In this document: one piece after another, positions 1 to 64,000 of the stretch | Layout of the letters: each line of letters begins with the position of its first letter | How positions within the stretch are numbered: position 1 is the first letter of the stretch | DNA from: Glutamicibacter sp. JC586 | GTDB lineage: Bacteria; Actinomycetota; Actinomycetes; Actinomycetales; Micrococcaceae | Direction of reading: 5' to 3' | Assembly (NCBI RefSeq): GCF_009805585.1 | Contig: NZ_VHIN01000002.1 | Location: forward strand, 248,001 to 312,000 | DNA length: 64,000 bases | Notes under the pieces: generated by a model | Database searches by the model: none | What the model was told of the DNA's origin: nothing | Seen by the model: the letters and a program-made list of their open reading frames with translations, nothing else | Translations under genes and position numbers: made by a program

Positions 1-1
1 C

Positions 2-109
2 CCCGATACCCCGGCCGCCGCTGACGAACTACACACCCACGTCGCCACGCTCACCGCCGGCGCCGGAAAACTCACCGCCGCCGACACCCGATGGGTTGAT
101 CTGATTTGA
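2..109 (+). CDS. C-terminal fragment of an unidentified protein
   Basis: An open frame enters from the left edge and runs 35 codons to a TGA at 107-109. It ends in residues LTAADTRWVDLI. Codon use looks like the neighbouring real genes, with many GCC, ACC and GAC codons. The stop overlaps the TTG start of the next gene by two bases, the tight coupling of genes in one operon. Too little is present to name a family, so the product is unknown. The gene is cut by the window edge rather than broken. Confidence 0.6.
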   Translation, partial: PDTPAAADELHTHVATLTAGAGKLTAADTRWVDLI

Positions 110-1272
110 ACACCGTACCCGAGCCAACTGCCGACCTTGACCAGCTGTTCACCGCGCTGAGCCGTTGGCCCGACGTGCAGGCGCCAAACCTCTTTGCCGC
201 GGACGCCGCCGACCGGCTGATCATCGATACCTGCGCACAGTCCCACTCCACCCAGGATCAACCTTGGCCGGCGTCCATCACGATCGTCGGCGATCACTAC
301 GGCGCACTGACCCTCGGCGCGCTGGCGCTGGGCAGCACTCAGGTTCGGGTTCACACCGATTCGCTTACCGCCCGCCGCGCGATCGAAGCCAATGCGCAAA
401 AACTTTTGCCGCAATTGACGGATCGGTTGAGCTTCTACACCCTGGCGCAAGTCGCCGATCAGGCCTCGACGATTCTTTTGGCCCTACCCCGTGGCTTGGA
501 TGTTTTGGACGAGCAGGTCGCTGCCTTGGCCAGCTCCGCCACACCTACCGCACGGTTATTCGCCGGCGGCCGCATCAAACATATGAGCCGTTCGATGAAC
601 GAGGTTTTATCCTCCCGCTTCGCTCGTGTTGATGTCTCACTCGCACGACAAAAATCCCGCGTTTTGACGGCCAGTAATCCCCTAGCCGAACAAACCGCCA
701 GTAATTTCCCGGCCACCGCCATCCACACCGTGCGTGGCACCAGCTTCAACCTGCACGCCGGCGCCGGCACTTTTGGGGCAGCCCGGCTGGATCCTGGTAC
801 CCGTCTACTCCTTGAGCATTTGCCCGACCTTTGTGCACACGCCACCCTAGTGGACTTGGCCTGCGGCAACGGATCCATCGGCGTATATGCGGCGCTGACC
901 CACCGCCACTTGCGTGTCGACGCCTCGGATCATTCGGCCTCCGCGGTAGCTTCCACTTTGGCCGCCGCCGAAGCTAACGAGGTGTCCGAGCGCATCACCG
1001 CCGTGCAGGACGACGCCCTGTCCCGACTGCCGGAGAACTCGGCCACGCTAATTACCCTCAACCCGCCCTTCCACATCGGCAATACGGTCACCGCAGACAT
1101 CGCATTCAAATTGATCGACGATGCCGCCCGCGCTCTTACCCCCGGTGGCACCTTGTTGTGCGTTTTTAATTCGCACCTACGCTACCGCCACGAATTGGAG
1201 CGCCGCATCGGGCCGACCACACAATTGGCGCGCGACAAGACCTTCACCGTCACCTCCACGATCAAGCTCTAA
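106..1272 (+). CDS. RsmC/RlmG-type rRNA guanine-N2 methyltransferase
   Basis: Predicted SAM-dependent methyltransferase of 388 aa that would methylate the N2 of a guanine in ribosomal RNA. The C-terminal half carries the SAM-binding motif DLACGNGSIG (from residue 250) and the catalytic NPPFHIG motif (from residue 319), which is typical of the RsmC/RlmG family. The N-terminal half resembles the degenerate, non-catalytic methyltransferase domain of the same family. The start is TTG, because an in-frame stop at 97-99 rules out anything earlier and no better start lies near. It overlaps the preceding stop, so it is probably translationally coupled. Whether the target is 16S or 23S RNA cannot be decided here. 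Confidence 0.85.
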   Translation: MNTVPEPTADLDQLFTALSRWPDVQAPNLFAADAADRLIIDTCAQSHSTQDQPWPASITIVGDHYGALTLGALALGSTQVRVHTDSLTARRAIEANAQKLLPQLTDRLSFYTLAQVADQASTILLALPRGLDVLDEQVAALASSATPTARLFAGGRIKHMSRSMNEVLSSRFARVDVSLARQKSRVLTASNPLAEQTASNFPATAIHTVRGTSFNLHAGAGTFGAARLDPGTRLLLEHLPDLCAHATLVDLACGNGSIGVYAALTHRHLRVDASDHSASAVASTLAAAEANEVSERITAVQDDALSRLPENSATLITLNPPFHIGNTVTADIAFKLIDDAARALTPGGTLLCVFNSHLRYRHELERRIGPTTQLARDKTFTVTSTIKL

Positions 1273-1351
1273 GCGCGAACGCACCGTCGAACTTTTCCAC
1301 ATCCGGCGGCGACGTGTTGTCAGCGCCGTTTTGCCGGTGCATCCTTGGTCC

Positions 1352-2998
1352 ATGAGCGAATCTGTTGGCCAGGCGATTGCCGTCCTTACCCTAGCGATCA
1401 CGGAATCTTCGTGCCTCACAGCCGATGATGCCCTAGAGATCGCCACGCTCATCGCGACCCTGCAACGGAGCATCACCCCAGATTCTGTTGCAGGGTCGGC
1501 ACTCTCGCCGGAGCATACGCAGGACCCGCGCTTTGCACTGGCTCTGGCCAGCAGCGCCGAAACGATCGCACAGGAATCTCTGCGGACCCAGATTTACACC
1601 GCTCACTTGGTCGAAGCTACCAGCGCCCACACCCTCACTGTTGAAGAGCTCGACGCTGCACGCGCGGGCATCGTTGATTTTGACACTTCCGCTCAGCGAA
1701 CTGGTCAACGACCCTCCATGCCATCGGCCACTGCTTTGAGCGCGACCTGGCTGCACATTGAGTACTTCGAAGCCACACGTCGTATGGATAGCGCCCACCA
1801 CGTTTATGCTCAATTCGACTACCAACATCAGCAGTATCCACCACAGTTTCCCCTGCTCACACAGCGTTTTCGTGACCACGACCGCCCGCCGGCCGAGGTT
1901 CTTTCCGTGGCCCGTCGTCTGAATTCTCTGGAGCCAAAACGCGACGAATTTGCCCTGCCGACGACCTCCACCTTGCTCAACGGCGATGGGCAGCTACTTG
2001 AATCCGAGCTTAACGAGAAAATGGCCGAGACGGACCCAAAAACTCGACGCAAGGCCATCAATGAAGTCATGAGGGCCGCCCGCGAACGTCAATCCGAGGA
2101 CCAGCCGGAGGCGCAGGAAGGAATCTTCCGCAAGGGTCTACACCACGGCTTGGTTCATTATGAAGTTGCACTGCGACCACTTCGCTCTGAGCTTTTCGAG
2201 TCATTGCTCGCCCAAAGCGACAATCCACGCTCAAGTGCTGGCCAAGCGGCGCGTGAGCCTTACAAGGATGAGTCCTCCAAAAATCATCAGGCTACCGACG
2301 AACATCCCGACTTTGTCACCGACGAAGAAGCCGCTGGCGCACAGGAACCAGATTCTGCCGAGGTATCGGTCGCGGGTCGACACCTGAACGCGCTAATGCT
2401 CCTACTCGGACTCAATTCCAAGCGCCTGAAGCGTCTTGAAGAGAAAATGACCCACCGGACTACCCCGGATGACGATTCAGCAACTGAAGCAGCTGATCCA
2501 GACCCGCCGGTCGTCAAACCTCAGGTGGTGGTCACATTGACTCTGGAAGAGCTGGAAGGCCGAGCAAAAACGCACGGTATTACTGCACACGGTTTCAAAC
2601 TCAGCGCCACAGACCTGCGCCAAACCCTGGCCGAAGCCAAAATTATCCCGATGGTGTTGGGCGGCAAGGGCGAAATTCTGGACATAGGTCGTAGCCATCG
2701 TAAACATCCGCGCTACATGAGACTTGGCGTTGCAGTGCGCGATGGTGGCTGCCTCGTCCCTGGATGCAGCATGGAACCCGAACGATGCAATATCCACCAC
2801 ATTAGGTTTTGGTCTCAGGGTGGTGTCACCGCGGTCTATTGGAGCGCGATGCTCTGCGATACGCATCATCACGACGTGCATGCAGGTTTGATCAAAGTCA
2901 TTCCCGACGACGGGGTACCTAAGGTGATACTTCCTCAGTTTATGGACCCCACACAGACCCCGGTGCGCAACACCTACCACCGCGCTGACGTTGCCTAG
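1352..2998 (+). CDS. DUF222 / HNH endonuclease domain protein
   Basis: A 548-aa protein of the 13E12-type family common in Actinobacteria: a long helical DUF222 N-terminal region and a C-terminal HNH nuclease domain. The nuclease part shows CLVPGC (from residue 467), then CNIHH (479-483) and LCDTHHHDVH, giving paired zinc-ligand cysteines and the catalytic histidines. The frame is open upstream to 1121, but that would overlap the methyltransferase gene, so ATG 1352 was chosen. An acidic, low-complexity linker (around residues 290-400) separates the domains. Such genes are often present in many diverged copies per genome and behave like selfish or mobile genes. Biological role unknown. Confidence 0.85.
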   Translation: MSESVGQAIAVLTLAITESSCLTADDALEIATLIATLQRSITPDSVAGSALSPEHTQDPRFALALASSAETIAQESLRTQIYTAHLVEATSAHTLTVEELDAARAGIVDFDTSAQRTGQRPSMPSATALSATWLHIEYFEATRRMDSAHHVYAQFDYQHQQYPPQFPLLTQRFRDHDRPPAEVLSVARRLNSLEPKRDEFALPTTSTLLNGDGQLLESELNEKMAETDPKTRRKAINEVMRAARERQSEDQPEAQEGIFRKGLHHGLVHYEVALRPLRSELFESLLAQSDNPRSSAGQAAREPYKDESSKNHQATDEHPDFVTDEEAAGAQEPDSAEVSVAGRHLNALMLLLGLNSKRLKRLEEKMTHRTTPDDDSATEAADPDPPVVKPQVVVTLTLEELEGRAKTHGITAHGFKLSATDLRQTLAEAKIIPMVLGGKGEILDIGRSHRKHPRYMRLGVAVRDGGCLVPGCSMEPERCNIHHIRFWSQGGVTAVYWSAMLCDTHHHDVHAGLIKVIPDDGVPKVILPQFMDPTQTPVRNTYHRADVA

Positions 2999-3860
2999 TT
3001 AGTAGCGCCCGTTCATGCACGCGCCTAAATGAGAAATCGCCTGGCCCCGTGCGCCCGGACGACCACTGCATATACGCCTACCGATCGCAGGCTAGTACGA
3101 TCGATCTCTTCTCGTGTATTCGTCTCGATCGAATCGGGAATCGGCGTGTTACCCGCTGGGTCTACGACCTTCAGCTTTCGCCTTGCGCGACCTATCGGTT
3201 CTAATGCTGGCAGCGGGGCAAAATACTCGTTAGCCTACACTCGGGCTCTATGGAGGCGCGGCGACCGTACCTCATTGGGATGCGAACCCCAAACGGTCAG
3301 ACCGACAAAGTGCATATATTGGTTGGCAACCGCGAGTATTTTTCCGGTCAGATGGTGTCCATACACCCACGGTTGTGTCGAACGAGCCAGAAACTGAGTT
3401 GACGTCAAACTGTTGACCATTTCAATGCCGTGCACCAGACAGAAGTCCGAGGTAAAAATGAAGCGTGGATCCACAAATTATTTTCGAACTCTTGTTCGTC
3501 TGAGAGGTCCGGTAGCTACAACTCATGGTCTCTAGCGCGCTCATGATTGTTCGTCCCATTACGCGTAACCCAGTTGGTCCGGTGCAAACACTGACAGGAT
3601 TTTCCCAAGCCACGATACCCAACTCACCTGCCTCAGAGCGATGGACTAACCCCGTGAGCACTCGATGTTGCTCGTCGCCCGCCCGTTCATGCCCGTACCC
3701 AACTTGACCTACCTGTCGATAAATGACCGGTCATGATTAGCGGCGCTTTAGTCTATAGCCCGAAAATTTTGCTTGTCTGGTCAGTGCGAACTATTCCACT
3801 AGCGGATCTATCAGCGCAACGAGTGCCGCCGATGACGTCGTGAACGCACCTGGTTATGCA
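2999..3860. other. Gene-poor interval without a convincing gene
   Basis: About 860 bases between the HNH gene and the terminator-like hairpin of rpsA. Only short open frames occur on either strand (the longest is about 120 codons). None has a good ribosome-binding site, actinobacterial codon bias or a recognisable domain. Base composition looks more mixed than in the surrounding genes. It may hold decayed sequence left by movement of the HNH gene, but no terminal repeats or transposase remnants were seen. Confidence 0.5.
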
Positions 3861-3892
3861 AGAAGGCCCAACCCCTAAGGGTTGGGCCTTCT
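3861..3892. terminator. Hairpin downstream of rpsA
   Basis: A perfect 14-bp stem (AGAAGGCCCAACCC with its complement) around a 4-base CTAA loop. It lies 49 bases past the rpsA stop codon on the minus strand. There is no strong T-run, so it may act as an mRNA-stabilising or weakly terminating hairpin. Confidence 0.75.
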
Positions 3893-3941
3893 CATATCAG
3901 CTAAAGCTAACTACGATTCCTGCGCGAGACAGGAGGCGAAA

Positions 3942-5420
3942 TTAGTTGCCGGTCAGCTTCTCGCGCAGTGCAGCAAGAGCTTCGTCGGAAGCCAAGGTAC
4001 CTGCATCGGTGGCTGGAGCCTCCGAGGAGTACGAAGCTGGAGCTGGCTCGTTGCCACCGGCTGCAGCAGCAGGCTCTGCTTCTGCGTCGGCGACGATTGC
4101 AGCTGCAACCTGCTTCTTGTGTGCTTCCCAACGCTCCTGAGCAGCAGCGTACTGTGCTTCCCATGCAGCGCGCTGGGTGTCGAAGCCTTCGAGCCATTCG
4201 TTCGACTCTGGGTCGAAGCCCTCTGGGTACTTGTAGTTGCCGGCCTCGTCGTACTCTGCAGCCATGCCGTAGAGTGCTGGGTCGAACTCGGTGCCCTCTG
4301 GGTCAACACCTTCGTTAGCCTGCTTGAGCGACAGCGAGATACGGCGGCGCTCAAGGTCGATGTCGATAACCTTGACGAACAGTTCGTCGCCAACGGAGAC
4401 AACCTGCTCAGCCAGTTCAACGTGACGAACTGCAAGCTCGGAGATGTGAACCAGGCCTTCGATGCCGTCTTCGACGCGTACGAACGCACCGAATGGAACC
4501 AGCTTGGTAACCTTGCCCGGTACAACCTGACCCAGTGCGTGAGTGCGGGCGAAGGTCTGCCAAGGATCTTCCTGGGTAGCCTTCAGCGACAGGGAAACGC
4601 GCTCGCGGTCCAGATCGACTTCGAGAACCTCCACGGTTACTTCCTGGCCAACCTCGACAACCTCGGATGGGTGGTCGATGTGCTTCCAAGACAGCTCGGA
4701 TACGTGTACCAGACCGTCTACGCCGCCAAGGTCCACGAATGCACCGAAGTTGACGATGGAGGAAACAACGCCCGGACGAACCTGACCCTTTTCCAGCTTG
4801 TTGAGGAAGGTCGAGCGAACCTCGGACTGGGTCTGCTCAAGCCATGCACGGCGGGAAAGCACAACGTTGTTGCGGTTCTTGTCCAGCTCGATGATCTTGG
4901 CTTCGATTTCCTGGCCGATGTATGGAGCCAGGTCGCGCACACGGCGCATCTCGACGAGCGATGCTGGCAAGAAGCCACGCAGGCCGATGTCCAGGATGAG
5001 GCCACCCTTGACAACCTCGATGACGGTACCGGTAACGACGCCGTCCTCTTCCTTGATCTTTTCGATGTCGCCCCAAGCACGCTCGTACTGAGCACGCTTC
5101 TTGGACAGGATCAGGCGACCTTCTTTGTCTTCCTTGGTCAGAACCAAGGCTTCAACGCTGTCACCAACGGTGACAACTTCACCTGGGTCAACGTCGTGCT
5201 TGATGGAAAGCTCGCGGGAAGGGATGACACCTTCGGTCTTGTAACCGATGTCGAGCAGAACTTCGTCGTGGTCAACCTTGACGACGGTGCCTTCGACGAG
5301 GTCACCATCGTTGAAGTACTTGATGGTGGCATCGACTGCGGCCAAGAAGTCCTCAGCAGTTCCAATGTCGTTGATTGCGACGACTGGTGCGCTGTTGTTC
5401 TCGTTCGAGGTGATGGTCAT
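3942..5420 (-). CDS. rpsA: 30S ribosomal protein S1
   Basis: Ribosomal protein S1, 492 aa, which binds mRNA on the 30S subunit and helps initiation. Four S1 RNA-binding domains follow one another (roughly residues 35-105, 120-190, 205-280 and 290-365). The later two carry FGAFVDLGGVDGLVHVSEL and FGAFVRVEDGIEGLVHISEL. A low-complexity Ala/Glu/Pro-rich tail ends in ALREKLTGN, as in other actinobacterial S1 proteins, which have four domains rather than the six of Escherichia coli. The ATG follows a GGAGT ribosome-binding site. The reverse strand is open along the full length, but this is a mirror of its codon bias. It is monocistronic with its own promoter. Confidence 0.97.
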   Translation of the reverse strand: MTITSNENNSAPVVAINDIGTAEDFLAAVDATIKYFNDGDLVEGTVVKVDHDEVLLDIGYKTEGVIPSRELSIKHDVDPGEVVTVGDSVEALVLTKEDKEGRLILSKKRAQYERAWGDIEKIKEEDGVVTGTVIEVVKGGLILDIGLRGFLPASLVEMRRVRDLAPYIGQEIEAKIIELDKNRNNVVLSRRAWLEQTQSEVRSTFLNKLEKGQVRPGVVSSIVNFGAFVDLGGVDGLVHVSELSWKHIDHPSEVVEVGQEVTVEVLEVDLDRERVSLSLKATQEDPWQTFARTHALGQVVPGKVTKLVPFGAFVRVEDGIEGLVHISELAVRHVELAEQVVSVGDELFVKVIDIDLERRRISLSLKQANEGVDPEGTEFDPALYGMAAEYDEAGNYKYPEGFDPESNEWLEGFDTQRAAWEAQYAAAQERWEAHKKQVAAAIVADAEAEPAAAAGGNEPAPASYSSEAPATDAGTLASDEALAALREKLTGN

Positions 5421-5535
5421 GTAGTAGGGACTCCGATGTGGATAGATTTGGTCAGTCGAAACCCCGGAAGTCCCGGAATTTCGAACGGGTAAAACTTGGT
5501 TGCGGCCATAGCTGGAGCCATGGCACGACTTTACA

Positions 5536-5565
5536 AGTCTACGCGTATACCAGAGTGCGGGTCAA
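5536..5565 (-). promoter_or_regulatory. Predicted rpsA promoter
   Basis: Reading the minus strand, TTGACC (5565-5560) and TAGACT (5541-5536) are separated by 18 bases. This is a good match to a housekeeping sigma promoter and predicts a leader of about 108 nt before the rpsA ATG. Confidence 0.65.
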
Positions 5566-5639
5566 AGTGTAACCCGCTAACATCCACGTCAGCATTTTGT
5601 GAACTTCGTCATAACGAGCCCTGAAATTTAGGCTCAAAC

Positions 5640-6953
5640 CTAAAAACTATGTGGTGTGAATGCTTCGTTCACGACGTCGAACATCTGTAGAACCTCTGCC
5701 GACGTTTCCGTACCGGCCAGCTCAGCCCGACCAGAGGCCAGAAGCTGTTGCAATGACAGGGTTCCCAAGTACAGACCAGCCAGATCCCGCTCGTCAAGAC
5801 TAACTTGTGGAAGATCCGGCAGGTTTGAATCAGAACTGATCTGGGCTATGTGCGCTGATCCATCAGATACCTCAAACAGGTAATCCCCCGAGATGAGGTT
5901 GAGTCGATCACGAATCGACAGTACAACTTTGGCGTTGCGCAGGTACTGGCGGGCCTGAAACGCGTCGACGACGTTCAACACTCGCAACCAGAGCGCATCG
6001 TCAACGGAGCGGACTTCATAGTCACGCGCGTTCGCAAGAACCTGTCGTAGTGGATCTGCGAGCGGTCCTTGACCGTGCACTTCTTTAATGAGGTCGTGAT
6101 TACCGAGGTATTCGAAGAGTTTGAAGCGCGCCGAATCGCTCGTCGCAATAAGTTTGTGGACCACCAATTTTTCGGTCGGCTCGTCCCATCCGGCAAACTT
6201 GTAGGTGACAAAACCGCCTAGAGTGCCACCAGCGTCATAGTACGCGGCGAAGCGCAAATTTTTGGGCTTGTCCATCGTTTCCCAGCTGTCCCAACGGCCC
6301 AATGCGTAGCCATCGTCAAACGCAGAACTATCGATGGAGCCAAAGGTGGCCTTCATTGCGCGATCTGCCAGATCAGCAAATTCTTCTTCAAAAAGCGCCG
6401 GGTCGATCTCCACCACTTGTCCGGGAATCTTTACGCGCAGCTTCAGCCCCTGCGCACACTTGAGTTTGAACCGTGTTTGATAAGTTGCTGGTTCGAAACC
6501 GTACCGGCCGTAAATCGTCGCTTCAGAGGCGCTTAGAGCAGCCAATGGGTACCTTGCTTCTTGGGCGTAGTGAAGGTCAGCAGTAATTTGTTCGGTGAGA
6601 AGCCCTCGGCGACGATAACTGGGAGCAACCGTGACAGCGGTAATCTTATGCACCGGCACAAGTGAATTGCCCCCTGCGTTGAGCGATCCCGGGAAGGTTC
6701 CATAGGTATGCACTGGATGAGCCGCATGGCGGGAGGCCGACGGTGCGGCGAGATCGAACACCATTGAGACTCGCATGCGCTGCGCGTAGGTGAGTGTCAA
6801 AACCTCGGCAAACTTCTCCTCGGCCGGAAACTGCTCGTAGAACCCAATGCCCGTGGCTTGGTGAAATAACTTGATGGCCGCGTCGTTTTGCTCGGTACGC
6901 TCGGTCGCCTGATAGGTGCGCGTCTGGGCGTGCAGCTTCGCAGTTTCGTTCAT
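5640..6953 (-). CDS. Eis-like GNAT acetyltransferase with SCP2-type C-terminal domain
   Basis: A 437-aa protein of the Eis family of N-acetyltransferases, which acetylate amines such as aminoglycosides or lysines from acetyl-CoA; the substrate here is unknown. The first GNAT domain holds the acetyl-CoA loop VTVAPSYRRRGLLTEQ (near residues 105-120) and ATIYGRYGFEPA. A second GNAT-like half and a C-terminal sterol-carrier-like domain follow, ending in the characteristic short terminal FTPHSF. ATG 6953 was chosen over the in-frame GTG 6965, because the GGGAGGA ribosome-binding site overlaps that GTG. It lies between rpsA and polA and appears to be its own unit. Confidence 0.85.
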   Translation of the reverse strand: MNETAKLHAQTRTYQATERTEQNDAAIKLFHQATGIGFYEQFPAEEKFAEVLTLTYAQRMRVSMVFDLAAPSASRHAAHPVHTYGTFPGSLNAGGNSLVPVHKITAVTVAPSYRRRGLLTEQITADLHYAQEARYPLAALSASEATIYGRYGFEPATYQTRFKLKCAQGLKLRVKIPGQVVEIDPALFEEEFADLADRAMKATFGSIDSSAFDDGYALGRWDSWETMDKPKNLRFAAYYDAGGTLGGFVTYKFAGWDEPTEKLVVHKLIATSDSARFKLFEYLGNHDLIKEVHGQGPLADPLRQVLANARDYEVRSVDDALWLRVLNVVDAFQARQYLRNAKVVLSIRDRLNLISGDYLFEVSDGSAHIAQISSDSNLPDLPQVSLDERDLAGLYLGTLSLQQLLASGRAELAGTETSAEVLQMFDVVNEAFTPHSF

Positions 6954-7092
6954 GAGTCCTCCCACAATGGCGTTCTCGAATACCCCCAGTCTATTCGTCG
7001 CGTCTTCTACGGCAAGGTCCGCTTCAGCAAGACCTACACAGTCCAGGCACCGTCGGAAGTTGCCGCAATTAACCGTTCAAGAAGACAACAAG

Positions 7093-7120
7093 GGCAGGCG
7101 CACCATCGTGCGCCTGCCCA
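7093..7120 (-). terminator. polA terminator
   Basis: A perfect 12-bp G+C-rich stem (GGGCAGGCGCAC and its complement) around a CATC loop. On the minus strand it is followed by a T-rich stretch (TTGTTGTCTT). It lies just beyond the polA stop codon and before the Eis-like gene. Confidence 0.8.
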
Positions 7121-7134
7121 TAATCGTCAGCATT

Positions 7135-9813
7135 TTAGTGTGCAGCCTCGTGCCAAGTACGGCCGATGCCTGGCTGAACATCCAGCGGAACCAAAAGGTC
7201 AGCTGCCTGACCCATCTCTCGCGTCATCAACTCCTGAACAGCGTCCAGCTCGCCTGATGCCACTTCAACGATGAGTTCGTCATGCACTTGCAACAGCATC
7301 CGTGACTTGTACTGCCCTGCACGCAGGCCTTCGTCGATCTTCAGCATGGCCACCTTCACTAGGTCAGCTGCCGAACCCTGGATGGGGGCATTCAGCGCGG
7401 CGCGCTCAGCAATGTCGCGAAGACGTCGATCTGAGCTGTTCAGCTCCGGCAAATAGCGACGGCGACCAAAGATGGTTTCGGTGTATCCGTCCTTGCGGGC
7501 TTGGTCGACGACCGAGCGCAGATAGGTTCGCACGGCACCAAAGCGGTCGAAGTAGTCCTTCATGAGCTTGCGGGCTTCGTCCACGCCGATCTTCAGCTGC
7601 TTTGACAGGCCGAAGCTGCTCAGGCCGTAGGCTAGACCGTAGCTCATCGCCTTCACCTTGGAACGCATCTCGGAACTGACTTCGGATGGTTCAACGTTGA
7701 ACACGCGCGAACCAACGTACCGGTGCAGGTCTTCACCGTTTTGATAGGCCTCGATCAGTCCGGCATCTTCGGAAAGGTGCGCCATGATGCGCATTTCAAT
7801 CTGCGAGTAGTCGACGGTCAGCAGGCTTTCATAGCCCTCGCCCACCATGAAGACGTCGCGAATACGTCGACCTTCTTCCGAACGCACAGGGATATTCTGC
7901 AGGTTCGGGTTCAGGCTGGAAAGTCGTCCGGTGGCAGCAACGGTCTGCGCGTAGGTGGTGTGGATTCGTCCGTCACTGTGCGTGGCTTTGAGCAGTCCGT
8001 CGACGGTCTGACGCAGTTTGATCGCATCGCGGTACGCCATCAGTGCAACCAGGAAGGGGTGGCCGGTCTTGACCAGCAGGTCCTGTAATGATTCTGCATC
8101 GGTGGTGAAACCGGTCTTGATTTTCTTGGTCCGTGGCAGATCAAGTTCCTCAAAGAGCACCACCTGCAGTTGCTTGGGGCTCGATAGATTGACCTCATGG
8201 CCAATCGCGGCAAAGGCGTCGTTGGTGGCCTGATCCACCTGGCTGGTGAAGTGGCCGCGCAGTTCATTAAGTCGGGCGACGTCGACCGCGACACCGGCAC
8301 GTTCCATTTCGAAAAGCACTGGAATCAGCGGCAGCTCCATTTCAGCAGCCAGCTGATCGGCGTGTTTCTCCGCCAGTTTGGTGGCCAAGAATGCTGAAAG
8401 GTCGTGGATGGCTTGAGCCTGAGCAAGGGTTGGTTCGGCCAGATCTGAAGTCAGGCCCAGATCCAGTTCGCCCTTCTTCGCCTCGTGAACTGGCACCGCA
8501 TATTTCAGGTGGTATTGCACCACGTCCACCAGATCATGGCTGCGCCGATCCGGCTGGATCAGATAGGCGCTGATCAACGTGTCGTCTTTGATACCTGCGA
8601 TGCGCAGTCCACGTTCGATCAGCAGGTGCATTACCGCTTTGGCATCGTGGAAAAGCTTCGGCGCGTCTTGGTCCGCGAGGAACGCCGCCAACTCCTTGTC
8701 GGTGGCCTCATCCAGTTCGGCTAAATCAAGCCATACCGCCTGAGCGCCTCGGAACAGTGCAAGGCCCACCGCTTCATTGCCCACGACCGCAGGCTGGATG
8801 GCGATCGGCGCGGATTCACCGGCATCGATAAATTCGCGTAGTGCTTGCGCATTATCGGTCGCCACGCGAGTGAAGGCGGCCACCTCTGGGGCAACTTCTT
8901 CCTCTTGCGCGGCGAAGAGGTCAAAGAGGCGTTTGCGCAAGGTATTAAATTCCAGTGCGTCGAACAGGTTCTCGATCTCTTCGCGGTTGGGCGCGACAAG
9001 TTCCATCTGTTCTAGGCTGACCGGAAGTTCAAGATCGTGCTTGAGCTGGTTCAAGCGACGGTTACGTGTGACGTTATCAACGTGTTCGCGCAGGGATTCG
9101 CCAACCTTGCCCTTGATCGAGTCGATATTTGCCAGTACGCCGGCCAGATCTCCGTAGAGGTTGATCCATTTCGCGGCGGTCTTCGGGCCAACTCCCGGTA
9201 CGCCAGGAAGATTGTCCGCTGTTTCGCCGACCAAAGCAGCAAGGTCTGAATACCGTGATGGTGGCACAAAGTATTTTGCCTCCACCGCGGCCGCATCCAT
9301 CGGCGGAATATCGCTAATACCCTTTTTCGGGTACAAAACTAGGGTCTTGTCGGTGATCAGCTGGAAGGCGTCACGGTCTCCGGATACCACCAGCACGTCA
9401 AAGCCAGCGTCTTCGCCCATGGTTGCCAGGGTGGCTAGGATGTCGTCGGCCTCAAAGCTCTCCAGCGTAATAGCGGGGATGTTCATCGCCTTCATGACCT
9501 CTTGGATGAGGTCGATCTGCCCGTAGAACTCTTCAGGCGTCTTATTTCGACCGCCCTTGTACTCCGTGTACTCCAAGGAGCGGAAGGTCGGAGTGTCCAG
9601 GTCGAAGGCCACAGCTACGTGGGTAGGCTTCTGCTGACGGATCATCGTCAGCAACATCGACACGAACCCATGCACCGCGTTGGTGTGCTGTCCCGTACTC
9701 GTCGCGAAGTTCTCCGCTGGCAGCGCATAAAACGCGCGGAACGCCATCGAATGTCCGTCAATAATCAGCAGTCTCTTGTCCGACGCAGGTGTCGGCTTGG
9801 TAGTTTCGCTCAC
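7135..9813 (-). CDS. polA: DNA polymerase I
   Basis: Family A DNA polymerase for repair and Okazaki-fragment processing, 892 aa. Residues 1-300 form the 5'-nuclease (LLIIDGHSMAFRAFYALP, then GVPGVGPKTAAKW). Residues about 310-490 are a 3'-5' exonuclease fold in which the DxE and other acidic metal ligands cannot be seen, as in mycobacterial PolA, so proofreading is probably absent. The polymerase domain carries DYSQIEMRIMAHLSED, the RRYLPEL region and QVHDELIVEV. GTG 9813 was chosen because the family begins just before ETTKPTPASDKRLL and because TAGGCT lies 7 nt upstream. The ATG at 9834 would overlap the divergent thioesterase start and has no ribosome-binding site. Confidence 0.95.
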   Translation of the reverse strand: MSETTKPTPASDKRLLIIDGHSMAFRAFYALPAENFATSTGQHTNAVHGFVSMLLTMIRQQKPTHVAVAFDLDTPTFRSLEYTEYKGGRNKTPEEFYGQIDLIQEVMKAMNIPAITLESFEADDILATLATMGEDAGFDVLVVSGDRDAFQLITDKTLVLYPKKGISDIPPMDAAAVEAKYFVPPSRYSDLAALVGETADNLPGVPGVGPKTAAKWINLYGDLAGVLANIDSIKGKVGESLREHVDNVTRNRRLNQLKHDLELPVSLEQMELVAPNREEIENLFDALEFNTLRKRLFDLFAAQEEEVAPEVAAFTRVATDNAQALREFIDAGESAPIAIQPAVVGNEAVGLALFRGAQAVWLDLAELDEATDKELAAFLADQDAPKLFHDAKAVMHLLIERGLRIAGIKDDTLISAYLIQPDRRSHDLVDVVQYHLKYAVPVHEAKKGELDLGLTSDLAEPTLAQAQAIHDLSAFLATKLAEKHADQLAAEMELPLIPVLFEMERAGVAVDVARLNELRGHFTSQVDQATNDAFAAIGHEVNLSSPKQLQVVLFEELDLPRTKKIKTGFTTDAESLQDLLVKTGHPFLVALMAYRDAIKLRQTVDGLLKATHSDGRIHTTYAQTVAATGRLSSLNPNLQNIPVRSEEGRRIRDVFMVGEGYESLLTVDYSQIEMRIMAHLSEDAGLIEAYQNGEDLHRYVGSRVFNVEPSEVSSEMRSKVKAMSYGLAYGLSSFGLSKQLKIGVDEARKLMKDYFDRFGAVRTYLRSVVDQARKDGYTETIFGRRRYLPELNSSDRRLRDIAERAALNAPIQGSAADLVKVAMLKIDEGLRAGQYKSRMLLQVHDELIVEVASGELDAVQELMTREMGQAADLLVPLDVQPGIGRTWHEAAH

Positions 9814-9820
9814 ACCTGAA

Positions 9821-9826
9821 AGCCTA
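9821..9826 (-). promoter_or_regulatory. Leaderless-type -10 box of polA
   Basis: TAGGCT on the minus strand ends 7 nt before the GTG start, so transcription would begin at the start codon itself. There is no clear Shine-Dalgarno sequence. Confidence 0.5.
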
Positions 9827-9832
9827 GTTGCC

Positions 9833-10315
9833 ATGAACGACAATTTCACTACTGGACCCACGCAATCTTCGGCACACCCGTTCGAACGGCAGCTGACCGA
9901 ATGTGGCATTCCCGAATCTATGTGGCCCTTTTTGCGCACCAATGGTGTTGGTGAACTCACCGAGAAGCTGGGGATTGTCTTTACCGAATTCACTCGCGAT
10001 CAATTGAGCGCCACCATGCCTGTGGCGGGAAACACCCAGGTCTACGGGATCTTGCATGGTGGAGCCTCAGCGGCTTTAGCCGAAACACTTGGGTCCATGG
10101 CCGCCGCGCTACATGGGGCGCCAACCTCGCAACCTGTGGGAGTTGACTTGAATATCACCCACCACAAGGCAGGGCGAACGGGGATAGTGACAGCGGTGTG
10201 CACCCCAGTGCATTTGGGTCGCCGTAGCACCTGCCATGAGATCGTAATCAGTAATGAGGACGGTCAACGGGTAGCAACAGCGCGCATTACCAACATGCTG
10301 TTGCCCATCGAGTAA
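9833..10315 (+). CDS. PaaI-type hotdog-fold acyl-CoA thioesterase
   Basis: A 160-aa hotdog-fold thioesterase expected to hydrolyse an acyl-CoA or aryl-CoA ester; the exact substrate is unknown. The conserved segment GNTQVYGILHGGASAALAETLGS (residues about 70-92) contains the HGG turn and the following glutamate of the PaaI/YdiI group, and VGVDLNITHH follows. The ATG at 9833 lies 19 bases from the polA start on the other strand, so the two genes are divergent with almost no room for leaders. The equivalent gene next to polA is common in Actinobacteria, sometimes annotated as a PaaI family thioesterase. Confidence 0.85.
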   Translation: MNDNFTTGPTQSSAHPFERQLTECGIPESMWPFLRTNGVGELTEKLGIVFTEFTRDQLSATMPVAGNTQVYGILHGGASAALAETLGSMAAALHGAPTSQPVGVDLNITHHKAGRTGIVTAVCTPVHLGRRSTCHEIVISNEDGQRVATARITNMLLPIE

Positions 10316-10861
10316 CTATCCTACGGAGTACCGCGTGACCACCGTGTCATCGCCGAGGTCTTGAACGCTCATCGCCGAGAGCTCAACACGCACCGAGCGC
10401 CCAAAAATACTCGTCCCTGTCCCAAGTACCACCGGGACTCTCACCACTAGGAGCTCATCAAGCGCGTTCGCTTGGATGAACCCTCCGGCCAGATCGGCTC
10501 CGCCGGCAATCCACACGTCGCCAGCACTAGCACTACGGGCGATGTCTTGACTCCAGAATCCGATTTCTCCGCGGATAAACGTTAGATCGATACCCGGCAG
10601 AGTCGGTAGCTCATGATGGGTAAACACCCACACCGGCCGGTCCCCGAACATCCAGGGCATCGTGCCTTCGGAGACCTCTCGGGCGATATCTGCATAGGTT
10701 TTGCCGCCGATCACGACCGCGCCGATGGAGTCGAAGAACTTCTCGAAATGCGCTTTAACCCCCGGTTGCTTGGCGAAGGTGGCGAACCAGTGAGTATCGG
10801 AGCTGCCATCGGCGATAAAACCATCAACGGAGGCACCCACATAGTACTTGAAGCTAGTCAT
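10316..10861 (-). CDS. Dihydrofolate reductase-like (RibD C-terminal domain) protein
   Basis: A 181-aa protein with the RibD C-terminal / dihydrofolate-reductase fold, probably an NADPH-dependent reductase of unknown substrate. It starts with the typical YYVGASVDGFIADG. It has VVIGGKTYADI in the middle and GGADLAGGFIQANALDELLVVRVPVVLGTG near the end, the family nucleotide-binding and closing segments. It converges on the thioesterase gene with no gap. It is not the folate-pathway enzyme itself, nor the fused RibD of this window at 36.5-37.5 kb. Confidence 0.8.
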   Translation of the reverse strand: MTSFKYYVGASVDGFIADGSSDTHWFATFAKQPGVKAHFEKFFDSIGAVVIGGKTYADIAREVSEGTMPWMFGDRPVWVFTHHELPTLPGIDLTFIRGEIGFWSQDIARSASAGDVWIAGGADLAGGFIQANALDELLVVRVPVVLGTGTSIFGRSVRVELSAMSVQDLGDDTVVTRYSVG

Positions 10862-10950
10862 GGCTCCAGTCTAGGGGTGCCTCCGTGGAAGGCAATATTA
10901 AGTTCTCGCTTCCCAGTTGACTCCGGCGAAGCGTGATTCCCTGCGCGTCC

Positions 10951-11199
10951 TTAGTGACTTGAGGAGAAGCCGAGCACCGCTTCGCTGAGCTGCGGAACGA
11001 TAAGCACCACTCCGAAGGCCACAATCAGTCCGGCAACCGTGAAGCAGGCGTACGCGCCAGTCTTGCTCAGGCTCGTGTTCTTACCCTCATCCTTAGCTAC
11101 CGCCAAGAGTCGAACACCAAAAGCGTAGGCGGCGACGATCAACATGGCTGAAATCCAGGTGACGATCGCGACGATTCCAAAGGCGACCCAGTCGATCAT
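10951..11199 (-). CDS. Small two-helix membrane protein paired with the phosphate transporter
   Basis: An 82-aa protein with two predicted transmembrane helices: residues about 5-30 (VAFGIVAIVTWISAMLIVAA) and 50-72 (ACFTVAGLIVAFGVVLIV), joined by a basic loop. Its ATG overlaps the stop codon of the PiT transporter by four bases, so the two are almost certainly co-translated. Similar small proteins are found downstream of PiT genes in related genera. A role as accessory subunit is inferred only from position. Confidence 0.75.
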   Translation of the reverse strand: MIDWVAFGIVAIVTWISAMLIVAAYAFGVRLLAVAKDEGKNTSLSKTGAYACFTVAGLIVAFGVVLIVPQLSEAVLGFSSSH

Positions 11200-12428
11200 G
11201 AGTTATCAGCTTCCTTGTTTGCGGCGGCCAGCTTGGCCTGTGTAGCGTCTGCCTTAGCCTTTGCCCGTCGTTGCTTCTTAGTCAAAATGTTGACGGCCGC
11301 ACCGGAATTATCAATGTCGGACATCGTCGTCTCGGCCCCATGTGGTTGCTTACGCGAGGCGAACCAGATGGTTAGCATCGCGCCCACACCAAGAACCGTG
11401 ACGATGATCAACCCGGGAGTACCAAAGTGGACGATCCAGGCTGCGATGCCGCCGACGATCGCAGCTGCAGGGAGGGTAAAGAGCCACCCTAGGGCGATTC
11501 GTCCAGCAGTCCCCCAGCGCACTTCGCCACCCTTACGTCCCATACCGGAGCCGATCACGGAGCCAGAAGCGACTTGGGTAGTCGAGAGGGCGAAGCCGAG
11601 GTGGGATGAAGCCAAGATGGCCGAGGCAGTAGAAACTTCAGCGGCGAAGCCCTGCGCAGGCTTCACATCAGTTAGACCGGAACCCATGGTCTGGATGATG
11701 CGCCAGCCACCGGTGTAGGTACCTAGAGCAATGGCCAGCGCACAGGCAGCAACCACCCAGAGGTGAACTGGCGAACCCGAATCCTGCAGGCCGGAGGCCA
11801 CCAAGGTCAGGGTGATGATACCCATGGTCTTCTGCGCATCGTTGGTACCGTGCGAGAGTGCGACCAGGGAAGATGAGAAGATCTGGCCATAGCGGAAACC
11901 TCCGCGCTTAGGCGAAGCACCGTTTTGGCGCTTGGTGATGGCGTAGGCCAACTTGGTGCACAGATACGCTGAGACACCCGCAATCACCGGCGCGCAGATC
12001 GCCGGCAACAATACCTTGGAAAGCAGCACGGAGTAGTTCACCGAGGCTACGCCGGCACCAATAATGGCTGCGCCGACTAGACCGCCGAACAAAGCATGTG
12101 AGGAGCTCGAGGGCAGGCCCAGTAGCCAGGTCAGCAAGTTCCAGATCACTGCGCCCATCAGGCCGGCAAAAATCATTGCTGGGCCGATGGCGACGCCGGT
12201 GGAGGGGTCTTCATTAATGATGCCGCCAGAAATGGTCTTCGCGACCTCGGTGGAGAGGAACGCTCCGACCAGGTTCAAAATTGCGGCGAGGGCAACTGCC
12301 TTTTTAGGGGTAATTGCACCGGTTGCGATCGGGGTGGCCATCGCATTGGCCGTGTCATGGAATCCGTTGGTGAAGTCAAAAAACAACGCCAAGGCAATGA
12401 CTAGGACGACGATCAGCGTCAAATCCAT
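11196..12428 (-). CDS. pit: Low-affinity inorganic phosphate transporter, PiT family
   Basis: A 410-aa integral membrane transporter of the PiT (PHO-4) family, which imports phosphate as a metal-phosphate complex with protons. The duplicated family signatures are visible: GFHDTANAMATPIATGAITP near the N-terminus and SHGTNDAQKTMGI around residue 200. About ten hydrophobic helices are spread along the chain. The C-terminal 45 residues are charged and cytoplasmic (KKQRRAKAKADATQAKLAAA). It forms a two-gene operon with the downstream small membrane protein. No PhoB-type box was recognised upstream, and no PhoU-like gene is adjacent. Confidence 0.95.
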   Translation of the reverse strand: MDLTLIVVLVIALALFFDFTNGFHDTANAMATPIATGAITPKKAVALAAILNLVGAFLSTEVAKTISGGIINEDPSTGVAIGPAMIFAGLMGAVIWNLLTWLLGLPSSSSHALFGGLVGAAIIGAGVASVNYSVLLSKVLLPAICAPVIAGVSAYLCTKLAYAITKRQNGASPKRGGFRYGQIFSSSLVALSHGTNDAQKTMGIITLTLVASGLQDSGSPVHLWVVAACALAIALGTYTGGWRIIQTMGSGLTDVKPAQGFAAEVSTASAILASSHLGFALSTTQVASGSVIGSGMGRKGGEVRWGTAGRIALGWLFTLPAAAIVGGIAAWIVHFGTPGLIIVTVLGVGAMLTIWFASRKQPHGAETTMSDIDNSGAAVNILTKKQRRAKAKADATQAKLAAANKEADNS

Positions 12429-12663
12429 TTAGTACCAGCCTGAGAGGTCGAACGGCAAGGGGAAAGTGTACGGGCATCAACCAAACTCCCCCGCAAAATT
12501 TTTTGGCATGCGGGTCTTGGTTCTCAGCGCAGTTTCAATCTTAGGCGTACTGAGCGGTTCGTCAATCTAGAAAGTCAACCAACGGCCAATGAATTTTCAA
12601 ACTATTCACCGTGCTCAGTAAGCATTATTGAGCTATTGCGGTGGCTATGGGAGCCCGCAGCAT
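12429..12663. other. Intergenic region between pit and the pdtaR terminator
   Basis: This stretch holds the upstream region of pit and no open frame with coding character. An A+T-rich segment (AAAATTTTTTGG) lies about 70 bases before the transporter start. No operator was recognised. Confidence 0.4.
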
Positions 12664-12704
12664 AAAAATGTGCACCAAAACACACACGGCGTTTTGGTGC
12701 ACAT
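12664..12704 (-). terminator. pdtaR terminator
   Basis: A 14-bp stem (ATGTGCACCAAAAC and its complement) with a 9-base loop. On the minus strand it is followed by TTTTTATG. It lies 30 bases past the pdtaR stop: a strong Rho-independent terminator. Confidence 0.85.
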
Positions 12705-12733
12705 CATTGTTTCTACCAACGATCGAAATCGAG

Positions 12734-13351
12734 TTACTTGACCTGATCAACGACGGTTTCGGCGACCTGGCGCATGCTCAGACGACGATCCATCGAGGTC
12801 TTTTGGATCCAGCGGAACGCTTCTGGCTCGGTCAGACCCATCTTGGTGATGAGCAAGCTCTTAGCGCGGTCCACAAGCTTACGGGTCTCAAACTGCTCTG
12901 CGAGGTTGCTTACTTCCTCTTCCAAGGCACGCAGTTCGTCATTGCGCGAGATCGCGATTTCAATGGCAGGAGTGAGGTCAGCCGGGGTGAATGGCTTAAC
13001 CACGTAAGCCATGGCTCCTGCTTCACGGGCACGCTCTACTAATTCTTTCTGGCTGAACGCGGTGAGCAGAACAACCGGGGCGATGCGTTCTTTGACGATC
13101 GCTTCGGCGGCAGTGATGCCATCCATAACAGGCATCTTCACATCCATGAGCACCAGGTCGGGCTTCAGTTCGCGAGCTTTCTCCAGCGCGGCCTGTCCAT
13201 TGTCCGCTTCGGCGACGACATCATAACCCTCAGATCTCAGGATTTCGACGATGTCCAGACGGATGAGGGTTTCATCTTCGGCGACGACCACACGGCGCGG
13301 GGTGGTTTGCACCTCGGATGGAATACGGGTGACTTCGGGTAGTTCGCTCAT
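12734..13351 (-). CDS. pdtaR: ANTAR-domain response regulator PdtaR
   Basis: A 205-aa two-component response regulator acting on RNA. Residues about 20-135 form a receiver domain with acidic pocket ED (25-26), phosphoacceptor Asp70 (LVLMDVKMPVMDG), Thr97 and Lys119 (VVKPFTP). A coiled linker leads to a C-terminal ANTAR domain (about 145-200, RAKSLLITKMGLTEPEAFRWIQKTSM), which binds paired RNA hairpins and causes antitermination. The ATG has an AGGAGGAAGG-like site. The partner histidine kinase PdtaS is not in this window; in Mycobacterium tuberculosis too the kinase is encoded elsewhere. It is monocistronic, with its own terminator. Confidence 0.95.
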   Translation of the reverse strand: MSELPEVTRIPSEVQTTPRRVVVAEDETLIRLDIVEILRSEGYDVVAEADNGQAALEKARELKPDLVLMDVKMPVMDGITAAEAIVKERIAPVVLLTAFSQKELVERAREAGAMAYVVKPFTPADLTPAIEIAISRNDELRALEEEVSNLAEQFETRKLVDRAKSLLITKMGLTEPEAFRWIQKTSMDRRLSMRQVAETVVDQVK

Positions 13352-13540
13352 TTGCGCCTTCCTCCATGATCAAAAAATCCTGCCCAAGCGGTGGAGGGCA
13401 GATAGATGGTTTCCGTCAGCGAAGCTACGTTGCCTCGGTTTCACATATAAGCCTACTTGCATGTACTGTAGTTCACGCGATGACGCGAGGATCCCGATTA
13501 GGAAATCTGGAAAACCTCTAGTAAAGTAGTCAAAGTGCCA

Positions 13541-13625
13541 GCCCAAGTGGCGGAATCGGTAGACGCGCCGCACTCAAAATGCGGTATCGAAAGATGTGTG
13601 GGTTCGAGTCCCACCTTGGGCACCA
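13541..13625 (+). tRNA. tRNA-Leu (anticodon CAA)
   Basis: A class II tRNA with a long variable arm. Acceptor strands GCCCAAG (13541-13547) and CTTGGGC (13615-13621) pair perfectly. The anticodon loop CTCAAAA gives CAA, reading UUG leucine codons. The discriminator is A and CCA is encoded (13623-13625). The T-arm GGTTCGAGTCC is canonical. Confidence 0.97.
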
Positions 13626-13631
13626 AATTTG

Positions 13632-13673
13632 AACCGCTGGTTCGGAGTAATCCTCCGGATCAGCGGTTTTTTT
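13632..13673 (+). terminator. tRNA-Leu terminator
   Basis: Stem AACCGCTG / CAGCGGTT, with an inner GGAGTAATCC-like hairpin, followed by a run of seven T residues (counting the stem end). It ends the single-gene tRNA-Leu transcript. Confidence 0.85.
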
Positions 13674-13734
13674 CTACCCAAAATCAACGCAGATGTGACT
13701 GAGTGCACAAAACTTGTTTTCGAGGTCCATAGAC

Positions 13735-13783
13735 AAAAAGTTCCGTTTCCGTCCACCTGTAGATGAACGAAAACGGAACTTTA
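13735..13783 (-). terminator. pyk terminator
   Basis: A long imperfect stem of about 16 bp (AAAGTTCCGTTTTCGT on the minus strand) with a T-run (ACTTTTTG) after the second arm. It lies 25 bases past the pyruvate kinase stop codon. Confidence 0.8.
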
Positions 13784-13807
13784 AGGCATCAGCGTAAAAG
13801 CGAGATG

Positions 13808-15319
13808 CTAGAGGGACTCAGGAGTTGAAACATTCTCCGGTGCCCAAGGCCCAACCTTTTCGCGAGCCGGCATTGGCTTACCGTCAACCAGCTGACCTGC
13901 GTCGGCCAGATCGCCAACCTTGTGCACTCGAATGGAGTTGGTCGAGCCGGCCTGTCCTGGAGGCGAACCGGCCGCGATGCAGACGGTGTCGTTGACATCG
14001 GCCAGGCCTTCAGTCAACAATGCCTCATCTACCTGAGCGGTCATCTTGTCCGTGTGGTCTGCGTAGGCAACCAAACGTGCCTGAACTCCCCACATCAACG
14101 TCATGATGTTGTAGGTCTGCTGCAACGGGGTGAAAGCCAAAACTGGCTTCTTTGGTCGCAAGCGTGAGAGGCGACGAGCCGAGTCACCGGACTGGGTGAA
14201 CGCAACGATGTACTTTGCGTCGACCTGATCGGCGATTTCTACTGCTGCACGAGTGATAGCGCCACCGGTGGTCTTAGGCTTGGAGCCCAAGCGTGGGATG
14301 CGTTCCAAACCATGCTCTTCGGTGGAAGAGATGATGCGGGACATGGTTTCCACGGTTTCAACTGGGTAAGCACCCACCGAGGTCTCCCCCGAAAGCATGA
14401 CTGCGTCGGCACCGTCGAGCACGGCGTTGGCGCAGTCGGAGGCTTCTGCACGGGTAGGAGTTGGCGACTCAATCATCGACTCAAGCACCTGAGTAGCGAC
14501 AATCACGGGCTTAGCCCAGCGACGTGCCAGCTCAACGGCGCGCTTCTGCACCACTGGAACTTCTTCCAACGGCAGCTCTACGCCCAAGTCACCACGGGCA
14601 ACCATGATGGAATCAAACGCGTCGATGATTTCTTCCAGAGCTGCCACTGCCTGTGGCTTCTCGATCTTCGCGATCACTGGAACACGTCGACCTTCTTCGT
14701 CCATGATCTCGTGAACGCGGGAGATGTCTTCTGCGTTGCGCACGAAGGAGAGTGCAACCATGTCGATGCCGGCGCGCAGCGCCCAGCGCAGATCGTCCTC
14801 ATCCTTCTCGCTCAACGCAGGAACATTCACCGCAACACCAGGTAGGTTAATGCCCTTGTTGTTGGAGACTTCGCCGCCGACGACAACCTCGGAACGCACC
14901 GAGGTGGCATCTACAGATACTGCCTTGAGCTTCACTTTGCCGTCGTTGATCAGCAGGAAGTCCCCCGGCTTTACGTCTTCTGGCAGTCCCTTGAACGTGG
15001 TCGAGCACAGGTTTCGGGTGCCCTCTACGTCGTCGATGGTGATGGTGAATTCTTCGCCGACCTCAAGGATGTACTTTGCGTTGTCCTTGAAGCGGCCCAG
15101 ACGAATCTTGGGGCCCTGCAGGTCAGCAAAGATGCCGACCGCGCGGCCGATCTCTGCCGCTGCGTTGCGCACATTCGCCAACGATTGTGCGTGCATGGAG
15201 TGGTCTCCATGGCTCATGTTCAGGCGTGCGACGTCTACGCCCGCATTTAGTACCGCTACAGTGTTTTCGTAGCTTGCTAGGGCTGGTCCCCAGGTCGCTA
15301 CAATCTTTGCGCGTCTCAT
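13808..15319 (-). CDS. pyk: Pyruvate kinase
   Basis: Converts phosphoenolpyruvate and ADP to pyruvate and ATP, the last step of glycolysis, 503 aa. It begins RRAKIVATWGPAL, the N-terminal A-domain strand. A B-domain lies near residues 70-160. The catalytic signature IAKIEKPQAVAALEEI is near residue 220, and MVARGDLGVELPLEEVP plus MLSGETSVGAYPVE follow. The C-terminal allosteric domain completes the family length. ATG 15319 was preferred to an in-frame TTG at 15331, because family members start at MRRAKIV; the ribosome-binding site is weak either way. The gene is transcribed alone, downstream of gltD with an 85-base gap. Confidence 0.97.
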   Translation of the reverse strand: MRRAKIVATWGPALASYENTVAVLNAGVDVARLNMSHGDHSMHAQSLANVRNAAAEIGRAVGIFADLQGPKIRLGRFKDNAKYILEVGEEFTITIDDVEGTRNLCSTTFKGLPEDVKPGDFLLINDGKVKLKAVSVDATSVRSEVVVGGEVSNNKGINLPGVAVNVPALSEKDEDDLRWALRAGIDMVALSFVRNAEDISRVHEIMDEEGRRVPVIAKIEKPQAVAALEEIIDAFDSIMVARGDLGVELPLEEVPVVQKRAVELARRWAKPVIVATQVLESMIESPTPTRAEASDCANAVLDGADAVMLSGETSVGAYPVETVETMSRIISSTEEHGLERIPRLGSKPKTTGGAITRAAVEIADQVDAKYIVAFTQSGDSARRLSRLRPKKPVLAFTPLQQTYNIMTLMWGVQARLVAYADHTDKMTAQVDEALLTEGLADVNDTVCIAAGSPPGQAGSTNSIRVHKVGDLADAGQLVDGKPMPAREKVGPWAPENVSTPESL

Positions 15320-15404
15320 TCCGTCAGCCAAATGCCTTTCTTGTCCACGCAGGCAAAATGCGGCCCATCCACTTCGGGATGCGCCGCATTTAAGCCTACG
15401 TCAC

Positions 15405-16874
15405 TCAAATGATGCTGATGGCTCTATCGGTTGGAGCGACCGGTGCTGGAAGAATCGTCGTGCCCATGAGGAACTTATCGACCGAGGCGGCGCAAGCGCG
15501 ACCTTCAGCGATAGCCCACACGATCAGCGACTGCCCCCGACCGGCATCTCCGGCGACGAACACCGATTCGGTATTCGTCATGTAGTAGCCATCTCGGGCG
15601 ACGTTGCCCCGGTTGTCGAATTCGATACTGACCTGTTCGTCCAGGCCGGAAGCTTCCGGTCCAGTGAACCCGAGGGCGAGCAAAACCAGATCCGCTTTGA
15701 TTACGCGTTCGGTTCCAGGCTTCGGGAGGCGCTTGCCAGCAACAAATTCTGTCTCTGCAACTGTAACACCGATCACCTTATTCTGCTCAGTTCCCTCACC
15801 ATTGACAAAGTTCACAGTAGAAGCAAGGTAGGTACGTTCCCCGCCTTCTTCGTGCGAAGATTGCACCTCAAAGAGCACAGGCATCATCGGCCACGGGTGA
15901 ATCTCGCTACGCTCAGTGCCCGGCTGCTTGCCGATCGCCAGGGTCGTGACACTGGCAGCACCCTGGCGCAGAGCGGTACCGATGCAGTCCGAACCGGTGT
16001 CACCGCCGCCAAGGACCACAACGTGCTTGCCCTTAGCATCGATGGTGCGTTCGCTGGAAGTACCGGCAACAACGCGGTTGTTATCGGTGAGGAATTCCAT
16101 GGCGTGGTGTACGCCTTCCAACTGATTACCTGGGATTGGTAGTTCGCGTGGAACGGTAGCACCGGTAGCAACGATCACCGCGTCATAGTCGCGGCGTAGC
16201 TGTTCCCAGGTGATGTCTTTACCAATTTCGATGCCGGTGCGGAAGATCGTGCCTTCCTCACGCATCTGAGCCAGACGCAGATCGATGACCTGCTTTTCCA
16301 ATTTGAAGTCAGGAATGCCAAAGCGCAACAGACCGCCGATGGCTTCGTCGCGCTCGTACACGGCCACCGTATGACCGGCCCGAGTCAGCTGCTGTGCGGC
16401 AGCCAACCCGGCGGGACCGGAGCCAACAATGGCCACGCGGTGTTCGGTGTGACGTGCTGGCGGAGCAGGGACAAAGTCGCCCTGGTCCATCAGATGTCCG
16501 GCCAGTTCGGCTTCGACCTGCTTGATGGTCACGGCAGGCTGGTTGATTCCCAGCACACATGAGGACTCACAAGGGGCCGGGCACAGCTTTCCGGTAAGCT
16601 CCGGGAAGTTATTCGTGGACAGCAGTCGGGCTGCTGCTTCATCCTTCTGGCCACGGTAGGTCAGGTCGTTGAACTCCGGAATCAGGTTACCCAGCGGGCA
16701 GCCCTGATGGCAGAACGGAATACCGCAGTCCATACAACGCGAGGCCTGCTGCTGCAGGGTCCCGTCTTTCTGGCGTTCGACGACCTCTTTGTAGTCCATC
16801 AATCGCACCGGTACCGGGCGCTTGGGTTGGGTGACGCGCTCGGTCACCTTCAGGAATCCGCGTGGATCAGCCAC
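15405..16874 (-). CDS. gltD: Glutamate synthase (NADPH) small subunit
   Basis: The beta subunit of glutamate synthase, 489 aa, which feeds electrons from NADPH through FAD to the large subunit. The N-terminal region binds two iron-sulfur clusters through cysteines in SRCMDCGIPFCHQGCPLGN and KLCPAPCESSC. An FAD-binding GxGxxG motif (VAIVGSGPAGLAAAQQL, near residue 150) and an NAD(P)H-binding motif (VVVLGGGDTGSDC, near 290) follow. It overlaps gltB by eight bases and is the second gene of the gltBD operon. Its length fits the family. Confidence 0.97.
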   Translation of the reverse strand: MADPRGFLKVTERVTQPKRPVPVRLMDYKEVVERQKDGTLQQQASRCMDCGIPFCHQGCPLGNLIPEFNDLTYRGQKDEAAARLLSTNNFPELTGKLCPAPCESSCVLGINQPAVTIKQVEAELAGHLMDQGDFVPAPPARHTEHRVAIVGSGPAGLAAAQQLTRAGHTVAVYERDEAIGGLLRFGIPDFKLEKQVIDLRLAQMREEGTIFRTGIEIGKDITWEQLRRDYDAVIVATGATVPRELPIPGNQLEGVHHAMEFLTDNNRVVAGTSSERTIDAKGKHVVVLGGGDTGSDCIGTALRQGAASVTTLAIGKQPGTERSEIHPWPMMPVLFEVQSSHEEGGERTYLASTVNFVNGEGTEQNKVIGVTVAETEFVAGKRLPKPGTERVIKADLVLLALGFTGPEASGLDEQVSIEFDNRGNVARDGYYMTNTESVFVAGDAGRGQSLIVWAIAEGRACAASVDKFLMGTTILPAPVAPTDRAISII

Positions 16875-19800
16875 GGGTCACCTCCAAAATCTTGTTCCAT
16901 ACCTGTGGCGAATCAGGGTTCTGCCCGTTAGCTTCCGCTTCACTACGCACCTGCTGCACCGCTGCGAAGTCGCGCGGGGTGATGCTGGTGATGCGGGTGC
17001 GGGTTTCTTCCCAGTTCAGCACGAGGCGCTGCGCCAGTGGCGAAGCAGTTTGTGCGATGTGCTCGGTGAGCAGTTCGTGAATGCGCTGTGCCTCGGCATC
17101 GGAGACGGGGTTGATCAACAGATCGCCCTGGCTGGCGGCCAATGGGTTGATCTTGTCCGTATCAAAGTCCACGACCCAGGCGACACCACCGGAGAAGCCG
17201 GCGCCGAAGTTACGCCCGGTTTCGCCCAGAATCAGAACTTCACCACCGGTCATGTACTCGCAACCATGTTCGCCAATGCCTTCGGTGACGATGCTTGCCC
17301 CGGAGTTACGCACCGCGAAGCGCTCGCCCACCATACCGTTGATGAACATCGAACCGCTGGTGGCACCGTAGCCCACAACGTTACCGGCGATTACCTGCTG
17401 CTCAGGGTTCGAGGTAGTGGTTTTTGGTGGGTGGATGACGATCTTGCCGCCCGATAGGCCCTTACCGACGTAGTCGTTCGCGTCGCCATCAAGGCTGAGC
17501 GTAATGCCCGCGGGCAGGAACGCACCGAGCGACTGACCGGCACGGCCTGCAAGGTTTACCGTGATGGTGTTCTCATCCAAGGTCTCCAGTGCGAAGGTCT
17601 TGGTGACATGGTGACCCAACAAGGTGCCCACCGAGCGGTCGGTGTTCACGATGTCTGCGTCGATGGTGACCGGGATACGATCAGCCAACGCAGGCGCGGC
17701 AGCAGCCAACAGACGCTGGTCAAGGTGTGCATCCAGCCCGTGATCTTGGAAAATACGGCGACGACGCGCAGCAACTTCTACCGCTGGCTCGTGGGTGATG
17801 GCCTGAAGGGCCAACCCAGTCACCTTACGGTGTGCACCAATTTGCTCGGCATCTGTTTCTAGCAATTCAACGCGGCCGATCACTTCATCCAAGGTACGAG
17901 CCCCCAGCGAAGCGAGCAGTTCGCGCACCTCTTGAGCAATGAACTCGAAGAAGTTCACCACAAATTCGGCCTTGCCGCTGAAGCGCTCACGCAACACAGG
18001 GTTCTGCGTCGCGACGCCCACTGGGCAGGTGTCTAGGTGGCATACGCGCATCATGATGCAGCCCGAAACCACCAGTGGGGCGGTGGCAAAACCGAATTCC
18101 TCGGCACCAAGCAGGGCGCCGATCAGCACGTCACGGCCGGTCTTGAGCTGGCCATCGACCTGCACGGTGACACGGTCACGCAAACCATTAAGGATCAGCG
18201 TCTGCTGTGCCTCAGCTAGGCCGAGCTCCCATGGAGTGCCAGCGTGCTTGAGCGAGTTCATTGGCGACGCGCCGGTACCACCATCGTGACCGGAAATCAG
18301 TACCACGTCGGCCTTGGCCTTAGCCACGCCGGCAGCCACGGTACCGATCCCGGACTCGGAGACCAGCTTCACGTGCACGCGCGCGCTCGGGTTGGAGCAC
18401 TTCGCGTCGTGAATCAGCTGAGCCAGGTCCTCGATGGAGTAGATATCGTGGTGTGGAGGCGGGGAAATCAGGCCAACACCCGGGGTGGAGTGACGAGTCT
18501 TGGCCACCCATGGGTAGAGCTTCTGGCTCATCAGCTGGCCACCCTCGCCTGGCTTTGCGCCCTGAGCCATTTTGATCTGGATGTCATCGGCGTTGGACAG
18601 GTACAAGCTGGTCACGCCGAAGCGGCCCGAAGCGATTTGCTTAACTGCGCTACGACGCTCGGGATCGAGTAGACGCTCAGGATCCTCGCCGCCCTCACCG
18701 GTGTTGGACTTGCCACCCAGCCGGTTCATTGCGATCGCCAGGGTCTCGTGAGCCTCGGCGGAAATCGAACCGTAGCTCATCGCACCGGTAGCAAAACGCT
18801 TGACGATTTCGGAGACCGGCTCCACCTCATCAATGTCGATCGGGGTAATACCCTCGGTCTTGAACTTGAGCAATCCACGTAGCGTCTTGAGCTCTGCGGC
18901 CTGATCGTCCACTGCCTTGGTGTACTCCTTGAACACGTCGTAGCGACGGGTACGAGTGGAGTGCTGCAGGCGGAAGACGGTCTGCGGGTCAAATAGGTGC
19001 GGCGGGCCGGAGCGACGCCACTGGTATTCGCCACCGGTTTCCAGTTCATTGCCCTGGGAACTGCCGTCGATCTCTGGGTAGGCACGAGCGTGACGTTCGG
19101 CAGCCTCGGCGGCCACCACATCCAGTTCGATGCCCGAGAGTTTAGTGGTGGTACCGGTGAAGTACTGATCGACCACGCGCTGAGATAGGCCTACAGCTTC
19201 GAAGGTCTGTGCACCGCAGTAGCTGGAGACCGTGGAGATGCCCATTTTGGACATGATCTTCAGTACGCCCTTGCCCAGCGCCTTACGCAGGTTAGTGCTA
19301 GCGGTGGCGCCGTCGACGCCCGGCAGCTGGCCCTCTTCAGCCATCTGCTCCACGGATTCCAAAGCAAGGTAGGGGTTGATCGCGGCAGCGCCGTAACCAA
19401 TGAGTACCGCAATGTGGTGCACTTCGCGGGCGTCGCCGGATTCGATGATCAGCGAGGCGCGGGTACGGTTTGAGCTCTTGAGCAGGTGGTGGTGGACCGC
19501 GCTGGTCAGCAGCAACGAAGGGATCGGAGCCCAAGCGGCCGAAGAATCGCGATCGGAGAGCACAATGTAACGCACTCCACGGTTCACCGCGGCTGAAACC
19601 TTCTCGCAGATTTCCTGCAGGCGTGCACGCAGTTCTGATTCGCCACCGGCCGGACGGTACAAACCGCGAACCTTCAGCGAGAGCTTGGAACCAGCATCGT
19701 CGCGCAGGTTCACGATCTTAGCCAACTGGTCGTTGGTCAACACCGGGTAGTCCAGGGCGATCTGCGACTGCGGAACCTTCTCCAGGCTCAACAAGTTGCC

Positions 19801-21486
19801 ATCTGGTCCGATGGTGGTGCGCATCGAGGTGACCAATTCTTCACGGATGGCATCCAGTGGCGGGTTGGTGACCTGTGCGAAGGACTGGGTGAAGTAGTCG
19901 AAGAGCAGGCGCTGGCGATCGGCCAGGGCGGCGATCGGCGTATCGGTTCCCATGGCGGCCAGCGGCTCGGCGCCGGTGGTGGCCATCGGCGCAAGCAAGA
20001 TGCGCAACTCTTCGGTGGTGTATCCGAAGGTGAGCTGGCGCAGCAGCACGGAGGCCGAGTTGTGGCGTACGTGTTCCAGATCTGGGAAGTCCTCGAGGGT
20101 CTTCATGTTCTGCGAAACCCATTCGCGCCATGGCTTAGCCGAAGCGACCTCGGCCTTGATTTCGGAGTCTTCCACGATGCGTCCGGCATTTAAGTCAACG
20201 GCGAACATCTTGCCCGGTGCCACACGTCCCTTGGAGACTATGTGCTCTTCTGCCACGTCGATCACGCCGACCTCACTGGCCAGTACTACCAGGTCGTCGT
20301 CGGTGACCCACCAGCGAGCTGGGCGCAGACCATTACGGTCCAGCACCGCGCCAGCCATCTGGCCATCGGTGAAGCACACTGCTGCCGGACCGTCCCATGG
20401 CTCGATCAGCATCGAGTGGTACTGGTAGAAGGCGCGCAGATCGGCGTCCATCTGGGTGTCGTTTTCCCACGGCTGCGGGATCATCATCATGATCGCTTCG
20501 GTGACGTTGCGCCCCGAAAGCATTAGCATTTCGGCGACCTCATCGAAGGAGGCGGAGTCCGAAGCACCTGGGGTGCAGATCGGGAACAACTCTTCCGGGA
20601 CCTCACCGAGCAGCGTGGAGTCCAATGTGGACTGGCGTGCGCGCATCCAGTTGCGGTTACCCTTGACCGTGTTAATCTCGCCGTTGTGCGCGATGGTGCG
20701 GAATGGCTGGGCCAGTGGCCACGAAGGGAAAGTGTTTGTGGAGAAGCGGGAGTGCACGATCGCGCAACGGCTGGCGAAGCCGGTGTCCGAGAGATCTGGG
20801 TAAAACGGTTCGAGCTGCGCGGTCGAGACCATGCCCTTGTATACGATGGACTGCGCGGAGAAGGACGCAAAGTAGATGCCCATTTTATTGTGTGCGCGTC
20901 GGCGAATACGCCATGCCGCGGCGTCCAGTTCGCGGCTACTCAAGGCCGGGGCACCGGCAGGACCGGAAACGAAGAACTGGGTAATGTACGGCATGACCTT
21001 GCGGGCCGAGGCACCGAGCACCGACGCGTCAACTGGAACTTCACGCCAGCCGAGCACCGAAAGGTTCTCTTCTAGCGCTAGGGCCTCAAGTTCAGCTTGA
21101 GCGAACTCGCGCTCTTTGGTTTCAGCGGGCAAAAAGCCCATACCCACGGCATATGCGCCGGCAGCAGGCAACGGGAAATTGGTTGCGCTACGCAGGAAAG
21201 CGTCTGGCATATGCAACAGGATTCCTGCACCGTCACCGGTGCCTTCGTCAGCGCCGATGGCGCCGCGGTGTTCTAGACGGCGTAGCGCAGTGAGTGCGTG
21301 CCCGACGATCTCGTGGCTAGAAACATTCTTCAGCGAGGCGATCATGGCCAGACCGCAGGCATCTTTTTCGCCAGCAGGATCATAGAGGCCCTGGGCGCTA
21401 GGCAGTGCTGAGAAGCGTGTATATGGCGAGAGGACTGCCTCGCCGGAGCCTGGCGAGGCGTTCAGTGGGACTCCGGTCATGCTCAT
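16867..21486 (-). CDS. gltB: Glutamate synthase large subunit
   Basis: The 1539-aa alpha subunit, which makes two glutamates from glutamine and 2-oxoglutarate. A 43-residue propeptide precedes the expected nucleophile Cys44 (KDACGLAMIAS) of the class II amidotransferase domain. A central domain, an FMN-binding TIM barrel (residues about 850-1220) and a 3Fe-4S site (CIMMRVCHLDTC) follow. The C-terminal beta-helix is rich in glycine repeats (GETGRNFGAGFSGGVAWV). The ATG follows AGAAAGG with a 7-base spacing. It pairs with gltD and carries GlnR-like sites upstream, so nitrogen control is likely. All key residues are present. Confidence 0.98.
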   Translation of the reverse strand: MSMTGVPLNASPGSGEAVLSPYTRFSALPSAQGLYDPAGEKDACGLAMIASLKNVSSHEIVGHALTALRRLEHRGAIGADEGTGDGAGILLHMPDAFLRSATNFPLPAAGAYAVGMGFLPAETKEREFAQAELEALALEENLSVLGWREVPVDASVLGASARKVMPYITQFFVSGPAGAPALSSRELDAAAWRIRRRAHNKMGIYFASFSAQSIVYKGMVSTAQLEPFYPDLSDTGFASRCAIVHSRFSTNTFPSWPLAQPFRTIAHNGEINTVKGNRNWMRARQSTLDSTLLGEVPEELFPICTPGASDSASFDEVAEMLMLSGRNVTEAIMMMIPQPWENDTQMDADLRAFYQYHSMLIEPWDGPAAVCFTDGQMAGAVLDRNGLRPARWWVTDDDLVVLASEVGVIDVAEEHIVSKGRVAPGKMFAVDLNAGRIVEDSEIKAEVASAKPWREWVSQNMKTLEDFPDLEHVRHNSASVLLRQLTFGYTTEELRILLAPMATTGAEPLAAMGTDTPIAALADRQRLLFDYFTQSFAQVTNPPLDAIREELVTSMRTTIGPDGNLLSLEKVPQSQIALDYPVLTNDQLAKIVNLRDDAGSKLSLKVRGLYRPAGGESELRARLQEICEKVSAAVNRGVRYIVLSDRDSSAAWAPIPSLLLTSAVHHHLLKSSNRTRASLIIESGDAREVHHIAVLIGYGAAAINPYLALESVEQMAEEGQLPGVDGATASTNLRKALGKGVLKIMSKMGISTVSSYCGAQTFEAVGLSQRVVDQYFTGTTTKLSGIELDVVAAEAAERHARAYPEIDGSSQGNELETGGEYQWRRSGPPHLFDPQTVFRLQHSTRTRRYDVFKEYTKAVDDQAAELKTLRGLLKFKTEGITPIDIDEVEPVSEIVKRFATGAMSYGSISAEAHETLAIAMNRLGGKSNTGEGGEDPERLLDPERRSAVKQIASGRFGVTSLYLSNADDIQIKMAQGAKPGEGGQLMSQKLYPWVAKTRHSTPGVGLISPPPHHDIYSIEDLAQLIHDAKCSNPSARVHVKLVSESGIGTVAAGVAKAKADVVLISGHDGGTGASPMNSLKHAGTPWELGLAEAQQTLILNGLRDRVTVQVDGQLKTGRDVLIGALLGAEEFGFATAPLVVSGCIMMRVCHLDTCPVGVATQNPVLRERFSGKAEFVVNFFEFIAQEVRELLASLGARTLDEVIGRVELLETDAEQIGAHRKVTGLALQAITHEPAVEVAARRRRIFQDHGLDAHLDQRLLAAAAPALADRIPVTIDADIVNTDRSVGTLLGHHVTKTFALETLDENTITVNLAGRAGQSLGAFLPAGITLSLDGDANDYVGKGLSGGKIVIHPPKTTTSNPEQQVIAGNVVGYGATSGSMFINGMVGERFAVRNSGASIVTEGIGEHGCEYMTGGEVLILGETGRNFGAGFSGGVAWVVDFDTDKINPLAASQGDLLINPVSDAEAQRIHELLTEHIAQTASPLAQRLVLNWEETRTRITSITPRDFAAVQQVRSEAEANGQNPDSPQVWNKILEVTRG

Positions 21487-21766
21487 GAGCGTGCCTTTCT
21501 GTGGTTCATGCAGGACGGGCGCGCCGAACCCTTTGCTCGTGAGGATTATTCCTTAAAAGGGCGACCGGCCGCCTTGATGTTTCGTCAACCTGAAACTACC
21601 TACGTGTCTCGGGCGGGGTATGCCTGCGCGTCGAAGTTTCAGAGAGGAACATTTCCCACCTCATTGTGGTGCTGCATCGCAGGTCCGCTCCAGGGGGTTG
21701 AGGGTCCTTCTACGATGCCAACATCACACGTTACGCAATTTTTGTTTCTCAAGAGCGACCGTTTAT

Positions 21767-21782
21767 GTTTCGAAAATGTTAA
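21767..21782 (-). promoter_or_regulatory. Second GlnR-like half-consensus site upstream of gltB
   Basis: On the minus strand TTAAC-ATTTTC-GAAAC. It differs from the actinobacterial GnnAC-n6-GnAAC pattern at only the first base. It lies within the 17-base repeat TATGTTTCGAAAATGTT, which recurs almost unchanged 110 bases away. Confidence 0.4.
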
Positions 21783-21831
21783 ACACTGGGGTCCACGCCA
21801 CACTGAGGGCAAGCCCAGAAGTTTCGCTGGG

Positions 21832-21837
21832 AGCCTA
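21832..21837 (-). promoter_or_regulatory. Candidate gltB -10 box
   Basis: TAGGCT on the minus strand, with no good -35 element at the usual spacing, as expected for an activator-dependent promoter. It would give a leader of about 340 nt. The GlnR-like site at 21877-21892 would be centred near -60. Confidence 0.4.
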
Positions 21838-21876
21838 AAACCCGTTGTTGTCTACTAATTTTCGGGTGTGAGCTAT

Positions 21877-21892
21877 GTTTCAAACATGTTGC
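21877..21892 (-). promoter_or_regulatory. Candidate GlnR operator upstream of gltB
   Basis: On the minus strand GCAAC-ATGTTT-GAAAC, an exact match to the GnnAC-n6-GnAAC pattern described for GlnR, the nitrogen regulator of Actinobacteria. It overlaps a 13-base palindrome, ATGTTTCAAACAT. GlnR control of glutamate synthase is known in the phylum; binding here is inferred. Confidence 0.5.
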
Positions 21893-22013
21893 CGGCGCTT
21901 TTCGCTACCATCTAAAAATTGGGCCTCAATTTTTTGCCAGATTTCGCCATACTTCACTTGTAGCGCGTCATGAAACCGCTGATCGAAGTTTGGCGTCGGT
22001 AAACGGTATGGCT

Positions 22014-22045
22014 GTGGCCGGCAAGTCAGGTTGCTTGCCGGCCAC
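22014..22045 (-). terminator. Hairpin downstream of lgt
   Basis: A perfect 12-bp stem (GTGGCCGGCAAG and its complement) with an 8-base loop, 38 bases past the lgt stop. No U-run follows, so termination efficiency is uncertain. It marks the end of the trp-lgt transcription unit. Confidence 0.65.
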
Positions 22046-22083
22046 GTGATGGTGCCAAGAGTTCGAACATCGCAGCACTCGGG

Positions 22084-23082
22084 CTACTTCAGTTCTTCGC
22101 CTCCATGTTTCTGTTCAGCCTGTGCCGCTTCCCCTGTCTGATCGGCTGTGCCGTGATCTGCCGGGCTTAGTTCTTCTGCCTGTGGCTTCCGGCCCGGAAG
22201 GAAGAACGTATCAACTTGCTGTGGCCGGAATTTTTTGAGCACGAGTGCCAGCGCGATCGCCCCGGCGATCACGAGTCCAATGGCGAGCCACTGATGAACA
22301 CGAAGACCCAGTGGTCCGATGTGGATGATTTCAGCCGGATCCAGTCGCAAGGACTCGGTGAAGGTTCGACCGATGCCGTACCAAATCATGTAGCAGCAGA
22401 ACAGCGCCCCGCGACGAAGCTTAAACTTGCGATCGAGCGCGATCAGGACCAACGCGCCCAGCACGTTCCACAGTGACTCGTACAAGAAGGTCGGATGAAA
22501 GAGCGTGTCGGCAGGAAGCCCCGCGGGGAAGTTGTAGCTGTTCGGGTCGATCTCAAGCCCCCAGGGCAAGGTGGTTGGTGAACCAAAAAGTTCCTGGTTA
22601 AACCAGTTACCCCAACGCCCAATGCCCTGAGCAATCAGCAACCCCGGCACAGCCGCGTCAGCAAATGCTGACAGGCGCACACCGGTGCGACGACAGCCAA
22701 TCCAGGCCCCGAGGGCGCCCAGAGACACCGCGCCCATGATGCCCAGACCGCCGAGCCACAACTGTGGAATTTCGGCCCAGTGTGCTGACTGACCGCCCAA
22801 CCCAAAGTAGTACATCGGGTCGGTAATCAACACATGGTAGAGACGGCCACCGATAATGCCGAAGGGGATCGCCCAAATGGCAATGTCCCAGAGCATGTCC
22901 GAGTTACCGCCGCGGGCCTGCATGCGCTTATTGGTCAACCACAGGGCAATAAGAATGCCCAGCAGAATGCACAGCGCGTAGGCGTGAATGGTCAGCGGGC
23001 CGATGCTAAACTTCGAAAATTCCGCCGGTGGCGACGGAATGGAGGCTGGCACTGCAAGTGCCAGCTGCGTTGCTAATGACAT
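22084..23082 (-). CDS. lgt: Prolipoprotein diacylglyceryl transferase
   Basis: Membrane enzyme that moves diacylglycerol from phosphatidylglycerol to the lipobox cysteine of prelipoproteins, 332 aa. It has about seven transmembrane helices and the family signature GRWGNWFNQELFG (near residue 155), together with the N-terminal HAYALCILLGILIALW segment. The C-terminal 40 residues are hydrophilic and acidic, an extension frequent in Actinobacteria. Its ATG shares one base with the trpA stop (TAATG), so it is coupled to the trp genes, as in mycobacteria. Its substrates in this window include the lipoprotein at 30.4 kb and perhaps the Rieske protein at 59.8 kb. Confidence 0.96.
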   Translation of the reverse strand: MSLATQLALAVPASIPSPPAEFSKFSIGPLTIHAYALCILLGILIALWLTNKRMQARGGNSDMLWDIAIWAIPFGIIGGRLYHVLITDPMYYFGLGGQSAHWAEIPQLWLGGLGIMGAVSLGALGAWIGCRRTGVRLSAFADAAVPGLLIAQGIGRWGNWFNQELFGSPTTLPWGLEIDPNSYNFPAGLPADTLFHPTFLYESLWNVLGALVLIALDRKFKLRRGALFCCYMIWYGIGRTFTESLRLDPAEIIHIGPLGLRVHQWLAIGLVIAGAIALALVLKKFRPQQVDTFFLPGRKPQAEELSPADHGTADQTGEAAQAEQKHGGEELK

Positions 23083-23864
23083 TAGGCCCGTCCGCTAAGT
23101 TGTGCGGCGAGTTCTGCCACGGCCGGTACTCCCCCGTCGCGTAGGGCAGCAACCAAGGCGGTGCCAACAATCACGCCATCGGCGTAGGCTCCGATCTCTT
23201 CCACGTGCTCACGGCGCGAGACACCCAAACCAACGCAGGCATTTTCTGCTCCGGCCTTGTGGGCGGCGTCGACTACGGCTTGTGCCGCCGAGGACACCGA
23301 AGAACGAGCTCCGGTGACACCCATCAGCGAAACGCAGTACACGAAGCCGCTGGAGGCGTCCACGGTGCTGAGCACTCGGGCTTCAGATGAGGACGGCGCG
23401 ATCAAGAATACGCGTTCCAGATCGTACTTGGTGCTCGCTTCGATCCACTCGCCGGCTTCATCAGGCACAAGATCTGGGGTGATCAGCCCCGCTCCGCCGG
23501 CTTCGGCAAAGCGACGCGAGAACTCGTCCACGCCCATCCGCAGTACCGGGTTCCAGTAGGTCATAACCATCACGGCCACGTCGGTGCGTTGGGTAATTCC
23601 ACGCACGATGTCAAAAATCTGCGCAACCTTAAAGCCGTTGGCCAAGGAATGCACGGTGGCTTCCTGAATGACCTGACCATCCATCACCGGATCGGAGTAT
23701 GGAATTCCGATCTCGATAATGTCCACACCATTTTCCGCCAGCGCCACGGCTGCTTCAATGCTGGTCTGTACATCTGGGAAGCCGGCAGGCAGGTAGCCAA
23801 TTAGGGCTGGGCGGCCTTCTGCACGAGCAGCGGCGATCTTCTCGGCACTCATCACACGGGTCAT
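23082..23864 (-). CDS. trpA: Tryptophan synthase alpha subunit
   Basis: Cleaves indole-3-glycerol phosphate to indole and glyceraldehyde 3-phosphate, 260 aa. The catalytic glutamate and aspartate lie in DIIEIGIPYSDPVMDG (near residue 50), and the phosphate-binding segment GLGVSRREHVEEI is near residue 210. The middle motif FVYCVSLMGVTGAR is intact. Its ATG directly abuts the trpB stop with no gap, consistent with the two subunits being made together. It is followed by lgt in the same operon. Confidence 0.97.
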   Translation of the reverse strand: MTRVMSAEKIAAARAEGRPALIGYLPAGFPDVQTSIEAAVALAENGVDIIEIGIPYSDPVMDGQVIQEATVHSLANGFKVAQIFDIVRGITQRTDVAVMVMTYWNPVLRMGVDEFSRRFAEAGGAGLITPDLVPDEAGEWIEASTKYDLERVFLIAPSSSEARVLSTVDASSGFVYCVSLMGVTGARSSVSSAAQAVVDAAHKAGAENACVGLGVSRREHVEEIGAYADGVIVGTALVAALRDGGVPAVAELAAQLSGRA

Positions 23865-25196
23865 TTACTTCTCCTCGGAGTTCTGCGAGCCGGAGTTCTG
23901 CGAATTGGCCACGTTGATTTCAGCTTCAGCGTCTTTTTCGTCGATCATGTTGAACCAGGCGGCGGCGGTTCCCACGTCCTTATCCCCTCGGCCGGACAGG
24001 TTGGCGATGATGATGGTTTCCTCTGGGTTCACCCCTTCGGCGACCTTGCGCTGGGCCACACGGATGGTGCCTGCCAGGGCGTGGGCGGACTCGATCGCCG
24101 GCAAAATGCCTTCGGTGCGGCACAGCGCCTTAAAGGCATCCATCGCTTCGGTATCGGTTACCGGCTCGTAGCTCACGCGACCGATGTCCGAAAGATAAGC
24201 GTGCTCCGGGCCCACACCTGGGTAGTCCAGGCCAGCGGAGATGGAGTGCGATTCGACGGTCTGGCCGTCTTCGTCCTGCATCAGGTAGGACTTTGCCCCA
24301 TGCAGTACCCCGGGACGACCCAGCGTGATGGTGGCCGCGTGGCGGTCGGTATCAACACCGTCACCACCGGCCTCAAAGCCGTAAATTTCGACCGAAGGGT
24401 CATCAAGGAAACCATGGAAGATGCCGATCGCGTTCGATCCGCCGCCAATACAGGCGGTCACCGCATCGGGCAGGCGACCGGTCTGCGCGAGAATCTGTTC
24501 GCGGGCCTCGTCGCCGATCACCTCGTGGAAGTAACGAACCATGGCAGGGAACGGTGCGCCACCGGCGGCGGTTCCCAGCAGGTAGTGGGTGTTTTCAACG
24601 TTGGCGACCCAGTCGCGCAACGCCTCGTTAATCGCATCCTTCAGCGTCTGCGAGCCGACGGTTACCGGGATCACGGTGGCACCCAAGAGACGCATTCGCG
24701 CCACGTTCAGTGCCTGGCGACGGGTGTCTTCTGCACCCATGTACACCACGCACTCTAGGCCCATCAATGCGGCTGCAGTGGCCGAGGCAACACCGTGCTG
24801 CCCTGCGCCGGTTTCGGCGATGATACGCGTCTTGCCCATGCGCTTGGCCAACAAAGCCTGACCGAGCACGTTGTTGATCTTGTGGCTGCCGGTGTGGTTC
24901 AGGTCTTCACGCTTGAGGAAGATCCGTACCCCGCCGCAGTACTCCTGCGAGAAACGCTTAGCTTCGGTGAGCAGCGATGGTCGACCGGAGTAATTCTTGT
25001 TGAGGTCTTTGACCTCGGCGATGAATTCTGGGTCGTTCTTGGCGGCTTCAAAGGTCTCGTTCAACTCGTCCATGGCGGCCATCAACGATTCAGGCATCCA
25101 TCGTCCACCATAAGCTCCAAAGTAAGGGCCACTGGCGTGCCTGAGCGACTGTGCATCGATTGACTGGCTTAGCTCGGAATTCTCCGGGGTGCTCAT
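23865..25196 (-). CDS. trpB: Tryptophan synthase beta subunit
   Basis: PLP enzyme joining indole and serine to give tryptophan, 443 aa. The PLP lysine sits in [17 protein letters not shown] (near residue 105), and the phosphate-binding glycine loop is [12 protein letters not shown]. The N-terminus has the typical [16 protein letters not shown]-terminal tail of about 25 acidic and Asn/Ser-rich residues ([12 protein letters not shown]) extends past the usual end and looks unstructured. An AGAGGG ribosome-binding site precedes the ATG. A 108-base gap with a hairpin separates it from trpC. Confidence 0.97.
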
Positions 25197-25240
25197 CGAT
25201 TCCCTCTTTTCTTGAACGAAACTTGATTCGTGGTATGTTT

Positions 25241-25271
25241 CGTGCCCCGCCGGAAGATCCAGCGGGGCACG
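25241..25271 (-). other. Intercistronic hairpin between trpC and trpB
   Basis: A 10-bp G+C-rich stem (CGTGCCCCGC and its complement) with an 11-base loop and no following U-run. It may stabilise or process the trpC-trpB message rather than terminate it. Confidence 0.5.
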
Positions 25272-25304
25272 AGAAAGTTAGTGCTGGTTGCCCCCGCGCT
25301 GTGC

Positions 25305-26129
25305 TTAGCGTTGCGGTTTGGCTTGGGTTCCAGCGGTGATGAATTCGGCGACGGTGGCTCGCGGGTCCGCGTGTTTCACCAGCGCTTCACCCACCAAGAT
25401 CGCATCGGCGCCAGCGCCGGCATACTGCCTTACCTGATCGGCTGATTCAACTCCGGATTCTGCCACAATCACTGCCTCGGCAGGGATCAAGGGAGCAAGT
25501 TTGCCAAAGGTCGCTGGGTCGACGTCGAGCGTCTTCAAATTACGCACGTTCACGCCGATGATTTTTGCGCCGACCTTCAGTGCCCGTGCAATTTCCTCTT
25601 CGGTGTGCGTCTCCACCAAAGCGTTCATGCCCAACTGATGTGTCAGGTCCAAAAACTCGGCCAGTTGCCGATCATCGAGGGCCGCCACGATGAGCAAGAT
25701 CAGGTCCGCACCGTGGGCGCGGGCCTCGTAGATCTGGTACTCATCGACGGTGAAGTCTTTACGCAGTACCGGGATCTGCACCTTAGCGCGCACCGCGTCC
25801 AAATCAGCGAGTGACCCGCCAAATCGTCGCGCTTCGGTCAGCACCGAAATGACCGAGGCGCCTCCGGCTTCATATTCCGCTGCGAGCACTGCAGGCTCGG
25901 CGATATCAGCCAAGGCACCTTTGGACGGCGACTTGCGCTTCACTTCGGAAATAACCCGCAGGGTGGTGTCTCGCGAGCTGGGCTGCGCCGAACCGCCTAG
26001 TGCTGCAAAGGCGTCCACTGCCGGGGCAGCCTGCGCAGCGGCAGTTTTGACCGAGGCTAGATCGGTGATTGCGCGACGGGCGCCCAGGTCTTCCCGGACG
26101 CCCGCGATGATGTCATCAAGAACGCTCAA
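25305..26129 (-). CDS. trpC: Indole-3-glycerol phosphate synthase
   Basis: Converts carboxyphenylaminodeoxyribulose phosphate to indole-3-glycerol phosphate, 274 aa. The first catalytic lysine is in [11 protein letters not shown] (near residue 60), with [20 protein letters not shown] in the middle and [12 protein letters not shown] near the end. The open frame extends to an ATG at 26168, but that overlaps the upstream gene. The family begins at [14 protein letters not shown], so TTG 26129, one base after the preceding stop, was chosen, implying coupled translation. No trpD or trpF is adjacent; they must be elsewhere. Confidence 0.94.
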
Positions 26130-26130
26130 T

Positions 26131-26379
26131 TTAGTGTGCTGCTCCGCTACGGGCGCCACCAACACCAAAACCAGCTGCCTTCAAGATGGCGCCAGCGATC
26201 AGGCCCAAGATGACAATGCCGCAGCCGACCCAGACAATTGGCCATGCTAGGTAAGCGAAAGCAATGCCGCCTACAACGAAACCTACGGTCATGATCAGCA
26301 CGCAGCTCCACGCTGCAATGGAGTTACCGTGGCCAATCTCTTCGGTGTATACCGGATCGATCTCGGTGTTCTGCGACAT
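26131..26379 (-). CDS. Small HGN-motif membrane protein of the trp operon (Rv1610-like)
   Basis: An 82-aa membrane protein with two helices (residues about 22-45 and 48-70) and the motif [10 protein letters not shown] just before the first helix. Small proteins with an HGxxxAAW motif occur at this position, between trpE and trpC, in many Actinobacteria; Rv1610 in Mycobacterium tuberculosis is the positional equivalent. ATG 26379 is preceded by AGGAG. It is tightly coupled to trpC. Function unknown; a role in tryptophan uptake or enzyme tethering would be speculation. Confidence 0.8.
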
Positions 26380-26449
26380 GTCTCGCGTTCTCCTCATGTT
26401 TGTTACTGCGTCGTTGATGGGCCATTAAGCCCGCGACGTATCTCTTCAA

Positions 26450-26478
26450 AAACTATTCTGCCATCTGTGCCCGGTCAC
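26450..26478 (-). promoter_or_regulatory. Possible internal trp promoter
   Basis: On the minus strand GTGACC and TAGTTT are separated by 17 bases in the 154-base gap before the small membrane gene. It could supply trpCBA transcription independently of trpE. Confidence 0.4.
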
Positions 26479-26533
26479 ATCCTATTTACCCGGGCTTTCG
26501 TTTCGCTTCGGTGGCGCGAATCACCGCCGAAAA

Positions 26534-27127
26534 TTACGAACGCGGCTCAGATGTTGGGTCTTCGCCGGCCGAAAGCTGCTCCCAGCTAGCGATGTTGCGC
26601 GAAGAATCGTCGTTGGCCACCGGCGCCTTTTTTGCGGCCTGACGATCGTACTTACTCGCTTTAGTGGGCCAGCGCGAGGCGAAGACGAAGATCAGCACCG
26701 CTTGCAGGGCGATGATCGCGCCGCCTACGATCGCTACCGCCGGCCACGCAGTCACCGAGTAGTCGCCGGCATTTTGGGCTAATCCCGTGGCCTCTGACAC
26801 CGCTGTTGCCGCCACAGACTGCGGGTCAGCCAACGCGCCTACCCCGGCAGCGATCGACGCGGCCCCAGCCAATAGGCTGAGCCCGCCAATAATGTAGCGC
26901 GAAACTTTACCGGCAATCAGTAGTGCCAAGGATCCGGCCAACACCACCACTGCGACCGCGGTAACCGAAGCTGCTGCGTCGGCCCCGTCGATCACTACTT
27001 GCGGGATTTGTACCGAGGTCGCTTTCACGTCCACGGTGATCCAAGTGCGTGTGGCCGACCAGAAGCCGAGCAACGCGCCAAGGACACCGAGCAGGGCAAG
27101 ATAGCGGGCGCTGGTTAGTTTTTTCAC
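26534..27127 (-). CDS. Trp biosynthesis-associated membrane protein
   Basis: A 197-aa protein of the actinobacterial Trp-operon membrane family (TIGR02234 type). It has four predicted helices: residues about 10-28, 50-70, 76-95 and 130-152. It starts MKKLTSARYLALLGVLGALL and has the family WITVDV segment after the first helix. The C-terminus is charged and cytoplasmic. Its ATG overlaps the trpE stop by four bases. The function is unknown; conservation next to trpE suggests a link to tryptophan metabolism or transport. Confidence 0.88.
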   Translation of the reverse strand: MKKLTSARYLALLGVLGALLGFWSATRTWITVDVKATSVQIPQVVIDGADAAASVTAVAVVVLAGSLALLIAGKVSRYIIGGLSLLAGAASIAAGVGALADPQSVAATAVSEATGLAQNAGDYSVTAWPAVAIVGGAIIALQAVLIFVFASRWPTKASKYDRQAAKKAPVANDDSSRNIASWEQLSAGEDPTSEPRS

Positions 27128-28695
27128 TTGCTTTCACCTAGTTCGGTGTTGATGGTGTGCGCATCATGCATCGACTGGGCAGCCCAGACGGCGCGCAATG
27201 GTGCGGCGGCTTTGTTGACGGTTTCCAGTGCTTCGTCTTCAAACTTTGAGTCGTTCACGATGCCGCCACCGGCCTGAACGTAGGCTCGTCCGCCTTTGAG
27301 CAAGGCCGATCGAATAGCGATGGCCATATCCATATCGCCGGCAAAGTCGAGGTAGCCAACGACGCCACCATAAATGCCGCGTCGGTATGGCTCGTACTCA
27401 TCAAGTAATTGCAACGCACGGGGCTTGGGCGCTCCGGAAAGGGTTCCTGCCGGGAAGGTGGCCGCCAGCACGTCATAGGCGTCGATGTCCGCACGGGTTT
27501 TGCCTACCACGTTGGAGACGAGATGCATGATGTGGCTGAAGCGTTCAACCTCCATAAACTGGGTGACCTCTACGGTACCGGCCTGGCAGACCCGGGACAG
27601 ATCATTGCGTGAAAGATCGACCAACATCAGATGCTCGGCGCGTTCCTTCTCATCGTTGATCAGCGACTTCTCAAAAAGCTGGTCATCTTCGTAGTTGGCA
27701 CCGCGCGGACGAGAGCCGGCAATCGGGTGGGTGACGACATGCGAATCGTTGACCGTCACCAATGCTTCTGGAGAGGACCCAACAATCTCGAACGCTTCGC
27801 CGTCTTCGTTCTCAAAGTTGAACAGGTACATATACGGGCTGGGGTTGGTCGCCCGCAGCACCCGGTAGACGTCTAACGCTGAGGCCTGAGTTTCTAGCTC
27901 AAAACGTCGTGAAACCACGATCTGGAAAACTTCACCGTCGACGATCGCGGTTTTGGATTTGGCCAGGGCATCCAGGTATTCGTTTTCGGCCCACGAATGA
28001 GTAACCGCATCCATCAGTGTCTCGCGGGCAACATCGGTACCAGAGAGTACCGAGGCGGTAGCTTCCACCGGCTGCCCGAGCTGGTCGAGCATCGCCTGCA
28101 GGCGGGCTACCGCTGAGTCGTAGGCCTGGTCAACGTTGTTGTCGCTTCCATCAAAGTTGATGGCGTTGGCAATCAACGTCACCGTGCCCTCAGCCGAATC
28201 AAGCGCCGCCATATCAGCCACAAGGTTCATGCTCAGTTCAGGCAGCTTCAGGTCATCAACGGGAGGCGCAGGCAGCTTCTCCCAGTGTCGCACGCAGTCC
28301 CAACCAACAAAGCCGACCATGCCACCGGTCAGCGGAGGCATACCCGCAACGGGTTCAGTCTTCAGCGCACGCACGGTATCGCGCAAAACTTCAACGCCGA
28401 TGCCACCGTTGGGCAGACCCTCGGGGGCATGGCCCTGCCAGTAGGCTTCTCCCCCGCGGGTGCTCAGGGTTGCCGGCGAATTCACGCCGATGAACGAGTA
28501 GCGGCTCCACACCCCGCCCGGGGCTGCGGATTCCATCAAGAAGGTGCCAGGTCGGCCCTGAGCGAGAGTGCGGTAGAGGCCAATAGGGGTCAACGAGTCA
28601 GCCAGCACCGTGATCGTTACGGGAATAACGCGTCGGTCGATAGCCATCGTGCGGAATTGTTCGCGCGAAAGGGAAATTTTGCCCAAAGTTTTCAT
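27124..28695 (-). CDS. trpE: Anthranilate synthase component I
   Basis: Makes anthranilate from chorismate with ammonia from the glutaminase partner, 523 aa. It contains an N-terminal feedback region (FLMESAAPGGVWSRYSFIG, near residue 50, the Trp-binding site). The chorismate-binding domain shows PSPYMYLF, HPIAGSRPRG, LVDLSRNDLSRV, FPAGTLSGAPKPRA and YVQAGGGIV. A downstream start at Met18 is possible. The glutaminase trpG is not in this window. The gene lies 43 bases after hisI, so it is probably read from the hisI promoter. Confidence 0.97.
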   Translation of the reverse strand: MKTLGKISLSREQFRTMAIDRRVIPVTITVLADSLTPIGLYRTLAQGRPGTFLMESAAPGGVWSRYSFIGVNSPATLSTRGGEAYWQGHAPEGLPNGGIGVEVLRDTVRALKTEPVAGMPPLTGGMVGFVGWDCVRHWEKLPAPPVDDLKLPELSMNLVADMAALDSAEGTVTLIANAINFDGSDNNVDQAYDSAVARLQAMLDQLGQPVEATASVLSGTDVARETLMDAVTHSWAENEYLDALAKSKTAIVDGEVFQIVVSRRFELETQASALDVYRVLRATNPSPYMYLFNFENEDGEAFEIVGSSPEALVTVNDSHVVTHPIAGSRPRGANYEDDQLFEKSLINDEKERAEHLMLVDLSRNDLSRVCQAGTVEVTQFMEVERFSHIMHLVSNVVGKTRADIDAYDVLAATFPAGTLSGAPKPRALQLLDEYEPYRRGIYGGVVGYLDFAGDMDMAIAIRSALLKGGRAYVQAGGGIVNDSKFEDEALETVNKAAAPLRAVWAAQSMHDAHTINTELGESK

Positions 28696-28738
28696 CAGTG
28701 TTCTTCTTCTACGTATTTAGCCGGCCGGTGCGGTGTTT

Positions 28739-29140
28739 TTATTCCGGGCGGTGTCCGATAACCGCGTCGAGGGCGCGGTCGGTGAAGCAGGATTCGGTTC
28801 CGGTGTGGCAGGCTGCGCCCACTTGATCCACCTGTACGAGCAGTGCGTCGCCATCGCAGTCCAAGGCAACAGATTTGACGAACTGGTAATGCCCGGAGGT
28901 ATCTCCCTTGCGCCAATACTCCTGGCGCGAGCGCGAGTAGAAGGTCACTCGTCCCGTGCTCAGAGTGCGTCGCAACGCCTCGTCGTCCATCCAACCAATC
29001 ATGAGCACCTTGCCGGTGTCATATTGTTGTGCGATGGCCGCAACCAGTCCGTTGTCATCTCGCTTGAGCCGATCGGCGATCGCTGGATCCAGGCTTTGGG
29101 TTTCGGGGCTCAGATTCGAGCCGTCGTTAGAAGTAGACAT
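28739..29140 (-). CDS. hisI: Phosphoribosyl-AMP cyclohydrolase
   Basis: Third step of histidine synthesis: opens the adenine ring of PR-AMP. 133 aa, a single-function HisI, with HisE encoded separately at 33.7 kb. Metal-binding cysteines and histidine are in [13 protein letters not shown] and [10 protein letters not shown]. The segment [16 protein letters not shown] is also typical. ATG 29140 was chosen over an in-frame start 12 bases upstream, because family proteins start near here and a TATGCT box lies 7 nt before it, suggesting a leaderless mRNA. It heads the operon leading into trpE. Confidence 0.96.
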
Positions 29141-29147
29141 CCCTCTT

Positions 29148-29153
29148 AGCATA
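29148..29153 (-). promoter_or_regulatory. Leaderless-type -10 box of hisI
   Basis: TATGCT on the minus strand, 7 nt before the ATG. The AAGAGGG between them is too close to the start to serve as a normal Shine-Dalgarno site. Confidence 0.5.
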
Positions 29154-29260
29154 CTGGTTTCACCTGTGTTTCAGCGCCCCATGACGTACCGCTCTTAGAC
29201 ACATCGCAGGACTTAAGCGACACTGCTCGCGCGTTGCACAATTCAGTGCGCACTGCATGC

Positions 29261-29266
29261 TAGTTT
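29261..29266 (+). promoter_or_regulatory. Leaderless-type -10 box of the TIGR03085-type gene
   Basis: TAGTTT, 8 nt before ATG 29275, divergent from the hisI promoter 110 bases away. Confidence 0.4.
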
Positions 29267-29274
29267 CAGAAGTG

Positions 29275-29916
29275 ATGCACTTAGTTCAAGCTTCCAGACT
29301 TGCGTTGGCCGAGACCCTGCTTGCCGCGGGCCCGACCGCCAACACTCTTTGTGACGGGTGGGAAACCCGTCACCTTGTCGCGCACCTCGTGATTCGCGAG
29401 CGATCGGCTCTCGCCGCTGGCGTAGTTTTTAAACCGCTCTCCAAAAAGCTTGACGCCAAGATCGAGGAACTGGCGGCCGCCGCGCAATCCCCGGAGGGCT
29501 ATGCCGCGCTCATTCGCACCTTCCGGTCCGGGCCAGCTAAGTACTCCCCTTTTGCCATCGATAAGTTCGATCAGGCAGCCAATCTCTCTGAGTACTTCAT
29601 TCACACCGAAGACGTACGACGTGCTCGCGGCCAGTGGGCACCGCGCGTCCTCGATAAGCAGTACACCGAGATGCTCTGGCAGAACCTCACACGTGCCTCG
29701 CGAATGCTCTTCCGCAAAGCGCCTGTTGGCATCATCCTCACCCGCCCCGATGGTCAGCGCCACGTTGCCAAGAAGGCCCCCAACGCAGTGTCGATCACTG
29801 GCCCTGTCACGGAACTGATGCTGTATGGATTCGGCCGCATCGATCAAAGCCTCGTACTCTTCGAAGGCGGAGAAACTGCGCTCGAAATCGTCAAGGGCTT
29901 CAAGCCTGGGCTTTAG
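29275..29916 (+). CDS. TIGR03085-type protein (maleylpyruvate isomerase-like N-terminal fold)
   Basis: A 213-aa protein of an actinobacterial family that shares the helical DinB / maleylpyruvate-isomerase N-terminal fold. The segment LCDGWETRHLVAHLVIRERSAL (near residue 25) carries the typical GW and metal-ligand histidine, and AANLSEYFIHTEDVRRA (about residue 105) supplies a second histidine. A thiol-dependent isomerase or transferase activity is possible but unproven. Relatives are often found between hisI and hisF, exactly as here. The ATG at 29275 was preferred to the one at 29257, because the family starts HLVQASRLALAETLL. Confidence 0.8.
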   Translation: MHLVQASRLALAETLLAAGPTANTLCDGWETRHLVAHLVIRERSALAAGVVFKPLSKKLDAKIEELAAAAQSPEGYAALIRTFRSGPAKYSPFAIDKFDQAANLSEYFIHTEDVRRARGQWAPRVLDKQYTEMLWQNLTRASRMLFRKAPVGIILTRPDGQRHVAKKAPNAVSITGPVTELMLYGFGRIDQSLVLFEGGETALEIVKGFKPGL

Positions 29917-30351
29917 TCTGCGTTCCATACGAACAGTCGCAACTCGACCACTGCGTAAATACTGTTAACCCGGAACTAGAAGTCATGCGATAAAAGCTTC
30001 GAACTGTAGAGGCCGTAAACCTTGCGCTTTGTCACTAGGCCGTGCTTAACCACGTATTTCAGCGCACCAGTGAATATTCGTATAGCGAGCCCGAGTCGCT
30101 ACCCTGCAATTCACCACAGGAAAATAACGGAGTCACAAATTCGCCAACCCCCAGTCGGATCAACGGTAGAACGCAACCGAGATAGAGTCCGAACCTACCT
30201 GCGCACTTTCGATAGGGTGAAAGTCGCAAGCAGCAGCTAGCCGTTCTAAGTGGTTATCCACGAGTTTGCTAGCTCCCCTACTCAACATCTGCGGAACAGA
30301 ATAGTATTTGCTTCAATCTCAGATTCAAATTTGATGTTGGGCGGTAGCTTA
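29917..30351. other. Non-coding gap before the lipoprotein gene
   Basis: About 435 bases that are clearly richer in A and T than the genes to the left, with only short open frames lacking ribosome-binding sites. A TAGTAT hexamer near 30302-30307 could serve as a -10 box for the lipoprotein gene. The composition change begins here and continues through the next two genes. Confidence 0.4.
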
Positions 30352-30978
30352 ATGCAGATCAGAAAAATCATCCTTCTGACCATTTGTTCCATCCTCGTGC
30401 TGTCAGCTTGCACAGGCCAACCAGCGGAGCCCCTGCCAACGAATAAAGAATCGACGGAAACGTCGACGGGAACATCAGAATCACCTTCCGCCACGCATGC
30501 CCCACCATCTTCATCGTATATACCTGGAAATGCGGAAGCCCCTGCACGCAACGTTCCATTTCCAACAATGCCGAAAAAGGCCCAGGAATTTTCCGAAGAT
30601 GGCGCCGAAGCTTTCACGTTGTATTACTTCGATCTACTAAATTACGTGATTGACACCAGCGACGTTGCAGCGATGAAAAAACTTACTGAAGACGATTGCA
30701 CAGTTTGCCACAAACAAATAATCAAAGAAGCCGAAAAAACCAAAAATGCTCATCGATGGCAGGTTGGAGGAAAACACCATCCTAAGGTTGTTGATTCCTA
30801 TATATCAGGTAAAGATATTGCCATCGTAACGATGGCATACACGTCTGACGTGGGTAACGTTTATTCTGCCCCAAATACGGTTCACGAAAAGATAGTCAGG
30901 CAGGAGGATGCCCGGCTCGCTTTCGATTTGTCTTATGACAAAGGATGGACGGTTCACAAGATAATGGGGGCCGATTGA
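30352..30978 (+). CDS. DUF6318-like secreted lipoprotein
   Basis: A 208-aa lipoprotein. A basic N-terminus (MQIRKI), a hydrophobic stretch and the lipobox LSAC put the lipidated cysteine at position 20. A Ser/Thr/Pro-rich spacer (about residues 25-65) follows, then a globular domain resembling the DUF6318 family of Micrococcaceae, with EAFTLYYFDLLNYVIDT and a DCTVCHKQI cysteine pair. Its A+T-rich composition differs from the flanking his genes, a sign of transfer. The stop overlaps the next start (TGATG). Upstream starts in the same frame would spoil the signal peptide. The function is unknown. Confidence 0.75.
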   Translation: MQIRKIILLTICSILVLSACTGQPAEPLPTNKESTETSTGTSESPSATHAPPSSSYIPGNAEAPARNVPFPTMPKKAQEFSEDGAEAFTLYYFDLLNYVIDTSDVAAMKKLTEDDCTVCHKQIIKEAEKTKNAHRWQVGGKHHPKVVDSYISGKDIAIVTMAYTSDVGNVYSAPNTVHEKIVRQEDARLAFDLSYDKGWTVHKIMGAD

Positions 30979-31907
30979 TGAGAACCAAGACAAAACTACT
31001 AATGTCGGTAGCGGCATTCTTTCTTGCCACTTTAACGTCTCAAGGCGCTCCTGTTATGGCAAGCTACAAAGGGAGCATATCAATGAGCACGACGCTCAAT
31101 GAGGACAAAGTCAAGGAACAGATCGTAAAGGAACAGAAAGAAGAACAAAAAGCTAGGACCAGGGACAAGCCTAATTCTGACTCAACGAAGAGCAAAGACC
31201 ACACCCAGAAACGGCAACCGAGCAACCGAAATAAATATCATTTTCGGGATTATCAGACTTGCGTCCCCGGCACCGAGAACGTTAAAGGCTGCGATAGCAA
31301 TCCCGATCAAAGCACTTGTCCCGACGGCACATATCCGATTAATCGCCAGCTTTTGGATACAAAGGGTCGTTTGGTCGACCAGTATCAATATTGCCCCGGA
31401 GATCCACCAAAAATGGAAATACCTGAAGATGGCCGGATCGAAGAAGCACCAAGAGCGATCATAATTACCGTCGAGAAGTTTCGCAGTTACCCGATCAAGG
31501 CTTCAAAGATACAGAGTTCTCCTAACAAGTTCTCGCTACGCAACGGGCACACTCATTTCTGGGCTAGTAAGGAAGTCCAAGAGTTCAAATCTGAGATTTC
31601 AGATCAAAATGTAAAGATCAAGGCGATCCCGATTCAGTGGAATTGGAAATATGGAGACGGCGCCAAGAGGAACCTAACTTTCCCTGGCGAGGCGATGCCG
31701 TCTCACACGCTGCACGATGAGACCAAAACCAGTCATTCCTACATCAAAACCGGAAAGTTCGGCGTCACCGTAACGACGCTCTACCGAGGCGAGTTCAGCG
31801 TTGATGGCGGTCCGTGGCAGGCGATTCCGGGACAGGCCGCGGTCCCGAGTAACTCATTGCCAATCGATGTTTGGCGTACCGAGAAAGAACTCATCGCCAA
31901 CGATTAG
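30978..31907 (+). CDS. Secreted protein with charged coiled region and PKD-like domain
   Basis: A 309-aa exported protein. A signal peptide (residues 1 to about 27) ends near APVMA. A Lys/Glu-rich, probably coiled stretch (about 35-85) follows, then a four-cysteine segment (CVPGTENVKGC, STCPDG, YQYCPGD). The C-terminal domain resembles a PKD fold (WNWKYGDG, then HSYIKTGKFGVTVTTLYRGEFSV). Such PKD-like proteins are often found beside DUF6318-type lipoproteins in related bacteria; the partner role here is inferred from the one-base overlap with the upstream gene. No cell-wall anchor was seen. Composition is A+T-rich like its partner. Confidence 0.75.
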   Translation: MRTKTKLLMSVAAFFLATLTSQGAPVMASYKGSISMSTTLNEDKVKEQIVKEQKEEQKARTRDKPNSDSTKSKDHTQKRQPSNRNKYHFRDYQTCVPGTENVKGCDSNPDQSTCPDGTYPINRQLLDTKGRLVDQYQYCPGDPPKMEIPEDGRIEEAPRAIIITVEKFRSYPIKASKIQSSPNKFSLRNGHTHFWASKEVQEFKSEISDQNVKIKAIPIQWNWKYGDGAKRNLTFPGEAMPSHTLHDETKTSHSYIKTGKFGVTVTTLYRGEFSVDGGPWQAIPGQAAVPSNSLPIDVWRTEKELIAND

Positions 31908-31915
31908 TGCCCATG

Positions 31916-31949
31916 AAAAATGCCCAGTCCACATGGACTGGGCATTTTT
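31916..31949. terminator. Bidirectional terminator between the secreted-protein gene and hisF
   Basis: A perfect 16-bp stem (AAAAATGCCCAGTCCA and its complement) with a two-base CA spacer and T-runs on both strands. It serves the convergent genes on each side. Confidence 0.9.
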
Positions 31950-31958
31950 TGATCAAAC

Positions 31959-32729
31959 CTAGCGAACTGGGTAGCCAGCGTCGCGGATCGTCTGCTTAAC
32001 CTGAGCGATCATGTCCTTGGGACCAAAGTGGAAGATCGAGGCGGCAAGAACCGCATCGGCGCCCGCCTCAATGGCTGGCGGGAAGTCCTCGGGCTTGCCT
32101 GCTCCCCCGGAAGCGATCAGCGGAACCGAAACTGCAGCACGGACCGCGCGAATCATTTCCAGATCGAATCCATCCTTGGTACCGTCGGCGTCGATCGAGT
32201 TCAGCAGGATTTCTCCGACGCCTCGTTCAGCCGCCTCCTTTGCCCAAGCAACTGCACACATGCCGGTACCGGTACGACCACCATGAGTTGTGACTTCAAA
32301 GCCAGAAGCGATCTTTGGATCGTTGGTGCGACGAGCGTCGACCGAGAGAACGAGTACCTGAGAGCCAAAGCGCTCGGTAATTTCGTTGATAACCTCGGGT
32401 CTGGTAACAGCCGCCGTGTTGATGGAAGCCTTGTCCGCACCGTTTCGCAGCAGGCGATCGACGTCTCCTGCGGCACGAACACCTCCACCGACGGTCAACG
32501 GGATGAACACCTCTTCGGCGGTTCTGCGCACTACATCGTATGTGGTTTCGCGATCCGAACTGGACGCGGTGACATCTAGGAAGGTTAGCTCGTCAGCACC
32601 GGCCTCGTTGTACCGGCGGGCGAGTTCCACCGGATCGCCAGCGTCACGAAGACCCTCAAAGTTGACGCCCTTAACAACACGTCCGGCATCAACATCGAGG
32701 CAAGGGATTACACGAATGGCAACGCTCAT
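31959..32729 (-). CDS. hisF: Imidazole glycerol phosphate synthase cyclase subunit
   Basis: Cyclase half of the HisHF enzyme, making imidazole glycerol phosphate and AICAR, 256 aa. A TIM barrel beginning [19 protein letters not shown], with the catalytic aspartates in CLDVD (near residue 11) and VLSVDARR (near residue 130). The second half of the barrel ends with [15 protein letters not shown]. The frame is open 65 codons further upstream, but ATG 32729 matches the family start and has an AGGGAA site. It lies 20 bases after hisG; hisH is not in this window. Confidence 0.96.
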
Positions 32730-32749
32730 TGAAGTACGTTCCCTATCTA

Positions 32750-33598
32750 CTAGATGCGGCAAGCGTGGATCTGGCTGACCAAGATGGCGCGAGCGCCAAC
32801 GTCGTACAGTTCGTCCATGATGTTGTTGGTCTGCGACTTCTTGACCATTGCTCGCACGGCAACCCAATCCGAGTTGGCTAGGTCCGAAACGGTCGGCGAC
32901 TCCAAACCCGGGGTCAGTGCACAAGCTTCCTCGGCCTGTTCGCGGCGGACATCGTAGTCAAGCATGACGTACTGGCGGGCCACGAGCACACCGTTGAGAC
33001 GACGAATCAGCACGTCAAGACCGGAAGGCTGGTGGCCCACGCGACCGATTAGCACAGCCTCAGACTTCAGCAGTGGGTCGCCAAAGATCTCCATGCCGGC
33101 AGCCTTGATGGTGTTGCCGGTTTCGACAACGTCGGCAATCGCATCGGCCACGCCCAGGCGGACCGAGGATTCGATAGCACCGTCAAGGCGAACGATCGAA
33201 GCTTCAATGCCGGCCTTTTTTAGTAGGTTGCGCAGCAGGATGTCGTAGCTGGTGGCGATGCGCTTACCGTTAAGCTGCTGTGCATCGTTGAAGGCGCCAA
33301 CCGGAGCGGCAAAACGGAAAGTGGACTTCCCGATGCCCAAAGACAGTTGCTCTTCAACGTCGTCGTCCACATCGGCGTCCAAGTAGAGATCGCGACCGGT
33401 GATACCAACATCGAGGATGCCGCGGCCTACATACACGGCAATGTCTCGCGGACGCAGGTAGAAGAATTCAACTTGGTTTTCTTCGTCGACCAGAACCAGT
33501 TCGCGAGAATCGCGGCGCTGGAGATAGCCAGCTTCCTTAAACATAGTGGAAGCAATTTCAGATAAAGCACCCTTGTTGGGTAGGGCTACGCGGAGCAT
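32750..33598 (-). CDS. hisG: ATP phosphoribosyltransferase (long form)
   Basis: First enzyme of histidine synthesis, joining ATP and PRPP, 282 aa. The length is that of the long HisG with a C-terminal regulatory ACT-like domain, which is inhibited by histidine and needs no HisZ. It begins [15 protein letters not shown], with the PRPP-binding segment [18 protein letters not shown] near residue 150-170. The C-terminal 75 residues include [14 protein letters not shown]. It precedes hisF in a likely operon with hisE upstream by 138 bases. Confidence 0.96.
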
Positions 33599-33736
33599 TG
33601 TTGACTCATTTCGTCAGTGTGGCGCTGCGGCGTTCAGCCATAAACAAGCGCCAAGGATTATTTTCGTTGGCCGTTGTTTCTGCCGTGCAGTCCCGGCGAC
33701 CAGATCTATTGGGATCTGGCCGCGGACGTGCGACGG

Positions 33737-34000
33737 CTATAGATGCTTGTAAACGTCGGCCAAGGTCATGCCCTTGGCGATCATGAGAACCTGAAGGTGG
33801 TAGAGCAGCTGGGAGATTTCCTCAGCAGCGGCCTCGTCGGATTCGTACTCCGCAGCCATCCAAACTTCGGCGGCTTCCTCGACAACTTTTTTTCCGATGC
33901 CATGGACACCAGAGTCGAGTTCGGTGACGGTACGAGAGCCTTCCGGGCGTTCTTGTGCCTTGAGCGATAGTTCGCTGAAGAGCTCGTCAAAAGTTTTCAC
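33737..34000 (-). CDS. hisE: Phosphoribosyl-ATP pyrophosphatase
   Basis: Second step of histidine synthesis: removes pyrophosphate from PR-ATP. 87 aa, a single-function HisE. The all-alpha MazG-like metal-binding motif is visible in [28 protein letters not shown], written as two parts: [10 protein letters not shown] and [13 protein letters not shown] 34000 was chosen because the family starts at KTFDELF and TAAGAT lies 7 nt upstream, indicating a leaderless transcript. It sits between the rib operon and hisG. Confidence 0.94.
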
Positions 34001-34007
34001 GGTACCA

Positions 34008-34013
34008 ATCTTA
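34008..34013 (-). promoter_or_regulatory. Leaderless-type -10 box of hisE
   Basis: TAAGAT on the minus strand, 7 nt before the GTG start of hisE. Confidence 0.5.
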
Positions 34014-34071
34014 GCCCTGTTCAGGGCGGTAACTATATTCCGGTAGCCCATTGTGACGAGCCACCAGGTAG

Positions 34072-34563
34072 TTAGGCCAGTGCCGCCACGGTCATTACGG
34101 CGGCCGAGTACGCTTCATAACCCTTGTCTTCGCTGGAATTTTCCAAGCCAGCGCGGTCTAGCCCCTGCTCTTCGTTATCGCATGTGAGCACGCCAAAACC
34201 AACAGGAGTCTTCGTGTCCACGCTCACATTGGTTAAGCCATGGGTCGCGGCCAAGCAAACGTAGTCGAAGTGCGGGGTGCCACCACGGATGACCACACCG
34301 AGGGCGATGATCGCGTCGTAGTCCTTGGCTAGGCTGGCCGCTGCTACCGGCAATTCAAAGGTCCCGGGAACACGAATCAAGGTAGTTTGCTCGGTCAATC
34401 CGGCGTCTTTGGCGGCGCGCTGGGCACCATCGATGAGCCCGTTCATGATGACTTCGTGCCAGCTAGCAGCGATGATCGCGACCTTGAGACCGGCGTATTT
34501 TTTACTCGCAGCCAGTTCTTGGAGCTGATCGGCGACGTTAATAGGTGCTCCGTGCTTGCTCAT
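34072..34563 (-). CDS. ribH: 6,7-dimethyl-8-ribityllumazine synthase
   Basis: Penultimate step of riboflavin synthesis, 163 aa, normally an icosahedral or pentameric enzyme. It contains the substrate-binding [19 protein letters not shown] (near residue 35), [38 protein letters not shown] and the [18 protein letters not shown] segment. The ATG has an AAAGGAA site. It is the last gene of the FMN-riboswitch-controlled operon, 29 bases after ribBA. Confidence 0.96.
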
Positions 34564-34592
34564 GTAGTTATTCCTTTGAGAAGTGGTAGGTT

Positions 34593-35840
34593 CTAGGCGC
34601 CGTGGTAGGCGTTGGCTTCGGTAGCGGTCAACGTATCTGGCAGGTCCAACCGGTGGCCGAACCTGGCTTGCTTAGTGTGCAAATACGCCGAATTCTGCTC
34701 GCGCGGAGTGATACGTAGAGCGACCAGGTCCTCTACTGCGATCCCGGCATGGCGCAGTTTGGCTTGTTTATCCGGATTGTTGCTTAGCAATCGGATGGCA
34801 TCGAGCCCCATGGAGCGAAGGATGGCTGCCACAACAAAATACTCGCGGGCATCGGCCGGGAAGCCTAGATGCAGATTGGCGTCCATAGTATCCATCCCGG
34901 CCTCTTGCAATGCGTAGGCACGCAACTTGTTGGCCAGGCCGATGCCACGACCCTCGTGGCCACGGATGTAGATAATATGCCCACCTTCGGCGGCGATCTG
35001 CGCCATCGAAGCGTGCAGCTGCTCACCACAGTCACAGCGGTACGAACCAAAAATGTCGCCGGTCAGACACTCGGAGTGGATGCGCACCAAATTACCCGGC
35101 GCACTGCCGTCAGGCCCGGCATGGCTCAGGATCATATGCTCGTGGCCTTCTGCGGTGGCGGCTCGAGCAGTGAACTCACCGAATGCTGTGGGCAGATTGA
35201 TCGGTTCGGTCAGCGCAATCTCGTCGTTTACACGGCGCCAACGAGCCAGATCGTCGATGGAGATCAGCGGAAGCTGGTGCTCGGCGGCAAAACCTCGCAG
35301 GTCATCAAGGCGCATCATCTCGCCGTCGTCCTTGGTAATTTCACCGATCACACCCACCGGCTCCAAGCCGGCCGCCTGGCACAAATCCACCGCCGCTTCG
35401 GTGTGCCCGCGTCGTTCCAGGACCCCACCGGGGGCAGCGCGCAAGGGGAAGATGTGCCCGGGGCGGGAGAGCTGAACCGGGGTAGCGTGCGGATCGGCGA
35501 GCAACCGCGTGGTCAGGGCACGATCGGCTGCAGAAATACCGGTAGTAATTCCCTCGGCTGCGTCGGTACTGATGGTAAACGCGGTGCCCTTGGCATCTTG
35601 ATTGATCCCTACCATTGGGGCAAGCCCGAGGGCATCGGCGCGTGGGGCAGGCATCGGCACGCAGATCACCCCGGAGGTGTAACGAATGGTAAATGCCATC
35701 AGCTCACGGGTGGCGTGCTGGGCAGCAAAAATAATGTCACCCTCGTTTTCCCGATCTTCATCGTCGACCACCACCAGCGCGCCGCCGGCAGCCAACGCTG
35801 CCAAGGCAGTCTCAATGGAATCGAGGGTGGAACCAGCCAT
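34593..35840 (-). CDS. ribBA: Bifunctional DHBP synthase / GTP cyclohydrolase II
   Basis: Two-domain enzyme of riboflavin synthesis, 415 aa. The N-terminal half (RibB) has [13 protein letters not shown] and [20 protein letters not shown]. The C-terminal half (RibA) has the zinc site [34 protein letters not shown] and RLLSNNPDK. Both halves look active. The segment after REY in the RibA domain is FVVAAIL rather than the common GxGAQIL, as in some other Actinobacteria. ATG 35840 shares one base with the ribE stop. A longer frame upstream lies inside ribE. Confidence 0.96.
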
Positions 35841-36463
35841 TACTTTTGTCCCCCAAATTCGTTCAGGCGAGCTACGTATTTGGCCAGCACATCGACCTCG
35901 ATGTTGATTTTGTCGCCGATCTGGCGTGAACCCATCGTGGTTTCGGCCAGCGTGATCGGGATAATTCCCACTTCGACCCAATGCCCGCCGGTGGAAGTGG
36001 CTGGGGAAACGCCGGTGATGGTCAACGAGATGCCATCTAATGCGATGGATCCTTTTTCAGCGGTCAGCGGCGCGTAGGCATCGTCGATCGAAATTCGGAA
36101 TGTGGTCCACTGGCCGTGGTCTTCACGTCCCAGAACTTCTCCGACCGTATCAACATGGCCTTGAACCACGTGCCCGTCTAGACGAGCCCCTGCCTGGGTA
36201 CAACGCTCCAGATTCACGCTGATCCCGGTGGTTAGCTCACCGGTGGTGGTGCGACGCAGGGTTTCACCCATGACATCTACCTTTAGAGTCTCGCCGTCGA
36301 GTTCGGTCGCGGTCAGGCAGACCCCGTTGACTGCCAAGGAACCGCCGAGCCCGAGATTCTCGGTGTGCCCTGGGGCGCGCAGGGTAAGAACTGCTAGGTC
36401 CTGCTCGGGGAAAGATTCGATGGCCTCGATGGTGCCTTGGCCGGTTACGATTCCGGTAAACAT
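35840..36463 (-). CDS. ribE: Riboflavin synthase alpha subunit
   Basis: Dismutates two 6,7-dimethyl-8-ribityllumazine molecules to riboflavin, 207 aa. It begins MFTGIVTGQGTIEAIE and shows the internal duplication of lumazine-binding barrels: LAVNGVCLTATEL (first repeat) and IALDGISLTITGV (second repeat), with GHVVQGHVDTVGEV between. ATG 36463 is the family start; the frame continues upstream, without coding support, into ribD. It lies 28 bases from ribD and is coupled to ribBA. Confidence 0.96.
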   Translation of the reverse strand: MFTGIVTGQGTIEAIESFPEQDLAVLTLRAPGHTENLGLGGSLAVNGVCLTATELDGETLKVDVMGETLRRTTTGELTTGISVNLERCTQAGARLDGHVVQGHVDTVGEVLGREDHGQWTTFRISIDDAYAPLTAEKGSIALDGISLTITGVSPATSTGGHWVEVGIIPITLAETTMGSRQIGDKINIEVDVLAKYVARLNEFGGQK

Positions 36464-36491
36464 GGTGCTCCTAAAAATTTGTGGGTGTCGA

Positions 36492-37529
36492 CTAAGAGTG
36501 TGGAAGTGGTTCCAGATGCAGCATGATGTCATCACCCATGCGGGCGAGTGACTCGTTGCTGGCCACATCTAGCCGATAGCGGTGCGCTTGAGACAAAGTG
36601 GTGGTCGGTAGGGTCACCGAAGCTTTCCCTGCTCCGATAATCAAGGGGGCTTGATAGCAGTAAAGTTCGTCAGCTAGGTCGGCGTCGATAAACGCCGAGG
36701 CCACGCTCGCCCCGCCTTCGATCAAAAGGTGACTGATGCCAAGCTCATTGGCGCGGTTAATGACCTCGTGCACATCGTGGGTGCGAATTTGCTCCCAGTC
36801 AGGACTTTGCATCAGCGCTAGATCCGCCGGCAATTCGCGCTGACCCATCACTAGTCGGTAGGGCTGATTTTCATACAGCAAAGCATCGGGCGTCCTGGCG
36901 CTGAGCCGAGGATTGTCTAGCACCGCAGTATTAGTCCCTACCAAAATCGCATCAACGCGGGATCGCAAAGAATGTGCGTGGTTGCGTGAGGCGACGGACG
37001 TGATCCACTGGCTGGTGCCGTCGGGGGCATTGATCCGCCCGTCCATGGACTGTGCCAGCTTGACCGTAATAAAAGGTCTTTGCGCCTCTTTGGCGAGGAA
37101 CCATCGATGGTTGAGGTTTTTCGCTGCGGTATCGTCGGCAAATTTGCTGACCGTAATCCCCTGCGAACGCAGGTACTGCGCTCCGCCACTAGCCGAGGTG
37201 TTGTCGCTGACCGCGTAATGGACCTGGCCAATACCTGCCTGGGCGATCGCTTGCGCGCAGGGTCCGGTACGACCAGTATGGTTGCACGGTTCTAGGGTGA
37301 CAATCATCGTTAGTTCAGCGGCCGTTGACTTTGCGATTTTACCTAGGCGGCGCAACGCGTCAACCTCAGCGTGTGGGTGGCCGGCGCCCAAGTGATAACC
37401 GGTGGCGATAATATTGCCGGCCGCGTCGAGGATGCAGGCGCCGACCAGCGGATTGGCGCCACGGTGCCCACGCCCGGCGGTTTCCAAGGCAGTGCGCAGG
37501 GCCGCGTCGAGTTGTTGTGGATTAACCAT
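36492..37529 (-). CDS. ribD: Riboflavin biosynthesis deaminase/reductase
   Basis: Bifunctional pyrimidine deaminase and reductase, 345 aa. The deaminase zinc site is HAEVDAL and PCNHTGRTGPC (residues about 50-90). The C-terminal reductase domain has VKLAQSMDGRINAPDGTSQW and GGASVASAFIDADLADELYCY, close to the dihydrofolate-reductase fold. It follows ribM by 12 bases as the second gene of the riboflavin operon. Length and motifs are normal. Confidence 0.96.
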   Translation of the reverse strand: MVNPQQLDAALRTALETAGRGHRGANPLVGACILDAAGNIIATGYHLGAGHPHAEVDALRRLGKIAKSTAAELTMIVTLEPCNHTGRTGPCAQAIAQAGIGQVHYAVSDNTSASGGAQYLRSQGITVSKFADDTAAKNLNHRWFLAKEAQRPFITVKLAQSMDGRINAPDGTSQWITSVASRNHAHSLRSRVDAILVGTNTAVLDNPRLSARTPDALLYENQPYRLVMGQRELPADLALMQSPDWEQIRTHDVHEVINRANELGISHLLIEGGASVASAFIDADLADELYCYQAPLIIGAGKASVTLPTTTLSQAHRYRLDVASNESLARMGDDIMLHLEPLPHS

Positions 37530-37541
37530 CTGAGTCTGCCC

Positions 37542-38243
37542 CTAGCGCTGCGAGCTGATCGTCGGATCGGGTAAATCGGTGTCGATCCGAGGCTTTTCAT
37601 CCCGCTTGGACTTGGCCCAAACGAAGAAACCGATCAGGGTGAAGGCCCCGTAGAACAGGTACATGAACGCGCTGGCATAGTAGCCGGCGGAAAACAGTAG
37701 TGGCACGCCCACCGCGTCGACTGCTACCCAGATCAGCCAAAATTCGACCCAACCTTTGGCCATGCCATAGGTGGCCAGCATCGACCCAACAAAGGTCCAG
37801 GCGTCGGCCCATACCGGCTCATAGGATCCCAGAACCCGGAAGAGCGGGGTCAGTGCAATGGTGCCAAGAATCAGGACAGCAATCAGAGCAAGCCGAGCTT
37901 TATTGGAAGCCCACTGTGGAGTTACCGCATGACCTGTACCGTTTTTAGCTTGTTTCCAGCGGTACCAGCCGAATACCGAAACAGCGATGAACATGATCTG
38001 GCGACCGGCTTGGCCCCATAAGTTCGCCGTGTAGCCGGTGTCAAAAAGACTGCCCAAAAAGACCGTGAGCAGAAGTAGGTTCCCGACAATACCGATCGGC
38101 CAAGCCCAGACTTTGCGACGCATTCCGCCGACAGCACTAGCCAGACCAAAAACATTGCCAACTACTTCGCGCACAAGAAGTGCCGAGGAGCCGAGAACAA
38201 TTTGTGAGTTAAAAGCTTCAATGAGCCACCGCAGGAAATCCAT
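37542..38243 (-). CDS. ribM: PnuC-fold riboflavin transporter RibM
   Basis: A 233-aa membrane protein of the PnuC family with about seven helices. Conserved segments include VVGNVFGLASAVGGMRRKVWAWPIGIVGN and the RQIMFIAVSVFGWYRWK region. PnuC proteins usually carry nicotinamide riboside, but members placed directly behind an FMN riboswitch, as here (RibM/PnuX of Corynebacterium), carry riboflavin, so that substrate is inferred. Of two adjacent ATG codons, 38243 has the better spacing to GAAGGG. It is the first gene of ribM-ribD-ribE-ribBA-ribH. Confidence 0.88.
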   Translation of the reverse strand: MDFLRWLIEAFNSQIVLGSSALLVREVVGNVFGLASAVGGMRRKVWAWPIGIVGNLLLLTVFLGSLFDTGYTANLWGQAGRQIMFIAVSVFGWYRWKQAKNGTGHAVTPQWASNKARLALIAVLILGTIALTPLFRVLGSYEPVWADAWTFVGSMLATYGMAKGWVEFWLIWVAVDAVGVPLLFSAGYYASAFMYLFYGAFTLIGFFVWAKSKRDEKPRIDTDLPDPTISSQR

Positions 38244-38363
38244 CATTTCACCCTTCTCGAAGCGGCGGCTCCGGGGGTGTGCATTTGATGGGCCTATGGC
38301 TCTGCATTGCAAAGATGCCCGTTAGAGGGGCACCGGCAGTACCAGTAGACAAATCAAATTCGT

Positions 38364-38490
38364 GCTTCTCCCATCCAGACTTTAACTGTCGGTACCGGAA
38401 TTTCACCAGTTCAACCGTTCCCTTGGCCTAAGCTTTGGTAGCGGGTCGCGGACTATCACCGCCGGTTCGGACTTTCACCGACCCCGGAGC
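38364..38490 (-). ncRNA. FMN riboswitch (RFN element)
   Basis: Read on the minus strand, the region has the conserved RFN blocks in order: CCGGGGTCGGTGAAAGTCCG, GGCGGTGATAGTCCGCGACC, AACTGGTGAAATTCCGG, and the closing AGTCTGGATGGGAGAAG. It lies 120 bases before ribM. No strong terminator follows; the GAAGGGTGA ribosome-binding site close to ribM suggests control of translation initiation by FMN binding. Confidence 0.95.
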
Positions 38491-38537
38491 ACGTATTCGT
38501 GTTTACTAGAAATTATTGTGGCACATCCGCGCCGGTT

Positions 38538-39200
38538 TTAGTGACCGCCCAGTGCAAGATTGCGTAATACATCAATTTCGACCGATGGATCTGGCGCGGA
38601 GTAGACCGCTGATCCGGCCACAAAAACATCAGCTCCAGCTTCCGCCGCCCGCAAGATCGTGTCGCGCGAAATGCCCCCGTCCACCTGCAGTGCAATCGGC
38701 TTTCCGGTGCCTTCGATCGCTGCACGAGTGCGCTTGATCTTGGGTAGCACCAAGTCAAGAAACTTTTGACCGCCAAAACCTGGTTCCACGCTCATCAGCA
38801 GAACCATGTCCAGTTCATCGAGCATGTCCAGGTACGGCTCAATGGGTGTTGCCGGGCGCAGGGCCATCGCGGCTTTGGACCCAGCTGAGCGTAACTCCCG
38901 TGCCAAACGGATAGGTGCGGCAGAAGCTTCGGCGTGGAATGTGACCGAGTCCACCCCGAGCTGCGCATACTCAGGCGCCCAGCGATCGGCGTCTTCAATC
39001 ATCAGGTGCACGTCGATGGGGAGCTTGCTGACCTTTTCCAGCGCTTCGACTACCGGAAGACCCAGGGTGAGGTTCGGGACAAAATGGTTGTCCATCACAT
39101 CAACGTGGACCGCGTCGGCGGTATGGATCCGCGTCAGCTCGGTGGCCAGGTTGGCAAAATCAGCGGACAAGATCGAAGGATTAATCCTTGGGTGACCCAT
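38538..39200 (-). CDS. rpe: Ribulose-phosphate 3-epimerase
   Basis: Pentose phosphate pathway enzyme interconverting ribulose 5-phosphate and xylulose 5-phosphate, 220 aa. A TIM barrel starting [17 protein letters not shown], with metal ligands in [13 protein letters not shown] (near residue 33) and DVHLMIED, and [14 protein letters not shown] plus VDGGISRDT in the second half. It lies directly upstream of the FMN riboswitch and 37 bases after rsmB. Ribulose 5-phosphate is also a riboflavin precursor, so the neighbourhood may be more than coincidence. Confidence 0.97.
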
Positions 39201-39237
39201 TGGTACTCCTTGTGACTGGGTGAGACGGGAGAGGTGA

Positions 39238-40761
39238 CTAGGACTTTTTGGTCAGGATCGCCATGAACATCGCGTCGGTGCCGTGCACATGCGGCCACAG
39301 CTGCACGGTGCTTCCTTCCCCGAGTGCGTGTCCAGCGGCGGGCGAACGCTCATACATCACCGATGAGACAGCCGCTGAGGTATCTAGTAGTGCAGCTTTC
39401 TGATGGCGTTTGAGGAAGTCCTCGACGACCAGTCGGGTTTCTGCTTGGTGCGGCGAGCAGGTGACGAAACCGATAACTCCGCCGACGCGCACAGCATTAA
39501 AGGCGGCATCCAAAAGTTCACCTTGCAGGGCGGTCAGCTCGGGAATATCACGCGGGGCCTTGCGCCAGCGCGATTCGGGGCGGCGACGCAGGGCACCAAG
39601 ACCCGAGCAGGGAGCATCGACCATGATGCGGTCGTAGTCCCCCGCATAGTCTTCCTGGCCAAAGAGGCGCCCGTCTTCTTCGGTAATCATCCAGTAGTCG
39701 TGTGGGACTGCATCGAGCGAATTGGCGACAAGACGGGCGCGGTGTGCGGTCGGTTCGTTGGCCGTTAAACGGGCGTCACGTTGCACCGCGAGGGCACCAA
39801 GCAATGCAGCCTTGCCGCCGGGCCCGGCGCACAAATCCAACCAGTAGCGATCCTCGCCAGCTTCCGGAAGCGCCACGTTGGCCAAGGCGCGGGCCATCAC
39901 TTGGCTGCCGGCGTCCTGCACACGCACGGTACCTTCTTTGACTCCGGGCACGCGGGCGACGTCGCCATGCTTGTAGGTCGCAGAATCGGCAAGTAAGGTC
40001 CCCGGCTCGGCGCCAGCTTCGAAGGCTGGTGCCAGATCACCCAGACCCGGCAAAGCAACCAGGTTCACCAGTGGTGCGAGGTTATCAGCTTCCAAAAGTG
40101 CTTCTAGTTCGCTCGCATCGCGACCGTGAGCGATCAGTGCGCCGCGCAGGGCGCGCACGATCCAGTCCGGATGCGAGTGCTCGATTGAAAGGCGCTGTGA
40201 ATCTGAGGTGGCGCTGGCGGCCAACTGCTGCGTCCAGGCTTCGGCTTCTTGAGCTGAAACCCGACGTAGTACCGCATTGATGAGCCCGGAAGGACCGGCA
40301 CCGATCTGCGCACGGGCCAAAGACACTGTCTCATCTAGGGCAGCATGCTTTGGCACGCGCATTGCCAGTAGCTGGTGCGCGCCAAGGCGTAGCGCGTCGA
40401 GAATCGCCGGATCAAGTTCAGCCAACGGACGATCAACCAAGGTGGAAAGGATCGCGTCATAAAATCCTTGGCTGCGCAGGGCGCCGTAGGCCAGTTCGGT
40501 GGCGAATCCAGCGTCGCGTCGATCCAACTGGTATTCGCGAATGAGTTTGGGCAGGACCAAGTTGGCGTAGGCATCGGCGCTGGATACTTCACGCAGTACT
40601 TTAAAAGCGACCAATCGGGCAGGGTTGGCTGCTCGCTTACGCTGCCCCGGTGCCGACTTTGAGAATTGGCGAGGACCGGAGCCACCACGATTTCTGGTGC
40701 GGCCCTGTTCATTACGTCTCGGTTCGTTATCGCGGAATCCCCCGCGTTGCTGCTCGCTCAT
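39238..40761 (-). CDS. rsmB: 16S rRNA m5C967-type methyltransferase
   Basis: Sun/RsmB-type enzyme methylating cytosine C5 in 16S rRNA, 507 aa. An Arg/Gly/Asn-rich, probably unstructured head (residues 1-45) precedes a NusB-like RNA-binding domain (about 45-180). The methyltransferase core has [36 protein letters not shown] and the second cysteine in [15 protein letters not shown]. The stop-side neighbour is rpe. The start overlaps the fmt stop by four bases, so the order def-fmt-rsmB-rpe forms an operon. Confidence 0.95.
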
Positions 40762-41690
40762 GCGAAGCTCACTTTCGTTCCCTGGGTGAGCACGCCACGT
40801 GCCCAGTCGGAGGCGTTCATCATCTTTTTGCCCGGAGGCTGAATCTGGGTGGGTTCAAGGGCCCAAGTTGCGGTGCCAATGAGGACCTTGGGTTGTTTAC
40901 CCGGTTCGATCCACACTTCACCGGCGGACAGATCGCTAATATCGCGGTGCTCGCGTAGTGGACCAAATTTGAACCGCTGACCCTCAACCTTGACCCAGGC
41001 GCCCGGGAACGGCGTGGTCCCATGGGCGCGACGGCGAATTTCAGTGGCTGGACGGTGGAAGTCGAGTTCTGCGTCGACGTCGGTAATTTTCGGCGCATAG
41101 GTATGCGAGCCGCTCTGTGGCACGCAGGCAGCTTGTCCCGAATCTATGGCCTGCAAGGTCTGAACCAACAGGTTGGAGCCCGACTCACTGAGCCGCTCCA
41201 GCATGATGCCGGCGGTGTCCAACTCGTTGATCACCTCGGTGACTTGCCCAAAGACTGGTCCTGTATCCAGACCAGTTTCCAATTGGAAGGTGACCGCTCC
41301 GGTGATGTCATCACCGTGAATGATCGAGTGCTGCACGGGAGCAGCACCTCGCCATTGGGGTAACAACGAAAAGTGCAGATTGATCCACCCGTGGGTTGGA
41401 ACGCTCAAAGCGGATTCAGGAACAAGCCCACCAAAGGCAACGATCGCGGCAGCGTCAAGGTTCAACTCACGCAGCGCCGCGGTAGTTTCCTCGGTAATTT
41501 TTGCTGCCTTAATTATCGGCAAGTCTAGTTCTGCTGCCCGGGCCGCTACTGGCGAAGGAGTCAGCACGCGCTTGCGCCCTAACGGGGCGTCTGGGCGGGT
41601 GAGCACCGCGGCGATTTCAAATCCTGCTTCGTGCAGATAGTTCAGCGAGGTGACCGCCACCTGCGGCGTGCCGGCAAAAAGGATTCGCAT
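40758..41690 (-). CDS. fmt: Methionyl-tRNA formyltransferase
   Basis: Formylates initiator Met-tRNA, 310 aa. It begins MRILFAGTPQVAVTSL. The formyl-folate-binding and catalytic motif is INLHFSLLPQWRGAAPVQHS, with LDTGPVFG shortly after and a C-terminal OB-like tRNA-binding domain. It follows def by three bases, the classical def-fmt pair, and overlaps rsmB. Length is normal. Confidence 0.97.
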   Translation of the reverse strand: MRILFAGTPQVAVTSLNYLHEAGFEIAAVLTRPDAPLGRKRVLTPSPVAARAAELDLPIIKAAKITEETTAALRELNLDAAAIVAFGGLVPESALSVPTHGWINLHFSLLPQWRGAAPVQHSIIHGDDITGAVTFQLETGLDTGPVFGQVTEVINELDTAGIMLERLSESGSNLLVQTLQAIDSGQAACVPQSGSHTYAPKITDVDAELDFHRPATEIRRRAHGTTPFPGAWVKVEGQRFKFGPLREHRDISDLSAGEVWIEPGKQPKVLIGTATWALEPTQIQPPGKKMMNASDWARGVLTQGTKVSFA

Positions 41691-41693
41691 GTT

Positions 41694-42257
41694 CTAGTTC
41701 CCCAATCCAGCGCCAAAGCTAGAGCCCAATGCTCCGGCACGTTGTTGCACGGTGGCGTTGGCGGTTTTCGAATAGTTTGCCGCGCGCAGTGTCCGGTAAG
41801 CCTTTTTCTTTTCCTCTGGAGCCAGTCGGTCCAGGAACAGGACCCCGTCAAGGTGGTCCGTCTCATGCTGGAAGCATCGCGCCAGCATGTCCGCACCTTC
41901 GAGTTGCACCGGGTTGCCGTACTTATCAAAACCGGTCGCTTTCACATAACGGCGGCGTGGAACCGGAGCTGCAACTCCCGGAATGGACAGGCAACCCTCA
42001 ACTTGATCGTCTTGGTAGTCATCACTCAGTTCCAGTACTGGATTGACGATGTGACCGCGTTCTTCACCAATCTGATAGGTGAAGACCCGGAGTGAAACAC
42101 CCACTTGCGGGGCCGCCAGACCGGCACCATGGACATCTTCCATCGTTTGATCCATGTCTTCGACGAGCTTCTGGAGCTCCGGGCCAAAGTCGGTCACCTC
42201 CTGCGCTTGCGTGCGTAGAACGGGGTCTCCGATGATCCGAATTCCCAAAATCGCCAT
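41694..42257 (-). CDS. def: Peptide deformylase
   Basis: Removes the formyl group from nascent proteins, 187 aa. The three family motifs are present: GLAAPQVGV (near residue 46), EGCLSIPG (near 102) and QHETDHLDG (HExxH zinc site). The C-terminal 30 residues form a tail (ANATVQQRAGALGSSFGAGL) longer than in short type I enzymes, which is common in Actinobacteria. It is the first gene of def-fmt-rsmB-rpe. Confidence 0.97.
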   Translation of the reverse strand: MAILGIRIIGDPVLRTQAQEVTDFGPELQKLVEDMDQTMEDVHGAGLAAPQVGVSLRVFTYQIGEERGHIVNPVLELSDDYQDDQVEGCLSIPGVAAPVPRRRYVKATGFDKYGNPVQLEGADMLARCFQHETDHLDGVLFLDRLAPEEKKKAYRTLRAANYSKTANATVQQRAGALGSSFGAGLGN

Positions 42258-42350
42258 TATTCGCTGGTACCTTCCCTGCCGTTGACATTTCTGTGAGCTC
42301 TCGCACGGGCGAATGCTAACCGTTCTAGTCTACGCGGTCGCGACCTCGCA

Positions 42351-43193
42351 TTATTGAGTTGGCGGCGTGATTTCGGACAGTGAAGCGCGGGATTGAGCAA
42401 TCTTATTCGTCACTTCCCAGTTGCGCTTCAATACGAAGAACTTCGCCCAATAGTCAGGGAGCGCTGCTGGCGGCGCCATAAAGGTCCTGGTGCCGGTATC
42501 CCCCAAAGCAACAGCGAGCAGCATTGCGTCGGTACCGTACTCCCATGGTTTCCAAAGGCCGCGCTCTGCGTCGACGATTTGTTCTTCGGCCTTACAGGCA
42601 GCGGCGAGTTGCATAATGACTTTATCGTCGGGGCGCTTTACGATTCCCTCTCGGTCCGAGGTCTTCGTTTTGTAATCTACGATGCAAACCCGCCCGCCGA
42701 TTTTCGCCACAAGGTCAATCGTTCCGGCATAGCCGACAGTTTCGTTCCACACGGAGACCTCTGCGGCAAGTGGTTCAACTTGATACTCGGCCCACCACGT
42801 TTCAAAATGCTGCAAATATCCCAGTTCGTGATTTTCTTCCAAAGCGGACCTTGCAGCAAGAAGATCGTGCTCAAGACCTAGTTCACGCAACGCATAGGCT
42901 TCTGCATAGTTATGAACTCGGTCCCCGCGCGCTGCGGCGTGATCACGGTAGACCTCGGCAGCTCCTGACGCGGCCCGGACTAACGAACGCATTTGTCGCG
43001 GGTCATTGACGGCTTGTGAAAGCTGCGGATCTTCAGAAAGTGCTTTGGCCGCCATGTAGCCAGCCCACCCGGAGAGGTCTAGTGCATCCATCCCAATGAC
43101 CGTGGTGATGGATGGGACAATCCCTGGTCCACCAACCTGGCGACTGTACATGCGCCCGGAGTTGGTCTGATGAGCTAATTTTGGAGACGTCAT
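42351..43193 (-). CDS. PD-(D/E)XK superfamily nuclease-like protein
   Basis: A 280-aa protein with a RecB/Cas4-like nuclease core. The segment GYAGTIDLVAKIGGRVCIVDYKTKTSD contains the motif II aspartate (TID) and the motif III D-Y-K (given here as GYAGTIDLVAK and VDYKTK). An upstream HNYAEAYALRELGL holds the possible motif I glutamate. No helicase or four-cysteine iron-sulfur site is visible. ATG 43193 was chosen over two upstream ATGs without supporting sites. It is not next to cas or recombination genes. A housekeeping DNA-repair role is possible but unproven. Confidence 0.75.
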   Translation of the reverse strand: MTSPKLAHQTNSGRMYSRQVGGPGIVPSITTVIGMDALDLSGWAGYMAAKALSEDPQLSQAVNDPRQMRSLVRAASGAAEVYRDHAAARGDRVHNYAEAYALRELGLEHDLLAARSALEENHELGYLQHFETWWAEYQVEPLAAEVSVWNETVGYAGTIDLVAKIGGRVCIVDYKTKTSDREGIVKRPDDKVIMQLAAACKAEEQIVDAERGLWKPWEYGTDAMLLAVALGDTGTRTFMAPPAALPDYWAKFFVLKRNWEVTNKIAQSRASLSEITPPTQ

Positions 43194-43309
43194 GCACACG
43201 ATCATGGCATGCACCTCCCCCGCTTCGCTCCTAGTCGTGACGGAAAAACCAAATTTCCCCGTAGATCCGCGGTTTTTAAGCTCTGTGAACCAGATCTCAG
43301 CGTTTCGAT

Positions 43310-43338
43310 TTGGACGGATGCGAATTCTCGTATAGAGT
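43310..43338 (+). promoter_or_regulatory. Predicted promoter of the tRNA operon
   Basis: TTGGAC (43310-43315) and TAGAGT (43333-43338) with a 17-base spacer. The predicted start is about 40 bases before the first tRNA-Gly. Confidence 0.65.
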
Positions 43339-43385
43339 TTTTACTCGTTGGAAAGAACGGAAACGTTCAGAAAACAGCACATTTT

Positions 43386-43461
43386 GCGGACATAGCTCAG
43401 CTGGTAGAGCGCAACCTTGCCAAGGTTGAGGTCGCGAGTTCGAACCTCGTTGACCGCTCCA
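43386..43461 (+). tRNA. tRNA-Gly (GCC), copy 1, with acceptor-stem A5:A68 mismatch
   Basis: Anticodon loop TTGCCAA gives GCC. The 5' acceptor strand is GCGGACA and the 3' strand TGACCGC, so position 5 (A) faces A68. All other stems are intact. Discriminator T and encoded CCA. Compare copy 3, which has the opposite mismatch. Confidence 0.92.
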
Positions 43462-43479
43462 TAACTTCATATAAATCCT

Positions 43480-43552
43480 GCGGTCATAGCTCAGCTGGTA
43501 GAGCGCAACCTTGCCAAGGTTGAGGTCGCGAGTTCGAACCTCGTTGACCGCT
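43480..43552 (+). tRNA. tRNA-Gly (GCC), copy 2
   Basis: Same body as copy 1, with GCGGTCA and TGACCGC fully paired. CCA is not encoded. It follows copy 1 after an 18-base spacer. Confidence 0.96.
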
Positions 43553-43604
43553 CTGTGAATTCAGAATTTTTTGGATTCTGTCGAGATTCATTCGTGAATC
43601 TTCG

Positions 43605-43676
43605 GCGCGATTGGCGCAGCGGTAGCGCGCTTCCCTGACACGGAAGAGGTCACTGGTTCGATCCCAGTATCGCGCA
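43605..43676 (+). tRNA. tRNA-Val (GAC), copy 1
   Basis: Acceptor GCGCGAT / ATCGCGC pairs perfectly; the anticodon loop CTGACAC gives GAC. Discriminator A, CCA not encoded. Confidence 0.96.
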
Positions 43677-43700
43677 CTGAACATCTTTATCGATGTTCAT

Positions 43701-43773
43701 GCGGTCATAGCTCAGCTGGTAGAGCGCAACCTTGCCAAGGTTGAGGTCGCGAGTTCGAACCTCGTTGTCCGCT
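43701..43773 (+). tRNA. tRNA-Gly (GCC), copy 3, with acceptor-stem T5:T68 mismatch
   Basis: The 5' strand is GCGGTCA and the 3' strand TGTCCGC, so T5 faces T68. The 3' strand would pair perfectly with the 5' strand of copy 1. The anticodon and other stems are identical to the other copies. CCA is not encoded. Confidence 0.92.
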
Positions 43774-43827
43774 CGCAAAAAGATTCACCGACTAGGTAAA
43801 ACTAGTTATTCTGACTTCGGTCAGTAT

Positions 43828-43898
43828 GGTGGGGTGGCCGAGAGGCGAGGCAGCGGCCTGCAAAGCCGTTTACGCGGGTTCGAATCCCGTCCCCACCT
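43828..43898 (+). tRNA. tRNA-Cys (GCA)
   Basis: Acceptor GGTGGGG / CCCCACC; the anticodon loop CTGCAAA gives GCA. Discriminator T, CCA not encoded. It is the only cysteine tRNA in the window. Confidence 0.96.
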
Positions 43899-43925
43899 CG
43901 CAATGAAGATTGCTTGATCTTTTTT

Positions 43926-43997
43926 GCGCGATTGGCGCAGCGGTAGCGCGCTTCCCTGACACGGAAGAGGTCACTGGTTCGATCCCAGTATCGCGCA
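43926..43997 (+). tRNA. tRNA-Val (GAC), copy 2
   Basis: Identical to Val copy 1 over its full length; acceptor fully paired, CCA not encoded. Confidence 0.96.
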
Positions 43998-44042
43998 CGG
44001 ACTCATGGTTCACCAGACCATGGATCTCAAAAATAAATATAT

Positions 44043-44118
44043 GCGGTCATAGCTCAGCTGGTAGAGCGCAACCTTGCCAAGGTTGAGGTCGCGAGTTCGA
44101 ACCTCGTTGACCGCTCCA
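44043..44118 (+). tRNA. tRNA-Gly (GCC), copy 4
   Basis: GCGGTCA / TGACCGC fully paired, discriminator T, encoded CCA. It is the last gene of the tRNA operon. Confidence 0.96.
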
Positions 44119-44125
44119 AATAAAG

Positions 44126-44156
44126 ATGGGAATCACTCCAAGTGGTTCCCATTTTT
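44126..44156 (+). terminator. tRNA operon terminator
   Basis: An 11-bp stem (ATGGGAATCAC / GTGGTTCCCAT, one G-T wobble) followed by TTTTTC, directly after the last tRNA-Gly. Confidence 0.88.
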
Positions 44157-44280
44157 CTTTAAGTTTTGTGACCTGACACGCCCGAGTTTTCCACCGCTCT
44201 TCCCTCATCAGTATTTTCGTCCTAGGGTGGAAAGCAGTTGTGGAGCTAAAGGGGTTCCCACAAACGAATGGAGGTGCAGC

Positions 44281-44502
44281 ATGGTAGGTTTTGATGATCT
44301 GCGTGGCAAAGCAGAGGAATTCGCGAAAGAGAACCCAGAACAGGTCTCCCAGGGCATCGATCAGGCCGGCGATTTCATCGACGACAAGACCGGTGGCAAG
44401 TTCGCTGATCAGGTCGACGGCATCCAGGGTGGTGCTAACGACTTCGTGAACGGACTCGGCGGAGGCGCTGAGGGTGGCGAAGGCGAGAATAACGAGGGCT
44501 AA
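44281..44502 (+). CDS. MT0933-like antitoxin-family small protein
   Basis: A 73-aa acidic protein. GFDDLRGKAEEFAKENPEQV is followed by GIDQAGDFIDDKTGGKFADQVDG, the hallmark of the small MT0933/Rv0909-like antitoxin family, then a Gly/Glu/Asn-rich tail. A strong GGAGG site sits six bases before the ATG, so high expression is plausible. The expected toxin partner is not adjacent: the flanks are tRNAs and a BenE transporter. In many Actinobacteria members of this family occur alone and look like general stress proteins. Confidence 0.8.
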   Translation: MVGFDDLRGKAEEFAKENPEQVSQGIDQAGDFIDDKTGGKFADQVDGIQGGANDFVNGLGGGAEGGEGENNEG

Positions 44503-44540
44503 TTACCTCGTTTACTCCCCTCGGCTTGGCCGAGCATCCC

Positions 44541-44572
44541 GAAAAGGTACCGACTGCGGTCGGTACCTTTTC
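44541..44572 (+). terminator. Terminator of the antitoxin-like gene
   Basis: A perfect 14-bp stem (GAAAAGGTACCGAC and its complement) with a TGCG loop; the 3' arm ends in TTTTC. Confidence 0.88.
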
Positions 44573-44635
44573 TGCGTTAACTTCACAAACTGAAGAGAAT
44601 ATCCCCAAGCCCGAGTACACCTGCAAAAATAAACT

Positions 44636-45820
44636 ATGGTTGAACGCACGCCCTCACAAGATCAAATAAGTCAGCCCATCATCGCTGGGTTGATTACAAC
44701 GATGGTCGGCTTTGTCGCCTCCTTCGCTGTAGTCCTCGCAGGTTTGTACCAAGTCGGAGCTAGCCCATCGCAGGCAGCCTCGGGGTTGCTTGCTCTGTCG
44801 GTGCTCGTGGGCCTGTGCACGCTGGTGCTCTCATGGCGGCATCGGATGCCGATCAGTATCGCTTGGTCTACACCTGGTGCCGCGATGTTGGCCTCGCTGG
44901 CTCCAGGAGCATTCAGCTTTGAACAAGCTGTTGGCGCGTTCATCGTCAGCGGTGTCTTGATTATTCTCACCGGACTCCTTCCCGGTCTGCACAAGCTACT
45001 GACTAAAATCCCGGTGCCGATTGCCCAAGGCATGCTCGCCGGTGTGCTCTTGCCACTATGCATCAAGCCCTTTACCGCTTTAGGGACCATCACCTTACCG
45101 GCACTAGGAATCCTTCTCGTTTTCCTGATTGGTCTGCGAGTGCTACCGAAGTTCGCGGTGGCCTTGAGCATGCTGGCAGCGGTGTGCTTCGGGCTCTGGC
45201 ATATTGGGGTCAATGATGCGTGGGGGCAGCTTCAGGTCCTGCCGCATTTGGAGTTTGTGGTGCCGGAGTTTTCGTTGCCCGCCATCGTGAGCATCAGCGT
45301 GCCATTATTTATTGTGACTATGGCCTCGCAAAACATTCCCGGCGTCGCGGTGCTCGGTTCATTCGGATATGAGTTGCCGTGGCGCCCCTCCATGATTTTC
45401 ACTGGGGTCGGCTCAGCGGTTGGTGCGTTTTTTGGTGGTCATGCCATCAATCTGGCCGCTATCACCGCTGCTTTGGCGGCTGGCGAGCAGGCGGGTGCGA
45501 ATCCGAAATTACGCTGGCGAGCCGGATGCAGTTCCGGATTCTTTTATCTAGTCTTCGGGGCGCTGAGCGCACTGATCGTGTCTTTGGCCAGCGCCTCCCC
45601 CGAGGGTCTCTTCCAAGCCGCAGCGGGCCTCGCGCTGCTGGCAACACTAACCAATGCCTTGCTCGGCTCGATGGGTGATCCTTCGTGGCGGTTGGGTGCT
45701 TTGGTCACCGTGTTGGTGGCGGCCGGAAATCTGACGATCTTCGGCATCGGCGGAGCCTTCTGGGCGCTAGTGGCAGGGCTGTTAACGCACTTCATCGCCG
45801 AGCGCAGTGCTCGGCGATGA
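44636..45820 (+). CDS. benE: BenE-family benzoate/proton symporter-like transporter
   Basis: A 394-aa inner-membrane transporter with about twelve hydrophobic helices. The N-terminal motif ISIAWSTPGAAMLASLAPG and the later VPLFIVTMASQNIPGVAVL, with GGHAINLAAITAALAAG, are typical of BenE. No benzoate catabolic genes are nearby, so the actual substrate is uncertain. A TAAACT hexamer abuts the ATG, so either the true promoter lies further upstream or translation starts a little later. It converges on the ZapE-like gene. Confidence 0.88.
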   Translation: MVERTPSQDQISQPIIAGLITTMVGFVASFAVVLAGLYQVGASPSQAASGLLALSVLVGLCTLVLSWRHRMPISIAWSTPGAAMLASLAPGAFSFEQAVGAFIVSGVLIILTGLLPGLHKLLTKIPVPIAQGMLAGVLLPLCIKPFTALGTITLPALGILLVFLIGLRVLPKFAVALSMLAAVCFGLWHIGVNDAWGQLQVLPHLEFVVPEFSLPAIVSISVPLFIVTMASQNIPGVAVLGSFGYELPWRPSMIFTGVGSAVGAFFGGHAINLAAITAALAAGEQAGANPKLRWRAGCSSGFFYLVFGALSALIVSLASASPEGLFQAAAGLALLATLTNALLGSMGDPSWRLGALVTVLVAAGNLTIFGIGGAFWALVAGLLTHFIAERSARR

Positions 45821-45855
45821 AGTGGCGATGAAGTACAGTTCGGGCTTGTGAAGAT

Positions 45856-46896
45856 CTAGTTAGCTGGCTCGCCAGCCTGGCCCTCACGGGCCAAGGCGGT
45901 CAGACGCGAGACCGCGCGGAAGTACTTCTTCTGGTAACCGCCGGACATCATCTCGGGGGTGAACAAGTCACTGAATGGCTTACCCGAGGCGACAAGAGGC
46001 ACATCCTTGTCATACAAACGGTCGGCAAGAACCACGAAGCGCAAGGCGATGGCCTGGTCGGTGATTGTGCCGACATTGTGGAGCACTAGTACGTCCGTAT
46101 CAGAGAGCAACTGGCGGTAACGCGAAGGGTGAACCTGGGAGAGGTGAGCGACCAGATCGTCAAAGTTATCCACGGCCAGGGTCTTCTCGGCGTAGCGTTG
46201 CGCTGCGAAGTCTTCAATTTGCGAATCTTCCAGTGGCTGCGGAGCATCGGGCAGTCCACGGTGACGGAAGTCTTCGCCATCTACGCGGTGAACGTCGAAT
46301 TGCTCGGAGAGCGTTTTGATCTCGCGTTGGAAGTCTACGGCGGCAAAACGTCCGTCCCCCAGGGCACCAGGTAACGTATTTGAGGTGGCAGCCAGCTTTA
46401 CCCCGGCGTCGGATAGTTCACGCATCAGGCGGGACATCAGCACGGTGTCGCCCGGATCGTCCAATTCAAATTCGTCAATGCACACTAGCGAGTACTGGCT
46501 GAGCACCTCAACGGTCTGACGGAAGGAGAGGGCACCGACCAAGTTGGTGTACTCCACAAAAGTTCCGAAAGCCTTGCGGCCAGATGATGCGTGCCATAGC
46601 GAGGCGAGCAGGTGGGTCTTGCCCACACCGAAGCCACCGTCGAGATAGATACCGTTTTTGGTTTCCTTCTTTTTGCCAAAAAGCTTAGAGATGAAGGAGC
46701 CTGAGCTATTCTTCCCAACGGTCTCAGCGAAGGCCTTAAGCTTGTTGACTGCCTCAGCTTGCGAAGGCTGGGTCGGGTCGGGACGGTAGGTATCGAAGGA
46801 CACTTCACCAAAGCGGTAGGAGGGGTGGAAACCTGCCAGCAACTCTTCGATGGAAACGTTGGGCTTGGTTTGGCTCAGGTGGGTGATCGTCGCCAT
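45856..46896 (-). CDS. zapE: ZapE/AFG1-type ATPase
   Basis: A 346-aa P-loop ATPase related to bacterial ZapE and mitochondrial AFG1. Walker A is GGFGVGKTH (near residue 90), Walker B LVCIDEFELDD (near 140), and sensor-like TSNTLPGALGDGRF follows. ZapE helps cell division in Escherichia coli, whereas in Actinobacteria its role is not established. An insert of basic residues (ISKLFGKKKETKNG) lies just before the P-loop. AAGGAC precedes the start. Monocistronic, divergent from sseA. Confidence 0.9.
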   Translation of the reverse strand: MATITHLSQTKPNVSIEELLAGFHPSYRFGEVSFDTYRPDPTQPSQAEAVNKLKAFAETVGKNSSGSFISKLFGKKKETKNGIYLDGGFGVGKTHLLASLWHASSGRKAFGTFVEYTNLVGALSFRQTVEVLSQYSLVCIDEFELDDPGDTVLMSRLMRELSDAGVKLAATSNTLPGALGDGRFAAVDFQREIKTLSEQFDVHRVDGEDFRHRGLPDAPQPLEDSQIEDFAAQRYAEKTLAVDNFDDLVAHLSQVHPSRYRQLLSDTDVLVLHNVGTITDQAIALRFVVLADRLYDKDVPLVASGKPFSDLFTPEMMSGGYQKKYFRAVSRLTALAREGQAGEPAN

Positions 46897-47110
46897 TGGC
46901 TGTGAGAGTCCTTTTGTTGATTGCTCAATAATTCGCAGCCTGCCACAGCAAGCCCAACGGTCAGTTTACCTTGAATGCTCGCGATGATTGCCTAAAATGT
47001 CGAAGCCCACACTGTGTTCCTTGGCGTTCGGGACTAGGCTAGAAGTAGAGCCCAAAGCCCGTTACATCCCACGGGCTACATCATTAGAACTACAAGGATC
47101 GTGATTATTA

Positions 47111-48025
47111 ATGTCGCTACCTGTTGAGTCCAACGAGAAGTACGCCGCCTACGCCCACCCCGAACGATTGGTATCCACCTCCTGGGTCGCCGAAAATTTG
47201 GGAGCCGAAAATCTCGTTGTGTTGGAGTCCGATGAGGATATTTTGTTGTACTCCACTGGACATGTTCCGGGCGCGTTGAAGATCGACTGGCACACCGAAC
47301 TGAATGATGAGATCACCCGAGACTACGTCGACGGTGAAGGTTTTGCTGCACTGATGGCAGCAAAGGGCATCACCCGTGAGAGCACTGTGGTGATCTACGG
47401 CGACAAGTCCAACTGGTGGGCAGCGTACGCGCTGTGGGTCTTCACCCTCTTTGGCCATCAAGATGTACGTCTGATGGACGGCGGACGAGACAAGTGGATC
47501 GCTGAAGGTCGCGAGCTGAGCACCGATAAGCCACAGGTTGAAGCCACCCAGTACCCCGTCATCGAACGTCAGGACGCAGAAATCCGTGCCTTCTTACCTG
47601 AGGTTTTGGCACATTTGGGTAGCCCGTTGATCGACGTGCGCTCCACTGAAGAGTACACCGGTGAGCGCACCCACATGCCTAACTATCCTGAGGAAGGCGC
47701 CTTGCGCGGTGGTCATATTCCTAGCGCAGCTTCGGTGCCTTGGGCAAAGGCCGCTGCTCAGGACGGAACCTTCCGCTCGCGCGAAGAGCTTGAAGCCATC
47801 TACCTTGGGGATGCAGGACTGAAGCCAGGCGACGACGTGGTGGCCTACTGCCGTATCGGTGAGCGTTCAAGCCACACTTGGTTTGTGCTCAAGCACCTAT
47901 TGGGCTTTGAGTCCGTGCGCAATTACGACGGTTCGTGGACCGAGTGGGGCAATGCGGTTGGCGTGCCGATCGTTCGTGGTGAAGCTAAGGGTGAAGTTCC
48001 AGCGGCACGTGGGGTTCGCGCATGA
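47111..48025 (+). CDS. sseA: Thiosulfate/3-mercaptopyruvate sulfurtransferase
   Basis: A two-domain rhodanese of 304 aa that transfers sulfane sulfur to a thiol acceptor. The N-terminal inactive domain has [17 protein letters not shown]. The C-terminal domain carries the active cysteine in [18 protein letters not shown] (near residue 247). [16 protein letters not shown] is a second hallmark. It overlaps a SufE-family gene by four bases, the same pair seen in mycobacteria (SseA with a SufE-like partner), suggesting transfer of sulfur between the two proteins. An AAGGA site lies about 12 bases before the ATG. Confidence 0.94.
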
Positions 48026-48462
48026 GCCAGCTTCCTTCTGAACTAAAAGAGATCGTCGAAGAGTTTAGCGAAGTTCCCGAGGCAGAACGCCTGGAGTTGC
48101 TGTTGGAATACTCCCGTGAGTTACCTGCTTTACCTTCGCGCCTGGCGGACCATCCGGAACTCTTTGAGCAGGTAGTCGAGTGCCAGTCGCCCTTGTTCTT
48201 GGTGGTGGAGGTGGCCGAGGATGCAGGGCACACGGTCAGCCTGTTCTTCTCGGCTCCCCCAGAGGCACCGACCACGAGAGGATTCGCTTCGGTGCTATCT
48301 GCCGGCTTGGACGGTGCAGATGCCAACTCAATTTTGGCGGTTCCCGACGACATGCCACAACAGCTAGGACTAACTCGGGCACTATCGCCCCTTCGTATGC
48401 GCGGCATGACAGCGATGCTGGGGCGAATAAAACGTCAAATCTCTGAACAGCTGGCGGCCTAG
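48022..48462 (+). CDS. sufE: SufE-family sulfur acceptor protein
   Basis: A 146-aa SufE-like protein. The sulfur-carrying cysteine is in [16 protein letters not shown] (near residue 54), and the N-terminal helices [20 protein letters not shown] match the family. The C-terminal [16 protein letters not shown] is typical. SufE accepts sulfur from a donor enzyme; with the sulfurtransferase immediately upstream and overlapping, that enzyme is the probable donor here. No cysteine desulfurase is adjacent. Confidence 0.93.
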
Positions 48463-48465
48463 TGA

Positions 48466-48969
48466 ATGGGCAAGAAGAAACGCGCCTCCTCCACCCCGGC
48501 AACCGCAGCCCTGGACGCTGCCGGCATTAGTTATGTGGCGCATAGCTACACACATAGCGACTCGGCAGAAAGTTACGGTGACGAGGCTGCTCAGCAGTTG
48601 GGTGTGGAGCGCGGACGAGTTTTTAAGACCCTGATGGTTTCAACCGGCTCCAACGCGAGCGAGGATCTGGCGGTGGCCGTAGTACCAGTGGCAGCCATGC
48701 TGGATCTGAAAGCTGTGGGGTTGGCTCTGGGCAAGAAAAAAGCTCAGATGGCTGATAAGGCTGCGGCTCAGCGCCGTAGCGGTTACGTGTTGGGTGGAAT
48801 TTCGCCCTTTGGGCAACGTCAGCCTTCAACCACGGTGATCGATAGCACTGCTCAGGATTTTGAGACGGTCTTCATTTCCGGCGGTCGCCGAGGCTTTAGC
48901 CTAGAGATCGCTCCGCAAGACGCGGCCAAGGCCACCTCGGCGATCCTCGCACCGATCGCCACCGAGTAA
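48466..48969 (+). CDS. ybaK: YbaK-type Cys-tRNA(Pro) deacylase
   Basis: A 167-aa trans-editing factor predicted to hydrolyse Cys-tRNA(Pro). It has a basic start (MGKKKRASSTPATAALDAAG), the EbsC/YbaK motif GVERGRVFKTLMVS (near residue 46) with the conserved lysine, and the GYVLGGISPFGQRQPSTTVID segment that forms the active pocket. It starts three bases after sufE and is likely cotranscribed with sseA and sufE. Confidence 0.93.
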   Translation: MGKKKRASSTPATAALDAAGISYVAHSYTHSDSAESYGDEAAQQLGVERGRVFKTLMVSTGSNASEDLAVAVVPVAAMLDLKAVGLALGKKKAQMADKAAAQRRSGYVLGGISPFGQRQPSTTVIDSTAQDFETVFISGGRRGFSLEIAPQDAAKATSAILAPIATE

Positions 48970-48980
48970 TCCCTGGGACA

Positions 48981-49043
48981 TAACAAGGACGCTGTCTGTA
49001 CCTTTCGTGTTCTTCAACGAAGGTACAGACAGCGTCCTTGTTA
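48981..49043. terminator. Long bidirectional terminator
   Basis: A perfect 24-bp stem (5' arm starts TAACAAGGACGC, 3' arm 49020-49043) around a 15-base loop. It separates two convergent genes; the length and perfection are striking. Confidence 0.9.
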
Positions 49044-49046
49044 GAT

Positions 49047-50270
49047 TCAGGCTTCGGAGCGGATCACGATGCGCTTGGACAGGAAGTTCGTGACGGCCTG
49101 TTCGAATCCTTGGGGATCAACATTTGGTTCACGGGTGTGCCCCGCCTTGGTAAAGGTCCGCAAGGTGACCAGATCCGGTCGAAGTGCAGCCAACTTGAGG
49201 CTCGGCCCGTTGGGAACAAATTCGTCGTCGCGACTGTGCATGATCAAAGTGGGATGCTTAAGTTCGCTAGCTCGCTCCACCCAGTTCAGGCGTTTGAGGT
49301 TTACCGGTGCGGCTTGACCGGTGACCCACCGTCCGGCTTTATTAGACAGTAGCCATTGGCCAAAACGGCCCACCGATTGTGGGATGCGATTGGTTCTAGC
49401 CTGATGTGAGAGTACATCGACCCAGTTGATCACCGGCCCAACGAGCATCAACGAGTCAATGTCCGCCGCCAATTCACTACGGTCAGCGGTTTGGAGGCTG
49501 ATCGCACCACCCATGGACCAACCGAGCAAGATGATCTGTTGCGCCCCGTGTTCTTTGGCGAATTGCACGGCTGATTGCACGTCGTGCCATTCGGTATCGC
49601 CCAATCCGTAGCGTCCGTCTGCCGCGTTCGGAGCGATACCATCGTTGCGATAGCTCATCAGCAACGTACTGACGCCCACTGCAGCTAATGCCGGCAAGGC
49701 CCTGATTGATTCGTTGCGTCTGGCACCTCGTCCGTGGACTCCGATAACCCAAACATTTTCATGTGTTGTGCCACGAACAAGCCAGGCCGGGCCGTCGCCG
49801 TTTTCCAATGGAATGGCTACGTCCTCGGCAACGAACCCTAGGTCAGCCGGATGCTCATAGACGGCGCCAGAAAGGTATCCACGTCGCACTCCTTCAAGGC
49901 TCCCGCGATACACATGCTCAATCTTTCGGGCAACGATTTTGGGCTTGCCCGGCACTTCTACTGGTGAGGAGAGTCTGATGGAGCAGGCATCGAACTCAGT
50001 AAGGAATATGCAGGGGCCAGGCTGATTAGTTTCGGCGTCCTTGGCGAAGTGGACCCAGAGTTTACCTTCGTGATCCGTAACCACTTCGCGGATCATACTG
50101 TTTCCGGTACGCCGCTCTTCCGGGGTAACAACCCGTCGAGCGAAATATCCGGCGAGCGCCGAAACGCTGGCAGCGACTAATGACCCAGCGCCGAGCCCCA
50201 GACCAATGCCAAACAGAGTTGCTGGGATCGTCTTGCGTGGTTCCAAAGTGTCTACGATGTTCCGAGCCAT
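49047..50270 (-). CDS. Membrane-anchored alpha/beta hydrolase
   Basis: A 407-aa serine hydrolase of unknown substrate. One hydrophobic helix near the N-terminus (about residues 20-40) should anchor it in the membrane. The catalytic triad is readable: nucleophile in LLGWSMGGAIS, aspartate in HSRDDEFVPNG, and histidine in KAGHTREPNVDP close to the C-terminus. The family includes lipases, peptidases and cutinase-like esterases; the choice cannot be made here. It is divergent from msrB. Confidence 0.85.
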   Translation of the reverse strand: MARNIVDTLEPRKTIPATLFGIGLGLGAGSLVAASVSALAGYFARRVVTPEERRTGNSMIREVVTDHEGKLWVHFAKDAETNQPGPCIFLTEFDACSIRLSSPVEVPGKPKIVARKIEHVYRGSLEGVRRGYLSGAVYEHPADLGFVAEDVAIPLENGDGPAWLVRGTTHENVWVIGVHGRGARRNESIRALPALAAVGVSTLLMSYRNDGIAPNAADGRYGLGDTEWHDVQSAVQFAKEHGAQQIILLGWSMGGAISLQTADRSELAADIDSLMLVGPVINWVDVLSHQARTNRIPQSVGRFGQWLLSNKAGRWVTGQAAPVNLKRLNWVERASELKHPTLIMHSRDDEFVPNGPSLKLAALRPDLVTLRTFTKAGHTREPNVDPQGFEQAVTNFLSKRIVIRSEA

Positions 50271-50326
50271 ACTTTTATCTTTCCACGATGTGCCGTGGGA
50301 ATCATCTATGACTGCTGTACGTTTCT

Positions 50327-50776
50327 ATGACTATGAGCGAAGAATCTGTTAACGATAAGAGTCACCAGCCAGTGGATCCCACAGCCCGCACGCAGATGCA
50401 GTGGCAAGAAATTCTCTCGCCTGAGGAATTTAGGGTACTGCGTCAGGCTGGTACGGAGCGTCCATTCACCGGCGAATACTGGGACACCACCACCGAGGGC
50501 GTTTATGCCTGTCGCGCGTGTGGGGCCGAGTTGTTCGCCAGCACGACGAAGTTTGACGCCAGCTGTGGCTGGCCCTCGTTCTACGCGCCCTTGGCCGAAG
50601 ACCGCGTTCGTTACATCACCGATGAATCGATGGGCATGAAGCGCGTTGAAGTTCGCTGCGCTACGTGCGATTCACATATGGGCCACGTTTTCGAAGGTGA
50701 AGGCTTCAACACTCCTACTGATCTGCGGTACTGCATGAACTCGGTAAGCCTGTCGTTGCGTAAGGCTGAGGGCTAA
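50327..50776 (+). CDS. msrB: Peptide-methionine (R)-S-oxide reductase
   Basis: Repairs R-methionine sulfoxide in proteins, 149 aa. Zinc-binding cysteine pairs are CRACGAEL and CATCDSHMGH, the substrate pocket is CGWPSFYAP, and the catalytic cysteine lies in RYCMNSVSLSL. A second ATG at 50333 (MSEESVND) is an equally possible start. No MsrA gene is adjacent. Confidence 0.96.
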   Translation: MTMSEESVNDKSHQPVDPTARTQMQWQEILSPEEFRVLRQAGTERPFTGEYWDTTTEGVYACRACGAELFASTTKFDASCGWPSFYAPLAEDRVRYITDESMGMKRVEVRCATCDSHMGHVFEGEGFNTPTDLRYCMNSVSLSLRKAEG

Positions 50777-50926
50777 TTAGACTGATAGTGGGGCGGGTTA
50801 CGTCACACTTAGAATAAGACCTACTTATTCACCAGTTATCCAGCATCAACTTTTCTATTGTTTGGGCGTAGCGTTCATGTCAAGCACATGAGCGCTCCCC
50901 GAACTTCAAAAAGAAGGTGTACTGAA

Positions 50927-52312
50927 ATGACCCAGATCTCTACCAAGCCAATGCCGGCTACCGACGAACAAGTACTGCAGATCGCGCATAGCGAAGCGTG
51001 GTTGACTCTCAAATCGGCCACCGCCGAGTTCCAGGGCCTGCAGGCTAAAGATGGGTCCATCACGCAGGGGGCGAGCCGTTCTCGTGCCGCCGAACTAATC
51101 GACTCAATCGTTGCTTCGGTCCACGGTCTGAAAAGCTACTTTGCGCACGACGCTGAATATCTAGAACAGCTTGTGAGCGACCTTGAAAATTGGAGCGAGG
51201 GCGGTTTTGGTGTTCCAGACTTCTTGGACTCCCTACTTCGCTTCCAACCACAGGCTCAGCGCATCGACGGTTTGATTCACCTAGTACTTTTCCCGATGTA
51301 CACACAGAACGGTTCAACCAATCGTCATCTCGAAGCGGTACTCGTTCAGGTCATGTGGCCGGAATTCATTGCGCAACTAGAGAGCACCAATTACACCAAC
51401 GCGTTGTTTGTTCCCTTGCGTTTTATTGACTTCACCGAGGGCTACAACACCAACTCTGCAGTGCTCTTCCCAGAGTCGGTGGCCATACGTGAGACCCCAT
51501 CATTTACCTGGGGCGCAATCTTCCAGGATCGTGAGGCCGCACGCTTCCGCAAGGTGCTCCAAGAAGCCGCAACAATTACCAATCTGCAGCTACCAGATGA
51601 TGCGGCAGCGTTACTGACAGATCAGCACCTGACCGAAGAAACCTTCATCATGTGGGACTTGATCCACGACCGCACCCATATGCGTGGCGATCTTCCCTTT
51701 GATCCGTTCATGATCAAGCAACGCATGCCGTTCTTCTTGTACTCGCTAGAGGAACTGCGTTGCGATTTGACCGCCTTCCGTGAGTCCATGAAGATCAGCA
51801 ATGACCCAAAGGCCGATCCCAAGACCGCAAAGATGGCCAAGCTAGTCCAGTATGCGGTGATCTTCGACCGCATCTTCCGCTTTGCCATCACCGGCTCGCG
51901 TGTGCGTAACTACGATGGCCTGGGCGGCCAGCTGTTGTTCGCTTGGATGCACCAGCACCATGTCCTTCACTGGACCGACACCAAATTGAGCATCGACTGG
52001 GATCAAGTACCAGAAGTCGTCGCCGCGTTGGGCGATGCAATCGACGAGCTCTACTGGAAGTCCATCGACCGCCCCAAGTTAGCGCACTGGCTTGCGGCTT
52101 ACGAATTAGTCTCCCAAACCGTCACGCCAAATCCGGCCTCCCAATGGGCCAAGGGACCACAAGCATTGCCGCTCACCGCTCCCCTACGCGAAATCACCGA
52201 TCAAGTGATGGATGATGAGTTCCCATTGTCGATGTTCTATGAGGCGCTGAATAAGAAGATGGCCAGCGTCATCGAGTCCACCAAGGGCATGACTGGCACC
52301 TCGGCAATCTAG
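50927..52312 (+). CDS. DUF6421 family protein
   Basis: A 461-aa protein of a family with no assigned function (DUF6421), common in Actinobacteria. It has no signal peptide or membrane helix. A striking histidine pair, His247 and His251 (HDRTH), followed by RGDLPFDP and an acidic pair Glu275-Glu276 (EELRCDL), resembles a variant metal site, so a metal-dependent hydrolase is possible but unproven. ATG 50927, with AGAAGG nine bases before it, was chosen over an upstream frame. It is followed by an SDR and threonine aldolase gene, a group that seems conserved in relatives. Confidence 0.8.
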   Translation: MTQISTKPMPATDEQVLQIAHSEAWLTLKSATAEFQGLQAKDGSITQGASRSRAAELIDSIVASVHGLKSYFAHDAEYLEQLVSDLENWSEGGFGVPDFLDSLLRFQPQAQRIDGLIHLVLFPMYTQNGSTNRHLEAVLVQVMWPEFIAQLESTNYTNALFVPLRFIDFTEGYNTNSAVLFPESVAIRETPSFTWGAIFQDREAARFRKVLQEAATITNLQLPDDAAALLTDQHLTEETFIMWDLIHDRTHMRGDLPFDPFMIKQRMPFFLYSLEELRCDLTAFRESMKISNDPKADPKTAKMAKLVQYAVIFDRIFRFAITGSRVRNYDGLGGQLLFAWMHQHHVLHWTDTKLSIDWDQVPEVVAALGDAIDELYWKSIDRPKLAHWLAAYELVSQTVTPNPASQWAKGPQALPLTAPLREITDQVMDDEFPLSMFYEALNKKMASVIESTKGMTGTSAI

Positions 52313-52323
52313 GATTCCTGTCT

Positions 52324-52329
52324 TAGGGT
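52324..52329 (+). promoter_or_regulatory. Leaderless-type -10 box of the SDR gene
   Basis: TAGGGT, 7 nt before the GTG start. Confidence 0.4.
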
Positions 52330-52336
52330 AGGAACT

Positions 52337-53041
52337 GTGAGCAAAGAAAGACTCTTCTTGAATCAGACACTACCAATAGTGCTCATCGCTGGCGCCACTT
52401 CGGCTTCCGGAATCGCATGTGCTCAGGCCCTGCACACCGCTGGAGCCCAGGTGCTGGCGGTGGGCAGTAGCCAGACCCGGTTAGATGAGCGCCTTGGATT
52501 CACCGAGGGCAGGTACGAATGCGACCTAACCGATTTTGACGCGGTACAAGATCTGGCTCGTCTCATTCATACCAACCATGGGCCAATAGATGCGCTTATC
52601 CATCTGGTCGGCGGTTGGCGAGGCGGGAAATCGATCGTTGGACAAAGCGATGAAGACTGGGATTTCCTTCACCGCTCAGTGATGGGCACCCTGCGCAATA
52701 CCACTCGTGCTTTTGTTGACGACTTGATCAGCTCGACCTCAGGCCGTTTGGCCATCGTCAGCGCCGAGGCAGTCACCAATCCAACTCCGTCAAACGCCAA
52801 TTACGGGGCCATCAAAGCTGCAGCCGAACACTGGGTCAACGCGGTGGCACGACTATTTAGCAAAAACGCGCCCAATGCGGCAGCTATCAGCTGGGTAGTC
52901 AAAGCACTGAGCGAGCAATCACCTGACTTGGCTCCTTCCGGGCACACCTCAGTGAGCTACCTGGCCCAAGCAGCGGTAGAATTATTGGCCGATCGCGCAG
53001 TGTCCCAAAATGGCACTCGCATCGCGCTGCCTCGCGCCTAG
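52337..53041 (+). CDS. Short-chain dehydrogenase/reductase
   Basis: A 234-aa NAD(P)-dependent oxidoreductase. The nucleotide-binding segment is LIAGATSASGIACAQAL (the GxxxGxG loop with serine and alanine changes). The catalytic pair is in YGAIKAAAEHWV (Tyr-x3-Lys), with the upstream serine in VSAEAVTNPTPSNAN. The substrate is unknown. GTG start. It lies 24 bases after the DUF6421 gene and 36 before threonine aldolase, so the three may form one transcript, though a TAGGGT box 7 nt upstream suggests its own start. Confidence 0.85.
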   Translation: MSKERLFLNQTLPIVLIAGATSASGIACAQALHTAGAQVLAVGSSQTRLDERLGFTEGRYECDLTDFDAVQDLARLIHTNHGPIDALIHLVGGWRGGKSIVGQSDEDWDFLHRSVMGTLRNTTRAFVDDLISSTSGRLAIVSAEAVTNPTPSNANYGAIKAAAEHWVNAVARLFSKNAPNAAAISWVVKALSEQSPDLAPSGHTSVSYLAQAAVELLADRAVSQNGTRIALPRA

Positions 53042-53077
53042 CCTCATACTTCACGACAGTTTAAGGAACGACACAAC

Positions 53078-54139
53078 ATGACTTCACTGCACGACACCGC
53101 TGTTCGAGGCTTTGCTTCAGATAACTACTCCGGGGTCCACCCACGAATCCTTGAGGCGATTGCCCGCGCCAACGGCGGACACCAAATCTCCTACGGCGAG
53201 GACCAGTACACCGAACAGTTGGGCACCGTTGCTCACGAAATCTTCGGTGAACAAGCCACTATTTTCCCGGTCTTTAATGGCACCGGAGCAAATGTCACCG
53301 CCCTACAGTCGTTACTGCCACGATGGGGTGCCGTCATTTGTGCCACCAGCGCGCACATTAACGTGGATGAAAATGGTGCCCCAGAACGAGTCGGCGGCTT
53401 CAAACTTTTGCAGGTGCAGACTCCCGATGGCAAACTCACCCCAGAGCTGATCGATCAGGAGGCATGGGGCTACGGCGATGAACACCGCGCCCAACCCTTG
53501 GCCGTTTCCATCACTCAGGCCACCGAACTAGGCACCTTGTACACCCCGGAAGAAATCAAAGCCATCACCGAGCACGCCCAGAAGCTGGGTATGAAGGTGC
53601 ATCTAGATGGTTCGCGCCTATCAAATGCCGCGGCCGCGCTTAATGTTCCACTGCGGGCTTTGACCACCGATGTTGGCGTAGACATCGTGTCGTTGGGTGG
53701 AACCAAAAATGGCATCCTGCTGGGCGAAGGCATTCTGGTCTTGCGCAAGGAACTGGCCGATGACATGAAGTACCTGCGCAAGATGAACATGCAGTTGGGC
53801 AGCAAGATGCGATTCATTTCCGCCCAGTTGATCGAACTGTACGGAACCGAGCTGTGGAAGGAACTAGCTGGTCATGCCAATGCAATGGCAGCCCAACTAG
53901 CCCAAGCCGTGGAGCAGATCGCTGGAGTGGAATTGGTTTACCCAACCCAGGCCAATGGTGTGTTCGCCAAGCTACCAACCGAAGTCAGCGACGAACTTCG
54001 CAAGCACTTCCGCTTCTACGATTGGGATCGCGCAGCCGGTGAAGTGCGCTGGATGTGTTCCTTTGATACCACCGAAGAGGATGTTGCGGCGTTCATTTCC
54101 AAGTTGCGCGAACTCATGGGTTCCTACGTCCCCGCTTAG
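53078..54139 (+). CDS. ltaE: Low-specificity threonine aldolase
   Basis: PLP enzyme cleaving threonine (and allo-threonine) to glycine and acetaldehyde, 353 aa. The PLP lysine is in VDIVSLGGTKNGILLGEG (near residue 207), with FRGFASDNYSGVHP-like N-terminus (here VRGFASDNYSGVHP) and KVHLDGSRLSNAAAAL with the cofactor-binding aspartate. The C-terminal half shows RWMCSFDTTEEDV. It follows the SDR gene; together they may work on beta-hydroxy amino acids, which is only an inference. Confidence 0.93.
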   Translation: MTSLHDTAVRGFASDNYSGVHPRILEAIARANGGHQISYGEDQYTEQLGTVAHEIFGEQATIFPVFNGTGANVTALQSLLPRWGAVICATSAHINVDENGAPERVGGFKLLQVQTPDGKLTPELIDQEAWGYGDEHRAQPLAVSITQATELGTLYTPEEIKAITEHAQKLGMKVHLDGSRLSNAAAALNVPLRALTTDVGVDIVSLGGTKNGILLGEGILVLRKELADDMKYLRKMNMQLGSKMRFISAQLIELYGTELWKELAGHANAMAAQLAQAVEQIAGVELVYPTQANGVFAKLPTEVSDELRKHFRFYDWDRAAGEVRWMCSFDTTEEDVAAFISKLRELMGSYVPA

Positions 54140-54187
54140 CATTTGTGTGACTCGGCGTGCCGTACCACGGTGGGGGTACGGCACGTT

Positions 54188-54193
54188 TAGACT
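54188..54193 (+). promoter_or_regulatory. Leaderless-type -10 box of the DUF3000 gene
   Basis: TAGACT, 6 nt before the GTG start. Confidence 0.5.
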
Positions 54194-54199
54194 CAAATT

Positions 54200-54838
54200 G
54201 TGACCAACGATCGCCCTGCCTCAGCCATTCCGAGTGCCTTCGCCAAGGCCCTTGAAGAGCTGTCGCACGCCAAGGTACGCAAAGAGCTGAAGTTCACCGA
54301 GATCCCTGCACCAGGGCGCCTTGCACCGTTTGCGTTGGCCCTGAGTGGAGACGTCATTGATATGGTGCCCCCAGATCACGGCCCGCACGGCCAAGAGATC
54401 GGCCGCACCCCATTCCTTCAGCCACAGGAGCAGCTGGCCACGGGCCGCTTTATCCTCCTATACGATCCTGCTGGTCAAGAGATGTGGAATGGACAGTTCC
54501 GTATCGTGACTTATGTCCGGGCTCGCCTTGATCACGACATGGGGCAGGATGCAATGCTCGCCTCGGTGGCGTGGTCTTGGTTGGAGGACTCTTTGCGTGA
54601 GCGCGAGGCGTTCCATCATTCCGCAGGTGGCACTGCAACCCGTGTCATTTCCGAGTCTTTCGGTAACCTTGCCGGGGAACAAGACCACATCGATATTGAA
54701 CTACGCGCTTCATGGTCACCAGAAACCGATAATCTCGGACCACATTTGAGTGCCTGGGCGGACTTGGTTTGCACCTTTGCTGGCCTACCGCCGCTACCTG
54801 ATGGCGTCCAGCAGTTACCACACCGTCGACTCAGCTAG
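54200..54838 (+). CDS. DUF3000 domain protein
   Basis: A 212-aa protein of the DUF3000 family, restricted to Actinobacteria. The conserved segments are KELKFTEIPAPGRLAPFALALSGDV (here written in parts, KELKFTEIPAPGRLAPFA and LALSGDV) and GRFILLYDPAGQEMWNGQFR. It is soluble, with no signal or metal motif. It sits directly before ribonuclease D in this window and in many relatives, suggesting a functional link with RNA processing that is unproven. GTG start with a leaderless layout. Confidence 0.88.
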   Translation: MTNDRPASAIPSAFAKALEELSHAKVRKELKFTEIPAPGRLAPFALALSGDVIDMVPPDHGPHGQEIGRTPFLQPQEQLATGRFILLYDPAGQEMWNGQFRIVTYVRARLDHDMGQDAMLASVAWSWLEDSLREREAFHHSAGGTATRVISESFGNLAGEQDHIDIELRASWSPETDNLGPHLSAWADLVCTFAGLPPLPDGVQQLPHRRLS

Positions 54839-54872
54839 ATTACCGGCGCAGTTCCCGGTTCGCAGTTGGATC

Positions 54873-54878
54873 TAGAAT
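54873..54878 (+). promoter_or_regulatory. -10 box close to the rnd start
   Basis: TAGAAT, 9 nt before the ATG of ribonuclease D, giving little or no leader. Confidence 0.4.
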
Positions 54879-54887
54879 AGAAGTATC

Positions 54888-56138
54888 ATGCCGAATTCTG
54901 AGACCACCGCTTCTTCATCTTCTACCGCTGATTCCCAGTCACCCGAGCCAGTGCTAACGCCCCTGACTCATCCGCGTGATGGGATTCCAGAGGTCATCAA
55001 TACCCCGGCCGCCTTGCGCCGTGCGGTGCGCGAGCTCAGCGCTGGCAGCGGAGATTTGGCGGTGGATACCGAACGAGCCAGTGGCTTCCGTTATGGTCAG
55101 CGCGCTTTCCTCTTACAGATCCGTCGTGAAGGCGCAGGGACATGGCTGATCGACCCCGAAGAACTTGAGGACCTGAGCGTGTTGCGTGATTTCATGAATC
55201 AGCAACCATGGATTTTGCATGCCGCCACCCAGGACCTCCCTTGTCTTCATGACCTAGGCATGTCTCCCACCGCATTGTTTGACACCGAACTCGCAGGTCG
55301 CCTCGCTGGATTCCCCCGCGTTTCGCTGGGGACCATGGTCGCTGAACTGCTGGGCCTGCAATTGGCCAAGGAACATTCTGCGGTGGATTGGTCCACCAGA
55401 CCATTGCCAGAATCGTGGTTGAACTACGCTGCTTTGGACGTTGAAGTCCTTGAAGAATTACGTCAGGAAATCTCGAAGATCCTGATCGAGCAGGGCAAGA
55501 TGGAATTTGCTAGACAAGAATTTGAATACGAGCGCAATCTTCCTGATCCGCAACGCGCCGAAGAACCGTGGCGCAAACTCTCCGGCGTCCACAAGCTCAA
55601 AGGGCGCCGTAACCTGGCTATCGCCCGTGAGCTTTGGCTCTCCCGCGAGTCACTGGCACAAAGTCAGGACATCGCACCGGGTCGACTTCTTTCTGATCGT
55701 GCCATTATGGCTGCCATCGAGCAGCGTGCCACAACCGTGCCTGCACTGCTTCAAATCCCGGGGTTCCATACCCGCCATGCCAAACGCGACGCGCCGCGTT
55801 GGATCGACGCTATTCAGCGGGGCCGATTGACCCGCGACCTGCCTGAATTACGAGCCGGCAAAGCTGGTTTACCGCATCCTCGCTCGTGGGCAGAAAAGAA
55901 TCCTGCCGCCTTTGCCCGCCTTGAATCAGCCAAGCTGGTGTTGGCTGAGGTCAGTGAGCACTGGAATATTCCTATCGAAAACCTGCTCACCCCGAAGTTG
56001 GTTCGCGAGCTTTGTTGGAATCCGCCGGCCCTGATCAGCGCCCAAGGTATTGATGAACAACTGAGCCTTTTGGGCGCTCGTGACTGGCAACGAGATCTCC
56101 TTGTTGACGGGCTTGCTCAGGGATTCGCCCAGGTCTAG
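54888..56138 (+). CDS. rnd: Ribonuclease D
   Basis: 3'-5' exoribonuclease for RNA maturation, 416 aa. The DEDD exonuclease domain has LAVDTERASGFRY (motif I, near residue 58), HAATQDLPCLHDLG (motif II) and LNYAALDVEVL (motif III, with its Tyr-x3-Asp). An HRDC RNA-binding domain (about 225-310, KLKGRRNLAIARELWLSR) follows. The acidic, Ser/Thr-rich first 20 residues look unstructured. It is downstream of DUF3000 by 49 bases. Confidence 0.94.
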   Translation: MPNSETTASSSSTADSQSPEPVLTPLTHPRDGIPEVINTPAALRRAVRELSAGSGDLAVDTERASGFRYGQRAFLLQIRREGAGTWLIDPEELEDLSVLRDFMNQQPWILHAATQDLPCLHDLGMSPTALFDTELAGRLAGFPRVSLGTMVAELLGLQLAKEHSAVDWSTRPLPESWLNYAALDVEVLEELRQEISKILIEQGKMEFARQEFEYERNLPDPQRAEEPWRKLSGVHKLKGRRNLAIARELWLSRESLAQSQDIAPGRLLSDRAIMAAIEQRATTVPALLQIPGFHTRHAKRDAPRWIDAIQRGRLTRDLPELRAGKAGLPHPRSWAEKNPAAFARLESAKLVLAEVSEHWNIPIENLLTPKLVRELCWNPPALISAQGIDEQLSLLGARDWQRDLLVDGLAQGFAQV

Positions 56139-56204
56139 CCGCCTCGGGCAAGGTTTGGTTTTCTTACTGAAACCAAACTGTGATGCCCTGCACTTGCACT
56201 TCAA

Positions 56205-56220
56205 GTTACTACTGAGTAAC
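56205..56220 (+). promoter_or_regulatory. Palindromic operator candidate of fadA-fadB
   Basis: The perfect inverted repeat GTTACT-ACTG-AGTAAC lies between a TTCAAG -35-like element (56200-56205) and a TATGGT -10-like element (56222-56227, spacing 16). Binding there would block RNA polymerase. The form suits a TetR-type repressor of fatty-acid oxidation. Confidence 0.5.
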
Positions 56221-56295
56221 GTATGGTTTAGGTCACAGTGATGCTGGCCACTGCCCTACCCCGGGCAGCATGAACCAACCCCAAGGAGCCCGACG

Positions 56296-57546
56296 GTGAG
56301 TGCCAACGCTTCGACCGTGCCCAATAACGTGCACCCTTCGCTCAACGACCGCGACGTAGTCTTCATCGACGGGGTACGTACTCCGTTCGGCAAGGCCGGC
56401 GAGAATGGCATTTACCACGGTACCCGCGCCGATGATCTTGCAGTCAAGGCCGTACGTGGACTACTAGAACGCAACCCAGAAGTACCTGCTGAGAAAATCG
56501 ACGAAATTTCGATCGCTGCCACCACGCAAACGGGAGATCAGGGACTAACCTTGGGCCGCACCGTGGGCTTGCTCTCGGGCATTCCAAAGTCTGTTCCCGG
56601 CTTTGCTATTGATCGCATGTGCGCTGGAGCCATGACTGCGGTCACCGCGACAGCAGGCGGCATCGCCTTCGGCGCCTACGACATCGTCGTCGCTGGCGGC
56701 GTCGAGCACATGGGTAATCACCCGATGGGTGCAGGTGCCGATCCAAACCCACGGTTCCTCTCCGAAAAGATCGTGGACCCGCAAGCCCTGAATATGGGCA
56801 ACACCGCAGAGAACTTGCATGACCGTTTTCCTGCGATCACCAAAGAACGCACGGATCGTTACGCCGTGACATCGCAAAATAAGCTCAGCAAGGCCTACGA
56901 AAACCAGCAGATCCAGCCTGATCTCATCCCAGTGGCCGCTAAGCGCCCAGGCGAAGGTTGGAAGGTCAACACCGCCGATGAGCCTCCGCGTCCAGGTACC
57001 ACCATGGAATCCTTATCGGATCTTCGCACTCCATTCCGCGCCCACGGACGAGTCAGCGCCGGCAACGCCGCAGGACTGAACGACGGGGCCACCGCAGCAT
57101 TGCTCAGTAGCGGTCAGGCCGCTCGCGAGCTGGGGCTACAGCCAAAAATGCGCATGGTTTCTTTCGCCTTTGCCGGTGTTGAACCGGATGTCATGGGCTA
57201 TGGTCCGGTTCCCGCCACCGAGAAGGCCTTAGCCAAGGCCGGACTGAGCGTTGACGACATCGGCCTGTTCGAAATCAACGAAGCCTTCGCCGTCCAGGTT
57301 CTGTCCTTCCTAGACTTCTACGGGATTGACCAGGATGACGATCGTGTCAACCGCTACGGCGGTGCCATTGCTGTCGGCCACCCGCTGGCCTCCTCTGGAG
57401 TTCGTCTGATGACCCAGCTGGCTCGCCAGTTCTCCGAGGACCACTCGGTACGTTACGGGATCACCACCATGTGCATTGGCTTAGGCATGGGTGGCACCGT
57501 CATTTGGGAAAACCCGAATCATGCAGACTTCGGCAGCAAGGCATAA
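56296..57546 (+). CDS. fadA: Acetyl-CoA C-acyltransferase (thiolase)
   Basis: Thiolytic step of fatty-acid beta-oxidation, 416 aa. The first active cysteine is in IDRMCAGAMTAVTATAGGI (near residue 114), the catalytic histidine in GGAIAVGHPLASSG, and the second cysteine in TMCIGLGMGGTVIW near the end. NEAFAVQVLSF is also present. The GTG start follows AAGGAG with a 7-base gap. It overlaps nothing but lies 10 bases before fadB, so both form the beta-oxidation complex operon. Confidence 0.95.
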   Translation: MSANASTVPNNVHPSLNDRDVVFIDGVRTPFGKAGENGIYHGTRADDLAVKAVRGLLERNPEVPAEKIDEISIAATTQTGDQGLTLGRTVGLLSGIPKSVPGFAIDRMCAGAMTAVTATAGGIAFGAYDIVVAGGVEHMGNHPMGAGADPNPRFLSEKIVDPQALNMGNTAENLHDRFPAITKERTDRYAVTSQNKLSKAYENQQIQPDLIPVAAKRPGEGWKVNTADEPPRPGTTMESLSDLRTPFRAHGRVSAGNAAGLNDGATAALLSSGQAARELGLQPKMRMVSFAFAGVEPDVMGYGPVPATEKALAKAGLSVDDIGLFEINEAFAVQVLSFLDFYGIDQDDDRVNRYGGAIAVGHPLASSGVRLMTQLARQFSEDHSVRYGITTMCIGLGMGGTVIWENPNHADFGSKA

Positions 57547-57556
57547 GGAAAAGACA

Positions 57557-59680
57557 ATGACTGTAGACACCAAGAAATTCGCAGCCGTCGCGCAAATGAT
57601 GCATGACGAAACCGTCACCCATTCATTCGTCACCGACGTCGCCCTTCCCAGTGGAAAGACTTTGGCGCTGCTGACCCTCGATAATGGACTCGACCACAAG
57701 AAGCCGACTACCTTAGGCCCCAACAGCCTGCTGGAACTTCGCGCGACTTTGGAAACGCAAGCGGAACGTGCCAAAGCCGGAGAAATCCATGCTTTGGCCA
57801 TCACCGGCAAACCGTACTTCCTAATTGCCGGAGCCGATTTGTCGGCAGTAACCCGACTGAGCGAACCCGAGCAGGCCACCGCGATGGCGTCGTTGGGCCA
57901 TTACACCTACGAACTGCTGGCAGATCTGGGCGTCCCAACCTTCGCATTCATCAATGGCTTGGCCTTGGGAGGCGGACTAGAAATCGCCCTGGCCTGCAAC
58001 TACCGCACCGTGAGTACCGCCGCTGGTGCGTTGGGACTGCCAGAAGGGTTCCTCGGATTGATCCCAGGTTGGGCCGGGGTCTACCGCCTGCCACGCTTGG
58101 TCGGACCTGAAAATGCGTTGAAGGTCATGATCGAGAACCCACTGAACAACAATCGCACTCTCTCGGGGCCAGCTGCCTACAAGATGGGAGTTGCCGACGC
58201 AATATTTGAACCGGCAGATTTCATCGAACACTCCGTGTCCTTTGTTGAGTCAGTACTTGCAGACAAGGATCAGATTCAGCGACCAAACGCTGTAGATCCT
58301 TCTGATCCAGAAGTCGCTCGCCGCTGGTTGGAAGCAGCTGACAAGGCCGAACAATTTGTAGATGCAAAGCTCTCCGGAGCTGCACCGGCGCCCTATAAAA
58401 TCCTCGAGGTCTTCCGTAAGGGCCTTAGCATTTCTCAGCAGGAGTCGGCTGCACTGGAAATTGAAGCGTTGACCGGACTGATGCGGACCAACCAATTTCA
58501 GAACACCGTCTACGCATTCTTGGATCTGGTGCAGAAGCGGGGCAAGCGCCCAGCAGGAGCACCCGATGCCAAGCTCGCCCGACCAGTTTCTAAGGTCGGC
58601 GTAGTCGGTGCTGGCCTGATGGCCGGTCAGCTTGCACTATTGTTCGTGCGCCGTCTAAACGTGCCTGTAGTAATCACCGACTTGGATCAGTCACGCGTCG
58701 ATAAGGGCATCGCTTACATCCGCGGCGAAATCGACAAGCTGAATGCCAAGGGGCGTATGAGCCAGGACGCTGTGAACCGCACAAAGGCACTGGTAACCGG
58801 TTCGGTCACCAAAGAAGCCTTTGCGGACGCAGACTTTGTCATCGAGGCCGTCTTCGAAGAGCTGAACGTCAAGAAGCAGGTCTTCGCCGAAGTTGAGGCA
58901 GTGGTCTCCCCAGAATGCATCCTCGCCACAAACACATCCTCATTGTCCGTGACAGAAATGGGCCGGGATCTCAAGCATCCAGAGCGCTTGGTTGGCTTCC
59001 ACTTCTTCAACCCGGTAGCACTCATGCCGTTGTTGGAAATTGCGGCCACGCAGTGGACCAACGAAACTTCGCTGTCCACGGCCTTCGTTGTCGGCAAGAA
59101 CCTGAAGAAGACTACCGTGAAGACCCAGGACGCTGCAGCCTTCGTGGTCAATCGTGTACTTCTGCGCTTGATGAGCGAGGTACAAGCGGCCTTCGATGAG
59201 GGTACCGATGCACCCACTGCGGACTCAGCGCTGGCTCCGATGGGCCTGCCAATGAGCCCATTCACTTTGTTGGCCATGGTCGGTTTGCCCGTTGCTCAGC
59301 ACGTGAATGAATCACTCAACGCAGCCTTTGGAGACCGATTCGCTGTCTCAGAGAATTTGCAGAAGCTCATCGATGCCAAGATCACGGCACTTTGGGTCAA
59401 GAATGAAGACGGCAGTGAACAACTAAATCCTCAAGCTGTCGAACTTCTGGTTCAGGGCGATAAGCCCTCCACGAAGGACGAAATCCTCTTGCGAGTTCAG
59501 AACGCTCTCGCAGAAGAAATCGGACTACTGCTTGCTGAAGGCGTTGTTGCTGAGGCCGCGGATGTTGACCTTTGCATGATCACCGGCGCTGGTTGGCCAA
59601 TGCATCTCGGCGGAATCACTCCTTACCTTGATCAGGTAGGCGCTTCTGAACGGGTGAACGGCAAGAAGTTCAACAGCTAG
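57557..59680 (+). CDS. fadB: Fatty-acid oxidation multifunctional enzyme (hydratase / 3-hydroxyacyl-CoA dehydrogenase)
   Basis: A 707-aa fusion: N-terminal enoyl-CoA hydratase (residues about 1-300) with FINGLALGGGLEIALACNYR and LPEGFLGLIPGWAGVYRLPRLVG (here LPEGFLGLIPGWAG and RLPRLVG), then an NAD-binding 3-hydroxyacyl-CoA dehydrogenase (from about residue 350, VGVVGAGLMAGQLALLF) with GFHFFNPVALMPLLEI. The glutamate positions of the hydratase site are kept. ATG 57557, with AAGGA seven bases before it, was chosen over an upstream ORF extension inside fadA. Confidence 0.95.
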   Translation: MTVDTKKFAAVAQMMHDETVTHSFVTDVALPSGKTLALLTLDNGLDHKKPTTLGPNSLLELRATLETQAERAKAGEIHALAITGKPYFLIAGADLSAVTRLSEPEQATAMASLGHYTYELLADLGVPTFAFINGLALGGGLEIALACNYRTVSTAAGALGLPEGFLGLIPGWAGVYRLPRLVGPENALKVMIENPLNNNRTLSGPAAYKMGVADAIFEPADFIEHSVSFVESVLADKDQIQRPNAVDPSDPEVARRWLEAADKAEQFVDAKLSGAAPAPYKILEVFRKGLSISQQESAALEIEALTGLMRTNQFQNTVYAFLDLVQKRGKRPAGAPDAKLARPVSKVGVVGAGLMAGQLALLFVRRLNVPVVITDLDQSRVDKGIAYIRGEIDKLNAKGRMSQDAVNRTKALVTGSVTKEAFADADFVIEAVFEELNVKKQVFAEVEAVVSPECILATNTSSLSVTEMGRDLKHPERLVGFHFFNPVALMPLLEIAATQWTNETSLSTAFVVGKNLKKTTVKTQDAAAFVVNRVLLRLMSEVQAAFDEGTDAPTADSALAPMGLPMSPFTLLAMVGLPVAQHVNESLNAAFGDRFAVSENLQKLIDAKITALWVKNEDGSEQLNPQAVELLVQGDKPSTKDEILLRVQNALAEEIGLLLAEGVVAEAADVDLCMITGAGWPMHLGGITPYLDQVGASERVNGKKFNS

Positions 59681-59692
59681 AGCTTTGCTAAT

Positions 59693-59727
59693 CTATGGGC
59701 CTCACTTCTTTGAAGTGGGGTCCATAG
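59693..59727 (+). terminator. Hairpin downstream of fadB
   Basis: A 16-bp stem (CTATGGGCCTCACTTC with its complement, two G-T wobbles) and a three-base loop, 12 bases past the fadB stop; no T-run. Confidence 0.6.
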
Positions 59728-59798
59728 GCCTTGGCAGGGACAATACGTGGTCGCCAAATTCCTAGCATGACCACAGGGATCTCTGCCAGAATATGTTC

Positions 59799-60269
59799 AT
59801 GACTGACAACGTCTTTCCAGCCCGACGCACCTTCATGTGCGCGTCCGCGGTCCTTGGATCAGCCGCCCTGTTGACCGCCTGCGGTGATGGCCACTCTGAA
59901 GCCGACACCCCTGAAGCATCCTCTGTACCGAAGCCAACTGGCCAGTCGCAGGTGGTGATGAAGTTAGCCGACCTTGAAGTCGGCGCCCGCACATCTGTAC
60001 AAGCAAAGCATCCATCGGGCAAGGAAATACCTGTACTACTGTTCCGTCCGGATGAAAAAACCGTATTGGCGTTTTCCAGCGTCTGCACGCACCAAGGCTG
60101 TGTTGTCACGGCCGAGTCTTCCCAGGATGACTTTTTCTGTGCCTGCCACGGATCGCGATTTAAGCCAGCCGACGGAACAGTATTGGAAGGACCCGCGATC
60201 GCTCCGCTGGTCCGTTATGCCACAGAGATCAAGAATGATCAGATTTCGGTCTACGTCACCGAGTCCTAA
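59799..60269 (+). CDS. Tat-exported Rieske [2Fe-2S] lipoprotein
   Basis: A 156-aa small redox protein. The N-terminus has a twin-arginine motif (ARRTFM, Arg9-Arg10), a hydrophobic stretch and a lipobox LTAC ending at Cys28, so Tat export with lipid anchoring is likely. The Rieske cluster ligands are visible: VCTHQGC (Cys-x-His) and CACHG, followed by SRFKPADGTVLEGPAI. It is free-standing, not beside a cytochrome bc1 or dioxygenase. An in-frame ATG six bases upstream is possible. The electron partner is unknown. Confidence 0.85.
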   Translation: MTDNVFPARRTFMCASAVLGSAALLTACGDGHSEADTPEASSVPKPTGQSQVVMKLADLEVGARTSVQAKHPSGKEIPVLLFRPDEKTVLAFSSVCTHQGCVVTAESSQDDFFCACHGSRFKPADGTVLEGPAIAPLVRYATEIKNDQISVYVTES

Positions 60270-60290
60270 AAGCCAGTCGGATTAACGACA

Positions 60291-60337
60291 AAAAACGAGG
60301 TTGCACCACTACATCAGTGGGGTGCAACCTCGTTTTT
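60291..60337. terminator. Bidirectional terminator between the Rieske and aldo/keto reductase genes
   Basis: A perfect 17-bp stem (starts AAAAACGAGGTTGCACC) with T-runs on both strands and a 13-base loop that can pair further. Confidence 0.9.
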
Positions 60338-60366
60338 GGATAACTACCAGTTAGCTCATCGGCAAC

Positions 60367-61341
60367 TTAGAAAAGTGCTACCTTGTTCGGTACTGGGAAG
60401 ATTGCGTCGAGTTCTTCACGCTCAGCGGCAGTGGGCACCCAACGAACAGCTTTGGCGTTCATCTGGATTTGCTCCGGACGCGTGGCGCCAGCAATCACTG
60501 AAGTTACCGGCTCCTGAGCGGCCAGCCAGGAGAAGGCAAGTTCAATAGGAGCTAAGTCCCGCTCAGAAGCGAACTGGGCAAACTTATCCAGCTGCTCAAA
60601 ATCTGTGGTCTCTACCAACTGCTGGCGTGCGTGAGTGAGTCGGCTTCCTTCAGGCGCGTAGCCCTTAGAGTACTTTCCGGTCAGCAGCCCGTTAGCTAGC
60701 GGGAAGTACGGAAGCACACCAAGGCCAAATTCACGGGCGGCCGGCAACACTTCAAGTTCTGCACGTCGATCAATGAGGTTGTAGTGGTTTTGTGCTGAAA
60801 TGAACCGTTCGGTACCCAACTCGCGTGCCACGTATTCTGCTTGGGCGATCTGCCATCCAGCACGGTTTGAATGACCGATATAGCGCACCTTGCCACTGGT
60901 GACCAGCTCGTCCAAGGCGCGTAAGGTTTCATCGATGGGCGTGTTCGCATCGGGAGTATGGAATTGATATAGATCAATATGATCGGTGCCCAAACGCTTC
61001 AACGAAGCTTCAACGGACTTCATGATGTACCGGCGGGATCCGCGAGCGTTAAAATCCGGTCCATTTGCTCCGGCAACGTCCATACCGAACTTGGTTGCCA
61101 AGACAATGTCATCTCGGTTCTTGCCCAACGCTTTGCCCAGTCGTTGCTCAGAGAGTCCGGCGGTCTTACCGTAGTTGTCCGCAACATCAAAGAAGGTAAT
61201 CCCCGCGTCCAAGGCTGCGTGAACTACCGCATCGGTACCCTCTTGGGATTCAGTTGCGGTCCCGGTTCGCCCTAGGTTATTACAGCCCAAGCCGACGACC
61301 GAAACGCTCAAACCACTACGGCCTAATTGACGGAATTCCAT
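60367..61341 (-). CDS. Aldo/keto reductase
   Basis: A 324-aa NADPH-dependent reductase of carbonyl compounds. The catalytic tetrad is readable: Asp and Tyr in FDVADNYGKTAGLSEQRLG, Lys in DIVLATKFGMD, and His in DLYQFHTPDANT. It starts MEFRQLGRSGLSVSVVGLGC. ATG 61341, with GAGG five bases upstream, was chosen over a longer frame. The substrate is unknown. Divergent from argG by 132 bases. Confidence 0.93.
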   Translation of the reverse strand: MEFRQLGRSGLSVSVVGLGCNNLGRTGTATESQEGTDAVVHAALDAGITFFDVADNYGKTAGLSEQRLGKALGKNRDDIVLATKFGMDVAGANGPDFNARGSRRYIMKSVEASLKRLGTDHIDLYQFHTPDANTPIDETLRALDELVTSGKVRYIGHSNRAGWQIAQAEYVARELGTERFISAQNHYNLIDRRAELEVLPAAREFGLGVLPYFPLANGLLTGKYSKGYAPEGSRLTHARQQLVETTDFEQLDKFAQFASERDLAPIELAFSWLAAQEPVTSVIAGATRPEQIQMNAKAVRWVPTAAEREELDAIFPVPNKVALF

Positions 61342-61461
61342 GAACACCTCACTGATTTGTGTCTGTCGCTTCACAGTGCGACCTGATACCCCTAGGCTAT
61401 CTGTTAGGTCTGTGAAGCGAAGAGTTCAAGACACAATTCACTGCATTGCATATTTATCCAT

Positions 61462-62901
<1,440 letters not shown>

Positions 62902-62921
62902 CCGTCGAGTACTAACCGACT

Positions 62922-62966
62922 AAAATGGTCGGGTCTTCTCTTTGATGAGAAGGCCCGACCATTTTT
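62922..62966 (+). terminator. argG terminator
   Basis: A stem of about 17 bp starting AAAATGGTCGGG, with one G-T wobble, and a 6-base loop; the 3' arm ends in TTTTT. Confidence 0.9.
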
Positions 62967-63050
62967 GATTTACCACCACAGCTGATGGCTATCGAGAGAA
63001 ACCATTCAATGCGAGGGGACGCAGTGAACTTCGCCCCCGCTCATTGCTCA

Positions 63051-63383
63051 TTATTCGAGCAACGAGAGCAACGGGCTGACGGTTAGCGTGAATCCAATCA
63101 GAGACAGCAGGCGAAGCACCAGTCTCGATCGAGCACCGGGCTTAGTGTTAGGCGCCGGAAGTGGAAAAACCTGTTCTACGGCCCAAGTAACGATCACAAC
63201 GATCACCCCGGCCAGAGCTAGTCGAGCAGGAGCCATGCCGGAGAGTAACGAGGCAATTCCCAGTCCGATGAGAACACCAATAAACCCCTGAAATGCCAGG
63301 TGCAATGGCGTTCGAGTTGCGCCTACTGATGGTGCCTTCTTCTTAGCACCAAGAGTTTCGTCCCGGTCTTCCTGTGGAATCAT
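63051..63383 (-). CDS. Small membrane protein of unknown function
   Basis: A 110-aa protein with a charged N-terminus (MIPQEDRDETLGAKKKAPS) and three likely helices (about residues 28-50, 52-70 and 88-106), the first starting HLAFQGFIGVLIGLGIASLL. No family recognised. It ends before the argG terminator region and lies two bases after the acetyltransferase gene, with which it is probably cotranscribed. Function unknown. Confidence 0.65.
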   Translation of the reverse strand: MIPQEDRDETLGAKKKAPSVGATRTPLHLAFQGFIGVLIGLGIASLLSGMAPARLALAGVIVVIVTWAVEQVFPLPAPNTKPGARSRLVLRLLSLIGFTLTVSPLLSLLE

Positions 63384-63385
63384 TT

Positions 63386-63877
63386 CTACTGTTTTCCTTC
63401 TTCGTTGGGCTCGACGCCTGCAATCTCATGCTGGGAGAGATCCTTGCGCAAAAGTAATCCCGCCCCACCAGTAAACTCAATATTTCCAATTCGCGCAGCA
63501 CCAAACATTTGATCGAATCCAAGTGAAAGTTGCAGCGCTATCGAAGCTTCGTTTCTCGCATTCACAACGCACCATGCCTCCTTGGCACGTTCCGAAATCC
63601 AGCGAAGTCGCGCCCGAGACAGAATAGCTGCAAACCCCTGACGTTGGTACTGCCTGGAAATTTCAACCCCAGACAAGTAATACCCACACGGAACGGCCTG
63701 GTCTTGAGGATCCCACCAAGCAGCTCTCGCCCAACCGACCAACTGGCCTGTGGCATTTTTGAGCACCAGTTGACACTCATTGTTACCGAACAGCTCAGGG
63801 CGGCTATTGCGTCCCAAGGACTTCGACAGAGCTCGCACTGCGTCGAAGTCTTCTGGGAGCATTAGCTGCGGGCGCAT
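63386..63877 (-). CDS. GNAT-family N-acetyltransferase
   Basis: A 163-aa acetyltransferase. The acetyl-CoA-binding segment is YLSGVEISRQYQRQGFAAILSRARL (motif A written in part as SRQYQRQGFAAIL, near residue 73), with SIALQLSLGFDQM as motif B. The substrate is unknown. It is separated from the preceding partial gene by 15 bases on the minus strand and from the small membrane gene by two bases, suggesting one operon. Confidence 0.82.
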   Translation of the reverse strand: MRPQLMLPEDFDAVRALSKSLGRNSRPELFGNNECQLVLKNATGQLVGWARAAWWDPQDQAVPCGYYLSGVEISRQYQRQGFAAILSRARLRWISERAKEAWCVVNARNEASIALQLSLGFDQMFGAARIGNIEFTGGAGLLLRKDLSQHEIAGVEPNEEGKQ

Positions 63878-63892
63878 CGAGAAAGTTCTTGG

Positions 63893-64000
63893 CTAGCTAA
63901 GCGTCATTGGCTTTGCTGGCAAGGGATGAACGCTTTTAATCTTCTCTGGCGTTGCATAGTCAGCGATGCCAAGGCTCATCTTGGTGAAATCGAGTTTGGC
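63893..64000 (-). CDS. C-terminal fragment of an unidentified protein
   Basis: An open frame enters from the right edge and ends at TAG 63893-63895 after 35 residues (ending PLPAKPMTLS). Its stop lies 15 bases before the acetyltransferase start, which fits an operon. Too little sequence is present to name a family. Confidence 0.5.
   Translation of the reverse strand, partial: AKLDFTKMSLGIADYATPEKIKSVHPLPAKPMTLS

Follow-up and report, generated by a model that had tools for sequence, protein, structure and literature searches.

Two of the four tRNA-Gly(GCC) genes in a tandem tRNA array of Glutamicibacter sp. JC586 carry an unpaired position in the acceptor stem, and each holds the half that would complete the other, raising the question of whether the array was rearranged in the cell or in the assembly. 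The array, Gly-Gly-Val-Gly-Cys-Val-Gly, lies at positions 43386-44118 of the window, the 64,000-nucleotide stretch that was analysed, which covers bases 248001-312000 of a contig 704,470 bases long, part of a draft genome of 26 contigs and 3.52 Mb. All seven tRNA genes were placed on the + strand by ARAGORN. The stem letters given by a sequence-only reading of this DNA are correct: copy 1 has A5 opposite A68, copy 3 has T5 opposite T68, and copies 2 and 4 are paired. Copies 1 and 3 are, as that reading proposed, reciprocal halves of one A5/T68 gene and one T5/A68 gene. In the parts of the literature that were covered on this strain, on tRNA misassembly, on unequal crossing over or gene conversion in tRNA arrays and on tandem tRNA genes in Glutamicibacter, there was nothing on point.

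In the comparison with relatives, the array was cut inside each Gly body, and the resulting segments (U, D1 to D3 and D4) were assigned by their spacers. D1 consists of spacer s1, D2 of s2a-Val-s2b, and D3 of s3a-Cys-s3b-Val-s3c. For short spacers and distant relatives the identities are weak (for example 50-65%), and assignment there follows gene order and neighbours. The features, in order, are as follows.

43326..43390, + strand: segment U, the 60-base upstream flank with bases 1-5 of the first Gly gene, ending in A5
43386..43458, + strand: tRNA-Gly(GCC) copy 1, GCGGACA/TGACCGC, A5 against A68 mismatch, junction of U and D1
43458..43479, + strand: s1, the D1 spacer including the discriminator base; last array spacer in the relatives that have s1
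43480..43552, + strand: tRNA-Gly(GCC) copy 2, GCGGTCA/TGACCGC, paired, junction of D1 and D2
43552..43604, + strand: s2a, D2 spacer, 91% identity in G010
43605..43677, + strand: tRNA-Val(GAC) copy 1, in D2 (ARAGORN)
43678..43700, + strand: s2b, D2 spacer, 87% identity in G010
43701..43773, + strand: tRNA-Gly(GCC) copy 3, GCGGTCA/TGTCCGC, T5 against T68 mismatch, junction of D2 and D3
43773..43827, + strand: s3a, D3 spacer, 89% identity in G010 and 96% in G011, where it lies 3' of the first Gly gene
43828..43899, + strand: tRNA-Cys(GCA), in D3; the second gene in 12 of 13 gapless arrays of relatives
43926..43998, + strand: tRNA-Val(GAC) copy 2, in D3 (ARAGORN and comparison with relatives)
43999..44042, + strand: s3c, D3 spacer, 83% identity in G010 and 91% in G011
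44043..44115, + strand: tRNA-Gly(GCC) copy 4, GCGGTCA/TGACCGC, paired, junction of D3 and D4
44115..44174, + strand: segment D4, the downstream flank, in the same place in relatives, 93% identity in G010

Copies 1 and 3 share exactly 62 identical bases, gene positions 6-67 (43391-43452 in copy 1), and copies 2 and 4 are identical over 75 bases. Of the 59 tRNA genes surveyed in this genome, none but copies 1 and 3 has a mismatched inner acceptor pair (2-71 to 6-67). Mismatches at an end pair of the stem occur in four other genes, namely three tRNA-Met genes with C against C at 1-72, which we take to be of the initiator type, and one tRNA-Pro(TGG) at 7-66. The survey was carried out by script, except for two Thr genes and one Met gene that were read by eye; the stems of these three pair, the Met gene having G:T at 1-72. 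The tRNA-Pro(TGG) gene lies on contig C11 of the same genome (859-934 of locus L129, - strand) and, by a simple check of its stem, has A7 facing C66.

The array was compared with that of 17 other genomes of the genus, 13 of which have it without gaps. Eight of these 13 (G002, G003, G004, G010, G013, G014, G016 and G017) have the order U-D3-D2-D1-D4, as opposed to U-D1-D2-D3-D4 in the window, and D3 is the leading module in 12 of the 13. Fewer modules are present in G001 and G005 (MYb229), which are without D1, and in G008, which has D3 alone; D3 comes first in all three. In G011 (Arthrobacter sp. MYb214) the usual order is found with D1 four times. The remaining genome, G006, has the order D2-D3-D1. 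For the 60-base flank in U, identity is 87-98% in 12 of the gapless arrays but 62% in G008. By flank identity among the 17 congeners, the nearest relatives are G010 (Arthrobacter sp. S41, 80.5%) and then G002, G014 and G016 (77.3-77.9%), all four with the usual order; G008 stands at 69.6%, and G006 is lowest (68.3%). The final Gly-Gly spacer in G010 matches s1 with 100% identity.

The Gly-Cys-Val-Gly-Val-Gly(-Gly) array of Glutamicibacter and its relatives (G010, G002 and G016) has, in the congeners, the same genes as the window, with recognisable spacers and flanks, and in the close relatives one A5/T68 gene occurs together with T5/A68 genes. It differs in that the window has D1, D2 and D3 in reversed order and two unpaired stems. 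In every one of the 13 gapless arrays the first Gly gene is A5/T68 and all Gly stems are paired. The later Gly genes are T5/A68 in nine of the 13; the A5/T68 type is also found in the second Gly gene of G001 and G005 and in every Gly gene of G006 and G008. The more distant arrays L040 and L042 have a single stem type throughout. The fully paired GCGGACA/TGTCCGC gene that the sequence-only reading expected at this site in relatives does indeed open the array in 16 of the 17 congeners, the exception being G009, which has N at that place.

Two of these arrays have features of their own. In G011, five consecutive tRNA-Gly(GCC) genes with four near-identical 23-base spacers span 9403-9854 of locus L076; either the last module has multiplied in tandem, or this is an assembly effect at the repeat. 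In G006, the array (about 9257-9959 of the reverse complement of locus L070) has four stems that are all A5/T68 and two identical Val-Gly spacers. Since G006 shares the D2-D3 adjacency with the window, common ancestry of the two orders was considered; it is not favoured, because G006 has the lowest flank identity of the 17 congeners and the other 12 gapless arrays start with D3.

The mismatches of the window are a by-product of the segment order, because U ends in A5 and D3 starts with T68. Any of the four orders, out of six possible, in which D3 does not lead gives one A5/A68 gene and one T5/T68 gene. As judged from the segment comparison, all four Gly junctions of the window differ from those of the usual order, and the two mismatches are junction products, whether of real recombination or of a misjoin in the assembly. 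The swap of halves described earlier is thus accurate for the two bases but is part of something larger, a change in the order of the whole array that had been missed, and a single crossover, as first suggested, is insufficient to produce four altered junctions. The bases alone would be accounted for if two genes had changed independently at positions 68 and 5, by point change or by short tracts of gene conversion. Point change cannot relocate the spacers and neighbouring genes, which moved with the halves, and this explanation was rejected as having next to no probability.

It is equally improbable that copies 1 and 3 form a functional pair with altered charging or processing. Their predicted RNA folds are weaker (-24.0 kcal/mol for copy 1 and -25.4 kcal/mol for copy 3, compared with -29.4 kcal/mol for the paired copies, differences of 5.4 and 4.0), as such a role might entail, and both genes, at 64.6 and 65.1 bits, clear the 29-bit cut-off for tRNA in Rfam. 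Yet the mismatches are not conserved. They are absent from the 13 gapless congener arrays, and a scan of 395 family genomes for this body sequence left 393 or 394 without them. With the present genome counted, A5/A68 occurs in two of the 395 (this genome and G009) and T5/T68 in one (this genome), using patterns that demand this Gly body and therefore miss any genus whose body differs.

Repeats longer than the word of an assembler can cause misjoins in short-read assemblies, and in a word-graph assembler the length shared by contig ends marks k. Within this assembly, eight pairs of contig ends have exactly 46 bases in common; six of these are two ends that enter the same 46 bases, and two are overlapping ends, one of them a self-overlap. 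Seven other exact overlaps, of 32, 36, 36, 40, 40, 40 and 41 bases, were found, such that 46 is the commonest length but not the sole one, in a comparison where eight of the 26 contigs read only as N and are uninformative. The 46-base mark suggests an assembler word of about 47 bases, which is shorter than the 62-base identical body; between copies, identical stretches extend over 62-75 bases. At each k tested from 55 to 63, k-mer content does not distinguish the six segment orders. Orders with D3 first separate from the others at k=64, and the observed order becomes unique at k=71. At k=47 the Val genes are also repeats and their junctions are ambiguous too, giving 12 paths that include the observed one; the mismatch pair is present in eight of the 12 and absent in four.

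In combination, these findings suggest that the mismatched Gly genes are very probably the product of an assembler misjoin of the repeated array. The true array would probably be Gly(A5/T68)-Cys-Val-Gly-Val-Gly-Gly, as in the nearest relatives, with every stem paired, and the permuted order would then be absent from the cell. With four Gly bodies identical over at least 62 bases and words of about 47, all segment orders would be equal in the graph, and the assembler would have taken the wrong exit from the first Gly body, so that the A5 half ended up with an A68 half, and the T68 half with one carrying T5. The locus resembles a short-read misjoin at a repeat longer than the word in that its breakpoints fall in the identical body, orientation is kept, no base is gained or lost, and the probable word of about 47 is below the 62-base repeat. 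The breakpoints lie in exact repeats above the probable word length, the observed path is one among equals, and the relatives have another order. Assembly error, which the sequence-only reading had named as its main alternative, is therefore better supported than recombination, given the short word relative to the body and a similar chimera beside an N run in G009.

Several observations weigh against a misjoin. In the same assembly, a Met array of three copies, whose exact repeat is 97 bases long, runs collinear with G010 over positions 2-682 of a 741-base query, which indicates that a longer repeat was resolved there, either by the assembler or in a later step that used reads or pairs. Misordering at another repeat of this assembly was thus not seen in the one array tested, the three-copy Met array, where the spacers are wider than those of the Gly array. 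The Val junctions inside D2 and D3 of the window also match those of relatives, and the order in G006 suggests that segment orders may change in nature.

Tandem gene arrays can undergo excision and Campbell re-integration by homologous recombination, and such a process would result in the same sequence here; the sequence in itself fits an artefact and a real event alike. In a real rearrangement, recombination between Gly bodies would have excised D2-D1 as a small tRNA circle, and a second, Campbell-like crossover would have inserted this circle into the first Gly gene. The array of this strain would then be shuffled, with an inner acceptor pair broken in each of two Gly genes, which would persist since two paired copies are still present. 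The geometry would be exact, as the U-D3 junction crossed with the D2-D1 junction of the circle gives the observed order. The Campbell-type event proposed earlier therefore fits in its geometry, but would need prior excision of the circle. Recombination is made plausible by the variation of copy number and order within the genus, with five Gly genes in G011 and D2-D3-D1 in G006, and by the one other long tRNA repeat of this assembly being resolved in the order of relatives. Against it, the 13 gapless congener arrays contain no mismatched Gly stem, the only similar chimera, in G009, sits 93 bases from an N run, and the probable assembler word is too short to separate the orders. There is no independent sign of recombination at this locus, nor is it needed to account for the array, and shuffling in the strain is considered unlikely, though clearly more credible than point change or a functional pair.

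A misjoin is also favoured by the 17 other congeners, in which 57 of 58 complete Gly genes are paired. The exception is the A5/A68 gene of G009, located at 10023-10094 of the reverse complement of locus L074, where a run of 241 N (9689-9929) ends 93 bases before it. The Val-Gly spacer upstream of this gene is nearly that which precedes an A5/T68 gene in G001, and its 3' half and flank (D4) are those of the last gene of the array. This chimera is likely a misjoin of the same kind that arose in a different public assembly, although it could also be a real deletion. Four of the 17 congeners have a broken array as well: in G007 and G015 contigs end within it, and in G009 and G012 (NIO-1057) it is interrupted by N runs; the N runs could be masking by the data holders as opposed to assembly gaps.

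If the mismatches are an artefact, tandem tRNA genes whose acceptor stems are reciprocally mismatched can serve as a flag for misordered short-read assemblies, and the word length of the assembler may be readable from contig ends. If the rearrangement is instead real, the locus would offer an unusual view of array shuffling with unpaired genes left in place, caught at a stage when neither selection nor gene conversion has yet restored the stems.
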